Shown here: positions 1 to 64,000 of the stretch, in pieces
Position numbering within the stretch: the first letter of the stretch is position 1
Layout: every line of letters begins with the position of its first letter
Source of the DNA: Phyllobacterium phragmitis
GTDB lineage: Bacteria; Pseudomonadota; Alphaproteobacteria; Rhizobiales; Rhizobiaceae
Direction of reading: 5' to 3'
Length of the DNA: 64,000 bases
NCBI RefSeq assembly: GCF_002980495.1
Contig: NZ_PVBR01000004.1
Span: 1-64,000 of the forward strand
The notes under the pieces: generated by a model
Databases searched by the model: none
What the model saw: the letters and a program-made list of their open reading frames with translations, nothing else
Told to the model about the DNA's origin: nothing
Translations under genes and position numbers: made by a program

Positions 1-64
1 CGCCAGCCTCCTGCTCCTTCAGCACCGCAATAATCTGCTCTTCGGTGAATCTCTGCTTCTTCAT
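1..64 (-). CDS. IS3-family transposase OrfA, N-terminal fragment cut by window edge
   Basis: Reading leftwards from an ATG at 64-62 gives MKKQRFTEEQIIAVLKEQEAG, matching the well-known start of IS3-family OrfA proteins (the helix-turn-helix subunit of the transposase). Only 21 codons are visible before the window ends. A good ribosome binding site (AAAGGACGG) lies just upstream on the minus strand. OrfA is normally joined to OrfB by a programmed frameshift to make the active transposase; that part is outside the window, so whether the copy is intact is unknown. Confidence 0.8.
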   Translation of the reverse strand, partial: MKKQRFTEEQIIAVLKEQEAG

Positions 65-98
65 TCGTCCGTCCTTTAATGGGCCGGACTCTAATCCA
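1..98 (-). mobile_element. End of an IS3-family insertion sequence
   Basis: The stretch from the orfA start to about position 98 reads, on the minus strand, TGGATTAGAGTCCGGCCCAT, which has the TG-start and leader form of an IS3-group terminal repeat followed by a short leader and orfA. The end at 98 is inferred from the TG dinucleotide. The other end and any target duplication lie outside the window. Confidence 0.6.
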
Positions 99-427
99 TC
101 GTGGAGGAAATTCGCAGTGGCAGGTCAAATCCATACATAACAGTTGCGAAAGTTAGTTCTGATTTTCCGGAAAAGGCCGTCGTCATTTTCGGGTACAATA
201 TCGTCAAATGTGCTAGTTTTACCAACATGGCATGTTGGGGGCTGTTGCCGCATTTGATGAAAAGTACCGAAATATCCGACATTTATGAACATGGGCTCCA
301 TTTTCTGCGGCACCCGATAATATGTGGTTCCAACTCCGCCGGGCATAGAATATGCCGCGCCGTCGATTGCGGACGCTCTAAGCAATCCCGACGCGGCTGC
401 CACCGGCTTTCTTGTGTGTATGAATAA
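99..427. other. Intergenic region between IS end and diguanylate cyclase gene
   Basis: About 330 bp with lower GC than the flanks. The open frames here on both strands have no recognisable protein, no good ribosome binding site and no biased codon use, so I call no gene. It presumably holds the promoter of the diguanylate cyclase gene, but no convincing -35/-10 pair could be picked by eye. Confidence 0.5.
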
Positions 428-1600
428 ATGACATTCGTCCCACCTGCATTGCTGTCACTCTTTGCACTCACCTTCTACGGGATCTGGGGCGCCTGCAGGA
501 TTTCGATGCCGGATCGCCGATGCGATTTCCTGTTGATCTATGGCGCGGCCTTCCTGGCCTTCAGCATGGCGATGTTTTCGCAGGTCGGGCATCTGCCTCC
601 CGATGCGGGATATAATGCGATGGTTTCGGGCACGCTTTATATCGGCGCATGCCTGCTTCTGGTGAAAGGCATTCTCGCCCGATCGGACAAGCGTTTTCCG
701 GCATCGTTCTACGCGATCAGTTTCTTCTCCATCCTCATCCCGCTGTTCTATTTCCAGTATATCGACACGAATCTCGTCGCTCGCATCTATCTCCTGAATT
801 TCGGGATGGGCGCCATATTCCTGGTCCTCGCGGGGCGGGCCCATTTCCTGCGGCATGGGACGATCACCGACCGCATCCTTTTCTGGCTGGTGGTGGCGCT
901 GGCGCTGCATTTCTTCCTGCGCACACTTTTGACAATCGGATCCGTATCGGCAATAGAAGGGTTTCCGCGCGCCGCCCTTCTAAGCAGTTTCATCAAGACG
1001 AGTTTCTGGGGCTGGTCCGAGATTTCCGTTGCCATCCTGGGGGCCGTTGTCGGTCTCGGGCTGCTCACGGTCACCGGCGCCGATATCATCAAAGGCTTGC
1101 GCGGCGAGCGCGATACGGACGCTCTCACCGGTGTGCTGAACCGCAGAGGGCTCGACAGCCAGATTTCACGGCTTCTGGCGAAAAACAGTCAATCGGCAGC
1201 AAGCGTCGTCATCTGCGATCTGGATTATTTCAAAAACATCAACGACACCTATGGCCATGCGGCGGGAGATGCGGTGCTGGTGGACTTTGCCGAAATCCTG
1301 AAAAAGAACGTTCGCTCAAGCGATCTTGTCGGCCGTATGGGAGGCGAGGAATTCGTCATGGTGCTGGCGGGCATGACAGTGCAGAACGCCTATGTATTTG
1401 CCGAGCGCATCCGAAAAACGATCCAGAACCGGCATTTCGAGCGGGTCGCTTCGGACCAGATCGTCACCTGCAGTTTCGGTATCACCAAATTCCGCAAGAA
1501 CGAGGATCTCTGGACTGCGGTCAACCGCGCCGACAAGATTCTCTATGCGGCCAAGAAGGCCGGGCGGAACCGCACTTTTGCCGAAGGCATCGCCGCCTGA
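428..1600 (+). CDS. Membrane diguanylate cyclase (GGDEF domain)
   Basis: Predicted to make cyclic di-GMP from two GTP at the inner membrane. The 390-residue protein has about six hydrophobic segments over residues 1-225 and a C-terminal GGDEF domain. The active-site signature is GGEEF at about residues 305-309, and RSSD five residues before it is a product-inhibition I-site (RxxD). DxDxFKxxND-type residues (CDLDYFKNINDTYGH) are also present. The N-terminal sensor region matches no family I can name, so its signal is unknown. It stands alone, next to an IS3-family end. The ribosome binding site before the ATG is weak. Confidence 0.9.
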   Translation: MTFVPPALLSLFALTFYGIWGACRISMPDRRCDFLLIYGAAFLAFSMAMFSQVGHLPPDAGYNAMVSGTLYIGACLLLVKGILARSDKRFPASFYAISFFSILIPLFYFQYIDTNLVARIYLLNFGMGAIFLVLAGRAHFLRHGTITDRILFWLVVALALHFFLRTLLTIGSVSAIEGFPRAALLSSFIKTSFWGWSEISVAILGAVVGLGLLTVTGADIIKGLRGERDTDALTGVLNRRGLDSQISRLLAKNSQSAASVVICDLDYFKNINDTYGHAAGDAVLVDFAEILKKNVRSSDLVGRMGGEEFVMVLAGMTVQNAYVFAERIRKTIQNRHFERVASDQIVTCSFGITKFRKNEDLWTAVNRADKILYAAKKAGRNRTFAEGIAA

Positions 1601-1740
1601 CCATCAGAAATCTGAAAAATTTGGGGGTATCTTCAGGCGAACTTCTTATTCTGGTCCCATTCGTCGCCGATACGGCGCATGCATCCTTGGACGCTACACA
1701 AAGACGCTGTAACTTATTGAACCGACACGCCGTGCTTTCC

Positions 1741-1760
1741 GAAAACCGTCTCCGGTTTTC
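1741..1760. repeat. 8-bp stem hairpin between diguanylate cyclase and DUF930 genes
   Basis: GAAAACCG and CGGTTTTC form a perfect stem around a TCTC loop. There is no T-run after it, so it is not a classical terminator. Similar AAACCG/CGGTTT motifs occur in dispersed rhizobial intergenic repeats. It could reduce read-through from the upstream gene. Confidence 0.5.
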
Positions 1761-1817
1761 GAGCCGGTGCGCTCAAGCAATTCCTGTCTTCCAAGAAATC
1801 AGAAGCGCGAAAACGAG

Positions 1818-2207
1818 ATGAAAGCACTGCTCATCGTACCGTTCGTTCTGGCATCGACGGCTCTGCCGGGGATGGCGATGGGAAGTTCGGTCGCCGCACA
1901 ACTCATGAAGCTCGATCCCGCAACACGTCTCGAACAGAGATGCGACGTGGAGGCCATGGAGCGTATCCGGGCCGATCCAGGCCGGTTTACCCCCGACAAG
2001 GTGCTGGCTTATGCCTATGCCGAGCCGATTGTCGGAACCAATTCCATCCGCACTTCGGGAGCGGCATTCCGCAGCGGCGGCAAATGGTTTCACCTTTCCT
2101 TCAACTGCAAGACCTCACCCGACCATCTCAAGGTGCTGTCATTCCAATATGCGATCGGCAGCGTCATTCCCAAGCGGGAATGGTCGCAACATTATCTCGT
2201 ACCGTGA
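1818..2207 (+). CDS. DUF930 family protein with signal peptide
   Basis: Predicted 129-residue exported protein of unknown function. The ATG at 1818 starts a clear signal peptide (MKALLIVPFVLASTALPGMA). The mature part contains LDPATRLEQRCD, PDKVLAYAYAEP, GAAFRSGGKWFHLSF and a TSPDHLKVLSF segment, the arrangement I recognise from the rhizobial DUF930 family. Two cysteines (in LEQRCD and FNCKT) could form a disulphide in the periplasm. A longer frame opens at 1767 but its extra residues look non-coding. It is monocistronic and convergent with the L,D-transpeptidase gene. Confidence 0.75.
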   Translation: MKALLIVPFVLASTALPGMAMGSSVAAQLMKLDPATRLEQRCDVEAMERIRADPGRFTPDKVLAYAYAEPIVGTNSIRTSGAAFRSGGKWFHLSFNCKTSPDHLKVLSFQYAIGSVIPKREWSQHYLVP

Positions 2208-2238
2208 GTGGAACAAATGCGGTCGGCGCGTTGACGAA

Positions 2239-2955
2239 TCAGCTCACCACAACGGGCGCTTTTCCGGGAACCCTGTTATAGAGGTCGATGATGTCCTGGT
2301 TGATGAGGCGCACGCAGCCCGACGACATCGCCTGGCCGATCGACCACCATTCCGGCGAACCATGGATGCGGTAGCCGGTATCGGCGCCGTCCTTGAAGAT
2401 ATAGAGGGCACGTGCGCCCAGCGGATTATCGGTTCCGCCCTCCATGCCTGTGCGGTATTTCACCAGTTCAGGCTTGCGCTGGATCATTTCCGGCGGCGGC
2501 GTCCAGCGCGGCCACGCCTTCTTATATTGAATATTGGCGCGGCCCGACCACAGGAAACCCTCCTTGCCGATGCCGACGCCATAGCGGATCGCGTCGCCGC
2601 CCGGCTGCACCAGATAGAGATAGCGGTCCTTGAGACTGACGACGATGGTGCCCGGCGCCTCGCCCGTCGGATCTGGAACGATCTGGCGGCGGAACTGCTT
2701 GGGCACTTTCTGATAGGGAACGGCCGGCAGCGAAAAAGGCCCTTCCTGTACCGCGGCATACATCACATCGGGTGTGGTGACAGCCTTGTCGACGCTGATC
2801 TGCGGGCGGATGCCTCCCGTCGGCATGGGATCGATGTTCATCTGCAGGGCCGACATATCCATGGTCTGCGAACAGCCCGCCGCGCTGGTGAGCGCCACCG
2901 TGCCGGCACCGAGAATAAGCGCACGGCGGCTCAAGTGATCTGATTGATTCGACAT
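2239..2955 (-). CDS. L,D-transpeptidase (YkuD/ErfK family)
   Basis: Predicted periplasmic enzyme making 3-3 peptidoglycan cross-links or attaching proteins to peptidoglycan. The 238-residue protein starts at 2955 behind a GGAA site. Its N-terminus has twin arginines and a hydrophobic core (SRRALILGAG) ending at AAGC, so it may be Tat-exported, a lipoprotein, or both. The YkuD domain carries IHGSPEWWSIGQ and, near residue 212, SSGCVRL with the catalytic cysteine, as the family requires. A frame opening at 3006 adds 17 residues without a better start. It is tail-to-tail with the DUF930 gene. Confidence 0.88.
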   Translation of the reverse strand: MSNQSDHLSRRALILGAGTVALTSAAGCSQTMDMSALQMNIDPMPTGGIRPQISVDKAVTTPDVMYAAVQEGPFSLPAVPYQKVPKQFRRQIVPDPTGEAPGTIVVSLKDRYLYLVQPGGDAIRYGVGIGKEGFLWSGRANIQYKKAWPRWTPPPEMIQRKPELVKYRTGMEGGTDNPLGARALYIFKDGADTGYRIHGSPEWWSIGQAMSSGCVRLINQDIIDLYNRVPGKAPVVVS

Positions 2956-3097
2956 AGATGTTTCCAACAACCCCAAGCTAAAGCGATGGCGGCGACATTG
3001 CGGCATTTATGGTTGATGAAGGGTTAAGCTGCAATCAATGCGCTATCGCGGCCCGCATCGAGACGTCGTGCTCGAACGGGAGAGAACCCGAAACGGG

Positions 3098-3123
3098 CCG
3101 GTGCATCAGAAAAGATGCATCGG
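3098..3123. terminator. Hairpin directly after tamB
   Basis: A 10-bp stem (3098-3107 with 3114-3123, one mismatch or wobble) lies two bases beyond the tamB stop. No long U-tract follows, so it may only stabilise the mRNA 3' end. Confidence 0.35.
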
Positions 3124-3125
3124 AA

Positions 3126-6100
3126 TCAATAATCCTTTTCGTAAAACAGACCGATACTCGAATCGCGGGTGCCAAGCGCGCCCTTGGCCTTCAAATTCTT
3201 GGTGATGTCGAGATTGATCGTACCCTTGGTGTTGCCGCCCGCGCCGGCTTCGACGCCGAGATAGACGTTTTCTCGAATATAGCGCCCGGCGCGCACACCG
3301 GCATTGCCCTTGCTGTCGGTGACGATATCGAGATCGTCGAGGCCGGTGCCGCGCCGAAGGTTGCCGAGGAGCGAGGTGTTCTTGCCGCCCGCCAGTTCGG
3401 CTGCAGCGGCGGCGAGCTGCGCGATCTGGAACGCCGACAAATCGTTGATCGAACGATCGAAGATCAGACGCGCCAGAACTTCGTCCTGGGGCAATTCCGG
3501 CTGCGAGGAAAAGGTGATGTCGAGATCATCCACCGTGCCCGTCACGGTGATGAGAACGACGATATCGCTTCGTTCGGAGCGCGCGACGAAATTCAGCTGC
3601 GGATTGAGATCGCCGACCAGCGTGACCTGGCCCTCGTCGAAGGTGATGCGCTGGCCGAGAATGCCGAGCCGCCCACGGCGCAGATCGAAGGCGCCGACGG
3701 GCCGGATATCCGTGACCGGCCCGGTCAGGCGCACCGAACCGCCGAGCTCGACATCCAGGCCGCGGCCGCGCACGAAGATCTTGTTGGGTGCGTTGACCTC
3801 GACATCCAGGCGCACGACGCTCGGGCGCGCGGTGGGCTTGGGAACGCCGCGACTTTCCACCCTGGCGCGTTCGAGCGTACGCTCCACGGCGGGCGGCGTA
3901 TGTATATGTTTCACATCGATATTGGCCGCGCCGCCGCCGAGGCTTTCGGGCACGGAAATTTCCGCCCGCTCGACATCGATACGGCCCGATATCAGGGGAT
4001 CGCGCATGAGCGGGCCCGTGATGGCCAGACCGCCATTCACGGTCGCCACGATGAGATTGCCGTCGGCATAGCGGGCACGGTTGAAGGTGATGCGGATATC
4101 GGCCGGAAAATTGGCTGATGCATCGATGGAGACCGTACCGTTTGCATTGATCGAACCGCCGGTCGAAAGCCCTGCCGTGGCCGAGCGTATCGTCACCGTC
4201 TGCCCGTCCATGCTGCCCATGATATTGATGTTCTGCAACTGCACATTGGTCTGCGGATCGGCCAGTCGCGCGCCGCTGGTCGAGAACATGCCGCGGATCG
4301 CCGGCTTGTCGAAACTGCCTGACACATTCGCGGTCAGCGAAAGCGTTCCCGATGCCTGCCCGCCGCGATCGGCGAGGAAGCGATCGGCGAGCGCCAGCGG
4401 TACGCTGCCGGTGACGTCGACGCCCAGCCCGGAGCCGGAGAGCGGCACGCGTCCGCTTCCCGATAGGGTCAGGCCCTGCGGACCCTCGACATTGACCGAG
4501 GAAAGATCGACCGCCTTGTCGGCATATCGCCCCGCTGCCCGCAGGCTGAGAGGCGCAAGGCCATTGTCCCGCAACGGCTTTGCGGCAAGCCCGGCGCCGT
4601 TCACGTTGAACTCCGCAGCCGGGTTGCGCAGCGGACCGGTGACGCGCGCGGTGCCGGAAATCGTTCCCGCCAGATCCTGCCCCTTGGCAATGCCGTTGAG
4701 GGCTGCGAGCGGCAGGCTTGCGAGGTTGACGTCGAGCGCCAGATCGCCGCCCTGTCCAAGCGGCACCCCGCCCGTCACCCGCGCATCGAGACCGTTGGAA
4801 CCGGTCACTCTTCCATCGACATTCAGCCGATCGGCGGTCGAGGTTCCCCTGGCTTCCAGTTGCAGCGCATCGATCCCCGCCTGCCTGAGCTGCGCCGCCG
4901 TGACCGATCGCGCATCGAGATCGAAGGTCACATCGGGCCGCGCGCGTGTTCCGGTGATGTTGGCGGTGCCGTTGACGGTGCCGCCCAACCCCAGATCCGG
5001 GCGCACGGTATTGGCGATGGCAAGCGGCAGATCCCTGATGGCGACCGAGAGGTTCAAGGCGTCAGCCGCTTCGCCACGCAGCGTGACCCTGCCGCTGCCG
5101 ACATCAAGAAGAATATCACCGAACGAGATGTTGCGGCCCCGCACATTCACCGTGGCGGGCTGGGCCAGCCGGGCGGCAAGCTCCCCCTGCCGCAAATCGG
5201 CCGAACCGAGGGAAAGCAGATAGCCGCCGTTTTGCGGTTCCAGCGAGCCTCGCACCGCCGCGGTGGTTCCATTTTTCAATTTCGAATTCGCGGTGAAATC
5301 CGTTTTCGAGCCCGTTTGCGCAGCCTTTGCCTCGAGGCTTTCGATCATCTGACCGGCGATCGCGATATTGCTGCCGCTGACCGTGCCGTTTGCCGCGGGG
5401 ACATTGAAGATGTCGCGCAGGTTTGCCGCAATGTCCGCCGTCCCGATGCTGGTTCCATTGGCTTTCAGATCGCGGATCGACGCCTGGATATCGGCATTCT
5501 GGCGTCCGCCTTCCTGGTCAAGGCTGATATCGGCCTTCGCCGTGCCTGTCGCCTCGATGAGAAGCAGGGCCGCGGCGGTGGACACATCGTTCGCGTCAAG
5601 CGCCAGCTTGCCTTGATAGAGCCCATTCGCCGTCTGCGTCACGCCACCGGAAATGCGCGTGCCGCCGGCGTTGAAGGAAAGATCGGTCAGGCGCTTTTCA
5701 CCGCCGACGACCGCGAGCAATGTCGAGAGATCGACACGTTCGCCGTTCAGAAAAGCCAGTCCCTGCACCCTGCCGCTCAGTTCGCCCTTGTCGAGCGATC
5801 CGTTGAAATTGATGTCGGCGTCGGAGAGCCTGCGTCCGGCCAGCGTTCCCTGCGGCACGTCGCCCCTGAGAGCGAGCGCTATCAGATCGTTTTCTCCCTT
5901 GGCGCTGCCTTTCACCGTCAGCCTGCCGGAAGCTCTTTCAGAAAGAAGCTCCAGATCCGCAAGGTTGACGCCGAAGTCGAAATCCGCCGATTTGCTGGAG
6001 AACGTTCCGTTGGCGGTGATTTCGCTCTGTGGGTTGCCGATGCGGAAATTGCGGGCGGTGAAACCGGCCTGGCTTCGGGCAAGGCCGCCGCCGATGCGCG

Positions 6101-7727
6101 TTTCACCAGCTATGATGCGATCGACCACATCGGTGCCGGTCCGCATGCCGGTCGCATTGCCGTCCAACGCAAGATCAAAGGCGCCGGAGATCGGCTGGAC
6201 CGTCCCCTTTGCCTGAAGATCGAGACGCCCGGCGAGATCGCGTCCGGCGAGCGACGAGAATGGCGCGATGCTGTCCGCCTTGATCCCGATATCGCCGGTG
6301 AAGGTGTAATCATTGATATCGCCCTGCAATCCAACGCTGAGGCCGTTGCCGGCGATCTCCGCCTGTTCGAGATGCACCGGCGTCCCGGCCCGCCACAGCC
6401 CATCGATCGCCAGCGTGATGCGCTCGCCCAATGCCTCGGCTATATCGGCACGCTCAGAGGTGATGCCCGATACGTCTCCATCGACCTTGAAGGTGATGTG
6501 CCGCGCCGTCGGCAGATCGAGATTTTCCGCAACCCCGCCCATCTTCAGCGCAACCGCTCTGGAAGCAAAATTGCTGGTGGCGAAGTCGCCGATATCCAGC
6601 GAACCGGTCCAGTCATTGGTGGGCCGGTCGCCGAAAGCGACCTGCAATGCAGCACTCCCCACCGTCGTCTCGCCACCCGGAACCGGCAGGATGACCCTGT
6701 TTCCTGTGGGATCGGCGACCCGCGCATTGACGCGCAGGCGATTGAGGAAACCGTCGGAACCCGTCTCGGCGGATGCGGCGAGGGTCATTGCCGCGCTGTT
6801 CAAGGCAATATCGTCTACCCTGACCCCGCCTGCATTCTTGACGAGGCCATGGGCGGCAAGCGTCGTCTCGGCACCGAAGAAATCCCGAAAGACCGGCGGC
6901 ACGAGGATGGCGATGGGACCCCGGAAATCGGTCCGGAAGTTGAGGCCGTCATCCTGCCGGTCGAGGCTCAAAAGGCCCGTCAGCACGCGGCTTCCGGCGG
7001 CGTCGAGCGTGAGATTGAGATCGAGATCGCTCAAGGGACCGGAACCGGCGACCGTCAGATCGACCGGCGGGCGTCCCTCGATTTTCAGAAGGTTGGCGAC
7101 GATGCCATTCGCCGGCTCGGAAAGTTTCAGGTCGAGATTGAGGTTCTGCGTTTCATTGGCATAGGCAGCGGTCAACTGGAACTGGCCACCCGGCCCATCG
7201 AGCCGCTGGACCTGAAAGGCGGAATCGAGCGAGCCATCCTCGAGCCGCAGCCTTCCGGTCGCAGACACTTCCGATGCGAGACCGAAGACACCCTGGCCAA
7301 ATATCAGATGCGCGATGTCGAGCTGGTCGAGATTGATGGCAAGCGGTAATTCCGGCAGGCTGAAGCTGCTGGATTCCGGCGTCGGCAGGCTGTCATCAGG
7401 CAGCGGCCTGCGGATCACATCGATACGGTCGGCGGCAAGCGTCTGGACGCTCAATCGTCCCGTCAGAAGCGCTGTGCGGCTCCAGACGATATGCGCATTG
7501 GTAACGCGCAGCCATACGCCCTGTCGATCGGCGATGGTGATCGAGCCGATGGTGGCTTCCGACGACAGGACGCCCTGAATGTTGGAAATGTTGATCTGGC
7601 GGTTCGGTGCGGAAAGCTTGTCTTCCACGAAGGAAAGGAAATACGACTTCTCCTCCTCCGCATTATCCTGCGCAAAGGCCGGAAAAGCGAACAGGAAAAA
7701 GGCTATGATAGCGAGCACCTTGGTCAA
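3126..7727 (-). CDS. tamB: TamB, translocation and assembly module inner-membrane protein
   Basis: TamB-like proteins span the periplasm and act with TamA in outer-membrane protein insertion and probably lipid transport. This 1533-residue protein opens with a signal/anchor (MTKVLAIIAFFLFAFPAFA), continues as a long stretch of repeated beta-strand modules, and ends with a DUF490/TamB domain (from about residue 1170) finishing in an aromatic-rich LFYEKDY tail. Length fits the alphaproteobacterial family. Its ATG overlaps the tamA stop by four bases (ATGA), indicating translational coupling. Very long open frames on the opposite strand are composition artefacts. Confidence 0.93.
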   Translation of the reverse strand: MTKVLAIIAFFLFAFPAFAQDNAEEEKSYFLSFVEDKLSAPNRQINISNIQGVLSSEATIGSITIADRQGVWLRVTNAHIVWSRTALLTGRLSVQTLAADRIDVIRRPLPDDSLPTPESSSFSLPELPLAINLDQLDIAHLIFGQGVFGLASEVSATGRLRLEDGSLDSAFQVQRLDGPGGQFQLTAAYANETQNLNLDLKLSEPANGIVANLLKIEGRPPVDLTVAGSGPLSDLDLNLTLDAAGSRVLTGLLSLDRQDDGLNFRTDFRGPIAILVPPVFRDFFGAETTLAAHGLVKNAGGVRVDDIALNSAAMTLAASAETGSDGFLNRLRVNARVADPTGNRVILPVPGGETTVGSAALQVAFGDRPTNDWTGSLDIGDFATSNFASRAVALKMGGVAENLDLPTARHITFKVDGDVSGITSERADIAEALGERITLAIDGLWRAGTPVHLEQAEIAGNGLSVGLQGDINDYTFTGDIGIKADSIAPFSSLAGRDLAGRLDLQAKGTVQPISGAFDLALDGNATGMRTGTDVVDRIIAGETRIGGGLARSQAGFTARNFRIGNPQSEITANGTFSSKSADFDFGVNLADLELLSERASGRLTVKGSAKGENDLIALALRGDVPQGTLAGRRLSDADINFNGSLDKGELSGRVQGLAFLNGERVDLSTLLAVVGGEKRLTDLSFNAGGTRISGGVTQTANGLYQGKLALDANDVSTAAALLLIEATGTAKADISLDQEGGRQNADIQASIRDLKANGTSIGTADIAANLRDIFNVPAANGTVSGSNIAIAGQMIESLEAKAAQTGSKTDFTANSKLKNGTTAAVRGSLEPQNGGYLLSLGSADLRQGELAARLAQPATVNVRGRNISFGDILLDVGSGRVTLRGEAADALNLSVAIRDLPLAIANTVRPDLGLGGTVNGTANITGTRARPDVTFDLDARSVTAAQLRQAGIDALQLEARGTSTADRLNVDGRVTGSNGLDARVTGGVPLGQGGDLALDVNLASLPLAALNGIAKGQDLAGTISGTARVTGPLRNPAAEFNVNGAGLAAKPLRDNGLAPLSLRAAGRYADKAVDLSSVNVEGPQGLTLSGSGRVPLSGSGLGVDVTGSVPLALADRFLADRGGQASGTLSLTANVSGSFDKPAIRGMFSTSGARLADPQTNVQLQNINIMGSMDGQTVTIRSATAGLSTGGSINANGTVSIDASANFPADIRITFNRARYADGNLIVATVNGGLAITGPLMRDPLISGRIDVERAEISVPESLGGGAANIDVKHIHTPPAVERTLERARVESRGVPKPTARPSVVRLDVEVNAPNKIFVRGRGLDVELGGSVRLTGPVTDIRPVGAFDLRRGRLGILGQRITFDEGQVTLVGDLNPQLNFVARSERSDIVVLITVTGTVDDLDITFSSQPELPQDEVLARLIFDRSINDLSAFQIAQLAAAAAELAGGKNTSLLGNLRRGTGLDDLDIVTDSKGNAGVRAGRYIRENVYLGVEAGAGGNTKGTINLDITKNLKAKGALGTRDSSIGLFYEKDY

Positions 7728-9682
7728 AACGCCTGTCCTATGCCAACATAGAATGCCACACTCGGGTCGCCGTCGCGACGGTTCATCGGAACGGCGACAT
7801 CGAGGCGGATGGGTCCGAGACCGGTCTGATAACGCAGGCCGGCGCCGACGCCGACGCGCATCTCCTCGGAAAAATCGGGGAACGTATCTTCCCCGACATA
7901 GCCGGCATCGACAAAGCCGACCACGCCGATGGATTCGGTCGCATGCACACGGACTTCGCCTGATGTTTCGATCAGCGAGCGGCCGCCGATGACGTCCCCG
8001 GTCGCGGTGACGACACCGATATTACGGTATCCGTAACCGCGTACCGATCCGCCGCCGCCGGCGAAGAACAGCTTGTCGGGCGGCAATTCCGCAATCGATG
8101 CTCCAGCCAGCGCGCCGAGCTTCAGACGTCCCGCCAGGACGACGCGATCATCCTCGCCGAAACCGTAATAGGCGCGCCCCTCGGCGGTGAGTTTGGTGGC
8201 GAAATTGCCATATTCGATCTCGTAGAACGGCTCGACCACACCTTCGAGATAGTAACCCGTGGTCGCGTCGGCGGCATTGTTGCGGCTATCATAAACCAGG
8301 CCGCCCAACATGCCGATGGTGAGGAAATCGCGCGTCCCGAAAAAATCATCCTCGAACTGCGCCCGCGAAGCGCCGGCGAAAATCCGCCCGGTCAGTTCGT
8401 CGTTGAAGATATGGGTGAAGCCGGCCTGGCCCGTGATCGATGTCCGGGTGTAGGCGTCGAGCACCTCGCGCTCTGCGGTCAGCGAGGTGACGAAATCGGT
8501 ATCGGGGGTAAAGGTGCCCGGCTTGGTGAAGGTGACGCCCGCCAGATAATTGTAGTTCTTGGGATCGTAGGAATTCTCCTGCGTCGATCCGACGCCGCTG
8601 ATCTTCGCATCGAAACGCAGGCGCTCGGCCCTGCCGAACAGGTTGCGGTGCATCCAGTAGGTTTCGACACCGGCTCCGTCGAGCGTGGAATAGCTGCCGC
8701 CGACGCCAAAGCGGCGCAGCGGGCGTTCCTGCACCGTCAGCGTCATGGGCAGGGTGCCGTCCGGTTCGATATTTTCCGCTTCGGTAATCGTGGCGGCGCG
8801 GAAGACCTCGAGCCGGTTCAGCCGCTTCTTGGCTCTCTCGATATCGTCGGGGTCATATTCCTGGCCGGGTTCCAGGCCCGTTTGCCGGGCGACGAACACC
8901 GGATCCATGCGTTCGGTGCCCTTGACCGCGACTGGACCGTAAGTGGCGCGGCGGCCGGGATCCACTGCGATATCGACATCGACCGTATCGTTGCGATGGT
9001 CGGCGGTGATGCTCGGATCCGTGGTTTTCGCCTTGGCGAAACCCTGCTGGCGCCAGCCGTCGACGGCCAGAACCTCGGCTTTCAGGATCGTCGCAGAACG
9101 TGCCACCTCTCCGGGCGCGAATCCTTCATCACGCGGCAGTGCAACCACATCCCTGCGATCGACCGGCGGCGGCGCCAATCGGCTGATGCTGGTGCGCGCG
9201 AAGAGAAATTGCGGGCCGGGATCGACTGATATTTCCACCGCCACATTGTCGGGCAGTTCGGCATCAGGAGGAATATCGGCCGCCTCGCGGCCATTGACCT
9301 TGATGCTGATCGTTCCACCATAGCGGCCATCGCCGTAAAGCGTTGCGAGAATGCGCCTGTAATCGCCCCGCGCCTTTGCCAGGAGCCCGGCCGCACCCGA
9401 CGCGGGCTTATCCTCGTCCTGAACCAGGCTGGAACCACCTTCGACGGTATCCTTGATGTCGCCTTCGCTGCCGTCGTGATTTCTGGTGTTGCCGGTGATG
9501 ACGACATTGACCTTGTAGCGCTTCGGATCGGCGATCACCGCATCGGCGTCGTCCTGCTTTTCCTCACCCCAAAGCCTTATTCCGAATATCTCGAAGGCAG
9601 CTGCGGGGGAAAGAACAAGTGGAGAAACTTGTGCGGCAAGAAGCAGCATGACGGCGCCGATTCTTCGAAATGGTCCACTCAT
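7724..9682 (-). CDS. tamA: TamA, Omp85-family outer-membrane assembly factor
   Basis: Outer-membrane beta-barrel of the BamA/TamA (Omp85) superfamily, partner of TamB encoded immediately downstream. The 652-residue form starts at 9682, which places a signal peptide (MSGPFRRIGAVMLLLAAQ to PAAAF) at the N-terminus. POTRA-like segments occupy roughly residues 40-300 and a C-terminal 16-strand-type barrel follows; VRGYGYRNIG is the conserved strand motif near the end, and the last residue is phenylalanine as usual for barrels. In-frame starts at 9718 and 9781 would only extend the signal peptide. Confidence 0.92.
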   Translation of the reverse strand: MSGPFRRIGAVMLLLAAQVSPLVLSPAAAFEIFGIRLWGEEKQDDADAVIADPKRYKVNVVITGNTRNHDGSEGDIKDTVEGGSSLVQDEDKPASGAAGLLAKARGDYRRILATLYGDGRYGGTISIKVNGREAADIPPDAELPDNVAVEISVDPGPQFLFARTSISRLAPPPVDRRDVVALPRDEGFAPGEVARSATILKAEVLAVDGWRQQGFAKAKTTDPSITADHRNDTVDVDIAVDPGRRATYGPVAVKGTERMDPVFVARQTGLEPGQEYDPDDIERAKKRLNRLEVFRAATITEAENIEPDGTLPMTLTVQERPLRRFGVGGSYSTLDGAGVETYWMHRNLFGRAERLRFDAKISGVGSTQENSYDPKNYNYLAGVTFTKPGTFTPDTDFVTSLTAEREVLDAYTRTSITGQAGFTHIFNDELTGRIFAGASRAQFEDDFFGTRDFLTIGMLGGLVYDSRNNAADATTGYYLEGVVEPFYEIEYGNFATKLTAEGRAYYGFGEDDRVVLAGRLKLGALAGASIAELPPDKLFFAGGGGSVRGYGYRNIGVVTATGDVIGGRSLIETSGEVRVHATESIGVVGFVDAGYVGEDTFPDFSEEMRVGVGAGLRYQTGLGPIRLDVAVPMNRRDGDPSVAFYVGIGQAF

Positions 9683-9906
9683 CAAAAAGCACTCTGGACG
9701 AAAAATCCGGCTCACCATACAAAAAATCCGCGCTCTGCGGTACGGAGCCCCTCCCCAACAGGACCAGATAGCAAATAGCACAGCTATCGGGGAACGGCAA
9801 AAGACACGTCTAAAATCCGAACGTTTATGTCAATGAACTGTTAATAATCAGGAAACCGCTATTTATCGGCATCGCCAGGCCCTGCCAAGGGCAACAAAAG
9901 GCTAAC

Positions 9907-9932
9907 GAAAAATCCCGCCGGGATGGCGGGAT
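9907..9932 (-). terminator. Rho-independent terminator after SH3-domain gene
   Basis: AATCCCGCC and GGCGGGATT (9911-9932) form a strong stem; on the minus strand it is followed by a run of T. It lies just past the stop of the SH3-domain gene at 9958, which it ends. Confidence 0.85.
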
Positions 9933-9957
9933 TGTTTCTCCTGGATTTGCTGATTTT

Positions 9958-10476
9958 CTACCGCCCCGGACCCCAGGGGCGAATATGAGGCGGACGAACC
10001 GGACCTGGGCCGCGAAAGTGCGGGCCACCCCGGCGCGGGCCGCGCCAGTAGGGCGGAGGAAGAACCGGGCCTGGAGCGGTCCAGCTCGGAGCGCCCCAAT
10101 AGGGCCGCCGACGGACGGGCCCCGGGCCCCAGTGATGGCGACGATGCCGCCAGAAGGGCGGCGGCCCCCAAAACGGCCCTGGACCGACGATCACGACGCG
10201 ATTACCGCTGCTATAGCCAGGTGCGGAATTGAGATAGCGCGCGGAGGCCCAGCCACTGACGCGACCAGTGCTAACACGGCACCAGCCGCCGCGGCATACG
10301 CCCATATCGACCTCGGCGCCTGGCGGCAGCGTTGCCACGCGGGCATACCCCACCCCCGGCCCGGTCCTGACATTCAGCGCCGCGGTGGTGAAGGCGTCTT
10401 CAGCCAAGGCGGGAGACACCGAGAACAAAACAGTAGACAGAAGAACAGCCGAAAAAATACCACCGCGCAAATTCAT
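9958..10476 (-). CDS. Exported bacterial SH3-domain protein with Gly/Pro/Trp-rich tail
   Basis: Predicted 172-residue periplasmic or surface protein. The ATG at 10476 has a strong site (CAGGGGA) and opens a signal peptide ending ALA|EDAF. Residues about 27-85 form an SH3b fold (LNVRTGPGVGYARVATLPPG, WCRVSTGRVSGWASARYL), which in bacteria usually binds cell wall or ligands. The remaining ~85 residues are low complexity, rich in W, P, G, R and H. A frame opening at 10512 is longer but has no site. No specific function can be assigned. Confidence 0.82.
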   Translation of the reverse strand: MNLRGGIFSAVLLSTVLFSVSPALAEDAFTTAALNVRTGPGVGYARVATLPPGAEVDMGVCRGGWCRVSTGRVSGWASARYLNSAPGYSSGNRVVIVGPGPFWGPPPFWRHRRHHWGPGPVRRRPYWGAPSWTAPGPVLPPPYWRGPRRGGPHFRGPGPVRPPHIRPWGPGR

Positions 10477-10550
10477 GTGAAATCCCCTGCGAAAGATATA
10501 AACGTTCATCAAACCATAGATGAAGCTCTCTTCTTCGCAAGGATATTTGG

Positions 10551-10567
10551 ATTGTAACGTTTACAAT
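10551..10567. promoter_or_regulatory. Perfect palindrome, likely operator of the SH3-domain gene
   Basis: ATTGTAACGTTTACAAT is a perfect inverted repeat with a CGT centre, 75 bp upstream of the SH3-domain gene start and in its promoter region. The form suits a dimeric repressor (GntR- or LacI-type), but no regulator gene is adjacent. Confidence 0.5.
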
Positions 10568-10607
10568 AGAATAACAACGCCTGGACGTTACTTTGTCAAA
10601 CTTGCTT

Positions 10608-10916
10608 CTACATCTCGAAATCAAAGACAAGAATGCCTTCGATGCCGCCAAGTGCTGCAGCGACGAGACTTTGCCCGACCTTTACATGAGCGGGATGCGG
10701 CAGATAGGCGTCGCGGGCGGCCGCATCCGCGAAATCGACGACGAAACCATGCGCGAACCCCTTCTCCAGACCTTCGGGACTATCGTTCGCCCCGCTCGAC
10801 ACAGCGAGGATCCCCTCGATCCGATTCTGGAGCGCGTGGACGCTCTTCAGCAGATTATCGATCTCGGCGGCGTTCAACTCTTCGCGGAAACGGACGAGGA
10901 CGATGTGGCGAATCAT
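10608..10916 (-). CDS. Dabb-family (stress-responsive A/B barrel) protein
   Basis: Predicted 102-residue protein of the dimeric alpha-beta barrel superfamily. The start MIRHIVLVRFREE and the HGFVVDFADAAARDAYLPHPAH segment are typical of the Dabb family. Function in bacteria is generally unknown. The ATG at 10916 follows a good AAGGAAG site; the longer open frame to 11111 is out of register with the neighbouring gene and looks non-coding before this start. The gene lies 38 bp after the next gene upstream and is probably co-transcribed with it. Confidence 0.85.
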   Translation of the reverse strand: MIRHIVLVRFREELNAAEIDNLLKSVHALQNRIEGILAVSSGANDSPEGLEKGFAHGFVVDFADAAARDAYLPHPAHVKVGQSLVAAALGGIEGILVFDFEM

Positions 10917-10954
10917 GGGTCTTCCTTTTTGCAGGATGCAGGGAACGCGGAAGG

Positions 10955-11335
10955 TTATTCGGACAGATCGAGACCGGCGGTTTCCGCTTTGGTCAGGATG
11001 CCGGTTTCGACGCAATAGCGCACTTCTGCGCTGAGAATATCCTGCGGACGGATTTCGACGGGCACCGCTCCGTTCCGGTAAAGGCCGAGATCCTCGGCGC
11101 TCTGCCTGCACCCGGCCTTCTGCAAAGCGGCGGCGTCGTCGGCAGGCGCCGGCACGGGCGCAGATGTCGTTGCGGGCGCTGTGGAAGGCGCGCTCCTGGT
11201 GGTATTGCCCTCCAGGAGATCAAGCGATCGCTCCAGAACGGCGTTGCTCGTCAGGAAATAATAAGCAAGGGCGGCAACCGCCAGCACAATGACCAGCACA
11301 GGGGCTCCAAGCCGAAGAACAGACCGACGATCCAA
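10955..11335 (-). CDS. Small single-pass membrane protein of unknown function
   Basis: I do not recognise this family. With a TTG start at 11335 it is 126 residues: a short basic N-terminus (LDRRSVLRLG), one membrane helix (APVLVIVLAVAALAYYFL), an Ala/Pro/Thr linker, and a C-terminal domain with two cysteines (AGCRQSAEDL, VRYCVETG) that would face the periplasm. The TTG is preferred because AGAGGTG lies five bases before it; the open frame reaches 11449 but its first 38 residues look non-coding. Likely in an operon with the Dabb gene. Confidence 0.6.
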   Translation of the reverse strand: MDRRSVLRLGAPVLVIVLAVAALAYYFLTSNAVLERSLDLLEGNTTRSAPSTAPATTSAPVPAPADDAAALQKAGCRQSAEDLGLYRNGAVPVEIRPQDILSAEVRYCVETGILTKAETAGLDLSE

Positions 11336-11340
11336 TACAG

Positions 11341-11347
11341 CACCTCT
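11341..11347 (-). promoter_or_regulatory. Shine-Dalgarno site deciding a TTG start
   Basis: AGAGGTG on the minus strand, five bases before TTG at 11335. It is the only strong site near the start of the small membrane-protein gene. Confidence 0.6.
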
Positions 11348-11514
11348 TCTCACCTGGAACGCCGTGCGGCCGGGCCGCGCATCCGATTGAACGCAGCACA
11401 ACGACCCCCGCCCTTTGAAACGCTGCGCCCCGATATCTTTGGCCTGCACCCTCGACGCGTCAATCCCAATATCTCGTCCCCACGATCAATAAAAAGCGAT
11501 GGGAAAATGCGCAA

Positions 11515-11541
11515 TAAAAAAGGCCGGGACGAACCCGACCT
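11515..11541 (-). terminator. Rho-independent terminator of the 70-residue gene
   Basis: On the minus strand AGGTCGGG-TTCGT-CCCGGCCT (one G-U pair) is followed by TTTTTTATT. It ends transcription coming from the small gene at 11667-11879. Confidence 0.75.
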
Positions 11542-11666
11542 TTCCTCATCCACCTCAACACCAGTGCCAGTACATCCGTGGTCAAAGGCGGAGACGAATT
11601 TCAAAACTGTATGTATGCCTAGCAGCCCCATATTTCAAGTGTATGACAGATATCTCTTTTTTGCGC

Positions 11667-11879
11667 TCATGCCGCCATCCGATTATCGTGATCCAGCATT
11701 TCACTCGAGGCCAGCACGTCGCCCAGCATATCGCCAAGGCATTGCTGGAAGAGATCGAGATCGACCGGCCCGATGCGGCTGAGATGGATATCGATCTCGT
11801 CCACACCCACGCCGCGATTAAGCAATTCGGCGATTGCCGGAATCAATATGGCTTTTTGATCGAACCTGTATCGTTGCAT
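11667..11879 (-). CDS. Small hypothetical protein, 70 residues
   Basis: Not recognised. The 70-residue product (MQRYRFDQKAILIPAIAELL...) is soluble, with alternating hydrophobic and acidic residues (GVDEIDIHLSRIGPVDLDLF) that suggest a compact alpha/beta fold, and it has no membrane segment. Support for it being real: a GGGGCAG site before the ATG, codon use like the neighbours, and a rho-independent terminator downstream on the same strand. It stands alone between tRNA-Ala and the small membrane-protein gene. Confidence 0.6.
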   Translation of the reverse strand: MQRYRFDQKAILIPAIAELLNRGVGVDEIDIHLSRIGPVDLDLFQQCLGDMLGDVLASSEMLDHDNRMAA

Positions 11880-12008
11880 AGCGTCTGCCCCAGAACCCCA
11901 TCCCTCAACGGATCAGGAAAAAGGTAACGCCGTTATGGTTAACAAAAGGTTAACGACACCTGGCGCGCAGCGCGATCACATGAAACCGAGAACAGGTTCG
12001 AAAACGGA

Positions 12009-12084
12009 TGGTGGAGCCAAGCGGGATCGAACCGCTGACCTCCTGCATGCCATGCAGGCGCTCTCCCAGCTGAGCTATGGCCCC
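12009..12084 (-). tRNA. tRNA-Ala (anticodon GGC)
   Basis: The minus strand folds into a complete 76-nt cloverleaf with encoded CCA: acceptor GGGGCCA/TGGCTCC, D arm GCTC...GAGC, anticodon stem CCTGC/GCAGG with loop ATGGCAT, and T arm AGCGG-TTCGATC-CCGCT. Anticodon GGC reads the GCC and GCU alanine codons. Confidence 0.97.
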
Positions 12085-12200
12085 ATTCCTTGCCGGATAT
12101 CCGTATGATGCGGCTGGAACCGCGTCCGGCTGAGTATCCGTCAGGGCAGCGCCCTGACGAGGCGGCTTATTAAAGGGCGCCGCGGTGAAGATCAAGAACT

Positions 12201-12231
12201 AAATCGCATCTCTTTCAGCGAGATGCGATTT
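12201..12231. terminator. Perfect 12-bp hairpin after the FYDLN-acid gene
   Basis: AAATCGCATCTC and its exact complement enclose a 7-base loop. The A and T ends make it a plausible bidirectional terminator between the FYDLN-acid gene and tRNA-Ala, both on the minus strand. It may equally be a dispersed palindromic repeat. Confidence 0.6.
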
Positions 12232-12314
12232 ATTTACGCAGCGCGGTAATTGGCGCGTTCTTAAGCCCAGGAGCCCGAGCCTCGGCCGAAACGAATTCGA
12301 GGCGAAGGGCCGGA

Positions 12315-14344
<2,030 letters not shown>

Positions 14345-14369
14345 GGATGCTTGTCCCATCCGCTCTAGC

Positions 14370-14532
14370 ACACCCCCCTCTGCCCTGCCGGGCATCTCCC
14401 CCACAAGGGTGGAGATTGGCTGTCATTGAGGGCGGCGCATCATTCGCTACGTTGGTGATCAGCGAAAGCGGAGATCACAGCTTAATCTCCCCCCTTGTGG
14501 GGGAGATGTCCGGCAGGACAGAGGGGGGTGTG
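14370..14532. repeat. Long palindromic intergenic element between aroA and cmk
   Basis: Two roughly 47-bp arms (14371-14417 and 14484-14531) are imperfect inverted repeats, both running from CACCCCCCTCTG to a CATCTCCCCC block. The ~65-bp centre contains a smaller inverted repeat, GTGATCAGCG...GGAGATCAC. A related element lies at 39952-40128. Such elements are common in rhizobial intergenic regions. It has no coding capacity. Confidence 0.85.
14521..14530 (+). promoter_or_regulatory. cmk ribosome binding site formed by the palindromic element
   Basis: GAGGGGGGTG, the last bases of the palindromic element, is the only purine-rich stretch before the GTG start of cmk at 14536, so it is likely the Shine-Dalgarno site. 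It could be sequestered when the element folds in mRNA. Confidence 0.6.
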
Positions 14533-14535
14533 TAA

Positions 14536-15183
14536 GTGCCTGATACTTTCACCATCGCCATCGACGGGCCGGCGGCTTCCGGCAAGGGGACGCTGGCGCG
14601 GCGGCTGGCCGTTCATTACGGCTTTCATCATCTCGATACGGGATTGACCTATCGCGCGGTGGCGAAGGCGCTTCTCGATCGCGGTCTGCCGCTCGATGAT
14701 GAAGCCATCGCCGCGGAAATGGCGCAGAATCTCGATCTGCAGCATCTCGACCGCGCCGCACTTGTCGCGCACCATGTGGGCGAAGCGGCATCGAAGGTGG
14801 CGGTGATGCCGGCGGTGCGCAGGGCGCTGGTGGCGGCGCAGCGCGCCTTTGCGCAAACCCCGCCTGGAACGATACTCGACGGGCGCGACATCGGCACGGT
14901 GGTTTGCCCCGATGCTCCGGTGAAACTCTACGTAATGGCTTCGGCCGAAGCGCGCGCCAGACGCCGCCATGCGGAGATCAGCGCCAGTGGCGGCGAGGCC
15001 GGTTTTGCCGAAATCCTCGCCGACCTCAACCGGCGCGACGCGCGCGATATGGGCCGCACCGATTCGCCGCTCAAGCCGGCAGACGATGCACACTTGCTAG
15101 ATACGACCGAAATGGATATAGAGGCGGCATTCCTGGCCGCCAAGCGGCTGGTCGATGAGGCATTGGCGAAACGCCAAGCCTGA
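14536..15183 (+). CDS. cmk: Cytidylate kinase
   Basis: Phosphorylates CMP and dCMP with ATP in the cytoplasm. The 215-residue product has the P-loop GPAASGKGT near residues 10-18, the [11 protein letters not shown] substrate segment and [13 protein letters not shown]. It starts with GTG; no ATG occurs before the P-loop. It lies between aroA and rpsA, the usual alphaproteobacterial order, but here a palindromic element sits between aroA and cmk. Confidence 0.96.
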
Positions 15184-15324
15184 ACCATATATGCATGACG
15201 AACCTGCCTGCCTCCGGTCCACGCGCCGAACAGCCCGTCAAGGGCGGACTGGATGCAAGGCGAAACGAAACACAAGCCATCGGCGCCGTATCCGAGGAGA
15301 ATTCCGGGTACATCAGGAGTTTAT

Positions 15325-17025
15325 ATGTCAGAAGCAAATCCCACGCGGGAGGATTTCGAAGCCCTCCTCGCCGAGTCCTTCGCCAACCATGACCTTGCGG
15401 AAGGTTATGTCGTCAAGGGCCGTATCGTCGCCATCGAAAAAGACATGGCGATCATCGACGCCGGCCTCAAAGTCGAAGGCCGCGTGCCGCTGAAGGAATT
15501 CGGCGCCAAGGGCAAAGACGGCTCGATGAAGCCGGGCGACGAAGTCGAAGTCTATGTCGAGCGCATCGAAAACGCGCTTGGCGAAGCCGTCCTGTCGCGC
15601 GAGAAGGCTCGCCGCGAAGAGAGCTGGGTCAAGCTCGAGCAGAAATTCAACGCCGGCGAACGCGTCGAAGGCGTCATCTTCAACCAGGTCAAGGGCGGCT
15701 TCACGGTCGATCTCGACGGCGCCGTGGCCTTCCTGCCGCGCAGCCAGGTCGATATCCGCCCGATCCGCGACGTCACGCCGCTGATGCACAACCCGCAGCC
15801 TTTCGAAATCCTCAAGATGGACAAGCGCCGCGGCAACATCGTCGTGTCGCGCCGCACCGTGCTTGAAGAATCACGCGCCGAACAGCGTTCGGAAATCGTG
15901 CAGAACCTTGAAGAGGGCCAGGTTGTCGAAGGCATGGTCAAGAACATCACCGATTACGGTGCGTTCGTCGACCTTGGCGGCATCGACGGCCTTCTGCACG
16001 TCACCGACATGGCATGGCGCCGCGTCAACCATCCGTCCGAGATTCTCAATATCGGCCAGACGGTCAAGGTGCAGATCATCCGCATCAACCAGGAAACCCA
16101 TCGTATCTCGCTCGGCATGAAGCAGCTCGAGAGCGATCCGTGGGATGGCATCGGCGCGAAGTATCCGGTCGGCATGAAGATCACCGGCACGGTCACGAAC
16201 ATCACCGATTACGGTGCGTTCGTCGAGATCGAGCCTGGTATCGAAGGCCTGATCCACGTCTCCGAGATGTCCTGGACCAAGAAGAACGTCCATCCGGGCA
16301 AGATCCTCTCGACCACCCAGGAAGTCGAAGTGGTGGTGCTGGAAGTTGATCCGGTCAAGCGCCGTATTTCGCTCGGCCTCAAGCAGACCCTCGACAATCC
16401 GTGGACGACGTTCGCCCAGAAGTATCCGAAGGACACCGTCGTCGAAGGCGAAGTCAAGAACAAGACCGAATTCGGCCTGTTCATCGGCCTCGACGGCGAT
16501 GTCGACGGCATGGTCCACCTCTCCGACCTCGACTGGAACCGTCCGGGCGAACAGGTCATCGAGGAGTACAACAAGGGTGATATGGTCAAGGCGGTCGTTC
16601 TCGATGTCGATATCGACAAGGAACGTATCTCGCTCGGCATCAAGCAGCTCACTGGCGACAAGGTCGGCGAAGCGGCTTCGTCAGGCGAACTGCGCAAGAA
16701 CGCCGTCGTCACCTGCGAAGTGACGGCTATCACCGATGGCGGCATCGAAGTGCATCTGGTCGACCACGACATCGACTCGTTCATCCGCCGTTCGGACCTG
16801 TCGCGTGACCGCGACGAGCAGCGCCCTGAGCGTTTCTCGGTCGGCCAGAAGGTCGATGCCCGCGTCATCGCGTTCGACAAGAAGAGCCGCAAGCTGCAGG
16901 TCTCGATCAAGGCGCTGGAAATCGCCGAAGAAAAGCAGGCGGTTGCCCAGTACGGATCGACCGACTCCGGCGCTTCGCTCGGCGACATCCTCGGCGCCGC
17001 ACTGAAGAAGCAGGAAAAGAACTGA
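15325..17025 (+). CDS. rpsA: 30S ribosomal protein S1
   Basis: Binds mRNA and helps translation initiation. The 566-residue protein contains six S1 (OB-fold) domains; the repeated GxVxxITDYGAFVxL motif is seen at residues around 190-260 and 280-350, where the two central copies are most alike. The ATG at 15325 follows AGGAG at ideal spacing; an earlier in-frame ATG at 15253 would add 24 unrelated residues. A strong terminator follows. Confidence 0.97.
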   Translation: MSEANPTREDFEALLAESFANHDLAEGYVVKGRIVAIEKDMAIIDAGLKVEGRVPLKEFGAKGKDGSMKPGDEVEVYVERIENALGEAVLSREKARREESWVKLEQKFNAGERVEGVIFNQVKGGFTVDLDGAVAFLPRSQVDIRPIRDVTPLMHNPQPFEILKMDKRRGNIVVSRRTVLEESRAEQRSEIVQNLEEGQVVEGMVKNITDYGAFVDLGGIDGLLHVTDMAWRRVNHPSEILNIGQTVKVQIIRINQETHRISLGMKQLESDPWDGIGAKYPVGMKITGTVTNITDYGAFVEIEPGIEGLIHVSEMSWTKKNVHPGKILSTTQEVEVVVLEVDPVKRRISLGLKQTLDNPWTTFAQKYPKDTVVEGEVKNKTEFGLFIGLDGDVDGMVHLSDLDWNRPGEQVIEEYNKGDMVKAVVLDVDIDKERISLGIKQLTGDKVGEAASSGELRKNAVVTCEVTAITDGGIEVHLVDHDIDSFIRRSDLSRDRDEQRPERFSVGQKVDARVIAFDKKSRKLQVSIKALEIAEEKQAVAQYGSTDSGASLGDILGAALKKQEKN

Positions 17026-17056
17026 TCTCTTCCCGCCTCTGAAGGCTAAAAATCAA

Positions 17057-17086
17057 AACCCGCCGGTGCAAGCCGGCGGGTTTTTC
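17057..17086 (+). terminator. Rho-independent terminator after rpsA
   Basis: AACCCGCCGG and CCGGCGGGTT form a 10-bp stem with a 6-base loop, followed by a T-run (TTTTTC). It ends the aroA-cmk-rpsA unit. Confidence 0.92.
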
Positions 17087-17155
17087 TTTGCAGGCGTTTC
17101 TGGAATGGTTTCGGTTTTGCTGGAATCGCCCGGCCTTGCGTCGGGTGGCGCTTCT

Positions 17156-18181
17156 TCACACCCCAAGCATAAGGATCAAGCCGTAGCTGACCACCCCGAG
17201 CGCAAGCAGCGACAGGATGGCGGTGAGCGTCACTCTGCCGCCGGCCCGCATGACGGTGCGGACATCGACGCCAAGGCCAAGCGCCGCCATCGAGATAATC
17301 GTCAGAAACGTCGAGGTCTCCTCTATGGGCGCGTGCAGCGCGGCCGGGATGAAGCCGAGGGAGCGCAGCGCCATCATCGCCAGGAAGCCGATAATGAACC
17401 AGGGGACGAGATGGCGGAGCGATGGCCTGGCGCCCCGGCGTCCCTCGCCCGGCCTCTCCCCCAACAAAGCGAGCGCGAGAATGACGGGGCCGAGCATCAG
17501 CACGCGTACCAGCTTGACCAGCGTGCCGAGCTGGACGCTCAACTGGGCGACCGGGGCAGTCGCCGCGAGGACCTGGGGCACGGCATAGACCGTCAGGCCG
17601 GCGAGAACGCCGTACTGCGTTATCGAGAGGCCGAGGAGAGGCACCAGCAGCGGCAGGCAGAGAACCACCACGACACCCAGAACCGCCGTGAAGGCGATCG
17701 ATGCTGCGACGTCGTCGCCATGCGCGCCGATGACGGGTGCGGTGGCGGCAATGGCCGAGTTGCCGCAGATCGAATTGCCGCAGGCGACCAGCACCGCCAT
17801 GCGATGCGGCAGGCGCAACAGCCGGCCAATGCCGTAGCTCAGGACAATGGCGACGGCGACAACGCCGACAATGCCAAGGATCAACCCCGGACCGGCGGCG
17901 ATGACGGCGCCCGTGCTGACCGAAGCGCCGAGCAGGACGATGGCGATCTCGAGCAGCGTCTTGGCTGAGAAGCCGACACCTGCATCGAAGCGCGCGCTGG
18001 GACGATAGAAAGTGCGGATCGCCGTGCCGATGAGGATCGCCAGAACAAGCCCCTCCAGCCATGCCTGTCCGATGAGATGCACTTCGAGCATCTGCAACAG
18101 CACCGCCAATCCGGCGACAGCGCCACTGAGAAAAATCCCCGGCAGGATTTGACCTATTTTTAGATGATTATCGGCCAGCAT
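17156..18181 (-). CDS. YeiH-family membrane protein (UPF0324, putative sulfate exporter)
   Basis: Inner-membrane protein of 341 residues with about ten helices. The family marks ACGNSICGNSAIAATAPVIG and FDAGVGFSAKTLLEIAIVLLG are present. Members are annotated as putative sulfate or sulfonate exporters, but transport is poorly proven. The divergent LysR gene is its likely regulator, as with yeiH/yeiE in enterobacteria. Confidence 0.88.
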   Translation of the reverse strand: MLADNHLKIGQILPGIFLSGAVAGLAVLLQMLEVHLIGQAWLEGLVLAILIGTAIRTFYRPSARFDAGVGFSAKTLLEIAIVLLGASVSTGAVIAAGPGLILGIVGVVAVAIVLSYGIGRLLRLPHRMAVLVACGNSICGNSAIAATAPVIGAHGDDVAASIAFTAVLGVVVVLCLPLLVPLLGLSITQYGVLAGLTVYAVPQVLAATAPVAQLSVQLGTLVKLVRVLMLGPVILALALLGERPGEGRRGARPSLRHLVPWFIIGFLAMMALRSLGFIPAALHAPIEETSTFLTIISMAALGLGVDVRTVMRAGGRVTLTAILSLLALGVVSYGLILMLGV

Positions 18182-18239
18182 TGCCGCTCTCCAGAATGAT
18201 TTTCCAATATTATCCGAAAAATAGCGTGTTCAATCCATT

Positions 18240-18273
18240 CCATAATATGGCATATTCCATTCGATAAAATCGA
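18240..18273. promoter_or_regulatory. Two palindromes in the yeiH-lysR divergent promoter
   Basis: CCATAATATGG (18240-18250) and TCGATAAAATCGA (18261-18273) are perfect inverted repeats about one helical turn apart in a 109-bp AT-rich divergent promoter. They are good candidates for the LysR-type regulator's binding sites. Confidence 0.6.
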
Positions 18274-18290
18274 ACATTCAGGTTGCAACC

Positions 18291-19181
18291 ATGACGCTCG
18301 AACAGCTCAGGATCTTCATCGCCGTCGCCGAACGCGAACATCTCACCCGGGCAGCGGAGGCGTTGCGGCTGACGCCATCGGCGGTGAGTTCCGCCATACG
18401 CGCGCTGGAAGACCGCTACGGCACGACGCTCTTCAACCGGATCGGGCGGCGTATCGAGATCACCGATGCCGGGCGGATTTTCCTCGAGGAGGCGCGGGCG
18501 ACCCTGGCGCGGGCGCGAGCCGCCGAGCTTGCGTTGGCCGAGCTTGGCGGGCTGAAACGGGGGAGCCTGCGCATTCACGCCAGCCAGACGATCGCAAGCT
18601 ACTGGCTGCCGCCATTCCTGGCGCGCTTTCACACCGCCTATCCGGCTGTAGCCATCAGCCTGGCGGTTGGAAACACGCAGAGCGTCACCCGCGCGACGGT
18701 GGAGGGAAGCGCCGATATAGGCTTCATCGAAGGCGAGGTGGATGAACCCGCCCTTGCCATCCGGCCGGTGGCGGAGGACCAACTGATCGCGGTCGTTTCC
18801 ACCTCCCATCCCTGGGCAGATGGCCATCCGCTGGAATTAAGGGATATGGTGGACGCCCGCTGGATCGTGCGTGAACCCGGCTCGGGAACCCGTTCGGTGT
18901 TCGAAAGCGCGATACGTGCGAGGGGCCTCGATCCGCTGGCATTGACGGTTGCGCTGGAACTGCCATCCAACGAAGCGGTGTTGTCAGCGGTTCAATCAGG
19001 AGATTATGCGGCCGTCCTGTCCGAACTTGCGGCAGCGCCTCATCTTGCGACGGGGCGGCTGGTCCGGGCCAATTTCAGCCTGCCGCGCAGGCGCTTTCTC
19101 CTGCTTTCACACAAGGAGCGATACCGCACCAGGGCTTTCCATTCACTGGTCGAGATGCTGCCGGGAGCGGAACCGGTCTAA
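18291..19181 (+). CDS. LysR-family transcriptional regulator, YeiE/CysB-like
   Basis: The 296-residue protein has an N-terminal winged helix-turn-helix (FIAVAEREHLTRAAEALRLT, SAVSSAIRALE) and a periplasmic-binding-like effector domain. Its position, divergent from the yeiH-like gene across a 109-bp promoter with palindromes, suggests that it controls that gene and itself. The inducer is unknown. Its last four bases overlap the end of the convergent membrane-protein gene. Confidence 0.92.
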   Translation: MTLEQLRIFIAVAEREHLTRAAEALRLTPSAVSSAIRALEDRYGTTLFNRIGRRIEITDAGRIFLEEARATLARARAAELALAELGGLKRGSLRIHASQTIASYWLPPFLARFHTAYPAVAISLAVGNTQSVTRATVEGSADIGFIEGEVDEPALAIRPVAEDQLIAVVSTSHPWADGHPLELRDMVDARWIVREPGSGTRSVFESAIRARGLDPLALTVALELPSNEAVLSAVQSGDYAAVLSELAAAPHLATGRLVRANFSLPRRRFLLLSHKERYRTRAFHSLVEMLPGAEPV

Positions 19182-19780
19182 TCCAGCACCGCATACTGCC
19201 ACATGATGAATGCGACTTCATAGACGAGCATCAGCGTCACGAACAAAGCATGGAAACGCTGATTGCTCGTGAATATGGCGGCGATGCTTCCCAAGACGAA
19301 AGCGGCTGTGCGAAGTGGATATTCGGCGCCGAAGGAGTGGTAGTGCTTCCACCCTTTCAGCACGGTATCGCCGATATCCACGATGAAGATCAGTGCCAGA
19401 AGGGAGAAGAACCATTTGCGCCGCGACATGAAGTAATCGCGATAGCCGGTATATTCCTCCATGTGATCGGGAAAAAGCAGCGTGCAGGCGAGAAAATAAA
19501 GGCTCGCATAGATGATGATATAGAAATAGGTCTCGAAATCCCATGTCTGGATCCGGTGCAGATAGAACTCGAACCACCAGAAGTGCACCACCGCCAGGAA
19601 CATAAAGGCAACCCATGCCAGATGCACGGGATAGATGATCTGGCGGGCAGGATGCTGAACGAAACGCGCGAAGCCAGTGAGCAGTCTCGAAATACATAGG
19701 CCCAGAACAATACCGATGATGATCCGGACATGAGCGAAAACTTCCGGTGTCGCACCGGGACTGGCGAGATGGTTTTCCAT
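19178..19780 (-). CDS. Integral membrane protein of unknown function
   Basis: I do not recognise a family. The 200-residue product has about six hydrophobic segments (for example IIIGIVLGLCISRLL, AWVAFMFLAVVHFWWFEFYL, YFYIIIYASLYFLACTLLF, LFVTLMLVYEVAFIMWQYAV). It is rich in aromatic residues and has HFWWFEFYLHR and FPDHMEEYTGYRDYF loops with histidines and acids that might bind a cofactor or metal; that is speculation. It is convergent with the LysR gene and read in the same direction as sugE. Confidence 0.7.
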   Translation of the reverse strand: MENHLASPGATPEVFAHVRIIIGIVLGLCISRLLTGFARFVQHPARQIIYPVHLAWVAFMFLAVVHFWWFEFYLHRIQTWDFETYFYIIIYASLYFLACTLLFPDHMEEYTGYRDYFMSRRKWFFSLLALIFIVDIGDTVLKGWKHYHSFGAEYPLRTAAFVLGSIAAIFTSNQRFHALFVTLMLVYEVAFIMWQYAVLD

Positions 19781-19855
19781 TTGATCCCTCTGCCTAAGAG
19801 GGAAAATTCAATAGTGTAAGTATTAAGAAGCGATGAAAAGATTTATGAGCCTGCT

Positions 19856-20170
19856 TTATGCGACCAGCTTGAGGCCGACGATGCCGCCGACGATCAGGCC
19901 GATACAGGCAAGGCGGATCGCAGTCGCAGGCTCGCCCAGGAGATAGATGCCGAGCAATGCCGTGCCGACGGTGCCGATCCCGGTCCAAATGGCATAGGCG
20001 GTGCCGACCGGCAAGGTCTTCAACGCGAGGCCCAGGAGCGCCAGGCTGGCAATCATGCTGACCACGGTGAGAACGGTGGGCGTGAGGCGGGTGAAGCCTT
20101 CGGTATATTTGAGGCCGATGGCCCAGCCGATTTCGAGGAGCCCGGCGAGAAACAGGTAGACCCAAGCCAT
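19856..20170 (-). CDS. sugE: Small multidrug resistance protein, SugE/Gdx type
   Basis: A 104-residue four-helix inner-membrane exporter that works as an antiparallel dimer and exchanges protons for cations. The family glutamate is in [14 protein letters not shown] (residue 13), and [19 protein letters not shown] is conserved. The GFTRLTP motif after helix 1 points to the SugE/Gdx branch, whose characterised members export guanidinium, rather than EmrE. No guanidine riboswitch is visible in the 49 bp before it. It follows the first cation diffusion facilitator gene and may be co-transcribed. Confidence 0.88.
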
Positions 20171-20219
20171 ATCGGTTCATCTTTTCGTTAGAATGGAATG
20201 AAGGTGATCGAGACGTACT

Positions 20220-21194
20220 TCATATACGCAAATCTTCCCTCTCGTCACCGGTCGTCTCGCAATCCGGCCGCAGTTCCTGCCATCTGACCATCGTCTGCGG
20301 CTTGACGAAAAGAAGCGTGACGTCGGATCGTCTGGATTGCAGGTGCTTTTCGATGCGATCGACGCATTTTTCTATCCCCGGAGCGGTGAGCCTGCCTTCA
20401 AATTCGATACTGAGTGCGGTCAGTATCTCCTCCGGCCCGAGATGGACGGTGAGCACGCCATTGACCTTCCGCACGTCATGGTCGGCTTCCGCAGTGGCGA
20501 GGATTTCCGCCTGAACCTCGGGAAATGCCGCCTCGCCGATGAGCAGTCCTTTGCTTTCCAGCGCCAGAAATATCGCCGTCGCCGCGAGAACCAGCGCTAT
20601 GCCGATGGAGGCGACGCCGTCCAGAACCGGCATTTCGAACATATGTGACGCGACGATGCCCAGGAAAGCGACGATCAGGCCGAGCAGATCGGCGCTGTTG
20701 ACGAACAGAACGGTGAAGATCGTAGGATCCTTGCTCCGGCGAAAGGCGGAGAAATAGCCGTAGTGGCCTTTGTTGCGGCGGAATTCCCACAGCGCCACCA
20801 GCCACGCCACCGCCTCGAACAGGAACGACAGGCCCAGCACCGCATAATTGACCAGCGGATTGCGCATCGGCTCGGGATGGAGAATGTGCCTGACACCTTC
20901 GTAGAAGGAGACGCCCGCGCCGACCGCAAAAACGAGAAGCGCGACGATGAAGCTCCAGAAATAGAGCTCCCGCGCGTAGCCGAAGGGATGGGCGCTATCC
21001 GGTGGACGTCGGGCACGATGAAGCCCGTAGAGCAGCAGAAGGTCATTGCCGGTATCGACGAGCGAATGCACGCCTTCCGACAGCATGGCGGAACTGCCGG
21101 TGAAGAACGCCGCGCCGAATTTGGTCAGCGCAACCAGGAAATCGCCGATCAATGCGGCGTAGATGACTTTTCGGGAACCTGAACGCGAAGCCAT
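20220..21194 (-). CDS. Cation diffusion facilitator family transporter, copy 1
   Basis: Predicted proton-coupled divalent-cation exporter of the inner membrane. The 324-residue protein has the family start (SGSRKVIYAALIGDFLVA), the helix 2 LSEGVHSLVDTGND motif with metal-site His and Asp, and a cytoplasmic C-terminal domain. The ATG at 21194 matches the start of its neighbour and has AGAGAG upstream; a frame opening at 21224 is longer. It is a tandem paralogue of the gene at 21318-22286, with near-identical DNA over the HSLVDTG region. Confidence 0.9.
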   Translation of the reverse strand: MASRSGSRKVIYAALIGDFLVALTKFGAAFFTGSSAMLSEGVHSLVDTGNDLLLLYGLHRARRPPDSAHPFGYARELYFWSFIVALLVFAVGAGVSFYEGVRHILHPEPMRNPLVNYAVLGLSFLFEAVAWLVALWEFRRNKGHYGYFSAFRRSKDPTIFTVLFVNSADLLGLIVAFLGIVASHMFEMPVLDGVASIGIALVLAATAIFLALESKGLLIGEAAFPEVQAEILATAEADHDVRKVNGVLTVHLGPEEILTALSIEFEGRLTAPGIEKCVDRIEKHLQSRRSDVTLLFVKPQTMVRWQELRPDCETTGDEREDLRI

Positions 21195-21244
21195 TGTGCT
21201 CTCTATATCGCAGCAATCCTGCAATCGCGTTTAAGTTGCGCTAT

Positions 21245-21258
21245 TTGTATTAATACAA
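21245..21258. promoter_or_regulatory. Perfect 14-bp palindrome upstream of cation diffusion facilitator copy 1
   Basis: TTGTATTAATACAA lies 51 bp before the start of copy 1, in the AT-rich gap between the two paralogues. It is a candidate operator; the binding protein is unknown. Confidence 0.5.
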
Positions 21259-21317
21259 CCTATATTTGTGGATCAAATATGCATACAACCGGCAACCTCG
21301 GCTTCCCTGCTTTACCC

Positions 21318-22286
21318 TTATGTTTCGAGATCGCTGCTTCCGGCCATCGCAATCGTCTGCCGCTGCTCGCGCCACGTGCCCGTTGTCTGTGGCTTGACGA
21401 ACAGCGCCACGATCGAAGGCTGCTCGCGCTTGAGGCACGTTTCGATGCGCTCGACGCAGGCTTCGATCTCAGGCGCCGTCAGCCGATCCTCGAACTCGAC
21501 GCTGACCGTGGCCACGATCTGCTCGGGGCCCAGATGAACCGTGACGACGCCATTGGCCCTTTGCACATCCGGGTCCGCCTGCACGATGGCCAGAACAGCC
21601 GCCTGGACCTCGGGCTGCGCCGGTTCACCCATCAGCAGCCCCTTGCTTTCGCGCGCGAGAAAGGCAGCCGTGGCGGCGAGAATGAGCGAGATGCCGATGG
21701 AGGCGACGCCATCCAGAACCGGCATATTGAGGAGTTGCGCGGCCAGGATGCCGGCAAAAGCCACGGATAATCCGAGGAGGGCCGCGCTATCCTCGAATAA
21801 AACGGTAAAGACGCTCGGGTCCTTGCTGCGCCGGGCAGCCGCGAGATAACCGAGCCGGCCTTTTTTCCGGCTGAACTCCTTCAGGGCGATATACCATGTT
21901 GCGCCCTCGAATAGCGCCGACAGCCCCAGGACCACATAGTTGACCATGGGATTGCGCACCGGCTCGGGATCGAGGATATGCACCACGCCCTCATAGAAGG
22001 ATATGCCCGCGCCAAGCGCGAAAACGAGAAGGGCGACGATGAAGCTCCAGAAATAGAGCTCGCGGCCATGGCCGAACGGATGGCTCAGATCCGGCGGGCG
22101 CGCCGCCCGATGCAACCCGTAAAGCAGCAGGAGCTCATTGCCGGTATCGACGAGCGAATGCACGCCTTCCGACAGCATGGCGGAACTGCCGGTGAAGAAT
22201 GCCGCGACAAATTTCGTCATGGCGATCAGGAGATTGCCGATCAGCGCGGCGTAGATGACCTTTCTGGAACCGGATTGCGTCGCCAT
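21318..22286 (-). CDS. Cation diffusion facilitator family transporter, copy 2
   Basis: A 322-residue paralogue of copy 1, with the same architecture: six membrane helices, LSEGVHSLVDTGNE in helix 2, and a C-terminal domain with VNYVVLGLSALFEG and NGVVTVHLGPEQIV. Divergence is greatest in the central loop and C-terminus, which may change metal choice or regulation. Which metal is moved cannot be told from sequence alone. Confidence 0.9.
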   Translation of the reverse strand: MATQSGSRKVIYAALIGNLLIAMTKFVAAFFTGSSAMLSEGVHSLVDTGNELLLLYGLHRAARPPDLSHPFGHGRELYFWSFIVALLVFALGAGISFYEGVVHILDPEPVRNPMVNYVVLGLSALFEGATWYIALKEFSRKKGRLGYLAAARRSKDPSVFTVLFEDSAALLGLSVAFAGILAAQLLNMPVLDGVASIGISLILAATAAFLARESKGLLMGEPAQPEVQAAVLAIVQADPDVQRANGVVTVHLGPEQIVATVSVEFEDRLTAPEIEACVERIETCLKREQPSIVALFVKPQTTGTWREQRQTIAMAGSSDLET

Positions 22287-22364
22287 TGTCCCTCATGCCC
22301 CTCTTCGATGAAGGCGGAACTCCGCGACCGCGCATCGGTTGCATAAAGCCGCCGCTTTCTCAGA

Positions 22365-23630
22365 TCATCTGATCGCGCCGATCATGGACTTCTCAGGGAA
22401 GCACGTAGCCGCCTGACCATGCCTGGCCTGCCAGTCGCCGATCGACCGGCGTGTCTTGAAGCCGGGCAGGCCATCGGCCTTGCCGACATCATAGCCCTTC
22501 GCCTGCAGCGCCCTCTGCATGGCGGCGATGTCGGAGCGGTACATCGTACCGACATTGCCCCATGCGCCTTTAAAATCACCCGCGCCATAGGCGATGCGGT
22601 CACCGACATGGCCGATGAACAGCGCATAGAGATCGCTCATATTGTAATCTTTCAGCACATAGAAATTGGGTGTGGCGATGAAGGCCGGTCCATGCCGTCC
22701 GGCGGGCATCAGGAGATACCCCTCTCCCGCCAGTTCGTTCGCCGGGAAAGGCTTGCCGTTGACGCGGGTGATGCCCATCCTGGCCCAATCGGCGATTTTC
22801 AGGCCCTGATCGGGACCTTCCAGCGCACAGGTCAGCCCAGCCGGCACAATGACCTCGAAACCCCAGTCACGCCCACGCTGCCAGCCATGAAGGCGCAAAT
22901 AATTGGCGATAGAGGCAAGCGTGTCGGGCACCGAGTTCCAGATGTCGCGCTTGCCGTCGCCATCGAAATCGACGGCATGCTCGAGATAGGAGGTCGGCAT
23001 GAATTGCGGCTGGCCCATCGCGCCGGCCCATGAGCTTTTCATCGAACCGGTATCGATATAGTTCTTCTGGACGATCTCCAAAGCGGCCAGAAGTTGCCCG
23101 CGGAACATTTCCTTGCGCGTCGCCATGAAGGCCTTGGTGCCCAGCACCTCGAAGGCATCATAGGGGATTTTGACGGCGCCGAAGCCGGATTCCCGCCCCC
23201 ATATGGCCAGGACGATGGCGCCCGGCACGCCATATTGCTTATCGATCCGCTTCAGGAGGCCGCCATATTGGCTGTGCCGCGCCTGCCCGCCACGGGTGAC
23301 GGCGCCCATGGTCTTGGCGTTGAAATATTTGCCCGGCGAGCCGAATTCCGCCTGGGCCTGCTTCTTCGGCGTCTTCGGCCTGGTGCCCGGTGGGACCAGA
23401 TCAGGCAGCTTCCAGTTGAGCGTCACGCCGGAGAAAGCCTTGTCGAAAACGGTGCGGGAAACGCCCTTGGCCTTTGCTTCCGGCCATAGATCACGGTCGA
23501 GCCAGGTTTTGAACTGTGCCTCCGTCTCGGCTTTCGACGGGGCGGCGGCGGCAGGCCCGGCCAGGAGAAAAGGCAGGCAGAAAACGGCCATGGCTGCCAG
23601 ACATTTCAAAGCCGCGACGAGTTTAGGCAT
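22365..23630 (-). CDS. Lytic murein transglycosylase (MltB type) with peptidoglycan-binding domain
   Basis: Cleaves glycan strands of peptidoglycan in the periplasm, leaving 1,6-anhydro ends. The 421-residue protein has a signal peptide (to about residue 30), a family-3 transglycosylase domain with the catalytic glutamate in IWGRESGFG (residue 147) and the MGQPQFMPTSYLEHAVDFDG motif, and a C-terminal peptidoglycan-binding fold (LQAKGYDVGKADGLPGFKTR). It lies 11 bp from the end of the recR gene, on the same strand. Confidence 0.92.
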   Translation of the reverse strand: MPKLVAALKCLAAMAVFCLPFLLAGPAAAAPSKAETEAQFKTWLDRDLWPEAKAKGVSRTVFDKAFSGVTLNWKLPDLVPPGTRPKTPKKQAQAEFGSPGKYFNAKTMGAVTRGGQARHSQYGGLLKRIDKQYGVPGAIVLAIWGRESGFGAVKIPYDAFEVLGTKAFMATRKEMFRGQLLAALEIVQKNYIDTGSMKSSWAGAMGQPQFMPTSYLEHAVDFDGDGKRDIWNSVPDTLASIANYLRLHGWQRGRDWGFEVIVPAGLTCALEGPDQGLKIADWARMGITRVNGKPFPANELAGEGYLLMPAGRHGPAFIATPNFYVLKDYNMSDLYALFIGHVGDRIAYGAGDFKGAWGNVGTMYRSDIAAMQRALQAKGYDVGKADGLPGFKTRRSIGDWQARHGQAATCFPEKSMIGAIR

Positions 23631-23641
23631 CCAATTCCCCC

Positions 23642-24247
23642 TTAGAGCGCGGTGCGCGCCCGCAACGCCGCTGCAAGCGTTCCCTCATCGAGATAATCCA
23701 GTTCACCGCCGACAGGCACGCCATGAGCAAGCCGCGTGACACGCACGTCGAAGCCGGCCAACTGATCGGTGATATAATGGGCTGTCGTCTGCCCCTCGAC
23801 GGTGGCGTTGACGGCAAGGATCACTTCCTTCACCTCGCCTGCCCCGACCCGTTCGACGAGGCCGCGTATGTTGAGATCGTCCGGCCCGATGCCGTCGAGC
23901 GGCGACAGCCGGCCGCCGAGCACGTGATAGCGCACATTCATCGTGCCGGCGCGTTCCAGCGCCCACAGGTCCGACACATCCTCGACAACGATGATCGTTG
24001 CCGCATCGCGGCGCGGATCGGTACAGATGGTGCAGGGATCGCTGGTATCGGCATTGCCGCAGACCGAGCAGACGCGCACCTTTTCGGCGGCATCCTGCAT
24101 GGCGAGCCCAAGCGGTATCAGCAGCGCTTCCTTCTTCTTGATGAGGTGGAGCGCCGCGCGCCTTGCCGACCGCGGACCGAGCCCCGGCACACGGGCGAGG
24201 AGCTGGATCAGACGTTCGATTTCAGGGCCGGCGATTCGTTTCGACAT
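23642..24247 (-). CDS. recR: Recombination mediator protein RecR
   Basis: Works with RecF and RecO to load RecA at gapped DNA. The 201-residue protein has a helix-hairpin-helix start ([20 protein letters not shown]), a four-cysteine zinc motif at C60, C63, C72 and C75, and a Toprim domain ([30 protein letters not shown]). The ATG at 24247 is the family start. Third gene of dnaX-ybaB-recR, separated from ybaB by a palindromic stretch. Confidence 0.95.
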
Positions 24248-24270
24248 GATGACGTAGGGAATAAAACAAA

Positions 24271-24359
24271 AGGGAGTAGGGGAATAGGGGAATATGCGGG
24301 TCACAACAGCAACCCATCTGCCCATACATATTCCCCTACTCCCTTACTCCCCTATTCCC
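24271..24359. repeat. Imperfect palindrome between ybaB and recR
   Basis: A GGGAGTAGGGGAATAGGGG-type strand (24271-24297) is mirrored by CATATTCCCCTACTCCC-type sequence (24326-24359). The whole forms a long hairpin with a 28-base loop inside the dnaX-ybaB-recR unit. It may be a dispersed repeat that tunes recR expression. Confidence 0.65.
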
Positions 24360-24683
24360 TCAAAACGGCAGTTTGAAACCCGGAGGCAATGGCAGGCCGG
24401 CGGTGAGCGCCTGCGTCTTCTCGGCCATCAGCGCCTCGATCTTGGTTTTCGCCTCGTTATGGGCTGCGATGATCAGATCTTCGAGAATTTCGGCCTCGTC
24501 TTCTTTCAAGAGCGAGGGATCGATCTTGAGCGTGCTCATCACGCCCTTGCCGCTCAATGTCACGTTGACCAGGCCGCCGCCAGAGCTTCCCGTCGCTTCG
24601 AGATTGGCGATCTCTTCCTGCATGGCCTCCATCTTGGCCTGCATTTCCTTTGCCTGTTTCAGCATTCCCATCATGTCGCGCAT
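24360..24683 (-). CDS. ybaB: YbaB/EbfC nucleoid-associated protein
   Basis: Small DNA-binding protein found between dnaX and recR in most proteobacteria. The 107-residue product begins [22 protein letters not shown], with the central [22 protein letters not shown] typical of the family, and forms a tweezer-like dimer in known structures. AGGAG lies about ten bases before the ATG. It starts 22 bp after dnaX. Confidence 0.95.
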
Positions 24684-24705
24684 GAGATCGCACTCCTATT
24701 TCAAA

Positions 24706-26559
24706 TCAGTCGTCATCGTCCGGCGTCAGCGAGACATCCGGCGGTTCGGCATCGAGATCGACATCGGCACTCTCGGCCTCGCTGGTTGCGATGCGGACAT
24801 CGGTGATCCGGGCGCCTGGAAACTGGGCGAGGATCGCCGCCACATCAGGATCGGCACGGGCGTCGGTGACCAGCATGTCGCGATGCGCGGCCTCGGCTTC
24901 AGCGATGGTCTGCCCGCCCGTCTCGCGCGATACCGAGACCATCCAGCGGATGCCGGTCCAGGCGTGGAGCTTTTGCGCGATATCGCTTGGAAGCGTCTTC
25001 GGCGCGCCGTCGGTCAAGGCAATCTCAAGGCGTCCCGGCGCAATGGCGACCAGGCGCACGCAATTCTTGACCATGATCTTGAACTGCATGTCACGATGCT
25101 TGTCGGCCAGCGACACGATATCGGCAAGGCTGGTCAATGGGATCACAGGGGGAACTGCCGGGGAAGCCACCGGCACGTCGGCGACAACGGGTTCGGGGGC
25201 GGATCTCGCCTGTTGTTCCGGCTGAACCAGGCGCATTGCCGTCGAGCCGTTGCCGGTGCTCACGCCTACGGAAGATGAGGCCACGGCGTCGGCGGGAGTT
25301 CCGGAAGCAGAGCCGCCTGATATCATTGCGCCGGCGCCATTGGGGCCGGCATTGGGCCGGGGAGCATCGGCACCGACACGCGGTGCGGAAGCAGCGCCAC
25401 TTTCGAGCGCCTTCAGCGCTTCATCCAGCGTCGGCAGATCGGCGGCGTGCGCCAGGCGGATCAACAGCATTTCGGCGGCCTGAATCGGGCGCGAGGCGGT
25501 CTCGACCTCGGCAATGCCCTTCAAGAGCATCTGCCAGGTGCGCGACAGGACGCGGATCGACAATTTCTCGGCGAAATCACGACCACGCACGCGCTCGTCT
25601 TCCGACAGCGACATATCGCTCGCCACATCAGGCATGAAACGCAACCGCGTCACGAGGTGGTTGAATTCGGCAAGATCGGTCAGCACCACCGCCGGATCGG
25701 CCCCGACATCATATTGCGCGCGGAACTCCTTCAGCGCGGCCGCCACATCGCCGCGCATCAGCATCTCGAACAGGTCGATGATCCTGGCGCGGTCGGCAAG
25801 GCCGAGCATGGCGCGCACGGCATCCGCCTCGACCTTGCCGCTGCCATGGGCAATGGCCTGGTCGAGAATGGATAGCGAATCACGCGCCGAGCCTTCGCCG
25901 GCCCGCGCGATCATCGCAAGCGAGGTATCGTCGATGGCGATCCCTTCCTGCCCGGCGATGTTCTTCAAATGCGCGGCGAGAAGGCCCGAATCGATGCGCC
26001 TGAGATCGAAGCGCTGGCAGCGCGACAGGACGGTGATCGGAACCTTGCGGATTTCCGTCGTGGCGAAAATGAATTTCACATGCGGCGGCGGCTCCTCGAG
26101 CGTCTTCAGCAGGCCATTGAAGGCCTGGTTGGACAGCATGTGGACCTCGTCGATGATATAGACCTTGTGGCGCGCCGAAACCGGGCGGTAGCGCACCTGC
26201 TCGATGATTTCGCGAATGTCGTCGATGCCGGTATGCGAGGCGGCGTCCATCTCGATGACATCGACATGGCGGCCTTCCATGATCGCCTGGCAATGCTCGC
26301 CAAGCGTCGAAAGATCGATGGTCGGCTGGTCGATCGTATCAGTCTTATAGTTTAAGGCCCGCGCGAGGATGCGCGCCGTCGTCGTCTTGCCGACCCCGCG
26401 AACGCCGGTCAGCATCCAGGCCTGTGCGATGCGGCCTGTGTGGAAAGCGTTTGTGAGCGTGCGGACCATCGGCTCCTGGCCGATAAGGTCGCCGAAATCC
26501 TGCGGACGGTACTTGCGGGCGAGAACGCGATAGGCGCCGTCTGCCGTTTTCGTCTCCAT
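24706..26559 (-). CDS. dnaX: DNA polymerase III subunit gamma/tau
   Basis: Clamp-loader ATPase of the replicase. The 617-residue protein has an AAA+ domain with Walker A GVRGVGKTT (about residues 53-61), Walker B IIDEVHML, and sensor 1 FATTE, followed by a Pro/Ala/Ser-rich linker (about 385-470) and a C-terminal tau part ending in an acidic tail. The usual four-cysteine zinc module between Walker A and B is reduced to a single cysteine (LGEHCQAIME). I saw no slippery A6 site for a gamma form. Confidence 0.95.
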   Translation of the reverse strand: METKTADGAYRVLARKYRPQDFGDLIGQEPMVRTLTNAFHTGRIAQAWMLTGVRGVGKTTTARILARALNYKTDTIDQPTIDLSTLGEHCQAIMEGRHVDVIEMDAASHTGIDDIREIIEQVRYRPVSARHKVYIIDEVHMLSNQAFNGLLKTLEEPPPHVKFIFATTEIRKVPITVLSRCQRFDLRRIDSGLLAAHLKNIAGQEGIAIDDTSLAMIARAGEGSARDSLSILDQAIAHGSGKVEADAVRAMLGLADRARIIDLFEMLMRGDVAAALKEFRAQYDVGADPAVVLTDLAEFNHLVTRLRFMPDVASDMSLSEDERVRGRDFAEKLSIRVLSRTWQMLLKGIAEVETASRPIQAAEMLLIRLAHAADLPTLDEALKALESGAASAPRVGADAPRPNAGPNGAGAMISGGSASGTPADAVASSSVGVSTGNGSTAMRLVQPEQQARSAPEPVVADVPVASPAVPPVIPLTSLADIVSLADKHRDMQFKIMVKNCVRLVAIAPGRLEIALTDGAPKTLPSDIAQKLHAWTGIRWMVSVSRETGGQTIAEAEAAHRDMLVTDARADPDVAAILAQFPGARITDVRIATSEAESADVDLDAEPPDVSLTPDDDD

Positions 26560-26699
26560 GCCGAGCCTGTCCTAATCCTTGTTGCGCACCTTGTGCCGCG
26601 GAGTTTGGACCCCGGGCCCGGCACCGTCAATGCCAACCTGGGCGAACACCCGGCCACGATCCGGCGACCGCAAATCATACCCGCAAAAGGGGAGAGGGT

Positions 26700-26795
26700 G
26701 GGAGGCTGGCACGGTGACCCGTGCCTGGCTCGTTAGGGCTGCTTCCTTCCGGACCTGACCCGGTTGGCGAGTGGCTCGTCCACCACCAACCTCCC
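26700..26795 (-). ncRNA. ffs: Bacterial small signal recognition particle RNA
   Basis: The minus strand carries the universal SRP tip GGTCAGGTCCGGAAGGAAGC, with symmetric and asymmetric loops. Terminal sequences GGGAGGTTGG (26786-26795) and CCAGCCTCCC (26700-26709) pair to close a ~96-nt hairpin. It sits upstream of dnaX, the common alphaproteobacterial position. The RNA binds Ffh and targets membrane proteins. Exact ends are estimated from the closing stem. Confidence 0.92.
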
Positions 26796-26863
26796 GACCT
26801 TCATATCGGCTACGCCTGCGCAAAAAGCAAGCCAAGGCTGAAAAAAACTGCTATTTGAAACGC

Positions 26864-27268
26864 ATGACGACATTCGTGCTCGACAAAAAGCTCGCCGCGG
26901 ACACGTTCGCGGTCGCCACGCTGGGGCTCTGCGATCTGCGGCTGATGAACGACCGCCGCTGGCCATGGCTCATCCTCGTGCCGCAGCGCGCCGACAAGGT
27001 CGAGCTATACGATCTGACGCCGCTCGACCAGACCATGCTCACCTTCGAAATGGGCATCGCCGCACAGGCGTTGAAATCCGTGACCGGCTGCGAAAAAATC
27101 AACACCGGCGCACTGGGCAATATCGTGCGCCAGCTTCACATACATATCATCGCCCGCAACAGCGGCGATCCGGCATGGCCCGGCCCCGTCTGGGGCTACG
27201 GCACCGCTGAGCCCTATCAGCCGGAGGACGCGAAGACATTCGCCCTCGCCATCAGAGACGCCCTTTAA
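26864..27268 (+). CDS. HIT-domain protein
   Basis: Predicted 134-residue nucleotide-binding hydrolase or transferase of the histidine-triad superfamily. The motif reads RQLHIHIIAR: two of the three triad histidines are present and the first is glutamine, a variant seen in a branch of HIT proteins. Substrate is unknown. The ATG at 26864 is chosen because upstream codons match the SRP RNA gene rather than protein. It precedes nudC by 28 bp and is probably in an operon with it. Confidence 0.85.
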   Translation: MTTFVLDKKLAADTFAVATLGLCDLRLMNDRRWPWLILVPQRADKVELYDLTPLDQTMLTFEMGIAAQALKSVTGCEKINTGALGNIVRQLHIHIIARNSGDPAWPGPVWGYGTAEPYQPEDAKTFALAIRDAL

Positions 27269-27296
27269 AATCATTCCAGGACCATCCGGAGCTTCC

Positions 27297-28238
27297 ATGA
27301 CATTGCGCCTGTTCGACCTGCCGGAGATCGAGCCAAGCCAAGCCGTCGGCTTTGCCGGCAACATCATCGACCGGCTGTCGGAAAAGCGCTCCGATGATGC
27401 GGGCGAGCGGGCGCTGGCCGAACCGGATGCGCGCATCATGCTTCTCGGCAAGGGACGCGTACTGCTCTCTTTTGAGGACGAAGCCCGGCCGAAAGCCTTC
27501 TTTCTACCAGGCGAAATCGCCCGGTTCGAGCCTTTGCTGCATGAGGCGGTTCTGCTCGGCAGGCAGGACCAGCGGCCGCTTCTTGCCGTCGTCACGGCGG
27601 CTGATCCAGAGCAGCTTACAGAGCCGTTCAAGGCTGTCGACTACCGCTCGGTCTATATGCAGGGCCTTATTCCGGGCGACGAACTCGGCGCACTGGCGCA
27701 GGCGGCGGCCCTGATCGCATGGCACGAGAACCACCGCTATTGCGGACGTTGCGGGACGCTCACCGAAATGCGAGCCGGCGGCTACAAGCGCGTCTGCCCG
27801 CATTGCGACGCTCAGCATTTTCCGCGCACCGATCCGGTGGCGATCATGCTGGCGGTGCGCGGCGAACGCTGCCTTCTGGCCAGAAGCCCGCATTTCGCAC
27901 CGGGCATGTATTCCTGCCTTGCCGGCTTCATCGAGCCCGGCGAGACCATCGAAGCGGCGGTGCGGCGCGAGACGTTCGAAGAGATGGGCGTGCCTGTCGG
28001 CCGCGTCGCCTACCATGCCAGCCAGCCCTGGCCGTTCCCCTATTCGCTGATGATCGGCTGCCATGCCGAAGCGCTGTCGGACGATTTCATCATCGACCGG
28101 TCGGAACTGGAGGACGGACGCTGGTTTACGCGCGGCGAAGTTCTCGCCATGCTGGAGCGCTCGCATCCCGAAGGACTGATGACGCCACCACCGGGCGCGA
28201 TCGCCGCCCATCTGATCAGAAGCTGGGCGGAGGGTTAA
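27297..28238 (+). CDS. nudC: NAD+ diphosphatase / NADH pyrophosphatase
   Basis: Nudix hydrolase that cleaves NAD(H) and, in characterised NudC proteins, can remove NAD caps from RNA. The 313-residue protein has a zinc ribbon (C149, C152, C167, C170), a Nudix box at residues 210-231 (G-x5-E...RETFEEMG) and the defining SQPWPFP motif at 242-248. The N-terminal domain is normal in length. Followed by a large palindromic element. Confidence 0.95.
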   Translation: MTLRLFDLPEIEPSQAVGFAGNIIDRLSEKRSDDAGERALAEPDARIMLLGKGRVLLSFEDEARPKAFFLPGEIARFEPLLHEAVLLGRQDQRPLLAVVTAADPEQLTEPFKAVDYRSVYMQGLIPGDELGALAQAAALIAWHENHRYCGRCGTLTEMRAGGYKRVCPHCDAQHFPRTDPVAIMLAVRGERCLLARSPHFAPGMYSCLAGFIEPGETIEAAVRRETFEEMGVPVGRVAYHASQPWPFPYSLMIGCHAEALSDDFIIDRSELEDGRWFTRGEVLAMLERSHPEGLMTPPPGAIAAHLIRSWAEG

Positions 28239-28245
28239 ACGCAGT

Positions 28246-28450
28246 TAGAGTCTGTCATGGATTAATTGAATCGTTGATACGACAAGGGGTCTTGTCTCGT
28301 CGTCATTCTCGGGCTTGTCCCGAGAATCTGCCATAAGTAAAAAGAAAAGCAATTACCGTACGAACAGCTCAAACTGCGGTCGATTCTCGGGACAAGCCCG
28401 AGAATGACGGCCAGGTGGAAGCTGTTTCAAGCTAGTCCTGACAGACTCTA
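28246..28450. repeat. 205-bp nested palindromic element after nudC
   Basis: Outer arms TAGAGTCTGTCA (28246-28257) and TGACAGACTCTA (28439-28450) are a perfect 12-bp inverted repeat. Inside it, a 25-bp palindromic block (28303-28327, core CTCGGGCTTGTCCCGAG) recurs in inverted orientation at 28382-28407. The structure resembles a miniature inverted-repeat element. It has no coding capacity. It fills most of the gap between the convergent nudC and pheA genes. Confidence 0.85.
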
Positions 28451-28522
28451 GCCGTTCCGGTAGTACCATCGAGACAGTGGAAATCTAGACCGGTTCATTT
28501 TGAATAGAACCGCTCTATCTAG

Positions 28523-29404
28523 CTACTCCGCCGGCTCGTTCTGCGTATCGCGGAAGGGGCTGCCGGGATAGACGCCGACGATGCGCATTTCCTTCGAAAA
28601 GAACTCCAGTTCCTCCAGCGCGAGCCGCACGGAACGTTCTTCGGGGTGGCCTTCGATGTCGGCATAGAACTGCGTTGCGGTGAAGGTGCCGCCGATCTGG
28701 TAGCTTTCGAGCTTGGTCATGTTGATGCCGTTGGTGGCAAAGCCGCCCATGGCCTTATAGAGCGCGGCGGGGACGTTTCTCACCCGGAACACGAAGGTCG
28801 TCACGATGCGGCTGCCATCCGCAGGCCGCGGCGCCCATTTCTTCGTCTTGGAGAGCACGACGAACCGGGTGATGTTGTTCTCCATATCCTCGACATCCTC
28901 GGCCAGTATGTCGAGGCCGTAGAGGCCGGAGGCCAGGCGCGGCGCAAGTGCCGCCATCGTCCTGTCGCCCGCTTCCGCCACGATACGGGCAGCGCCCGCC
29001 GTATCGCCCGCCACCACCGGCTTCCAGCCATGCTTGCGGATGATCTTGCGGCACTGACCGAGTGCATGAATATGGCTGTGGACCGTCCTGATCTCGTCAA
29101 GCCCGCTGCCCGGCAGGGTCATCAACTGGAAATGGATGGGCAGGAAATATTCGCCGACGATATGCAGCCGCGATTCGGGCAGGAGATGATGGATATCGGC
29201 GACACGGCCGGCGATGGTGTTCTCGATCGGGATCATCGCCAAGTCGGCGGCGCCGGCTTCCACCGCGTTGAACGCATCCTCGAATGTCGGGCAAGGCAGC
29301 GGCTCCATGTCCGGGAACATGTTGCGGCAGGCCGTGTCGGAATTTGCCCCCGGCTCGCCCTGGAACGAGATCTTGTTGGTCTTAGCTGCCGTCTGGCCTG
29401 CCAT
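28523..29404 (-). CDS. pheA: Prephenate dehydratase
   Basis: Converts prephenate to phenylpyruvate in phenylalanine synthesis. The 293-residue protein is monofunctional: a PDT domain (KISFQGEPGANSDTACRNMFP, IPIENTIAGRVADIHHLL, GDTAGAARIVAEAGD) and a C-terminal ACT regulatory domain with GINMTKLESYQIGG, the phenylalanine-binding ESRP-like element. The ATG at 29404 lies 17 bp after kdsB with GGAGG upstream, so it is translated in a kdsB-pheA unit. The longer frame to 29509 overlaps kdsB and is not used. Confidence 0.95.
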   Translation of the reverse strand: MAGQTAAKTNKISFQGEPGANSDTACRNMFPDMEPLPCPTFEDAFNAVEAGAADLAMIPIENTIAGRVADIHHLLPESRLHIVGEYFLPIHFQLMTLPGSGLDEIRTVHSHIHALGQCRKIIRKHGWKPVVAGDTAGAARIVAEAGDRTMAALAPRLASGLYGLDILAEDVEDMENNITRFVVLSKTKKWAPRPADGSRIVTTFVFRVRNVPAALYKAMGGFATNGINMTKLESYQIGGTFTATQFYADIEGHPEERSVRLALEELEFFSKEMRIVGVYPGSPFRDTQNEPAE

Positions 29405-29420
29405 CTTCGTATGCCCTCCT

Positions 29421-30170
29421 TCAGATGCCTTGCGAAATAAGAATGCGCGCCCGTTCGAGATCGAAAGCGGTATCGACACCGAGCGGCACGGAATTGACGA
29501 TTTCGACATCGATGCGCATGCCGGCCTCGATCGCGCGGAGCTGTTCCAGCTTTTCGCGCCGCTCCAATGGCGAGGGTCCGAGCCGGACGAAGCGCTCCAG
29601 CGCAGCGCGGCGATAGGCGTAAAGGCCGATGTGGTGGTAGAGCGGCCCGTCGCCCCATGGCGCCGTGGCGCGGGTGAAATAAAGCGCGCGCAAGCGCTTG
29701 CCGTCGCCGAGCGGCGAACCGACGATCTTCACCACGCTGGGATTGGTTTTCTCAGCTTCTTCGGTGATCTCGACACCAAGCGTTGCAATGTCGGCCGGGC
29801 CATCCTCGAGCGGCCGCAGGGCCTTGGCGACGGTCCGGGGATCGATGGTCGGGAGATCACCCTGCACATTGATGACGGCATCGATTTCGCCATTGGGATC
29901 GAGCGACAAAAGCGCCTCGTAAATGCGGTCGGAACCCGATTCGTGATCGGAGCGGGTCATCACCGCTTCGAACCCGTGGGCGCGGACCGCACTGGCGATA
30001 TCCTCACTATCGGTGGCGACGACCGTGCGGCCTAGGCGCGCAGCGGCGGCGCGTTCCGCGACATGGACGATCATCGGCTTGCCGGCGATATCGGCCAATG
30101 GTTTGTTGGGCAGGCGCGTCGCTGCAAGGCGCGCCGGAATGATCGTCAGGGTTTTCATGGTCTGGAGCAT
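29421..30170 (-). CDS. kdsB: 3-deoxy-manno-octulosonate cytidylyltransferase
   Basis: Activates Kdo to CMP-Kdo for lipopolysaccharide core synthesis. The 249-residue product has the nucleotidyltransferase start [41 protein letters not shown] and [11 protein letters not shown]. Either the ATG at 30170 or the one at 30158 ([11 protein letters not shown], closer to family starts) may be used; neither has a strong ribosome binding site. Divergent from the cytochrome c gene. Confidence 0.94.
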
Positions 30171-30349
30171 GAGCGTTGGATTTCCAAAAGTGTCAAAAAG
30201 TCACGGGCCGGAGCGTCCTTATAGGTGTTGCAAGTGCAGAGCAAAAGACCTAGTTTCCGCGCCATCTTGGACAGGAGGAGACCGGCCCGATCATGGGTTC
30301 GCGTTTCCCGAATATGAGGACCTCTCACAAGGGGGAGCGCTGACTGCCG

Positions 30350-31141
30350 ATGGAATCGTCTCAATCCAATAAATTTATCATGGCCTTTCTTGCGGCGGTT
30401 TTCGTCGTCATGTCTGTCAGCCTTTTCTCCGATGTCATCTTCGATAGTCCCAAGCCGGAAAAAGAAGGCTATTTCATCAAGCCATTGGAGGCTTCCACCG
30501 GCGGCGAAGAGAAGGCCGCGCCAGTGGCCGTACCAATCGCCACGCTCTTGCAGACCGCCGATCCGAAGAAGGGCGCGAATGTGTTCAAGCGCTGCCAGGC
30601 CTGCCATACCGGTGAAAAAGGCGGCCCGAACAAGGTCGGCCCGGACCTGTGGGATATCGTTGACCGTCCGATCGCATCTCATCCGGGTTTCAGCTATTCG
30701 GCCGGCATGAAGGAATTCGCCAAGACCGCCAAGACCTGGACCTACGACCATCTCAACGGCTTCCTCACCTCGCCCAAGAACTACGTCAAGGGCACGGCCA
30801 TGGGCTTCGCCGGCGACAAGAACGACGCCGAGCGCGCCGATCTCATCGCCTATCTCAGGACGCTTTCCGACAATCCGAAGCCGCTGCCTGAAGCGCCTGC
30901 CGCAGCCGAGCAGGCCGCCGGCGATGCCGCGCCTGCCGAAGGTGGGGCAGCCCAGCCCGCCGGCGAGGCCGAGAAGCCCGCTGGTCAAGCGGAAAAGCCT
31001 GCTGGCGAGGCCGAGAAGCCTGCAGAAAACACCGCCCCGGCACCGCAAGGTGAACAGAGCGCTCCAGCGCAGGGTGAACAGCCAGCCGCACCGGCACAAC
31101 CCGCGCCGGCACAGGGCGAGCAGCCTGCCACCAACAATTAA
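30350..31141 (+). CDS. cycM: Membrane-anchored cytochrome c (CycM type)
   Basis: Class I cytochrome c passing electrons in the respiratory chain, held in the inner membrane by an uncleaved N-terminal helix (residues ~9-27). Haem binding is by C82, C85 and H86 (CQACH), with M151 in GTAMGFAG as the axial ligand. Residues from about 185 onward are a low-complexity Ala/Pro/Glu/Gln tail with tandem AGEAEKP-like and APAQGEQP-like repeats. CycM-type cytochromes link the bc1 complex to aa3 oxidase in rhizobia. A strong terminator follows. Confidence 0.9.
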
Positions 31142-31164
31142 TCATTCGGTCGATTATTTGCTGG

Positions 31165-31192
31165 AAAGCCGGGCTAAAAGCCCGGCTTTTTT
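31165..31192 (+). terminator. Rho-independent terminator after cytochrome c gene
   Basis: AAAGCCGGGCT and AGCCCGGCTTT pair around an AAA loop, followed by further T residues. It is 23 bp past the stop codon. Confidence 0.92.
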
Positions 31193-31272
31193 CATTTTCG
31201 CGGGATAATGCCTTTCTTCCTCCGCAAAATGCCATAGTCTTTTCCTGTAGATTTCAATCGGAGGTGAGAGGC

Positions 31273-33141
31273 ATGAAGGCAATCCTGGCGGTCATGATGG
31301 CGTTGGCTATGATGGCGGGGTCGACGATTATCGCGGCCGCGCAAAGCCCCGAACCTCAATGGCGCCACGCCTCCAGCCTCCTCGGCGAGCCGAAATATCC
31401 CCCCGGTTTCAAGCATTACGACTATGTCAATCCGGACGCTCCCAAGGGCGGGACGCTCAATCAGGTGGCGGAGGGTACCTTCGATAGTCTGAACCCCTAT
31501 GTCGTGCAGGGCGTGCCCGCCGCCGGGTTCGCCAACTTCGGCGGCGGGATGCTCTACGATACGCTGATGTCGGATTCGACCGACCAAAGCTCGACCAGCT
31601 ACGGACTGGTCGCCGAAGCGATACAATATCCCGATGATTTTTCCTGGGTGAAATTCCGCCTCAATCCCGCCGCGCGCTGGCATGACGGCCAGCCGATCAC
31701 AGTGGAAGACGTGATCTGGTCGTTCGAGACCCTGAAAAAACAGTCGCCGCCCTACAACAAATATTATGGCGATGTGATCAAGGCAGAAAAGACCGGGGAA
31801 CGTGAGGTCACCTTCACATTTTCCGAGAAGGGCAACCGGGAACTGCCGCAGATCATGGGCCAGTTGGCCGTGCTGCCGAAACATTGGTGGGAAGGGACCG
31901 ACGCCCAGGGCAGGAAGCGCGACATCTCGCGCCCGACACTGGAAATCCCGCTCGGCTCCAGCGCCTACAGGGTTGAAAAGGTGATGCCCGGCCGCTCGAT
32001 CATCTGGGCCCGCGTCGAGGACTATTGGGGCAAGGACCTGCCTGTTCACGTCGGACGCAACAATTTCGATCGCATCCAGTACGATTATTATCTCGACGCC
32101 AATGCCACATGGGAAGCCTTCAAGAAGGGCGGGCTCTACGACTACAGGGCGGAAAACCGCATGCAGCGCTGGATGCAGGGGTATAATTTTCCCGCCGTGC
32201 AGCGCGGCGACGTGATCAAGCAGGCCTTCCCGTACCACGCGATAGGACGCATGCAGGCCTATTTCCTGAATACACGGCGTGACAAATTCAAGGACCCGAA
32301 AGTGCGCGAGGCGCTGAACTGGGTCTATGATTTCCAGTCGATGAACCGCCTTTTGTTCTTCAACCAGTACAAGCGCATCGAGAGCTATTTCGCCGGCATC
32401 GATCTCGCTTCGAGCGGGCTGCCGACGGGCAAGGAACTGGAGATACTCGAAACGGTGCGCGACGAGGTGCCGCCCGAGGTCTTCACCAAGGAATTCAAGG
32501 AGCCGGTCTTCGACACGCCGCAGGCGACGCGGGAAAATCTGCGGCACGCGATGCAACTCTTCAAGGAGGCAGGCTACACACTCAAGGACGGCGCCCTCGT
32601 CGACAAGAACGGCAAGCCCTTCACCATCGAATTTCTCGGCAATGATCCGACCGACGAACGCATCTTCAATCCCTTCGTCGCCAATCTGCGCCGTGTCGGC
32701 ATCCGGGCCACGGTGCGCATCGTCGACAGCGCGCAATATCAGGCGCGGGTGAGCGATTTCGATTATGATTCGATCGCTACGATCATTGGGCAAGGCGAGT
32801 CGCCCGGCAACGAGCAGCGCGAGTACTGGAGCTCCGCTGCGGCCGATATCAAAGGCAGCCGAAACTATTCCGGCATCAAGAACCCGGCCATCGACAAGCT
32901 CATCGACCGCGTGGTCTACGCCAAGGACCGCGACGATCTCGTCGCCGCAACCCATGCGCTCGACCGGGTGCTGTTGTGGAACTACTATGTCGTGCCGCAA
33001 TGGTATGATGACGATATCCACGTCGCCTATTGGAACAAGTTCGGCATGCCTGAGAAGCAGCCGGATTATTCAGGCATCGATCCGTTTTCCTGGTGGATCG
33101 ATCCGGCCAAGGAGCGGGCGCTGCAGGTGCGTGGCGAATGA
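31273..33141 (+). CDS. yejA1: Peptide ABC transporter substrate-binding protein, YejA-like copy 1
   Basis: Periplasmic solute-binding protein of the family 5 (oligopeptide/dipeptide) class. The 622-residue product has a signal peptide (to AAAQ) and the PDAPKGGTLNQ segment followed by FDSLNPYVVQG, diagnostic of the YejA branch. The ATG at 31273 follows GGAGGTG at good spacing; an in-frame GTG lies at 31264. It is followed directly by a second binding-protein gene. This five-gene arrangement (two yejA genes, yejB, yejE, yejF) is known from Brucella, where it affects resistance to antimicrobial peptides. Confidence 0.93.
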   Translation: MKAILAVMMALAMMAGSTIIAAAQSPEPQWRHASSLLGEPKYPPGFKHYDYVNPDAPKGGTLNQVAEGTFDSLNPYVVQGVPAAGFANFGGGMLYDTLMSDSTDQSSTSYGLVAEAIQYPDDFSWVKFRLNPAARWHDGQPITVEDVIWSFETLKKQSPPYNKYYGDVIKAEKTGEREVTFTFSEKGNRELPQIMGQLAVLPKHWWEGTDAQGRKRDISRPTLEIPLGSSAYRVEKVMPGRSIIWARVEDYWGKDLPVHVGRNNFDRIQYDYYLDANATWEAFKKGGLYDYRAENRMQRWMQGYNFPAVQRGDVIKQAFPYHAIGRMQAYFLNTRRDKFKDPKVREALNWVYDFQSMNRLLFFNQYKRIESYFAGIDLASSGLPTGKELEILETVRDEVPPEVFTKEFKEPVFDTPQATRENLRHAMQLFKEAGYTLKDGALVDKNGKPFTIEFLGNDPTDERIFNPFVANLRRVGIRATVRIVDSAQYQARVSDFDYDSIATIIGQGESPGNEQREYWSSAAADIKGSRNYSGIKNPAIDKLIDRVVYAKDRDDLVAATHALDRVLLWNYYVVPQWYDDDIHVAYWNKFGMPEKQPDYSGIDPFSWWIDPAKERALQVRGE

Positions 33142-33149
33142 GGAGCGAC

Positions 33150-35045
33150 ATGCCGGCAGACCGTCCTGTCATGGCGAAACCGACGATCGACAGGCGCTCA
33201 TTCCTGTCACTCTCCGGCAGCGCGGCGATTGCCGCCTTCATGCCCGGGCGCGCCTTCGCCGAGGTGCCGACCGACACGCCGCTGCATGGGCTTTCGGCTT
33301 TCGGGGCGTTGAAATATCCCGATGATTTCACCCATTTCGACTATGCCAGCCCGGACGCTCCGAAAGGCGGCACCTTCGCCTTCGGTCCGCCGAACTGGGT
33401 CTACAACCAGAGCCCGCTCACCTTCAACACGCTGAACAGCTTCTCCGGCAAGGGCGATGCGCCGCCGCGCATGGAGCTTTGTTTCGATTCGCTGATGACT
33501 TCGGCGCTGGACGAGCCCGATGCCATCTACGGCCTCGTCGCCGAAAGCGTGACGATCTCGGACGACCGCAATTCCTATATCTTCAAGCTGCGACCAGACG
33601 CACGGTTTGCCGACGGCACGCCGCTCACGGCTGATGACGTCGCCTTCAGCTATCTGACCTTCAGGGAAGAAGGCCACCCGGAACTGCTCTTGACGCTGAG
33701 CGAGCTCAAGGACGCTGTTGCGGAAGACGCGCATACGCTACGGCTCGTTTTTTCCGGCAAACATTCCGCCCGGGCCATTCTCAACGCCGCCACCATGCCG
33801 ATCCTTTCGAAAGCCTGGTATGCAACCCGCGATTTCTCCGCTTCCACTCTGGAACCACCGCTGGGCTCCGGGCCATACAAGGTCGGGCGGTTTTCGCCGG
33901 CGCAATTCATCGCATATGAGCGCAACAAGGATTATTGGGCGCGCGACCTCCCCGTCAATCGCGGCTTTTATCATTTCGACCGCATCCGCATCGAGTTCTA
34001 CCGTGACAGGCAGCCGGAATTCGAGGCCTTCAAGAAGGGCGTACTCGACTGGCGTTGGGAGAGCTCGTCGAAATTCTGGGCGACGGAGTATAATTTCCCG
34101 GCAATCCTGGAAAAGAAGGTGGTGAAACGCACCTTCCCGCGCGAAAAGCGGCCAAGCATGCAGTCATGGGCGGTCAACCAGCGGCGCGAGCGCTTCCGCG
34201 ATCCGCGGGTGCGCGAGGCGATCACACTGTGCTTCGATTTCGAATGGACCAACAAGAATCTTTTCTACGACGCATATCAGCGCGCGCAGTCCTGCTTCGG
34301 CGGTTCCGATTTCGAGGCCAGGGGGAAGCCCTCGCCGGATGAACTCGCCATTCTCGAGCGCTATCGCGGCCGCGTGCCGGAGGCGATTTTCGGCGAAGTG
34401 GTCACCATGCCCGTTTCCGACGGCTCGGGCCGCGACCGCAAGCTGTTCCGCCGCGCCATCGATCTGATGACGGAAGCCGGGTTCAAACGGGAGAATGGAC
34501 GCTTTGCCGACAAGGACGGACGGTCCTTCGATCTCGAATTGATGATCGATTCGGAAGGGTTTGTCCGCATCTGCAATCCCTTCATGCAGAATTTGCGCGC
34601 CATCGGCATCAATGCATCGCTGCGGCTGGTCGATCCGGTCCAGTACCAGGCCCGCACCCTGAATTTCGATTTCGACATGATGGGCATGGCGGTCTCGATG
34701 TCGGCGACGCCGACGCAGGAATCGCTCGGCCCGATGTTTTCCTCCAGATCGGCCGATATACCCGGCACGCGCAACTATCCGGGAACCGCCGATCCGGTCA
34801 TCGATGCGCTGATCGAGGATGCCGGCAAGGTCACCTCGCGCGACGAACTCGTGCCGGTTCTGCAGGTTCTCGATCGCCTCTTGCGTCTCAGGCGCGACTG
34901 GATTCCAACTTGGACCTCGGCGAATCACCTGGTCGCCTATTGGGACAGGTTCGGTTTCAGGGAACCGAAACCCGATTACGGATTTCCGGTGGAGACGCTG
35001 TGGTGGGTGGATGAAGAAAAGGCACAGGCGATTGGCAAGGCATAA
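33150..35045 (+). CDS. yejA2: Peptide ABC transporter substrate-binding protein, YejA-like copy 2
   Basis: A 631-residue paralogue of the preceding gene, sharing PDAPKGGTF, the DDVAFSYLTF segment and the late YWDRFGFREPKPDYG segment. The signal sequence has twin arginines (DRRSFLSLSGSAAIAAF), so export is probably by Tat, unlike copy 1. The ATG at 33150 has GAGGAG upstream; in-frame alternatives are 33138 (overlapping the yejA1 stop) and 33171. Two binding proteins for one permease may widen the range of peptides taken up. Confidence 0.92.
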   Translation: MPADRPVMAKPTIDRRSFLSLSGSAAIAAFMPGRAFAEVPTDTPLHGLSAFGALKYPDDFTHFDYASPDAPKGGTFAFGPPNWVYNQSPLTFNTLNSFSGKGDAPPRMELCFDSLMTSALDEPDAIYGLVAESVTISDDRNSYIFKLRPDARFADGTPLTADDVAFSYLTFREEGHPELLLTLSELKDAVAEDAHTLRLVFSGKHSARAILNAATMPILSKAWYATRDFSASTLEPPLGSGPYKVGRFSPAQFIAYERNKDYWARDLPVNRGFYHFDRIRIEFYRDRQPEFEAFKKGVLDWRWESSSKFWATEYNFPAILEKKVVKRTFPREKRPSMQSWAVNQRRERFRDPRVREAITLCFDFEWTNKNLFYDAYQRAQSCFGGSDFEARGKPSPDELAILERYRGRVPEAIFGEVVTMPVSDGSGRDRKLFRRAIDLMTEAGFKRENGRFADKDGRSFDLELMIDSEGFVRICNPFMQNLRAIGINASLRLVDPVQYQARTLNFDFDMMGMAVSMSATPTQESLGPMFSSRSADIPGTRNYPGTADPVIDALIEDAGKVTSRDELVPVLQVLDRLLRLRRDWIPTWTSANHLVAYWDRFGFREPKPDYGFPVETLWWVDEEKAQAIGKA

Positions 35046-35078
35046 ACGAAACGACAATAGACTGGGAATGGGTTTCTG

Positions 35079-36179
35079 ATGGGCGCTTACATCCTGCGCC
35101 GCCTGCTCCTGATGATACCGACGATGTTTGGCATCATGGCCATTTCCTTCGCCGTGGTCCAGTTCGCGCCCGGCGGTCCGGTCGAACGGGTGATCGCGCA
35201 ACTCTCCGGACAAGGCGGAGATGCGCTCGATCGCTTAAGCGGCGGCAGCGGCGACATGGGCCAGGGGAGCGGCTTCGACACGAGTGGCGCAAACTCCAGA
35301 TATCGCGGCGCGCAGGGGCTCGACCCGCAATTCATTGCGAGCCTGGAAAAGCAGTTCGGCTTCGACAAGCCGCCGCTGGAACGCTTCGGCCTGATGCTGT
35401 GGAACTATATGCGCTTCGATTTCGGTCGCAGCTATTTCCGCGATATCGGCGTGCTCGACCTGATCCTGGAAAAAATGCCCGTTTCGATCTCGCTCGGCCT
35501 GTGGCTGACGCTTTTGTCCTACGCCATCTCGATCCCGCTCGGCATCCGCAAGGCGATCAAGGACGGCTCGCAATTCGACGTCTGGACCAGCGCGGTGATC
35601 ATCGTCGGCTATGCCATTCCGAGTTTCCTCTTCGCCATATTGCTGATCGTGCTCTTTGCCGGCGGCTCCTTCTTCGACTGGTTCCCCTTACGCGGATTGA
35701 CCTCTCCCGATTTCGACCAGCTTTCGCTGTGGGGCAAGATCGTCGATTATCTCTGGCACATCGCGCTGCCGGTAACGGCATTGGTGCTATCCGCCTTCGC
35801 CACGACCACGCTCCTGACCAAGAATTCGTTCCTTGAGGAGATCCGCAAGCAATATGTGACGACAGCGCGGGCCAAGGGACTGACCGAGCGGCAGGTGCTG
35901 TATCGCCATGTGTTCCGCAATGCCATGCTCATCGTCGTCGCCGGCTTTCCCGGCGCCTTCATCTCCGCCTTCTTCACCGGGTCGCTGCTCATCGAGACCA
36001 TCTTCTCGCTCGACGGGCTCGGGCTGCTCGGCTATCAGTCGGTGCTCAACCGCGACTACCCCGTGGTCTTCGCCAATCTCTTCATCTTTTCGCTTCTCGG
36101 CCTGATCGTCGGTCTTCTCTCGGATCTCCTGTACACATGGATCGATCCGCGTATCGATTTCGAGCGGAGGGATGTGTGA
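35079..36179 (+). CDS. yejB: Peptide ABC transporter permease, YejB-like
   Basis: Inner-membrane permease of 366 residues with six helices. It has the family start [20 protein letters not shown] and the EAA loop ([21 protein letters not shown]) that docks the ATPase. A long Gly/Ser-rich insert near residues 45-75 ([20 protein letters not shown]) is seen in YejB proteins. Its stop overlaps the yejE ATG by one base. Confidence 0.94.
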
Positions 36180-37330
36180 TGGTGCAGATCGCCGCAAAGG
36201 CCGAAGCTGGAAGCCAGGCGATTCCGGTGCGCCGTCCATGGCTCTCGCCGCTCAACCAGCGGCGCTGGTACAATTTCAAGACCAACCGGCGCGGCTGGTG
36301 GTCGCTATGGCTGTTCCTCTTCCTGTTCATCGCCTCGCTCTTCGCCGAATTCATCGCCAACGATAAGCCGATCCTCGTCTCCTACAAGGGCGAGCTCCTG
36401 ATGCCTGTGCTGGTCGATTATCCCGAGGAGAAATTCGGCGGGTTCTACGCCGTCACCGATTATCGCGATCCCGTCATCTCGGACGAGATCAAAGCCCATG
36501 GCTGGATGGTCTGGCCGCCGATCCGCTATTCCTACCGTACGGTGAACAACGAAATCCCCGAGGCGGCGCCCTCGAAACCCTTCTGGCTCTACAGCAAGGA
36601 AGAGCGCTGCCAGCGTTATCCGCTGGGGGTGGACGACGAAAACTGCATCTTCGGCAACTGGAATCTCCTTGGTACGGATGACCAGGCCCGCGATGTCTTC
36701 GCCCGCGCGCTCTATGGCTTCCGCATTTCCGTGCTGTTCGGCCTGATTCTCACGGCGGCATCGGCGCTCATCGGCGTGACGGCGGGGGCGGTGCAGGGCT
36801 ATTTCGGCGGCTGGGTCGATCTTCTGTTCCAGCGCTTCATCGAGATCTGGTCGGCGATCCCGGTGCTTTATCTCCTGCTCATCATCGCAGCCGTGCTGCC
36901 GCCGGGCTTCTGGATCCTGCTCGGCATCATGCTGCTGTTCTCATGGGTCGCCTTCGTCGGCGTGGTGCGGGCGGAGTTCCTGCGGGCACGCAATTTCGAA
37001 TATGTGAATGCGGCGCGCGCGCTCGGCGTTCCCAACGGCACGATCATGCTGCGCCATCTTCTGCCGAACGCCATGGTGGCGACGCTGACTTTCCTGCCCT
37101 TCATCCTCAACGGCTCGATCACGACGCTGACCTCGCTCGACTTCCTCGGCTTCGGCCTGCCACCCGGCTCGCCGTCGCTCGGCGAATTGCTGGCGCAGGG
37201 CAAGAACAATCTGCAGGCGCCATGGCTCGGCCTGACCGGCTTCATCGTCATATCGCTGATGCTGTCGCTGCTGATTTTCGTCGGCGAAGCGACGCGTGAC
37301 GCCTTCGATCCGAGAAAGGCGTTCAAATGA
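36179..37330 (+). CDS. yejE: Peptide ABC transporter permease, YejE-like
   Basis: Second permease subunit, 383 residues. After an N-terminal extension with one helix and a periplasmic part (LVDYPEEKFGGFYAVTDYRD, typical of YejE), the DppC-like domain follows with its EAA loop (EFLRARNFEYVNAARALGVP). The ATG at 36179 overlaps the yejB TGA and the gene's own stop overlaps yejF (ATGA), showing tight coupling. Confidence 0.94.
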   Translation: MVQIAAKAEAGSQAIPVRRPWLSPLNQRRWYNFKTNRRGWWSLWLFLFLFIASLFAEFIANDKPILVSYKGELLMPVLVDYPEEKFGGFYAVTDYRDPVISDEIKAHGWMVWPPIRYSYRTVNNEIPEAAPSKPFWLYSKEERCQRYPLGVDDENCIFGNWNLLGTDDQARDVFARALYGFRISVLFGLILTAASALIGVTAGAVQGYFGGWVDLLFQRFIEIWSAIPVLYLLLIIAAVLPPGFWILLGIMLLFSWVAFVGVVRAEFLRARNFEYVNAARALGVPNGTIMLRHLLPNAMVATLTFLPFILNGSITTLTSLDFLGFGLPPGSPSLGELLAQGKNNLQAPWLGLTGFIVISLMLSLLIFVGEATRDAFDPRKAFK

Positions 37331-38967
37331 GCGGGAAAATGAGCGGCACACCGTTGCTTTCCGTCCGCGATCTCTCCGTCGCCTTCACCCAGGGCGGGAG
37401 CGAGACGCTGGCCGTCGACCACATCTCCTTCGATATCGCCAAGGGCGAGACGGTGGCGCTCGTCGGCGAATCCGGTTCCGGCAAATCGGTTTCAGCACTT
37501 TCGATCCTGAAGCTCCTGCCCTACCCCTCCGCGAGCCACCCCTCGGGTCAGATCCTGTTCAACGGCGACAATCTGCTCGGCCATGACGAGCGCGATCTGC
37601 GCCGGGTGCGCGGCAATGATATCGCCATGATCTTCCAGGAGCCGATGACGTCGCTCAATCCGCTGCACACGATCGAGCGGCAGGTGAGCGAGATCCTGAA
37701 AATCCATCAGGGTATGAGTGACAAGGCGGCGCGGGCGCGCACGCTGGAGCTTCTGAACGAGGTCGGCATCCGCGAGCCGGAAAAGCGCCTCACCGCCTAT
37801 CCTCATCAATTGTCGGGCGGACAGCGCCAGCGTGTGATGATCGCCATGGCGCTGGCCAACAAGCCGGCGCTGCTGATCGCCGACGAGCCGACGACGGCGC
37901 TCGACGTCACCGTGCAGGCGCAGATCCTGAAGCTCCTGGCAGATCTGAAGACATCTCAGGACATGTCGATGCTGTTCATCACCCATGATCTCGGCATCGT
38001 GCGCAAGATCGCCGACCGGGTCTGCGTGATGACCAGGGGCCGGATCGTCGAGACCGGGCCGACAAAAGAGATCTTCGACAATCCGCAGCATGAATATACC
38101 CGCCATCTGCTTGCCGCCGAGCCGAAGGGCGAACCGCCGGCCGCCAATTTTACCGCGCCATCCGTCATGGAAGGCAAGGATTTGAAGGTCTGGTTTCCGA
38201 TCAGACAAGGCTTCCTGCGCCGCACCGTCGACAATGTGAAGGCGGTGGACGGCATCGACATCTCGATCCGCGCCGGCCAGACGCTGGGCGTCGTCGGCGA
38301 ATCCGGTTCCGGCAAGACAACTTTGGGGCTGGCGCTGGCGCGCATGATCTCGTCGAAAGGCGATATCCGCTTCGCCGGGCGCGAGATCGACCGCTTCAGC
38401 TTTAAACAAATGCGGCCGCTCAGGCGCGAATTGCAGATCGTCTTCCAGGATCCGTTCGGCTCGCTCAGCCCGCGCATGTCGATTACCGAGATCATCGCCG
38501 AGGGCTTGCAGGTGCATGAGCCCGGGCTTTCGGCGGACGAGCGCGATGCGCGCGTGGTCGCCGCGCTCAAAGAGGTCAATCTCGATCCCGATACCCGCTT
38601 CCGCTATCCGCACGAATTTTCCGGCGGCCAGCGCCAGCGCATCGCGATCGCGCGGGCGATGGTGCTCAACCCGCGCTTCGTCATGCTCGACGAGCCGACT
38701 TCGGCGCTCGACATGAGCGTACAGGCGCAGGTGGTCGACCTTTTGCGCGCGTTGCAGAAAAAGCATGATCTGGCCTATCTCTTCATCAGCCATGATCTGA
38801 AAGTGGTGCGGGCGCTCGCCAATGACGTTCTGGTCATGCGCAACGGCAAGGCGGTGGAATATGGTCCGGCGGCGGAAATCTTCGCCCGACCGAAAGAAGA
38901 CTATACGAAAGCGCTGATGGCGGCGGCATTCCGCATGGAAGCCGCAGAGGGGGTGGTCGGTCAATGA
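37327..38967 (+). CDS. yejF: Peptide ABC transporter ATP-binding protein, YejF-like (two ATPase domains)
   Basis: The 546-residue protein fuses two oligopeptide-type ATPase domains. Walker A motifs GESGSGKS and GESGSGKT are near residues 44 and 328, signatures LSGGQRQRV and FSGGQRQRI follow, and Walker B is ADEPTTALD and LDEPTSALD. One protein thus provides both ATPases of the transporter. Starts overlapping yejE; overlaps the ghrA-like gene by four bases. Confidence 0.96.
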
Positions 38968-39932
38968 CAGGCATGAACAACGACAAGGGGCGGATTCTCC
39001 TGTCGGTCACGGATTGGGAGCCGGAAAACTGGCGCGCGGCCTTCGCCAAGGTAGCGCCCGACCGTCCCGTGGTGCTTGCACCGGATCATCCCGGCGACGA
39101 GACCATCCACTATGCGCTGGTCTGGAAGCAGAAGCCGGGCTCGCTCGCCAACCTGCCCAATCTCAAGGCGATCTTCTCGCTCGGCGCCGGCGTCGACCAT
39201 ATCTTCCACGATCCGCATATTCCCGACGTGCCGATCGTCCGCATCGTCTCGGACGATCTGTCGATGCGGATGAGCGAGTATGTCGTCTGGCAGGTGCTGG
39301 ATCACCATCGGCTGGGGCCGCGCTACCGCAGGCAGCAGCAGAACCGCATCTGGCTTGAGGACCGCCGCCAGCCCGCCGCCAACGAGGTCACGGTCGGCAT
39401 ACTGGGCCTCGGCGTCCTCGGGCGCGATGCGGCGGAAAAGCTTCTGGCGCTCGGCTTCCGCGTCACCGGCTGGAGCCGGCGGCCGCACCAGATGGATGGC
39501 GTCGAAACTTTCCACGGCAGGCAAGGCCTGGGCGATTTTCTCGCCGGCGCCGACATCCTCGTCTGCCTCCTGCCTTTGACGCAGGAGACGAAGGGCATTC
39601 TTTCCATGTCGATGTTTGCCCGGCTGAAGCAGGAAGGACCGCTCGGCGCGCCGGTCCTGATCAATGCCGGACGCGGCGGCTTGCAGAACGAGGCCGATAT
39701 TCTGGCCGCACTCGACCGGGGGCTGTTATCGGCGGCGTCGCTCGACGTCTTCGAAAAGGAACCGCTGCCGGCCGACAGCCCGCTCTGGTCGCATCCGAAG
39801 GTGACGGTAACGCCGCACGCGGCGGCAAGCTCCGCACCCGGCGCGCTGGTGCCGCTGATCCTGCAGCAGATCGAAGCCCATGAACGCGGCGAGCCTTTGA
39901 CCAATCTGGTGGATCGCAGCGCGCAGTATTGA
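38964..39932 (+). CDS. ghrA: Glyoxylate/hydroxypyruvate reductase A-like dehydrogenase
   Basis: NAD(P)H-dependent D-2-hydroxyacid dehydrogenase, 322 residues, expected to reduce glyoxylate or hydroxypyruvate. It has the nucleotide-binding GILGLGVLGRDAAEKL motif and the catalytic triad: Arg in LINAGRGGLQNE, Glu in FEKEPLP, His in TPHAAA. It is read from the same message as yejF (ATGA overlap); the link to peptide uptake is unclear. A palindromic element follows. Confidence 0.88.
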   Translation: MTGMNNDKGRILLSVTDWEPENWRAAFAKVAPDRPVVLAPDHPGDETIHYALVWKQKPGSLANLPNLKAIFSLGAGVDHIFHDPHIPDVPIVRIVSDDLSMRMSEYVVWQVLDHHRLGPRYRRQQQNRIWLEDRRQPAANEVTVGILGLGVLGRDAAEKLLALGFRVTGWSRRPHQMDGVETFHGRQGLGDFLAGADILVCLLPLTQETKGILSMSMFARLKQEGPLGAPVLINAGRGGLQNEADILAALDRGLLSAASLDVFEKEPLPADSPLWSHPKVTVTPHAAASSAPGALVPLILQQIEAHERGEPLTNLVDRSAQY

Positions 39933-39951
39933 GGCGTTGGCGGGACTTTCT

Positions 39952-40128
39952 CACCCCCCTCTGACTTGCCAGCCATCTCCCCTCAAGGGGGGAGATCAGG
40001 CCTTCATAGCGCTCGCCACCAATCGCAGACGTTGCAGAATGAACATCAAGGGCCATGCCAGCCAATCTCCCTCCTTGAGGGGGAGATGCCCGCCCTTCGA
40101 CAAGCTCAGGAGGGCAGAGGGGGGTGTG
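39952..40128. repeat. Palindromic element after ghrA, related to the one before cmk
   Basis: Inverted arms at 39952-40000 and 40062-40128 share the CACCCCCCTCTG...CATCTCCCC plan of the 14370-14532 copy. The right arm carries a 15-20 bp insert around CCTTCGACAAGCTCAGGA (about 40094-40112) not seen in the other copy; that motif is itself a common bacterial repeat. No coding capacity. Confidence 0.82.
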
Positions 40129-40143
40129 CAACACTCAACGCTT

Positions 40144-40575
40144 TTAAACCGCTTCAGTCATCATGCGTCCATCCGCATCGATCGACAGCATGCGCCCCTC
40201 GAAGCCCGCAAATTCCGCCTTGTCCAGTTGCAGCGCCGGAGGAACTTCATGACCCATTTCACGCGCCACGATCAGGCCGAGCAGCAGAATGGCGTCGGGC
40301 TCGTGGAGGATGATCGCCGCCGGTGCGAGCCCGGCATGGACGAGTTCGAGGAGCACGGCGGCTGCCGATGAGGAGCCGATCGTGCCCGGCAGGCAGAGAA
40401 TGCGGCCGCGGATCGACACGCCGTGCTCGGGATGGCGAACGTCGGCGATCAATCCGGTCTGCGGATTGACCCCGCCCCAAAAGCTGATCGGCGCCGTCAG
40501 CACCAATGCTTCGGCGCACGCTGGGGCTCCTGGCACAAGGATAGATGCCTGCAAGGCCGTCTTCGCCGCCATCAT
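40144..40575 (-). CDS. Aconitase X small (swivelling) subunit, DUF126
   Basis: Partner of the large subunit encoded just upstream. The 143-residue product has the DUF126 pattern LTAPISFWGGVNPQTGLIAD, GRILCLPGTIGSSSAAAVLLEL and a C-terminal beta domain. Two-subunit aconitase X enzymes characterised in bacteria dehydrate cis-3-hydroxy-L-proline. The ATG at 40575 overlaps the large-subunit stop (ATGATG), so translation is coupled. A longer upstream frame is a shadow of the large-subunit gene. Confidence 0.88.
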   Translation of the reverse strand: MMAAKTALQASILVPGAPACAEALVLTAPISFWGGVNPQTGLIADVRHPEHGVSIRGRILCLPGTIGSSSAAAVLLELVHAGLAPAAIILHEPDAILLLGLIVAREMGHEVPPALQLDKAEFAGFEGRMLSIDADGRMMTEAV

Positions 40576-41831
40576 GCCGCAGCTTTCATGAAGACCGGAC
40601 GCCCGGCGGCGGCGCTTTCCATGCATTCGGCGAGCGAGCCGTAGATGACGCCGTAGCCGGTGTTGCCGGGTGCGTAATGGGCGAATTTGCCTGAGTTGGT
40701 CATCAGCACGGCACCCGGCTTTTCCGGCAGGATCGGCGTGACCACGACGCAGGTATCGGCGACGATGATCACGCCGCAATCCTCGAGCTTGCGTCGCCGT
40801 CCGCCCTCTTCCAGAACATTCAGCACGTGGCGGCCGGTGCAGGCATAGAGCGGAACGCGGAGATGGCGGCCGGCGATCAGCGTTTCCAGCCGGTCGAACT
40901 CGGCGATCGAGAGATGCGGGCTGCCGATAGCGACGGCGTCGATGGCGGAGACGTCCCCAACCGTCGAGAGCCTGCGGCGTGTCTCCTCCAGCATGTCCCG
41001 AGTGACATGAATGATTGCTTCGGGCTCGCACCCGTGGAGCGCGGTGGCGAGATCCGGCGCTTCCGGCGTCACGCCGGCAACGTGGAAGAGGCCGACCGCG
41101 CCTGACGAAGCCGAGGCAGCACCAAAGGCCTTCAGCATATCCTCATCCGGATGGACTGCCGCGCCGGCGACGACTCCCACCGCATCACCGACCGAGCGGC
41201 CATAGAGATTGCCGAGGATGGGCCATGCCACCTCGGAGGCGAGAAAGGCATGGTTGATGCCTGAAATATCGAAGACGATTCTCGCGCGGCGATTTTCCGC
41301 CCGGTGCAGGCCATAGTCGGGGGCCCTGCCCGCTATGGCGCAGGCGATATCGAGAAAATCGCCGTAGCGGTTGGTGCGCGCACCAAGCACCGAATTGCAG
41401 AACACCACGGCATTGGACTCGCCCCATGCCACGTCGCTGCCTTTGGCCGGACGATGGCCTGCCTGATAGGGCGCGCAGGTCCAGCTCGGCTCGCATCCAA
41501 GCCTGCGATAGGCATCCATCATGCGCCGCGCCATGCCGCGCTCGTGGTTGCCAAGACGGTTCTTCGAACAGCCGGTCAGATCGATGGAGCCGACATTGAG
41601 TGTCGCGCGGACGCGGACGCTCGCGCCACCCTCCACCAGCTTTTCAGCAAAGAGCGTGCCGCTGTCGCCATGGTAGAGCGCGCCATCGATATGCGCCGAG
41701 GCGATGGGCAGAAGCCTTGGCGCCCCCATCAGCCGGGCGGTCTCGGCGACGATGCGCATCGCCATCGCCGCGCCTTCGCCCATACTGCCGGAGGCGATGG
41801 CCCGCTCTTCGTCAATGAGCGTCAGCGCCAT
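40572..41831 (-). CDS. Aconitase X catalytic (large) subunit, DUF521
   Basis: The 419-residue product has the DUF521 segments ASAHIDGALYHGDSGTLFAEK, GCSKNRLGNHERG and WGESNAVVFCNSVLGARTNR, with cysteines able to bind an iron-sulphur cluster. Bacterial members act as cis-3-hydroxy-L-proline dehydratases; archaeal relatives act on mevalonate 5-phosphate. Proline catabolism is the likelier role here, but no hydroxyproline transporter or reductase is next to it. Starts at 41831 behind AGGGGA, 13 bp after moeB. Confidence 0.85.
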   Translation of the reverse strand: MALTLIDEERAIASGSMGEGAAMAMRIVAETARLMGAPRLLPIASAHIDGALYHGDSGTLFAEKLVEGGASVRVRATLNVGSIDLTGCSKNRLGNHERGMARRMMDAYRRLGCEPSWTCAPYQAGHRPAKGSDVAWGESNAVVFCNSVLGARTNRYGDFLDIACAIAGRAPDYGLHRAENRRARIVFDISGINHAFLASEVAWPILGNLYGRSVGDAVGVVAGAAVHPDEDMLKAFGAASASSGAVGLFHVAGVTPEAPDLATALHGCEPEAIIHVTRDMLEETRRRLSTVGDVSAIDAVAIGSPHLSIAEFDRLETLIAGRHLRVPLYACTGRHVLNVLEEGGRRRKLEDCGVIIVADTCVVVTPILPEKPGAVLMTNSGKFAHYAPGNTGYGVIYGSLAECMESAAAGRPVFMKAAA

Positions 41832-41844
41832 GGGCGATTCCCCT

Positions 41845-42618
41845 TCATGGCTTTGTGCGGGCGCTATAGCGGATGGTCTCGAAACGGGCGGCGAGCGCAT
41901 CATAAAGCAGGAGCCGGCCGACGAGCGGCTCTCCGATGCCGGTGATGAGCTTGATGACTTCCATCGCCTGCAAGGTGCCGAGGACGCCGGGCAGCACGCC
42001 GAGAACGCCCGCTTCGGCGCAGGACGGCACCATGCCGGGCGGCGGCGGGCTGGGAAAGAGGTCGCGATAGGAGGGGTTGGGCTTGCCGTCCCCGTCCGCC
42101 TCGAAGGGCTTCAGCACCGTCAGCGTTCCATCGAAGCGCCCGATAGCGGCCGTCACCAAGGGCCTCCCGGCTGCCGCCGACGCATCGGCCACGGCGTAGC
42201 GCGTCTCGAAATTATCCGAGCCGTCGGCAATGACGTCATAATTGGCGATCAGCGCTTCGGCATTGGCCGCATCGAGCCGCATTACATGGGTCTCGACCTT
42301 CACATGCGGATTGATGCGGGCAAGGCTGCGCGCAGCGCTCTGCGTCTTGGGCTCGCCCACACTATCGGTGTCGTGGATCACCTGGCGCTGCAAATTGGAA
42401 AGCGCAACGCTGTCGTCATCGATGATGCCGAGCGTGCCGACGCCCGCAGCCGCCAGATAGTGCAGCACCGGCGCCCCCAGACCGCCGGCGCCGATTACGA
42501 GCACGCGGGCGCGTTTCAGCTTCTGCTGCCCCGGCCCGCCGATCTCCGGCAGCACGATATGGCGTGCATAGCGTTCCAGCTCGGGGCCGGACAATATGGT
42601 CTCATCATGATGGCTCAT
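41845..42618 (-). CDS. moeB: MoeB/ThiF/HesA-family adenylyltransferase
   Basis: E1-like enzyme that adenylates the C-terminus of a small sulphur-carrier protein (MoaD or ThiS). The 257-residue product has the Rossmann motif VLVIGAGGLGAPVLHYLAAAG, the DDDSVALSNLQRQ segment and ADGSDNFETRYAVADA. A cysteine in PSCAEAGVLGVLPG is in the usual place. The CxxC zinc pairs of E. coli MoeB are not seen. It lies 43 bp after recF. The ATG at 42618 gives the family start; upstream codons are shadow of recF. Confidence 0.9.
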   Translation of the reverse strand: MSHHDETILSGPELERYARHIVLPEIGGPGQQKLKRARVLVIGAGGLGAPVLHYLAAAGVGTLGIIDDDSVALSNLQRQVIHDTDSVGEPKTQSAARSLARINPHVKVETHVMRLDAANAEALIANYDVIADGSDNFETRYAVADASAAAGRPLVTAAIGRFDGTLTVLKPFEADGDGKPNPSYRDLFPSPPPPGMVPSCAEAGVLGVLPGVLGTLQAMEVIKLITGIGEPLVGRLLLYDALAARFETIRYSARTKP

Positions 42619-42661
42619 GGGACGGACAATAAGACGCTGCTTGATGAAAGTCAGCCGGAAT

Positions 42662-43831
42662 TCACGCAGTTTGCAAAAGCGTACCGCCCGAGACCGTGAA
42701 GAATTGCGCACGGTCACCGAGGGCGTCGAACAGCGAACGATCGGTTCCGGTCATGAAGGATTGGCCGCCGAGATCGTCGATGATGCCGAAAAGTGCGGCG
42801 CGGCGACCCTCGTCGAGATGGGCGGCGATCTCATCGAGGAGCAGGATCGGGGCCATGCCCGACAATTCACCGGTCAACCTGGCATGGGCGAGAATGAGCC
42901 CGATCAGCAGCGCCTTCTGCTCGCCTGTCGAGCAAAGGGCAGCCGGCATCGCCTTCGGCCGATGGTGGACCATGAGGTCGGTGCGGTGCGGACCATCGAG
43001 CGTACGCCCCGCCGCCCGGTCGCGCGGCCGCCCGTCGCGCAGGGTGCGGCGGAAATCCTCTTCGAGATCGACCGCAGCCTCTATCGCGATGCGCTGCTCC
43101 AGCGCGCCTTCCAGGAAGCATTCCGACTTGGGAAAGGGTCCCTCCTGCGGCAGGCGTTCGATCATGGCGGTGATGAGCTGCATCATCTCGGCGCGCGCGG
43201 CGGCAATCGCTGCGCCGAGTTCCGCCATCTGCGCCTCTATCGCATCGAGCCATTGCACATCGCTGCGCTCCTCGGCCAGCAGCCGATTGCGGCTGCGCAT
43301 CGCCTTTTCGTAATCGAGTACGCGCTTGCCGTGGGAGGTATCGATGGCGAGCACCATGCGGTCGAGAAATCGCCGTCTGTCTCCAGCGGCCCCGGTGAAC
43401 AGCCCATCCATGGCCGGCACCACCCAGATGATCCGGGAATATTCGAGAAGCGCGTCGCTCGCCGTTGCCTGCACCCCGTTGATGCGGACCTTGCGCGCGG
43501 TTTCGCCGATGGCGTTTCCGGCGAGCCCGGTACCGATCTCGACCTCGCCATAACCGGCGTTTTCCAGCGTCGCATGGATGGCAAAACCGTCGGGCGCACC
43601 ATTCATGGTCACGTCGGGATAGGTGGCGCGGCGCAGCCCTCGCCCGGGCGAAAGGAAAGAGACGGCTTCGAGAAGATTGGTCTTGCCCGATCCGTTCTCG
43701 CCGGTCAAAACCACATGGTTTGGCGAAAGGGCCAGCGAAAGGCTCGGATAATTGCGGAAATGCGCAAGACGCAGCCGCCGGACCGCTACCCGGTCCGGGC
43801 GGCTTTTATCTGCATCGTTCGTGTCGGTCAC
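42662..43831 (-). CDS. recF: DNA replication and repair protein RecF
   Basis: SMC-like ATPase that directs RecR to gaps at stalled forks. The 389-residue product has Walker A GENGSGKTN (residues 44-52), the signature-like LCSTGEQKALLIGLILAHA and Walker B ILLLDEIAAHLD. It starts 16 bp after dnaN, in the dnaN-recF order common in bacteria. Confidence 0.95.
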   Translation of the reverse strand: MTDTNDADKSRPDRVAVRRLRLAHFRNYPSLSLALSPNHVVLTGENGSGKTNLLEAVSFLSPGRGLRRATYPDVTMNGAPDGFAIHATLENAGYGEVEIGTGLAGNAIGETARKVRINGVQATASDALLEYSRIIWVVPAMDGLFTGAAGDRRRFLDRMVLAIDTSHGKRVLDYEKAMRSRNRLLAEERSDVQWLDAIEAQMAELGAAIAAARAEMMQLITAMIERLPQEGPFPKSECFLEGALEQRIAIEAAVDLEEDFRRTLRDGRPRDRAAGRTLDGPHRTDLMVHHRPKAMPAALCSTGEQKALLIGLILAHARLTGELSGMAPILLLDEIAAHLDEGRRAALFGIIDDLGGQSFMTGTDRSLFDALGDRAQFFTVSGGTLLQTA

Positions 43832-43847
43832 CTCGGTTTCGCGCGCG

Positions 43848-44966
43848 TCAAACGCGCATCGGCATCAGCACGTAAAGCGCGTTCTCGTCACCCGTATCGC
43901 GCACCAGCGTCGGCGATCCGGCGTCGGCCAGCATAAAGATCGCATCGCTGCCGGAGAGTTGTCCGGTGATATCCAGGAGATATTTCGAATTGAAACCGAT
44001 CTCGATCGGATCGGCATCGTAATCGGCGGGCAGTTCGTCGGTGGCGCTGCCGGAATCCGGATTGTTGACGGTGAGCGTCAGCTGGCCATCGGCGATGGCA
44101 AGCTTCACCGCCCGCCCGCGCTCGCTCGAAATGGTCGAGACGCGGTCGACGGCCGAGGCAAAGCTCTGCCGGTCGATGGTGAGCTTCTTGTCGTTGCCCG
44201 ACGGAATGACGCGCTGGTAATCCGGGAACGTGCCGTCGATCAGCTTCGAGGTCAGAATGACGGAACCGATGGTGAAGCGGATCTTGGCCTCTGAAAGCTC
44301 GACCGTGACAACGACATCGGGATCGTCCACCAGCTTCTGCAATTCGGCGACGGTCTTGCGCGGGATGATGATGCCGGGCATCCCCTCGCAGCCGGCGGGC
44401 GCATCGAGCTCGGCGCGCGCCAGGCGGTGACCGTCGGTCGCCACGGCACGCAGCTTCAGCGCACCATTGTTCTCGATGGCATGCAGATAGATGCCGTTCA
44501 GATAATAACGGGTCTCTTCCGTGGAAATGGCGAACTGCGTACGGTCGATCAGCCGCTTCAGCGCGCTCGCCTCCAGCCGGAAGGTATGCGTGAAGGCGCC
44601 GGCGGTCAGTTCGGGGAAATCCGATTGCGGCAGGCATTGCAGCCGGAAGTTCGAGCGGCCCGACGCGACGGCAAGCGAATTGCCATCCGGGTTGGTGGCA
44701 AGCAGCACTTCAGCGCCATCGGGCAGCTTGCGCACGATATCATAGAGCAGATGGGCCGGCACCGTGGTCGCCCCGGCCTGTTCGATCATCGCCGCGGTCG
44801 CTTCGGTTATCTCCAGGTCGAGATCGGTTGCCTTCAACTCAAGGCTGGCGCCATCGGCCTGAAGCAGCACGTTCGACAAAATGGGTATGGTGTTGCGCCG
44901 CTCGACGACGCGGTGAACGTGATTGAGTGATTTCAAGAGATTGGAACGTTCGAGAGTGACACGCAT
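43848..44966 (-). CDS. dnaN: DNA polymerase III beta subunit (sliding clamp)
   Basis: Ring-forming processivity clamp, 372 residues with three repeated domains. It has the start MRVTLERSNLLKSLNHVHRV, the VATDGHRLA motif and the C-terminal LMPMRV peptide typical of beta clamps. The ATG at 44966 is the family start; a frame opening at 45029 only adds non-homologous residues. Downstream of dnaA, upstream of recF. Confidence 0.97.
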   Translation of the reverse strand: MRVTLERSNLLKSLNHVHRVVERRNTIPILSNVLLQADGASLELKATDLDLEITEATAAMIEQAGATTVPAHLLYDIVRKLPDGAEVLLATNPDGNSLAVASGRSNFRLQCLPQSDFPELTAGAFTHTFRLEASALKRLIDRTQFAISTEETRYYLNGIYLHAIENNGALKLRAVATDGHRLARAELDAPAGCEGMPGIIIPRKTVAELQKLVDDPDVVVTVELSEAKIRFTIGSVILTSKLIDGTFPDYQRVIPSGNDKKLTIDRQSFASAVDRVSTISSERGRAVKLAIADGQLTLTVNNPDSGSATDELPADYDADPIEIGFNSKYLLDITGQLSGSDAIFMLADAGSPTLVRDTGDENALYVLMPMRV

Positions 44967-45166
44967 GATAGACCGGACTCGCTGACTTCTGACCGGACAA
45001 GGTGGGCACATCGGCCCGCCTGGCCGCAACGGGGCGAGAACTCACCCCAAGGGGATGTAAAGTGGCAGATATCGAGGCTCAAAAGCAAGTCCGTGAAAGG
45101 CTAGCAACCTCACGCGGACCGGCTTTCTGTTGATAACGCTGCTCTAGGATAGCCCTGAGGACGGGA
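44967..45166. promoter_or_regulatory. dnaA-dnaN intergenic region with one DnaA-box-like site
   Basis: TGTTGATAA (45128-45136) differs from a DnaA box (TGTGGATAA) by one base. The region probably holds a dnaN promoter. No terminator hairpin was seen after dnaA. Confidence 0.4.
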
Positions 45167-46633
45167 TCAGGCCGCCTGATCGTTGATGAGCCGTTTCAGG
45201 AGTTCCAACTCCTGCGCCAGCTTCTGGTCGGCGCCGACCAGATCCTCGATCTTGCGGACCGCGTGCAGAACCGTGGTGTGATCGCGACCACCGAAGCGGC
45301 GGCCGATTTCCGGCAGCGAACGGGGGGTCAGCATCTTGGCGAGATACATCGCCACCTGGCGCGGCTTGACGATGGTGCGCGTGCGGCGATTGGACAGAAG
45401 GTCCTGCTTGGAAACATTGTAGTGGCGCGCGACGATGCGCTGGATTTCCTCGATGCGGATGCGCTTCGGCTCGCCGGCGCGCATGAGATGGCCGAGCAGC
45501 TCATCGACCCGGTCGATGGAGAGATTGGGCTCGAAGGACTGGCGGAACAGCAACTGGTTGAACGCGCCTTCCAGTTCGCGGCCGCTGCCGGTGACGGCCT
45601 GCGCCACATGCACGAGGATTTCAGCCGGAATATCGAGACTGTGATCCTCGACCTGGGCGGCGGCGAGGCGACGCTTGAGGATTTCGAGACGCATCTCATA
45701 ATCCGGCGGCGCGATTTCCAGCGCGACGCCGCCCTGGAGCCGCGAGCGCACCCGCACATCGAGCGATTCCAGCTCGGACGGGGCGCGGTCGGCGGCGACG
45801 ACGACCTGCTTGGCGCTGTCGAGAAGCGTGTTGAGGAGATGACAGAACTCGTGCTGGATCGACTTGCCCTGCAGGAACTGCATGTCGTCGATGATGAGCA
45901 GGTCGATGTCGCGCAGCTGCTCCTTGAAGGAGAGCGCATTGTTGTCACGGATCGCGGTGGCGAAGCGCCACATGAAATATTCCGCCGTGAGATAGACGAC
46001 ACGCGCCTTTTCGTGGCGTTTCAGCGCGGCGGCGGCGATCGCCTGCAGCATATGGGTCTTTCCCAGACCAACGGAAGCGTGGATGAACAGCGGGTTGAAC
46101 CGCACGGCGCTGGAGCCCGCCTCGGCGATGGTGCGGGCGGCGGCGAGAACGACACGGTTGGACGCTCCGTCGACGAAGCTCTCGAACGTATAGCGCGGAT
46201 CGAGCGGCGAACCGAAAACCGCGCTCTGGCCCGCACCTTCGGCAAGCGTCATCGCCCTGTGTCTATCACCGCTCGTCTGACCGACGGGAAAGGCGACCTT
46301 TTCACGGACGGGCGCACGCGTTTCGACGGTCTCGCCCGCTGCCGGCAAAAGGGGCACCCGGACGACGCGGCTGACGCTGCGCACGACGACTTCCACCTTC
46401 AGGATCTGGGCATTTTCTTCCTGCCAGAGCTGCGTCAGGAGTTCGGAATAATGATTGGTGATCCATGACCGCAGAAAGGCCGTGGGCACGGAAAGACGAA
46501 CAACGCTCTTGGATATCTCGTCAAGTTTCAGGCGACCGAACCAGCTGGAGTAGATTTCGCTGCCGACACGCGCTTTCAGCTTGCTCGTCAATCGTTCAAA
46601 TGCCGCTTCGCCGGAGTTGACGGTCGAATCCAT
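45167..46633 (-). CDS. dnaA: Chromosomal replication initiator protein DnaA
   Basis: ATP-dependent initiator that binds DnaA boxes and opens the origin. The 488-residue product has domain I ([20 protein letters not shown]), a variable domain II, an AAA+ domain III with Walker [10 protein letters not shown] and Walker [11 protein letters not shown], and domain IV with the DnaA signature [16 protein letters not shown]. The ATG at 46633 has AGAGGGA at good spacing; in-frame ATGs further upstream (to 46747) would add a cysteine- and alanine-rich tail not known in DnaA. Confidence 0.96.
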
Positions 46634-46921
46634 GTCGTCCCTCTTGCATGCCGAAATCGGAATTGCCGGAATGGCGGCCTTGTACGCCTCGTTGCGCATC
46701 TCTTTGTTCGCCTTGCTGCTCAATATCATTATCGCCTCGCCTGTCATTCTGCTTTCCGGCGCGCCGTTTCAGCGCTTTCTCATTTCCTTGGTCCTTCGAC
46801 CTCGTATCATCCAGCCGATCGGCTGGCATACGACTCACTCTCCTTTCACTCCGCTGCTGATTGCCTGTACGCCGCCGCTCAACAACCACTCAAATCTTCT
46901 TTTGCCGCGCAAACGTTCGTT

Positions 46922-46943
46922 CCGGTAAACAACCGGTAAACAA
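46922..46943. repeat. Exact tandem 11-bp repeat upstream of dnaA
   Basis: CCGGTAAACAA occurs twice head to tail with no spacer, about 290 bp before the dnaA start. The 11-bp period is one DNA turn, so both copies would present the same face to a bound protein. Confidence 0.7.
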
Positions 46944-47318
46944 TTCCTACTCACTAAAACACACTCCGCCTGAGGCCACCGTGTTCTGACAACAGCTCCC
47001 CATTCGCAGACGTTGCCTGCGTCCAAACTGAACTGCGATTTTCTTGCTTGACGTGGACCCGTGGTCCATCCCTCTCGATGAAGGGACATTACAAAACCCG
47101 GGGCGCAGAGGGCAAGTGCGAACGTAACCGTTTTTTAAGTGTTTGCTCCTTTGCGGAGGGTACTCCAATTGGCGGATGGAAATCCTAAATGAGATAAGGT
47201 CTTCGGATTCAATACGTTTTTCGGTGATCTGTTTTGCCGCCTGTCAGCGGCCGCAGGCTGGAAAAAAATTTTAAAAAATCGCTTGACATTCGATGGCTTC
47301 ACGGATTCCTCACCAGCC

Positions 47319-47337
47319 TGTGGATATCTGTGGATAA
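47319..47337. promoter_or_regulatory. Pair of DnaA boxes upstream of dnaA
   Basis: TGTGGATAA (47329-47337) is a perfect consensus DnaA box and TGTGGATAT (47319-47327) differs at its last base. Both have the same orientation and are spaced ten bases apart. They suggest autoregulation of dnaA or a part of an origin. Confidence 0.65.
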
Positions 47338-47481
47338 AGCTCTGTAACTTATTGAAAATATTCGGCAAATTTGAATGCCGACACTTCGGAATATAAATGT
47401 TTTTTACATAATTATAACTTACATATGGATGCGAACGATCCGTCGCGTCAAGCCAAAAATCGGCCAAGCCATTGCGCTAAA

Positions 47482-47513
47482 AATAAAAAACCCGGCTAAT
47501 GATAAGCCGGGTT
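47482..47513 (-). terminator. Rho-independent terminator after rpsT
   Basis: On the minus strand AACCCGGCT and AGCCGGGTT pair and are followed by TTTTTTATTTT. It lies 25 bp past the rpsT stop. Confidence 0.92.
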
Positions 47514-47537
47514 CCGATAAATTCTTGCTTGATGCAA

Positions 47538-47804
47538 TCAGGCGGTCAGCGCCTTGAGGCGCTTTGCAAGGCGTGAAACCTTGCGGGAAGCGGTGTTCTT
47601 GTGAACGACGCCCTTGCTTGCGGCGCGCATCATTTCCGGCTCCGCAGCCCTGAAAGCGGCCTGCGCCGCGGTCTTGTCGCCGCTGGCAACCGCATCGTCG
47701 AACTTGCGCAGGAACGTGCGCACGCGCGAACGGCGGGCCTTGTTGACTTCCGTGCGGGCGACAATCTTGCGCACCGCTTTCTTGGCCGAAGGAGTGTTGG
47801 CCAT
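47538..47804 (-). CDS. rpsT: 30S ribosomal protein S20
   Basis: Primary 16S-rRNA-binding protein, 88 residues. The sequence [20 protein letters not shown], the [12 protein letters not shown] segment and the [20 protein letters not shown] ending are typical. The ATG at 47804 follows AGAGAGG; the frame to 47858 is longer but not homologous. Its position upstream of dnaA on the same strand is conserved among alphaproteobacteria. Confidence 0.97.
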
Positions 47805-48034
47805 GAATGCCTCTCTTTTTCTGTCAGCTATCCGGTCGTTATCGCCGGGCAAAAACAATCAGGGCCGCCCGAAGGGCCGCCAAACCGTGGCGGGCTTATA
47901 GATCAGCTTTCCCTTTGCGTCAATGGATTCCTGGGTATTTCTGGAGGTTTCTCGACAGCACCACAGCATCCACCATCACGTATCGGTTCTTGTGTGAATT
48001 GTGGAGCCCTTCCGGGTCGCACGGAGGATCTCTC

Positions 48035-48808
48035 TCACCGGTTCTTGAAAGACGGCGTCCGCTTGCCGGTGAAGGCCGCCATGCCTTCCTTTTGATCTTC
48101 GAGCGCAAACATGGAATGGAAAAGCCGCCGTTCGAAACGCAGGCCTTCGGCAAGCGTCGTCTCATAAGCCCGATTGACCGTTTCCTTGGTCATCATGACA
48201 ACCGGCTGCGAGAAGGATGCGATTTTCTCCGCGGCCTTGATCGCCTCCTCGAGCAGGTCCTGGCTCGGCACCACGCGCGCAACCAGTCCGCAGCGCTCCG
48301 CCTCGTCGGCATCCATCATCCGCCCGGTGAGACAAAGATCCATCGCCTTGGCCTTGCCGATGAAGCGCGCGAGACGCTGCGTCCCGCCCATGCCCGGCAT
48401 CACGCCAAGCGTGATCTCCGGCTGGCCGAACTTGGCAGTCTTGGCCGCGATGATGAAATCGCACATCATCGCCAGTTCGCAGCCGCCGCCGAGCGCATAT
48501 CCGGCCACGGCCGCGATGATCGGTTTGCGGATGCGGGGCACCTTTTCCCAATCGCCGATGAAGTCCTCCATATAGGCGTCGACGAAATCGAGCGACTGCA
48601 TCTCCTTGATGTCAGCGCCGGCGGCGAAAGCCTTTTCCGAGCCGGTAATGACGATCGCACCGATTCTCCCGTCCGCATCGAATGCGCCGAGCGCAATGTT
48701 CAGGTCGCCGAGAAGAGCGGAATTGAGCGCGTTGAGCGCCTGCGGCCGGTTGAGCCGGATGAGGCCGACGGCGCCGCGGGTTTCGACGATGATATTCTCA
48801 TAGGCCAT
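48035..48808 (-). CDS. Enoyl-CoA hydratase
   Basis: Crotonase-family enzyme hydrating trans-2-enoyl-CoA in fatty-acid beta-oxidation. The 257-residue product has the oxyanion-hole segments [11 protein letters not shown] and [16 protein letters not shown], and the catalytic glutamates in GGGCELAM and [19 protein letters not shown]. Both acids of active hydratases are kept. It lies between mutM and rpsT on the minus strand. Confidence 0.93.
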
Positions 48809-48859
48809 GGCGGATCCTTCCTGATGATTGCAACGTCTTGTGGTTCAAGTCTGGTCGTC

Positions 48860-49753
48860 TCAAAGCTGGCAGCGGGCACAGAAGAAGGTCGAACGCCCGC
48901 TTTGCACGATGCGTTCCACCGTGCCACCGCAGCCGGGGCGCGGGCAAGACGCCCCCTCGCGGTCGTAAACGGAAAAGCTGTGCTGGAAATAGCCCAGCGA
49001 GCCGTCAGCCCCGATATAATCGCGCAGGCTCGAGCCGCCAGCCGCAAGCGCATCGGCGATGACGTCGCGTATCGCGAAGGCCAGCGCATCGGCCCCGGCC
49101 GTCTTTCGGCCGTTTGGCGTGACGATGGTTGCGGCCTTGCGGACGGGTGAAAGCCCGGCGCGCCACAGCGCCTCGCAGACATAGATGTTGCCGAGGCCGG
49201 CGATCAGCCTTTGATCGAGCAAGGCGGCCTTGAGCGGAGCCTGCTTGCCGGCAAAAAGGCCCGCCAGCAATTCGCCGCTCAGCGCATTGCCGGTCGGCTC
49301 GACGCCAAGCCCGCTCAGCATCGGGTGGCTATCGAGCATTCCGGGTTCCGCCAGAGCCATGAAGCCGAAACGCCGGGGATCATTATAGATGATGCGCGCC
49401 AAGCCTCCGCCCTTGCGCTCGATATTCATGACGAGATGGTCATGCAGCGTGTTCTTCGAGCGATCGTGATGAAATGCCCCGGCGGTCCGGGCCTTGTCTT
49501 CCAGTTCGATGCGGTAGGAACCCGACATGCCGAGATGGCTGATGATGCAAAGCCCGCCGTCAAGGTGGATCGTCAGATATTTCGCGCGCCGCCCCAGCGC
49601 TTCGATACGCCGGTTCGCCAGTCTGTCCGCGAAACGCTCAGGGAAAGGAAAGCGCAGATCGGCGCGGTTCTGCTCGACGGAGACCAGCAACGCCCCTTCC
49701 ATGACCGGCTGCAGACCGCGCCGAACCGTTTCCACCTCGGGCAATTCAGGCAT
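48860..49753 (-). CDS. mutM: Formamidopyrimidine-DNA glycosylase
   Basis: Base-excision repair enzyme removing oxidised purines such as 8-oxoguanine. The 297-residue product has the catalytic N-terminal proline ([14 protein letters not shown]), a helix-two-turn-helix ([18 protein letters not shown]) and the four-cysteine zinc finger at the end ([24 protein letters not shown]). The ATG at 49753 overlaps the deoB end by eight bases. Confidence 0.96.
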
Positions 49754-50996
49754 TTTGCGCCGCACCTTTGAGGAAGCTCGTACCATGGACGCCCGAGGGC
49801 AGGCCGAGATGAGCGGCGACCGTCTCGCCTATATCGGCAAAAGTCGGCAGGACGCCGAGCGCGCCCCTCCCAATACCGGTCGACCCTGCACCCATTGCCA
49901 GCACGGGAACACGTTCGCGGGTGTGGTCGGTGCCTTTCCAGGTGGGATCGCAGCCATGATCGGCCGTCAGGATCAGAAGGTCGCCCTCCTTCATCAGGGC
50001 GATCGCCTCCGGCAGCCGGCGGTCGAAGGCCTCGAGTGCCGCGGCATAGCCCGGCACGTCGCGGCGATGGCCGTAAAGCATGTCGAAATCGACGAAATTG
50101 GTGAAGACGAGGTCGCCGTCGCGCGCGTCCTGCATCGCCTGCAGCGTCGTATCGAACAACGCCATATTGCCGTTGGCCTTACGCATGTCTGCCACCCCCC
50201 TGTGAGCGAAGATATCGCCGATCTTGCCGACGCCGATGACATTGCGCCCGGCCTCGGTCAGCCGGTCAAGGACGGTCGCTTCCGGCGGCAGAACCGAATA
50301 GTCCCGGCGATTGCCGGTGCGCTCGAATGCCGAAGCCGTTTCGCCGATAAAGGGCCGCGCGATGACCCGCCCGATATTCAGGGGATCGACCAATTCGCGC
50401 ACGATCGCGCAGAGCGCATAAAGGCGCTCCAGACCGAAATGCCCCTCATGGGCGGCGATCTGGAGGACGGAATCCGTCGAAGTGTATAAAATCGGCTTGC
50501 CGGTCCGGATATGCTCCTCGCCGAAGCGTTCGATGATTTCGGTGCCGGAGGCATGGCAATTGCCAAGCGTGCCCGGGATCCTGGCGCGCCGCACTATCTC
50601 TTCCAGGAGACCGGCGGGAAAAGCCGGTACGCTATGCGGGAAATACCCCCACTCGAAACGCACGGGAACGCCCGCAATCTCCCAATGGCCCGATGGCGTA
50701 TCCTTGCCGCGCGAGATCTCCTGCGCAGCACCCCATAATCCTTGCGGCGGCACACTCCCATCAAGTCCTTCGGGAACCCTGCCCGCCGCCAGTTCCGCCG
50801 CCCTGGCAAGGCCGAGCGCAGTCATGTTGGGAAGGGCGAGCGGACCCTTGCGCAATCCTTCGCGGTCGCCTGCACCGACGGCGCAGGCCGAAGCGATGTG
50901 ACCGAGCGTATCCGCGCCCGCGTCGCCGAACTCTCCGGCATCCGGCGCGCCGCCGATGCCGAAGGAATCAAGTACGAAAAGAAAGACCCGAGCCAT
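49746..50996 (-). CDS. deoB: Phosphopentomutase
   Basis: Interconverts (deoxy)ribose 1- and 5-phosphates in nucleoside breakdown. The 416-residue, metal-dependent alkaline-phosphatase-fold protein has [20 protein letters not shown] at the start, [10 protein letters not shown] with the phosphorylated threonine, [14 protein letters not shown], and the metal ligands [11 protein letters not shown] and [10 protein letters not shown]. No other deo gene is adjacent. It is translationally coupled to mutM. Confidence 0.95.
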
Positions 50997-51189
50997 GCAA
51001 TTTTCTTCCAATGCCTTGCGCTAGAGATAGGAGAAAACCTGCCCGAAGACAAACAACTTGCCGAGATATCCTGATGGTTAATGCCGCAGGGGCCGACATT
51101 AATCTTTTGTCAATATTTGGACCGGCACAATCGATTTGGGGATGGTCGACGTACTGCAATCTTTGGGCAACCATCGGGGGTTTTGGATC

Positions 51190-52113
51190 ATGCTTTCGTC
51201 CCGTGTTCTTTCGAAGACGATTTTCCTCGGCTTCATTCTCGCTTTCACGGGGCTGAGCGGCCCCGCCCATGCCGACTGGCGCAAGGAACTCGGACGGTTT
51301 CGTATCGGTGTCGCCGCTCCACGCATCACCGAGATGAACCCCACCGAAATCGGGCGGCTGAAATCAATCTATGCCGCAGCGCTCGATATGCCGGTCGAAC
51401 TGGTCGTCCTGCCCGACATACCCGCCCTGATCGATGCGCAGGCAACCGAGCGCATCGACTATACGATCGAGACGTCCGCCGCCTATGCGGCCGCCTATAC
51501 GGCCTGCGAATGCGTCGAGCCTCTCGTCGCCCCCATTGGAGCCGATCGGTCGCTCGGTATTCGTTCAATCCTGCTGCTGCGGACGAATGTCGATGGAAAA
51601 GATTTGAAGAGCGCGCGCATCGCCCTGCCGGCAGACGCAGCCAAGGCGGCGGCATTCATCCCGGTCTCGACCTATATGCTGTCGGGCACGAATGCCGATC
51701 TCGTCCACGACACATTTACCAATGCCGGTTCGCTTGAAAAGGCCGAGAAGCTGTTCACATCAGGCAAGATCGACGGCTTTTTCGGCTGGGTGCCGGCCAG
51801 CGGCGAAGAATTGCAGCGGCATGGCGGAACGCTGGCGCGGCTGACCGAACAAGGGCTGGACAGAAACAGCTATCGCATCGCCTGGGAATCTTCGCTCCTG
51901 CGCTATGGGCCGCACGCCGTGCGAGCCAATCTCGCGCCCGAGGCGAAGCTCATCCTGCGCCAGTTTCTGGTCTCCCTGTCGACGCGCGATCCCGATGCCT
52001 ATGATCTTATCGATCCCGTTCATGGCGGTGGCTTCGTTGCTGTCGGCAGCAATGATTACCGTCTGCCGCTCAAGATGCTTTCGGCCATCATCGGACAGGG
52101 AAAAGAGCTTTAG
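51190..52113 (+). CDS. PhnD-like periplasmic substrate-binding protein
   Basis: Predicted 307-residue exported protein with a signal peptide (MLSSRVLSKTIFLGFILA to AHA) and a phosphate/phosphonate-type binding fold: FRIGVAAPR, LVVLPDIPALIDAQATERIDYTI and GKIDGFFGWVPASGEE. No permease or ATPase gene is next to it, so it may serve a distant transporter or act as a sensor domain. It lies between deoB and the Tad pilus locus. The ATG at 51190 gives the shortest clean signal peptide. Confidence 0.72.
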   Translation: MLSSRVLSKTIFLGFILAFTGLSGPAHADWRKELGRFRIGVAAPRITEMNPTEIGRLKSIYAAALDMPVELVVLPDIPALIDAQATERIDYTIETSAAYAAAYTACECVEPLVAPIGADRSLGIRSILLLRTNVDGKDLKSARIALPADAAKAAAFIPVSTYMLSGTNADLVHDTFTNAGSLEKAEKLFTSGKIDGFFGWVPASGEELQRHGGTLARLTEQGLDRNSYRIAWESSLLRYGPHAVRANLAPEAKLILRQFLVSLSTRDPDAYDLIDPVHGGGFVAVGSNDYRLPLKMLSAIIGQGKEL

Positions 52114-52131
52114 AAAAGAAAGCGTAGCGCT

Positions 52132-52734
52132 TCAGCAATTCGAACAGGTGATGGTTTGGGACAAGCGCGGAGCGAAATAATAAATTTCGGACAATGGAAA
52201 ACCGTCATTCACCGAAACAATATTGCGCATCCCCCATGTGGTGATCGGTTCATAGGTCAAGGTGATTTCGACCCTGATGAGAAACGTGCCGTTGGTCCGG
52301 AATGAAGCCGGGATATCGATCGTGCTTTTCTTCGTGTCCGGCGACAGCTTGCCATTGGCATATGACCAGGCGACGGTGGCTGGCGGATTGGTCAGCGGGG
52401 TCGAGGCGACCTGAATGGCTGTTACCTTGATGCCTGCCTTGTCGCGATCATAAGGGAGTATCGTTGCTTGCCCGATCTCGAAAATGTCGTCCATCCGGGC
52501 TCTCGATACATCAGACTGCTGGGCGACGATATCTGCGATGATGCCGGCTGTCCGGCTGACATTCTTATCGGTTTCGATGACCTCGGAGAGTTCGACTGCG
52601 CCGAGGTAGACCAGGATAATAAGCGGCGCGACCAGAACGAATTCCACTGCGGCGGTGGCGGATCTGTCCTTCGTGAACCGGCTAACGATATGCCCGAACG
52701 TTCCCAAGCGTGCTTGCTGTTTCGACATTTTCAT
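52132..52734 (-). CDS. TadE/TadG-like pseudopilin
   Basis: Predicted 200-residue minor pilin of the Tad system. The N-terminus is basic and the helix TAAVEFVLVAPLIILVYLGA carries Glu at the pilin +5 place; the residue before the expected cut is alanine, not glycine. The periplasmic part ends with a CSNC pair. GGGGGAT precedes the ATG at 52734. It follows the other TadE gene by 25 bp. Confidence 0.82.
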   Translation of the reverse strand: MKMSKQQARLGTFGHIVSRFTKDRSATAAVEFVLVAPLIILVYLGAVELSEVIETDKNVSRTAGIIADIVAQQSDVSRARMDDIFEIGQATILPYDRDKAGIKVTAIQVASTPLTNPPATVAWSYANGKLSPDTKKSTIDIPASFRTNGTFLIRVEITLTYEPITTWGMRNIVSVNDGFPLSEIYYFAPRLSQTITCSNC

Positions 52735-52759
52735 ATCCCCCTCGTCCCGAACGTTTTTT

Positions 52760-53359
52760 TCAATCAAGCTCATAAGGCTCGTTCTGCCAGGTATTCGTTG
52801 CAAACAGCGGCAGCTTGCCGTCGCCGCCGGCGCTTTGCATTTGCCGGCGCATGATATCGGTCAGGAGCGGCCAGCGATAAAGCACGTTGAGCTGGTTGAT
52901 TGAGCCCCTCCCTCCAGGACTGACTGTATTGCCGAGGCTCAGCTGGCCCGTGGCATCGATGAGGCCGCTCTTCGGGACGCCGGCGTAGCTCGTATAGGTC
53001 TTCAGATTGGCGGAGAGTTCAGGGCAATCGAAGGGGACGAGGATTTCCAGGCGGGTGCAGATCATATCGTGCAGCTTGCTGGAGGTCATATCCGCCGCCT
53101 TCAGCTCGCCGGTGCGCAACTGGCGGGCGATCTTGTCGGTGGCATCGGAAAGAAGCTGCTGCCCCATGAAGCTGACGCTGACTTCGATGATCGAAAACAG
53201 AAGCAGCATGAAGGGAAAGATCAGCACGGCGAATTCGATCGCCGTCGTGCCGCTCCGGTCCCGCCTGAAGCCGCGCAGCAGCGCAGCGACACGCGCCGTA
53301 ATCTTTAGCCGACGTGATTGCTTAGTCTCCGGCTCCGCCGCAAAATTTGCGCCCCGCAT
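52760..53359 (-). CDS. tadE: TadE-family pseudopilin
   Basis: A 199-residue minor pilin with the classical prepilin motif RSGTTAIEFAVLIFPFMLLL: cut after Gly, then Thr-Thr-Ala-Ile-Glu. The C-terminal part is periplasmic with two cysteines (MICTRLEILVPFDCPEL). TadE-like proteins help initiate Flp pilus assembly and are processed by the CpaA/TadV peptidase. First gene of a two-gene minus-strand unit. Confidence 0.87.
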   Translation of the reverse strand: MRGANFAAEPETKQSRRLKITARVAALLRGFRRDRSGTTAIEFAVLIFPFMLLLFSIIEVSVSFMGQQLLSDATDKIARQLRTGELKAADMTSSKLHDMICTRLEILVPFDCPELSANLKTYTSYAGVPKSGLIDATGQLSLGNTVSPGGRGSINQLNVLYRWPLLTDIMRRQMQSAGGDGKLPLFATNTWQNEPYELD

Positions 53360-53502
53360 GTTCCCACTGCCCCACTGCCCTTATTTATGGCCAGATCATA
53401 AGCACGAACATCTTGCTTTCCCGTATGAGCGGGAAAGCAAATTCGAGGAAAAATCTTCACGCTTCGTCAACCATGGCGGCAAGACGAAAGCCGTTGACAG
53501 AT

Positions 53503-53883
53503 TTAGTTGACCGCGCCGTCGCCCTGATAGGCATTTTCGCAAAACGGCGTGCAGGACAGCATCTGCACATTGGCGCGGCGATAGACCCGCGTGGTCTTGG
53601 AATCGTCGCGGCCGACGACGATCTGGTCGTCGACAATGGCACTGCCGTCGGCATCCATGATGACGATATTGGTGACGCCGAAGCCTTTGCCGGTGAGAAC
53701 CACGGTCCTTGAATCCTGCACGACCGCATCGGCGATATCAGGATTGCCGATGACGACCGTATCGGCCGGGCGCGCCAGACGCAGCACACGGGCCTGATTG
53801 GTCACCAGTTTGATGTTCTCATCGGCCATGGCGCTGCCCAGGCCTGCGGATAACGCCATGAGAACGACCGAGGCAGCCCGCAT
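53503..53883 (-). CDS. Free-standing secretin N-terminal-domain protein (CpaC-N-like)
   Basis: Predicted 126-residue exported protein. A signal peptide (MRAASVVLMALSAGLGSAMA) is followed by the domain found at the start of CpaC/RcpA secretins: NQARVLRLARPADTVVIGNP, ADAVVQDSRTVVLTGKGFG and TNIVIMDADG match the NPDVADAV and GQTNIFVFGPNG parts of the CpaC encoded nearby. No secretin barrel follows. Two cysteines near the end (SCTPFCEN) may form a disulphide. It may act as a pilotin or secretin partner. GGAGG precedes the ATG at 53883. Confidence 0.8.
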   Translation of the reverse strand: MRAASVVLMALSAGLGSAMADENIKLVTNQARVLRLARPADTVVIGNPDIADAVVQDSRTVVLTGKGFGVTNIVIMDADGSAIVDDQIVVGRDDSKTTRVYRRANVQMLSCTPFCENAYQGDGAVN

Positions 53884-54285
53884 CGTGCCTCCAAGATCGT
53901 ATCGGCCTTTATATGACACGCGATTTCTCCCACCCGGCAAATTCCTGCCCGAAAATGAAGGAGATTGGTGAAGGAACGATTAAGGCTCATATCCCCGGTC
54001 GAGGCTATCTTCCCCGCCTGCCCGATCAATGTTCAAGCATGACTTCCACGAATATTCGAAAGCCTGAAATCACGGTTCGGTGGAACGCCTGATCATTACT
54101 TCAAAACGACTGTAAAATGTTTCCCTTGGATTAACTACGTCAAGGCAAGCAGCGCATTTACCTTTTCCTAATCCTGTTTTTTAAGGCGATTGCAATTCTG
54201 GCCATCTAGGTTCCGGCCATCCGATCAACGAGATCAAAAACAGTTGACGGAGTGCTGTACCAACAAGAACCCAGGAGCCAAAATC
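53884..54285. promoter_or_regulatory. Divergent promoter region of the Tad locus
   Basis: About 400 bp of lower-GC sequence separating the minus-strand CpaC-N-like gene from the first Flp pilin. It must carry promoters in both directions. Single TTAA half sites occur, but no full TTAA-N7-TTAA CtrA site was found by eye. No gene is called. Confidence 0.55.
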
Positions 54286-54480
54286 ATGAAGAACCTTTTC
54301 GCACGTTTCGCTAAGGATGAATCCGGCGCGACCGCCATCGAATACGGCCTGATCGCCGCGCTTATCTCCGTCGCCGTCATCGGTGGTGGCAAGCTTCTCG
54401 GCGATAACATCAATACAAAGTTTCGCGACATTGCCGGCGAAGTGAGTGGCACCGCGCTCAATAGCCATAAAGATAATTAG
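54286..54480 (+). CDS. Flp-family type IVb pilin (major)
   Basis: A 64-residue prepilin. The leader MKNLFARFAKDESG is cut after Gly14, giving ATAIEYGLIAALISVAVIGG with the required Glu at +5 and Tyr at +6. AGGAG precedes the ATG at 54286. It is probably the main subunit of the pilus, being the first gene of the plus-strand cluster and having an ideal cut site. Confidence 0.93.
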   Translation: MKNLFARFAKDESGATAIEYGLIAALISVAVIGGGKLLGDNINTKFRDIAGEVSGTALNSHKDN

Positions 54481-54507
54481 TGAGAGTTGCGTAGGGTTTG
54501 ACCCGGA

Positions 54508-54539
54508 TTAACCGCCCGATATTCAAACCGGGCGGTTAA
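54508..54539 (+). terminator. 11-bp stem hairpin between the two pilin genes
   Basis: TTAACCGCCCG and CGGGCGGTTAA form a perfect stem around a 10-base loop, 27 bp past the first pilin. No U-tract follows, so it likely slows transcription or protects the 3' end of the pilin message, allowing more pilin than downstream protein. Confidence 0.65.
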
Positions 54540-54587
54540 TGCATCCAAGTCATTGCGTTTAAAGCCCTATGGAGAAAGTCGCATCCG

Positions 54588-54761
54588 ATGACAGTTCTCA
54601 AACGCTTCCTCTGTGACCGGACTGCTTCAGCCGCAATAGAATACGGACTGATCGGTGCGCTTGTATCGATTGCCATTCTTGCGGGACTTCTACAGCTTTC
54701 AGCCAGTCTGGAAGGACAATTCGACTCCGTCGCGACACGTGTTTCCGACACGATGCAATAG
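54588..54761 (+). CDS. Second Flp-family pilin, 57 residues
   Basis: Short prepilin-like product with the core AAIEYGLIGALVSIAILAG and a 17-residue C-terminal tail. The leader ends RTA, so the residue before the expected cut (A13/S14) is alanine instead of glycine, which may reduce or prevent processing. GGAGAAAG lies upstream of the ATG at 54588. It lies between the major pilin and the prepilin peptidase; it may be a minor pilin. Confidence 0.85.
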   Translation: MTVLKRFLCDRTASAAIEYGLIGALVSIAILAGLLQLSASLEGQFDSVATRVSDTMQ

Positions 54762-54792
54762 ACTGCGGCGCAACAAGTTTGAGGGAGGAGTG

Positions 54793-55314
54793 ATGATCGA
54801 AGCGGCCATTCTCATTGTGTTTCCGTTTGCCATGGCTTTCGCGGCAATCTCCGATCTTCTGTCGATGACGATCCAGAACCGGGTTTCGCTGATCCTCGTC
54901 GGCGCCTTCGCTATTCTCGCGCCGCTGACCGGCATGGCGTGGGATGTCTACGCCCTACATTTCGCCGCCGGATTTGCCGTATTGACGGCGACATTCGGCC
55001 TTTTCGCCATCCGCGCCATGGGCGGCGGCGACGCGAAGCTGATGGCGGCAACCGCCCTGTGGTTCGGCTTGAATACCAGTCTGGTGACTTATCTCTTCAC
55101 CGCATCGATGCTGGGCGGCATGCTGACGCTGGCGATCCTCGCCTATCGCAGATCGCCGATAACGGTGGTGGCCGGGCGTTTCGAATTCATGCGCCGGCTG
55201 GCGCAAAACGACATCGGCATTCCCTATGGCATTGCGCTCGGCGCTGCCGGTCTGCTGACCTTTCCGCAATCCGCACTCGGCACCTGGGTCCTCGGACGAC
55301 TTTCGTCCCTGTAA
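54793..55314 (+). CDS. cpaA: Prepilin peptidase CpaA/TadV
   Basis: A24-family aspartic protease that cuts Flp prepilins and pseudopilins at the inner membrane. The 173-residue product has the two catalytic aspartates: D21 (ISDLLSMTIQN) and D80 in GGGDAKL. The short form without an N-terminal methylase domain is typical for Tad systems. GGGAGGAG precedes the ATG at 54793. Confidence 0.92.
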   Translation: MIEAAILIVFPFAMAFAAISDLLSMTIQNRVSLILVGAFAILAPLTGMAWDVYALHFAAGFAVLTATFGLFAIRAMGGGDAKLMAATALWFGLNTSLVTYLFTASMLGGMLTLAILAYRRSPITVVAGRFEFMRRLAQNDIGIPYGIALGAAGLLTFPQSALGTWVLGRLSSL

Positions 55315-55426
55315 CGCCCATTCATCTTTCCGGCCCCGCCATAAGATTGCGTTAACCATAATTACACTTTTCCCGCTGCATGTTGTGGCTCACGCGTTTG
55401 GGGCGCGTTTGCGCAGGGTGGGACCA

Positions 55427-56239
55427 ATGAAATCAGCACGCCTGGTCGTTCTGGCCGTAGCGGTCATCGCTGCTGGCGGTGCGGGCATGATCGCGATGAA
55501 CATGTCGGCGGCACCGCCTGATGTCGTCGAGACCGCCGCACCGGCACCGCAGATCGAATTGCAGGATGTTCTTGTCGCCACCGAAAATCTCGGCGTCGGC
55601 GCGGAAGTGCGCGATCAGTTGCGCTGGCAACCCTGGCCCGTCACGGCCATCAGCGACGGCTATATCACGCGCAATGCCGAGCCGCAGGCCATCGATGATC
55701 TCAAGGGGTCGACGGTCCGGCTGCAGTTCCTGGCCGGCGAGCCCATCCGCAAGGCCAAGCTGATCGGGCCTGGCCAAAGCTTCATGTCTTCTATGCTGCC
55801 GCCGGGCATGCGGGCCGTGGCGACGCAAATCTCGGCCGATACATCGGCGGGCGGCTTTATCCTTCCCAATGATTTCGTCGACGTCATCATGACGCGGCGG
55901 CGGCAGGACGGCGCCAATAGCTCGGGCCCGGCCTTCCTGACCGAAACCATCCTGGAGAATATCCGCGTCCTGGCCATCGACCAGGCCATCCAGGAAGATG
56001 AAAAAGGCCAGAAGGTCATCGTCGGCCAGACCGCGACGCTCGAGCTGACATCGCAGCAGGCCGAGATCATCATCGTCGCGCAGCAGATGGCGGACCGGCT
56101 CAGCCTCGCGCTGCGCTCGACACATGACGCACAGGAGCCGGCGGGCAAGGAAGCCGATTATCTCATTTCGGCTCCCGGACGGCGCGGAACAGTGAAACTC
56201 ATAAAATCGGGAAGCGTGACGGAAGTGGGTGCGAAATGA
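55427..56239 (+). CDS. cpaB: Flp pilus assembly protein CpaB/RcpC
   Basis: Periplasmic protein of the Tad secretin complex. The 270-residue product has an N-terminal membrane anchor, a SAF domain (VLVATENLGVGAEV, AGEPIRKAKL) and the RcpC segment GMRAVATQISADTSAGGFIL followed by NDFVDVIMTRR. It starts at 55427 behind CAGGGTGGG; its stop overlaps the cpaC start (ATGA). Confidence 0.93.
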   Translation: MKSARLVVLAVAVIAAGGAGMIAMNMSAAPPDVVETAAPAPQIELQDVLVATENLGVGAEVRDQLRWQPWPVTAISDGYITRNAEPQAIDDLKGSTVRLQFLAGEPIRKAKLIGPGQSFMSSMLPPGMRAVATQISADTSAGGFILPNDFVDVIMTRRRQDGANSSGPAFLTETILENIRVLAIDQAIQEDEKGQKVIVGQTATLELTSQQAEIIIVAQQMADRLSLALRSTHDAQEPAGKEADYLISAPGRRGTVKLIKSGSVTEVGAK

Positions 56240-57906
56240 TGATGAGCAACGGCATTTCCCGTACCCTCGTCCTTCGAGGCTCGCTCCGCTCGCACCTCAG
56301 GACGAGGGTACGGGAAGCGCGGCGCCAGATGACCCTCATCCTGAGGTGCGGAGCGAAGCGAAGCCTCGAAGGACGAGGGTCATTGCATCCATATGCAATT
56401 GCCCTGATAGCCCTTCTCCCATTGGCCGGGCCGCTGTTGCCCCACGCCCATGCCGAAAGCAATGTCATTCAGCTCACGGGCCAGAACGGCTCGACCAAGC
56501 GCATCAAGCTCGGCCTCAACAAATCGATCGTCATCGACCTGCCGCGCGACGCCTATGACATTCTCGTGGCCAACCCGGATGTGGCGGATGCGGTAACGCG
56601 CACGGCGCGGCGCATCTATCTCTTCGGGAAACAGGTCGGCCAGACCAATATCTTCGTGTTCGGGCCGAATGGCGAGCAGATCGCCAGCCTCGACCTGGAG
56701 ATCGAACGCGACGTGGCGGGGCTCAACCATTACCTGAAGAAATATATACCCGGCTCCGACATCACCGTCGAACTGATCAACGACAATGTGGTTTTGACCG
56801 GGACGGTGCAGACGCCGCAGGACGCGGCGCAGGCGGCGAAACTGGCGGGGCTGTTCGTCTCCGGCGGTGAAGCGACCACCGGCCAGTACACCACCACCGC
56901 CTCGGCGCCGACGGATGGCGGCGGCGTCGACATCAACAACCCGGATTCCCAACGCCGCTCCAGCAAGATCGTCAACATGATCAAGATCACCGGCGAGGAC
57001 CAGGTAATGCTGAAAGTGACTGTGGCCGAGGTCAACCGCTCGGTCATGAAGCAGCTCGGCGTCAACATGATCGGCTCGGGAAGCGCCAACGGCATCAGCT
57101 ATGGCGGCATTTCGGAGAATGTCGCCGGCGTCGTCGGCAAGGCCATCACCAGTTCCGGTGCTGCTGTTGCAGGTGAGTTCGGCAGCGGAACCCTCAGCGC
57201 CTATCTCAACGCCATGGAACTGGCGGGCGTGATGAAGACGCTGGCGGAACCGACGCTGACGGCGATTTCGGGTGAAAAGGCGGTCTTCAAGGTCGGTGGC
57301 GAATACAACATCATCTCCGGCCAGGACGTCAGCGTCAACGAGGTCACCGGCAAGGAAACCCCTGTCATCACGCATGAAAAGATCGAGTACGGCATCGGCC
57401 TCGAATTCATGCCGGTGGTGCTTTCGCCGGGCCGCATCAGCCTGAAGGTGCGCACCTCGGTTTCCGAGCCGGTCCTCGAATCCTCGATCGCCATGAGCGG
57501 TGGCGTATCAAGCCCCGCCGGCAATATCCTGTCGCTGCGCAAGCGCCTCGCCGATACGACCGTGGAACTGCCGTCCGGCGGCTCGATGATGATCGCCGGC
57601 CTGATCCGCGACGAAACCCGGCAGGCGATATCAGGCTATCCCGGGCTTTCGAAGATCCCGGTCCTGGGTGCGCTTTTCCGCAGCCGCGATTTCGTGCGCA
57701 ACGAGACCGAGCTGGTCATCCTGATCACGCCCTATCTGGTGCGTCCCGTGGCGCGCACGCAGCTTGCCCGCCCCGACGACAATCTGACGCCTGCAAGCGA
57801 TGCGGCAGGCTACATCCTCGGCAAGGTCAACCGCGTCTACGGCACGGCCGAAGCCAAACTGCCGCCCGGCCGCTATCACGGCGTCGTCGGCTACATCTAC
57901 AAATAA
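56236..57906 (+). CDS. cpaC: Secretin CpaC/RcpA with repeat-derived N-terminal extension
   Basis: Outer-membrane secretin of the Tad pilus, 556 residues. It has the pilus N-domain (about residues 75-165, VANPDVADAV and GQTNIFVFGPNG), a BON-like part (DNVVLTGTVQTPQDA), the secretin domain with LAEPTLTAISGEKAVFKVGG and the VPVLGALFRS-type ending. Residues ~8-49 are encoded by two inverted REP-like palindromes, giving an Arg-rich extension before the true signal peptide core (YAIALIALLPLAGPLLPHAHA). An internal ATG at 56329 (residue 32) is a possible alternative start but has no ribosome binding site. Confidence 0.93.
   Translation: MMMSNGISRTLVLRGSLRSHLRTRVREARRQMTLILRCGAKRSLEGRGSLHPYAIALIALLPLAGPLLPHAHAESNVIQLTGQNGSTKRIKLGLNKSIVIDLPRDAYDILVANPDVADAVTRTARRIYLFGKQVGQTNIFVFGPNGEQIASLDLEIERDVAGLNHYLKKYIPGSDITVELINDNVVLTGTVQTPQDAAQAAKLAGLFVSGGEATTGQYTTTASAPTDGGGVDINNPDSQRRSSKIVNMIKITGEDQVMLKVTVAEVNRSVMKQLGVNMIGSGSANGISYGGISENVAGVVGKAITSSGAAVAGEFGSGTLSAYLNAMELAGVMKTLAEPTLTAISGEKAVFKVGGEYNIISGQDVSVNEVTGKETPVITHEKIEYGIGLEFMPVVLSPGRISLKVRTSVSEPVLESSIAMSGGVSSPAGNILSLRKRLADTTVELPSGGSMMIAGLIRDETRQAISGYPGLSKIPVLGALFRSRDFVRNETELVILITPYLVRPVARTQLARPDDNLTPASDAAGYILGKVNRVYGTAEAKLPPGRYHGVVGYIYK
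56256..56383. repeat. REP-like doublet inside the 5' end of cpaC
   Basis: Two palindromes lie in opposite orientation. The first (56256-56316) has perfect 18-bp arms (56256-56273 and 56299-56316). The second (56329-56383) has 14-bp arms with one mismatch. Both contain the CCTCGTCCTTCGAGGC and GCACCTCAGGA units typical of dispersed rhizobial repeats. The insert keeps the cpaC frame open. Confidence 0.88.
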
Positions 57907-57921
57907 GCGAGGAATGCGGTG

Positions 57922-58623
57922 ATGCTCAGGCCCGATACAGTTTTCCGCATGAAGCCCGCTTTGGTCCTGCTGGCGCTCGCACTCCTTTCCGGCTGCGCGA
58001 ACCGGCAAAACCCGACGGTCGGCTCGATCCCGGACGACTATCGCACCAATCATCCGATCAGCATCGCCGAGCGCGAGCAGGTGGCGGATATTCCCGTTGC
58101 GCATGGCGACCGGCGCCTGTCGGCCACCCAACGCAGCATCGTGCAGAACGCGCTCGTCAACTATCGCGCCAATGGTTCCGGCATGGTCTATATCATGCTG
58201 CCGTCAGGATCGCCCAACGAGGCGGCGGCATACCGGCTGAGCACGGATATCGCGGATGTGCTGCGCAAGGGCGGCGTCCGGCAAGGCAATATCGCCACGG
58301 AAACCTATGCCGTGCAGTCGCCCGATGCGGCAGCCCCCATCCGCATCAGCTATTATGCGATGACCGCCGCGACCGGCCCTTGCGGCAGATGGCCCGACGA
58401 TCTGCTGAATACCGCGGAGAACAAGCATTACACGAATTTCGGATGCGCCAATCAGAACAATCTGGCCGCCCAGATCGCCAATCCGGCCGATCTGCTCGGG
58501 CCGCGTGCGCCCGGAGATATCGACGCGACACGGCGTGGCAACGTGATCGGCGACTATCAGGACCATTCGCAGAGCACGAGCGAAGTCTGGCAGGAATCGC
58601 GCAGCCGGCAAGCCGAGTATTGA
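57922..58623 (+). CDS. cpaD: Pilus assembly lipoprotein CpaD
   Basis: Outer-membrane or periplasmic lipoprotein, partner of the secretin. The 233-residue product has a lipobox (LLALALLSGC) and the CpaD marks GPCGRWPDDLLNTAEN and FGCANQNNLAAQIANPADLL, with conserved cysteines. GAGGAA precedes the ATG at 57922; a GTG three bases earlier is possible. Confidence 0.93.
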   Translation: MLRPDTVFRMKPALVLLALALLSGCANRQNPTVGSIPDDYRTNHPISIAEREQVADIPVAHGDRRLSATQRSIVQNALVNYRANGSGMVYIMLPSGSPNEAAAYRLSTDIADVLRKGGVRQGNIATETYAVQSPDAAAPIRISYYAMTAATGPCGRWPDDLLNTAENKHYTNFGCANQNNLAAQIANPADLLGPRAPGDIDATRRGNVIGDYQDHSQSTSEVWQESRSRQAEY

Positions 58624-58655
58624 TTGATCGAAGGATTGAGCGACGGGACCGAACG

Positions 58656-59936
58656 ATGAACCATCTGGCCTATGAAAACGACGAAATCACGGGCCTCCCC
58701 CAGCAGGAAGGAATCGAGATCATGCAGTCGCTGCGGCCTATCCCGCGTATTTCGATCCAGGCCTTCTGTGAAACAGACGGGGTGGCCAAGCCGATCGAAA
58801 GGGCGGGCGAAGACCGCCGCATGGCCAAGACCCATCTGAAGGTGCATAAGGGCGGCATCGAAACCGCGGCCGAATTCTACCAGACCGCGCCGACGCCGAA
58901 CCTGATGATCATCGAATCCTCGGCTGCGCCGCGCGCGCTGCTGGATCATCTGGCGCGGCTTTCCGAGGTCTGCGACCCCGGCTCGAAGGTGCTGGTCATC
59001 GGCCATTCCAATGATGTCTGGCTTTATCGGGAACTGCTGCGCCGCGGCGTTTCGGAATATATCGTGGCGCCGGTTTCGCTTGCCGATATCATTGCCATCA
59101 TCTCGTCGATTTTCGTGGCGCCCGAGGCGGAACCGCTTGGCCGCTCGCTGGCCTTCATCGGCGCCAAGGGCGGCGTCGGATCATCGACCATCGCCCACAA
59201 TGTCGCCTGGTCGATATCGACCCGGTTCGAAAACGATGTGGTCATCGCCGACATGGACCTTCCCTATGGCACGGCCAATATCAATTTCGATCAGGACCCG
59301 GCGCAGGGCATAGCAGACGCCGTATTCTCGCCGGAACGGATAGACGAGGTCTATCTGGACCGCCTCCTGGCGCAATGCACGGACCATCTGTCCTTGCTCG
59401 CCGCGCCCTCGATGCTCGACCGGACGTTCGACTTCAACGAGGATGCCTTCGCCAATCTGATCGACGTGGCGCAGCGTTCCGCGCCTCACCTCGTTCTCGA
59501 CGTGCCGCATGGCTGGAGCGGCTGGACGCGCATGACGCTTGCGCGGGCCGACGAGGTGGTGATCGTGGCGGCGCCGGAGCTCGCCAATCTGCGCAATACC
59601 AAGAATTTGATCGACACGCTGAAGCAGATGCGGCCCAACGATGCGCCGCCGCGCCTCATCCTCAATCAGATCGGCGTGCCGAAACGTCCCGAAATCTCGC
59701 CCGCCGATTTCATCGAGCCTCTGGGCGTGGAGCCGATCGCGCTGATCGGCTTCGATCCGCAGCTTTTCGGCAATGCCGCCAACAATGGCCGCATGCTGGG
59801 CGAAACCGATCCGTCGAGCGCGGTCGTGCAGAGCATCGACGAGATCGCCCATATACTGACCGGGCGCATCGAGGTGAAAAGCCGGAAGAAGAGCGTCTTG
59901 ACCAGTCTCTTCGACAGGCTTTCGCGCAGGAAATGA
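58656..59936 (+). CDS. cpaE: Pilus assembly ATPase CpaE/TadZ
   Basis: MinD/ParA-like ATPase that positions the Tad machine at the pole. The 426-residue product has a receiver-like N-terminal domain (about 55-160) and an ATPase domain with deviant Walker A FIGAKGGVGSST (~167-178) and the VIADMDLPYGTANI segment. The ATG at 58656 is chosen over a much longer frame from 58380 that lies inside cpaD. Confidence 0.93.
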   Translation: MNHLAYENDEITGLPQQEGIEIMQSLRPIPRISIQAFCETDGVAKPIERAGEDRRMAKTHLKVHKGGIETAAEFYQTAPTPNLMIIESSAAPRALLDHLARLSEVCDPGSKVLVIGHSNDVWLYRELLRRGVSEYIVAPVSLADIIAIISSIFVAPEAEPLGRSLAFIGAKGGVGSSTIAHNVAWSISTRFENDVVIADMDLPYGTANINFDQDPAQGIADAVFSPERIDEVYLDRLLAQCTDHLSLLAAPSMLDRTFDFNEDAFANLIDVAQRSAPHLVLDVPHGWSGWTRMTLARADEVVIVAAPELANLRNTKNLIDTLKQMRPNDAPPRLILNQIGVPKRPEISPADFIEPLGVEPIALIGFDPQLFGNAANNGRMLGETDPSSAVVQSIDEIAHILTGRIEVKSRKKSVLTSLFDRLSRRK

Positions 59937-59959
59937 CGAACGGAATGGCTGGATAAGCG

Positions 59960-61474
59960 ATGTTTGGCAAGAGAGGCAATGATAGCGGCAAGCGTGTGGA
60001 AGCGAATTTCCGGCCGCTCGGCGATCCAGTATCCTCACCGGTATCTGGGCCGGCGTCGGCCCCGGCTCTGGGCTCAATGCCGGGTCTTGCGAGCACAACC
60101 GCGATACAGGAGCCGGCCAGTCCAACCGCAACCCATTCGCGATCCGACGTTTATTCGCAAGCTGCCACTTCACAGATGCGCGAGAAAAGCGACAGCTATT
60201 ACACGACGAAAGCCCAAGTGTTTTCGGCGCTGATCGACACGATCGATCTCTCCCAGCTTTCCAAGATGGAGGCGGATGCGGCGCGCGAGGAAATCCGCGA
60301 TATCGTCAACGACATCATCGCCATCAAGAATTTCGCGATGTCGATCTCGGAGCAGGAAGAGCTGCTCGACGATATCTGCAACGACGTGCTGGGCTATGGA
60401 CCGCTGGAGCCGTTGCTGGCGCGCGACGACATCGCCGACATCATGGTCAACGGCGCGCGCAAGACCTATATCGAGGTCGACGGCAAGGTGCAGGAAACCG
60501 GCATCCGCTTTCGCGACAACCAGCAGCTCCTCAATATCTGCCAGCGCATCGTCAGCCAGGTGGGCCGCCGCGTCGACGAATCGAGCCCGATCTGCGATGC
60601 TCGCCTTCCCGACGGATCGCGCGTCAACGTCATCGCCCCGCCGCTTGCCATCGACGGTGCGGTGCTGACGATCCGCAAGTTCAAGAAGGACAAGCTGACG
60701 CTCGACCAGCTCGTCCGCTTCGGCGCGATCTCGCCGCATGGCGCGGAGATATTGCAGATCATCGGGCGCGTGCGCTGCAATGTGGTCATCTCAGGCGGCA
60801 CCGGCTCGGGCAAGACGACGCTTCTCAACTGTCTGACCCGCTATATCGATGCCAATGAGCGCATCATCACCTGCGAGGATTCGGCCGAGCTGCAATTGCA
60901 GCAGCCGCATGTGGTGCGCCTCGAAACCCGTCCGCCCAATCTGGAAGGCGAGGGCGAGGTGACCATGCGCGATCTCGTCAAGAACTGCCTGCGCATGCGC
61001 CCCGAGCGCATCATCGTCGGCGAAGTGCGCGGGCCGGAGGTGTTCGACCTCTTGCAGGCGATGAACACCGGCCATGACGGCTCGATGGGCACCATCCACT
61101 CCAACAGCCCGCGCGAGTGCCTGAACCGCATCGAGGCGATGATCGCCATGGGCGGTTTCACGCTGCCGCCGAAGACCGTGCGCGAGATCATCGTCGGCTC
61201 GGTCGACATCATCATCCAGGCGGCGCGTCTGCGCGACGGCTCGCGGCGGATCACGCACATCACCGAAGTGATCGGCATGGAGGGCGATGTGATCATCACG
61301 CAGGACCTGCTTCTCTATGACATCAAAGGCGAGGACGCCCAGGGCAGGATCATCGGCGAACATGTCTCGACCGGGATCGGACGACCGGCTTTCTGGGAAC
61401 GTGCGCGCTACTACAACGAGGAGCAGCGCCTTGCCGCCGCTCTCGATGCGATGGAAAAGCAGGCCCCATCATGA
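59960..61474 (+). CDS. cpaF: Pilus assembly ATPase CpaF/TadA
   Basis: Hexameric secretion ATPase that powers pilus assembly. The 504-residue product has a variable Ala/Ser/Pro-rich N-terminus (~100 residues), then Walker [17 protein letters not shown] (~276-291), the Asp/Glu box ([20 protein letters not shown]), and Walker B-type [17 protein letters not shown] with the [13 protein letters not shown] segment. One ATPase serves pilus extension and probably retraction in Tad systems. Confidence 0.95.
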
Positions 61475-61495
61475 TAAATGAGAGGTGCTGACGGG

Positions 61496-62509
61496 ATGTT
61501 CGGTTTCAGCGGATCGATGCTTGCGTTCGTTCTCCTCGCCGCCGTCGCGGCGGCGGCGCTCGTCTATGTGTTGCTGTTCGACAGCATCTCCGGGGGAAAG
61601 GCCAGGGACCGGCGCCTGAACACCGTCAAGCAATCGGCCACGACCGTCTCCCGGAAAAAGGCCGACCGCGACCGCGTCGCCGAAGTGCAACGACGGCGCA
61701 AGTCGCTTCAGGACAATCTGCAAGATCTCGAATCCAGGCAAAAACAGCGGGAAAAGAACCAGAAATCGCCGCCCTTGCGCATTTTCCTGGCGCAGGCGGG
61801 GCTGAACATCAGTGTCCGGCAGTTCTACATCTATTCGATGGCGGCGGCCGTGGCGATCACCCTGATCGCCATCTTTCTCGGCGCACCTGTCCTGCTTGCA
61901 CCGGGCATATTCCTTGCCGGTGCGTTCGGATTGCCGCGATGGTTCATCGGCTACATGCGCAACCGCCGCATCAAGGCTTTTCTCAACGAGTTTCCCAACG
62001 CGCTCGATGTGATCATCCGCTCGGTGCGCTCCGGCTTGCCGCTCAATGACGGGTTGCGGCTGATCGCCAGCGAAGCGCGCGAGCCGGTGCGAGCTGAATT
62101 CCGCCGTATCGTCGAATCGCAGCAGATGGGGCTGTCCGTTCCGGAAGCGACGGCGAAAATGCCCGATTCCATGCCCTGCCCCGAAGCGAATTTCTTCGCC
62201 ATCGTCATCCAGATCCAGTCGCAGGCCGGCGGCAATCTGTCGGAAGCGCTGGGCAATCTTTCACGCGTGCTGCGCGACAGGAAGAAGATGAAGGCGAAGG
62301 TCAACGCATTGTCGATGGAGGCGAAGGCCTCCGCCGCCATCATCGGCGCCCTGCCATTCATCGTCACGCTGCTCATCTATCTCTCCAGCCCGCAATATAT
62401 CCTGATCCTTTTTACCAGCCAGACGGGCCATTTGCTCCTCGGCATTTCCGCCGTGCTGATGACGATCGGCATCCTGATCATGAAAAAAATGATCAATTTC
62501 AACATGTAG
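61496..62509 (+). CDS. tadB: Inner-membrane platform protein TadB
   Basis: GspF-like platform component, 337 residues. It has an N-terminal helix, a basic cytoplasmic part, and the T2SSF domain with SVRSGLPLNDGLRLIASEAR and LGNLSRVLRDRKKMKAKVNA. The start at 61496 has ACGGG just upstream; an in-frame ATG at 61478 is also possible. It pairs with TadC encoded next. Confidence 0.92.
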   Translation: MFGFSGSMLAFVLLAAVAAAALVYVLLFDSISGGKARDRRLNTVKQSATTVSRKKADRDRVAEVQRRRKSLQDNLQDLESRQKQREKNQKSPPLRIFLAQAGLNISVRQFYIYSMAAAVAITLIAIFLGAPVLLAPGIFLAGAFGLPRWFIGYMRNRRIKAFLNEFPNALDVIIRSVRSGLPLNDGLRLIASEAREPVRAEFRRIVESQQMGLSVPEATAKMPDSMPCPEANFFAIVIQIQSQAGGNLSEALGNLSRVLRDRKKMKAKVNALSMEAKASAAIIGALPFIVTLLIYLSSPQYILILFTSQTGHLLLGISAVLMTIGILIMKKMINFNM

Positions 62510-62519
62510 GTCAGCCGCC

Positions 62520-63518
62520 ATGGTTTCCCTCCTCACGCAAAAGCTGACCGATCCGCAATTCCTGATGGCGATGCTGGTCGGCCTCGCCGTCTTCGCAACG
62601 CTGATGACCCTGCTGATGCCGCTTTTCAGCGGCAACGAACTCAAGTCACGCATGAAGACCGTCGCACTGGAGCGTGACGCCATCCGCACCCGCGAGCGGA
62701 CGCGGCTCTCCGCCGAAGGTGACAGGCGGCGCGGCCTGCGCCACATGCAGAAGCCGGGGATCCGCGATTTCGTCGAAAGGCTCGATCTCAAGCGGGCGCT
62801 GGCCGATGAAAAGACCGTCGCGGCATTGCGCAATGCAGGATTTCGCGGGCAAAATCCGCTCAACGTCTTCCTGTTCATGCGCTTCATCCTGCCCTTCGTC
62901 GGCCTGACGCTGACGGCGTTCTACATCTTCGGGTTCGGGCTGCTTGTCGAGCAGCCGCTGTTCATGCGCGTCATCGTCTGCATTTTCGGCGGCTATGCCG
63001 GGTTCTACGCACCCAATCTCTATGTTTCCAACCGTGCGTCCAAGCGCAAGCAGTCCATTCAGCTTGCCTGGCCCGACGCTCTCGATCTGATGCTGATCTG
63101 CGTGGAATCGGGCATGTCGACGGAAGCGGCCTTCCGCAAGGTGGCGGAAGAAATCGGCGTCCAGTCCGTCGAACTGGCGGAGGAGTTCGTGCTGACCAAT
63201 GCGGAATTGTCGTTTCTGCCGGAACGCCGGCAGGCATACGAGAACCTCGCCAATCGCACGGGCGTGGAATCGGTCAAATCGGTGACGCAGGCGCTGATCC
63301 AGGCGGAACGCTACGGCACGCCGGTAGCCCAGGCGCTCAGGACGCTTTCGCAGGAAAGCCGCGACATGCGGCTGATGGAGGCGGAGAAGAAGGCGGCGGC
63401 GCTGCCGCCGAAGCTTACCGTGCCGATGATCGTGTTCTTCCTGCCGGTGCTTTTCATGGTCATTCTCGGCCCGGCCTTCATCCAGATCAGTGCGCAGGGC
63501 GGCATCTTCGGCCAGTGA
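62520..63518 (+). CDS. tadC: Inner-membrane platform protein TadC
   Basis: Second GspF-like platform protein, 332 residues. It has the segments CVESGMSTEAAFRKVAEEIG and LTNAELSFLPERRQAYENLA, three C-terminal hydrophobic segments and the LPVLFMVILGPAFIQI tail. It starts 10 bp after tadB and is the last plus-strand gene of the locus. Confidence 0.93.
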   Translation: MVSLLTQKLTDPQFLMAMLVGLAVFATLMTLLMPLFSGNELKSRMKTVALERDAIRTRERTRLSAEGDRRRGLRHMQKPGIRDFVERLDLKRALADEKTVAALRNAGFRGQNPLNVFLFMRFILPFVGLTLTAFYIFGFGLLVEQPLFMRVIVCIFGGYAGFYAPNLYVSNRASKRKQSIQLAWPDALDLMLICVESGMSTEAAFRKVAEEIGVQSVELAEEFVLTNAELSFLPERRQAYENLANRTGVESVKSVTQALIQAERYGTPVAQALRTLSQESRDMRLMEAEKKAAALPPKLTVPMIVFFLPVLFMVILGPAFIQISAQGGIFGQ

Positions 63519-63560
63519 CGGCAACGCCGCTCACGGGCGGAGAGAATGTAGCGCGACAAA

Positions 63561-64000
63561 CTAGCTCTTCGGCTTGTCCTTGAGCATGTTCCAGGAATTC
63601 TGCTGGGCGAGCATGGCGCGCAGATATTGGATGTTGGCCTCGGCCTGCTGGGGCGAGAGTTCGCGGCGGGCGATCGTCTCCGCTTCCTGGAAGCGGCCCT
63701 GAAGACCGACCACCAGCGCCAAATTCTGCCGGACACGGCTATCCGCGCCAGGTGCGGCGGCAGCGTTGCGCATATGGGTTTCGGCGGTATTCAGATCGCC
63801 GGTGAGCATATAGGACATGCCGAGGTTCGACAGGATCGATGCCTCGTTGGGCTGGATATCGAGGGCGCGGCGATAGAGCGTGCGCGCCTCGTTCGTCTCG
63901 CCCATCTGGTCGAGAATGGCCGCTTCGGCGGAGAGGAGCTTCCAATCGGGATATGCGGGCGTCTGGGCCCGGCGCACGGCGTCGAGCGCTGCCTCGAACT
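63561..64000 (-). CDS. TadD-like tetratricopeptide protein, cut by window edge
   Basis: C-terminal ~146 residues of a TPR-repeat protein. Three repeats are seen: WKLLSAEAAILDQMGETNEA, NLGMSYMLTGDLNTAETHM and NLALVVGLQGRFQEAETIAR. The reading frame continues past the window end (FEAALDAVRRAQTP), so the start is not visible and a nominal start at 63977 is not used. TadD-like lipoproteins with TPRs help pilus assembly. It is convergent with tadC. Confidence 0.82.
   Translation of the reverse strand, partial: FEAALDAVRRAQTPAYPDWKLLSAEAAILDQMGETNEARTLYRRALDIQPNEASILSNLGMSYMLTGDLNTAETHMRNAAAAPGADSRVRQNLALVVGLQGRFQEAETIARRELSPQQAEANIQYLRAMLAQQNSWNMLKDKPKS

Follow-up and report, generated by a model that had tools for sequence, protein, structure and literature searches.

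An inverted REP-type doublet lies in frame within the leader of the secretin gene cpaC of Phyllobacterium phragmitis, and the reading we favour, at a probability of about 0.6, is that of a selfish element in a permissive leader, which kept the frame and start of the gene, is translated as the n-region of the signal peptide, is removed with that peptide and persists by tolerance. The stretch of DNA analysed here (the window, 64,000 nucleotides) comprises bases 1-64000 of contig C4 of the source genome (G000; 5.6 Mb in 139 contigs), which was compared with five other genomes of the genus (G001-G005), giving six genomes with G000. The features of the locus are collected in Table 1.

Table 1. Features in and around the leader of cpaC (positions of the window)
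Feature	Position	Strand	Remarks
cpaC, secretin, 556 residues	56236..57906	+	T2SS-T3SS_pil_N, BON and Secretin domains; frame not interrupted by the doublet
ATGA, cpaC start overlapping cpaB stop	56236..56239	+	most likely start
Upstream ORF, CpaB	55385..56239	+	named by eye from place and sequence
REP-type inverted doublet	56258..56383	+	126 nt; bounds from the sub-variant common to two other copies
First palindromic unit	56256..56316	+	18-nt arms 56256-56273/56299-56316, 100% complementary
Second palindromic unit	56329..56383	+	14-nt arms 56329-56342/56370-56383, 93% complementary; alternative start ATG 56329 opens the unit
GCATCCATATGC	56385..56396	+	also directly 3′ of the REP copy at G000:C9 (L005:1663-1674); possibly imported DNA
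Hydrophobic part of the signal peptide, LHPYAIALIALLPLAGPLLPHAHA	56383..56454	+	cleavage before ES inferred by eye

The first-pass annotation had described two inverted palindromic units, one of them with perfect 18-bp arms; this geometry was confirmed, the second unit having 14-bp arms with one mismatch, and the spacing between arms is 25 nt in the first unit and 27 nt in the second. Its proposed extent, 56256-56383, lies close to the edges (56258-56383) of a sub-variant present in the cpaC copy, a copy in CydD and a copy on contig C9, which spans CCCGT to TCAT and has longer arms than the other copies. As had also been claimed, the doublet falls within the first 50 codons of cpaC and leaves the frame unbroken (56236-57906 is open throughout), occupying CpaC codons 8-49 and encoding an Arg-rich peptide ahead of the hydrophobic core, with 11 Arg, 1 Lys and 2 acidic residues in a stretch of 41. 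The motif before the inferred ES cleavage point is A-x-A in five of the six genomes and TRA in G005, as read from the alignment. The two units can also pair with each other (19 nt, 100%, 56263-56281/56362-56380), and the RNA fold of the 128 nt doublet reaches -94.9 kcal/mol, whereas shuffled sequences average -49.8 (z -10.3) and none of 200 folded as well; folded alone, the first and second units give z values of -7.7 and -5.8, respectively, against shuffles. The predicted hairpin begins 20 nt 3′ of the cpaC start codon.

At the edges of the three sub-variant copies, the 5′ flanks are unlike, and no target-site duplication of the kind that marks a MITE is apparent by eye. On the 3′ side, GCATCCATATGC follows the REP at the cpaC and C9 copies and nowhere else in the 221 loci compared, the CydD copy lacking it. 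Because the C9 copy has the same 3′ flank as cpaC, the imported DNA may end further 3′, reaching at least 13 nt past 56383, and the common flank might mean that the mobile unit is longer or that sequence was copied from one locus to the other. A search of positions 55000-58000 with Rfam gave two matches up to E 1, both far under the gathering scores and outside the doublet.

An empty site in close relatives had been proposed as a check, and the cpaC leaders of G005 and G002, which measure 52 codons each against 78 in G000, lack the doublet, supporting an insertion. Both the cpaC core and the rpoB trees place G005 as the sister of G000 (99/100 and 100/99, respectively), and the doublet would most simply have entered the leader after the split from this nearest sampled species. 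Since the net gain of G000 over G005 (26 codons, or 78 nt) is less than the 126-nt sub-variant, some 48 nt of leader may have been lost or other indels may have occurred. The annotation had named two outcomes as counting against its reading, an extension conserved in all relatives and a unit absent elsewhere in the genome, and neither occurred. Insertion evidently preserved both the frame and the ATGA start: the overlap with the cpaB stop, seen in 79 of the 110 loci examined, is intact in G000, with the upstream sequence unchanged. Leader length, taken from this overlap to the core, was measurable by rule in 96 of these loci (14 were not) and lies between 31 and 65 codons in 88 of them; L086, with 351 codons, was judged a misassignment, and the other seven belong to four genomes (G000, 78 codons; G001, 102; G004, 107; G003, 109). 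The cpaC gene of G000 is intact and under purifying selection, with a core dN/dS of 0.066 for G000-G005, similar to the 0.078 obtained for G002-G003; the value of 0.377 for G004-G001 was set aside, as this ungapped comparison may have slipped at an indel. Near the cpa genes, a short ORF on the reverse strand (53503-53940) resembles the N-terminal domain of CpaC alone, with 36% identity to residues 86-160.

The search for other copies, also suggested by the annotation, established the unit as a dispersed repeat: at least 80 matches in G000 were merged by hand to at least 38 places, a lower bound in that 40 of 59 first-look candidates were scored. With up to 40 candidates scored per genome, G004 gave at least 82 matches, G001 at least 79, G002 two weak ones, and G003 and G005 none; in a wider sample of the family, with the best 10 candidates per genome scored, at least 24 of 81 genomes gave matches. 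A length rule retained 29 of the 38 places as full-length doublets and left out nine. Among these 29 copies, paired arms change together by eye (CC/GG versus GG/CC), and GTAG immediately precedes the right unit in 15 and the left unit in four; in the cpaC copy, the right unit is preceded by GATGA. In four REP copies (L163, L165, L166 and L168), a nested palindrome, CCCCTTCGACAGGCTCAGGG, takes the place where the loop usually stands.

That the element is itself adapted to coding was considered and rejected: the full-length copies have 56 open frames out of 174, fewer than the shuffle mean of 71, and 499 of 500 shuffles have at least as many. The element is read in frame 0 in CpaC and in frame 2 in CydD; because the two proteins read different frames and open frames are fewer than in shuffles, selection on the REP-encoded peptide itself is unlikely. 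Of the at least 38 places, two, in CpaC and CydD, are conserved on both sides, with a start or a domain before the element and a domain after it. Inspection by eye of 13 other long ORFs at REP places suggested spurious frames or genes whose start lies downstream of the REP.

The RAYT transposase gene for which the annotation had recommended a search did not emerge, searches with PF01797 and NF047646 yielding no RAYT over the curated cut-off. The NF047646 profile passed its cut-off in none of the six genomes; among 14 control genomes, it gave a match in six and exceeded the cut-off in one. The sole Y1_Tnp protein of G000 scores 142.8 bits as IS200 (cut-off 55) versus 35.2 as RAYT (cut-off 80) and was assigned to IS200 TnpA; its gene lies on contig C32, where no REP place is listed. 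A Y1 match in G004 was likewise rejected as a RAYT, having an internal stop and scoring 42.2 bits, under the RAYT cut-off. No dedicated transposase, as would bear on assignment to the CGTC REPs, was found in this search, which covered tyrosine transposases.

In three of the five other genomes (G001, G003 and G004), the cpaC leader holds, in frame, a palindromic element of high copy number that differs from the REP. It is 134-153 nt long, comprises two sub-palindromes, occupies one place with a similar 5′ flank in all three and belongs to a family with at least 80 matches in each of the six genomes. In the cpaC core tree, G001 groups with G004 (84/88) and G002 with G003 (96/96), and the rpoB tree places G001 next to G000 and G005 (92/98) with the remainder unresolved, so that the pairing of G000 with G005 is the sole one common to both. 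This second element may have been acquired in one gain followed by losses or in two gains; the flank shared by the three genomes would favour one gain. Within each of the three leaders (L109 in G001, L105 in G003 and L108 in G004), the left and right hairpin loops are complementary, and their letters differ between species, a pattern to which gene conversion, pairing or separate arrivals could have led. Two copies of the second family also lie in the window, at 14371-14530 and 39952-40092, the first copy between an ORF ending at 14344 and an ORF starting at 14536 (by eye AroA-like and cytidylate-kinase-like, respectively), just 5′ of the second ORF.

All four insert-bearing genomes retain the reading frame from ATGA to the core. 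Over the whole leader, frame 0 is the sole open frame in G001, G003 and G004; G004 differs from G001 and G003 in the frame in which the right arm is read, but regains the original frame downstream. In sets of 5000 shuffles, frame 0 stayed free of stops in 193 cases for G001, 223 for G003, 822 for G004 and 575 for G000. As two of the three frames of the G000 leader are open and 575 shuffles keep frame 0, the open frame of this genome taken alone is weak evidence for translation.

The strongest support for translation of the cpaC insert is indirect and comes from CydD of G000 (L002:407-2284, + strand; TIGR02857, 502.6 bits, cut-off 435), in which the REP sub-variant lies in frame at residues 366-404, between the ABC_membrane (49-310) and ABC_tran (427-574) domains. 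Measured between the same anchors, the linker has 34 residues in G003, 72 in G000 (with the REP), 67 in G002, 87 in G004 and 72 in G001; other in-frame palindromic inserts occupy it in three of the four compared congeners (G001, G002 and G004), and G003 has none. The insert of G002 represents a third high-copy family, half of which is matched by the linker of G004 (G004:C1:70134-70190), and that of G001 has perfect 13-nt arms, as judged by eye. For G005, no CydD match was obtained at E 1e-60 among the best 150 of 194 candidates.

Mid-gene insertions of the second family were sought at 21 places with long stop-free frames, hand-picked and hence not yielding a rate, and conserved sequence was found on both sides of the insert in four. 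Two are penicillin-binding protein 1C (PbpC) of G000 and G002 (L208:1075-3438 and L214:1081-3441, both + strand), in which the in-frame element lies in or beside the transpeptidase domain; the match of the G000 protein to TIGR02073 (681.9 bits) falls into two stretches, of which the best stops at residue 501, shortly ahead of the insert at 506. In a nitrate-reductase-type protein of G003 and G002 (L220:2036-4975, - strand, and L221:1359-4274, + strand), the in-frame insert separates the molybdopterin and dinucleotide-binding domains. The other 17 places were at 5′ ends or in frames of spurious appearance; L199 gave a 101-residue frame only. At L210 (G004:C22:49400-54600), a frame of what looks by eye like a glycosyltransferase gene runs, close to its start, through a second-family element followed by a REP-like peptide.

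Under the favoured reading, the insert would be translated from ATGA as an Arg-rich n-region of about 41 residues ahead of the hydrophobic core and would be cleaved off with the signal peptide, so that the mature secretin would be unchanged. The element would persist through the permissiveness of the site rather than a function of the peptide, because the REP is tolerated in another frame in CydD and other families occupy both places in congeners. The annotation had left two possibilities side by side, an element that became protein-coding or a start inside it at 56329; the former is the most likely, and the latter is weakened, the ATG at 56329 lying in a stem of the predicted hairpin and ATGA being intact. 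More broadly, the doublet could be untranslated leader RNA, with CpaC starting at ATG 56329 or at TTG 56383 behind the SD-like AAGGACGAGG and the upstream open frame incidental. A start at 56329 would give a 42-residue leader with a basic n-region, and PMC3733652 holds many NH2-terminal REPs to be non-coding, but both this ATG and the purine run fall within predicted stems. G003 and G004 do have a GTG shortly before the hydrophobic part, behind purine-rich sequence, whereas G001 has no ATG, GTG or TTG between the element and the hydrophobic part. Together with the preservation of the ATGA-to-core frame in every insert-bearing genome, and with the small numbers of shuffles that keep frame 0 open in G001 and G003, two genomes that share ancestry here, this makes an untranslated leader rather unlikely in our judgement.

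Selection could also have favoured the inserts, the extension or the RNA hairpin tuning CpaC synthesis or export; we regard this as improbable. Inserts in four of the six genomes and a very stable predicted hairpin so close behind the start codon would suit such a role, but the inserts are of two unrelated sequences and three lengths, G002 and G005 do without any, the element frame differs between CpaC and CydD, and the deficit of open frames among the REP copies points the same way. Still less credible is that the mobilising machinery prefers these sites as targets, as opposed to their being merely tolerant positions: although two families entered the same short leader and the cpaC and C9 copies share a 12-nt 3′ flank, the sub-variant copies differ in their 5′ flanks, the CydD copy lacks the 3′ flank, and the inserts of G001, G003 and G004, alike in position and 5′ flank, may be one event. 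An artefact of assembly is barely conceivable; repeats can be misjoined and G000 is in 139 contigs, but the locus lies inside a contig of 384,731 bases with frame and gene intact, and independent genomes have inserts at the same place.

Beyond tolerance of a selfish doublet in the cpaC leader, we tentatively suggest, at somewhat less than even odds, that several high-copy palindromic families, unrelated to one another, repeatedly insert at the same small set of permissive protein positions (the secretin leader and the CydD linker), lengthening orthologues independently. If true, protein tolerance would decide where intragenic repeats survive, the inserts would be natural markers of permissive sites, and secretin-type leaders would look like safe landing places for selfish DNA. 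The genus offers a comparative set, with insert-free alleles nearby and different families at one site, in which tolerated and selected inserts could be told apart, together with a catalogue of sites at which CpaC, CydD and further proteins take up about 30-60 additional residues. A literature search that covered a minority of subscription journals found neither repeated occupation of orthologous sites by unrelated families in one genus nor REP or second-family repeats in CpaC or CydD, the nearest account among the papers found being PMC3733652, and searches with the letters of the repeat and its peptides returned nothing relevant.

In-frame palindromes are known already, best from Rickettsia and also as intragenic REPs; the variant described here is that unrelated families have occupied the same sites repeatedly. 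Rhizobial intergenic mosaic elements (RIME) are two-palindrome repeats of rhizobial relatives, and the second family, as seen in the G001, G003 and G004 cpaC leaders, is likened to them by its two-palindrome description, not by sequence. Like RAYT-mobilised REPs and REPINs, the dispersed unit in G000 consists of two inverted REP units; the difference is that none of the six genomes has a RAYT gene that passes the curated cut-off. PMC3733652 describes CGTC REPs as lacking a dedicated transposase and having a CGTC, TGTC or CCTC tag, a stem of 8-9 bp and a loop of 4-5 nt; compared by that description, the present units differ, with arms of 18 and 14 nt and 25 and 27 nt between them. The same paper reports REP dimers in alpha-Proteobacteria, REPs inside ORFs, NH2 termini included, a recB gene hit at about the same site in two Xanthomonas species, and the classification of two Rickettsia conorii elements, RPE-4 and RPE-6, among the CGTC REPs. 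As portrayed there, the Rickettsia palindromic elements (RPE) are palindromic repeats in frame in conserved genes, extending proteins at NH2 termini and internally; CydD 366-404 and CpaC codons 8-49 would likewise appear to be in-frame, protein-coding palindromes in conserved genes. The likeness is one of description, not sequence, and the present case differs from RPE in concerning Phyllobacterium relatives, with at least three high-copy families and congener orthologues that are uninterrupted or differently interrupted. The intragenic dimers of the GTAG and CGTC super-families described in PMC3733652 are also dispersed and inverted and lie in some ORFs, at NH2 termini too, as here; in contrast to them, tags fit partly, no RAYT exceeds the cut-off, and orthologous sites hold different families in sister species.
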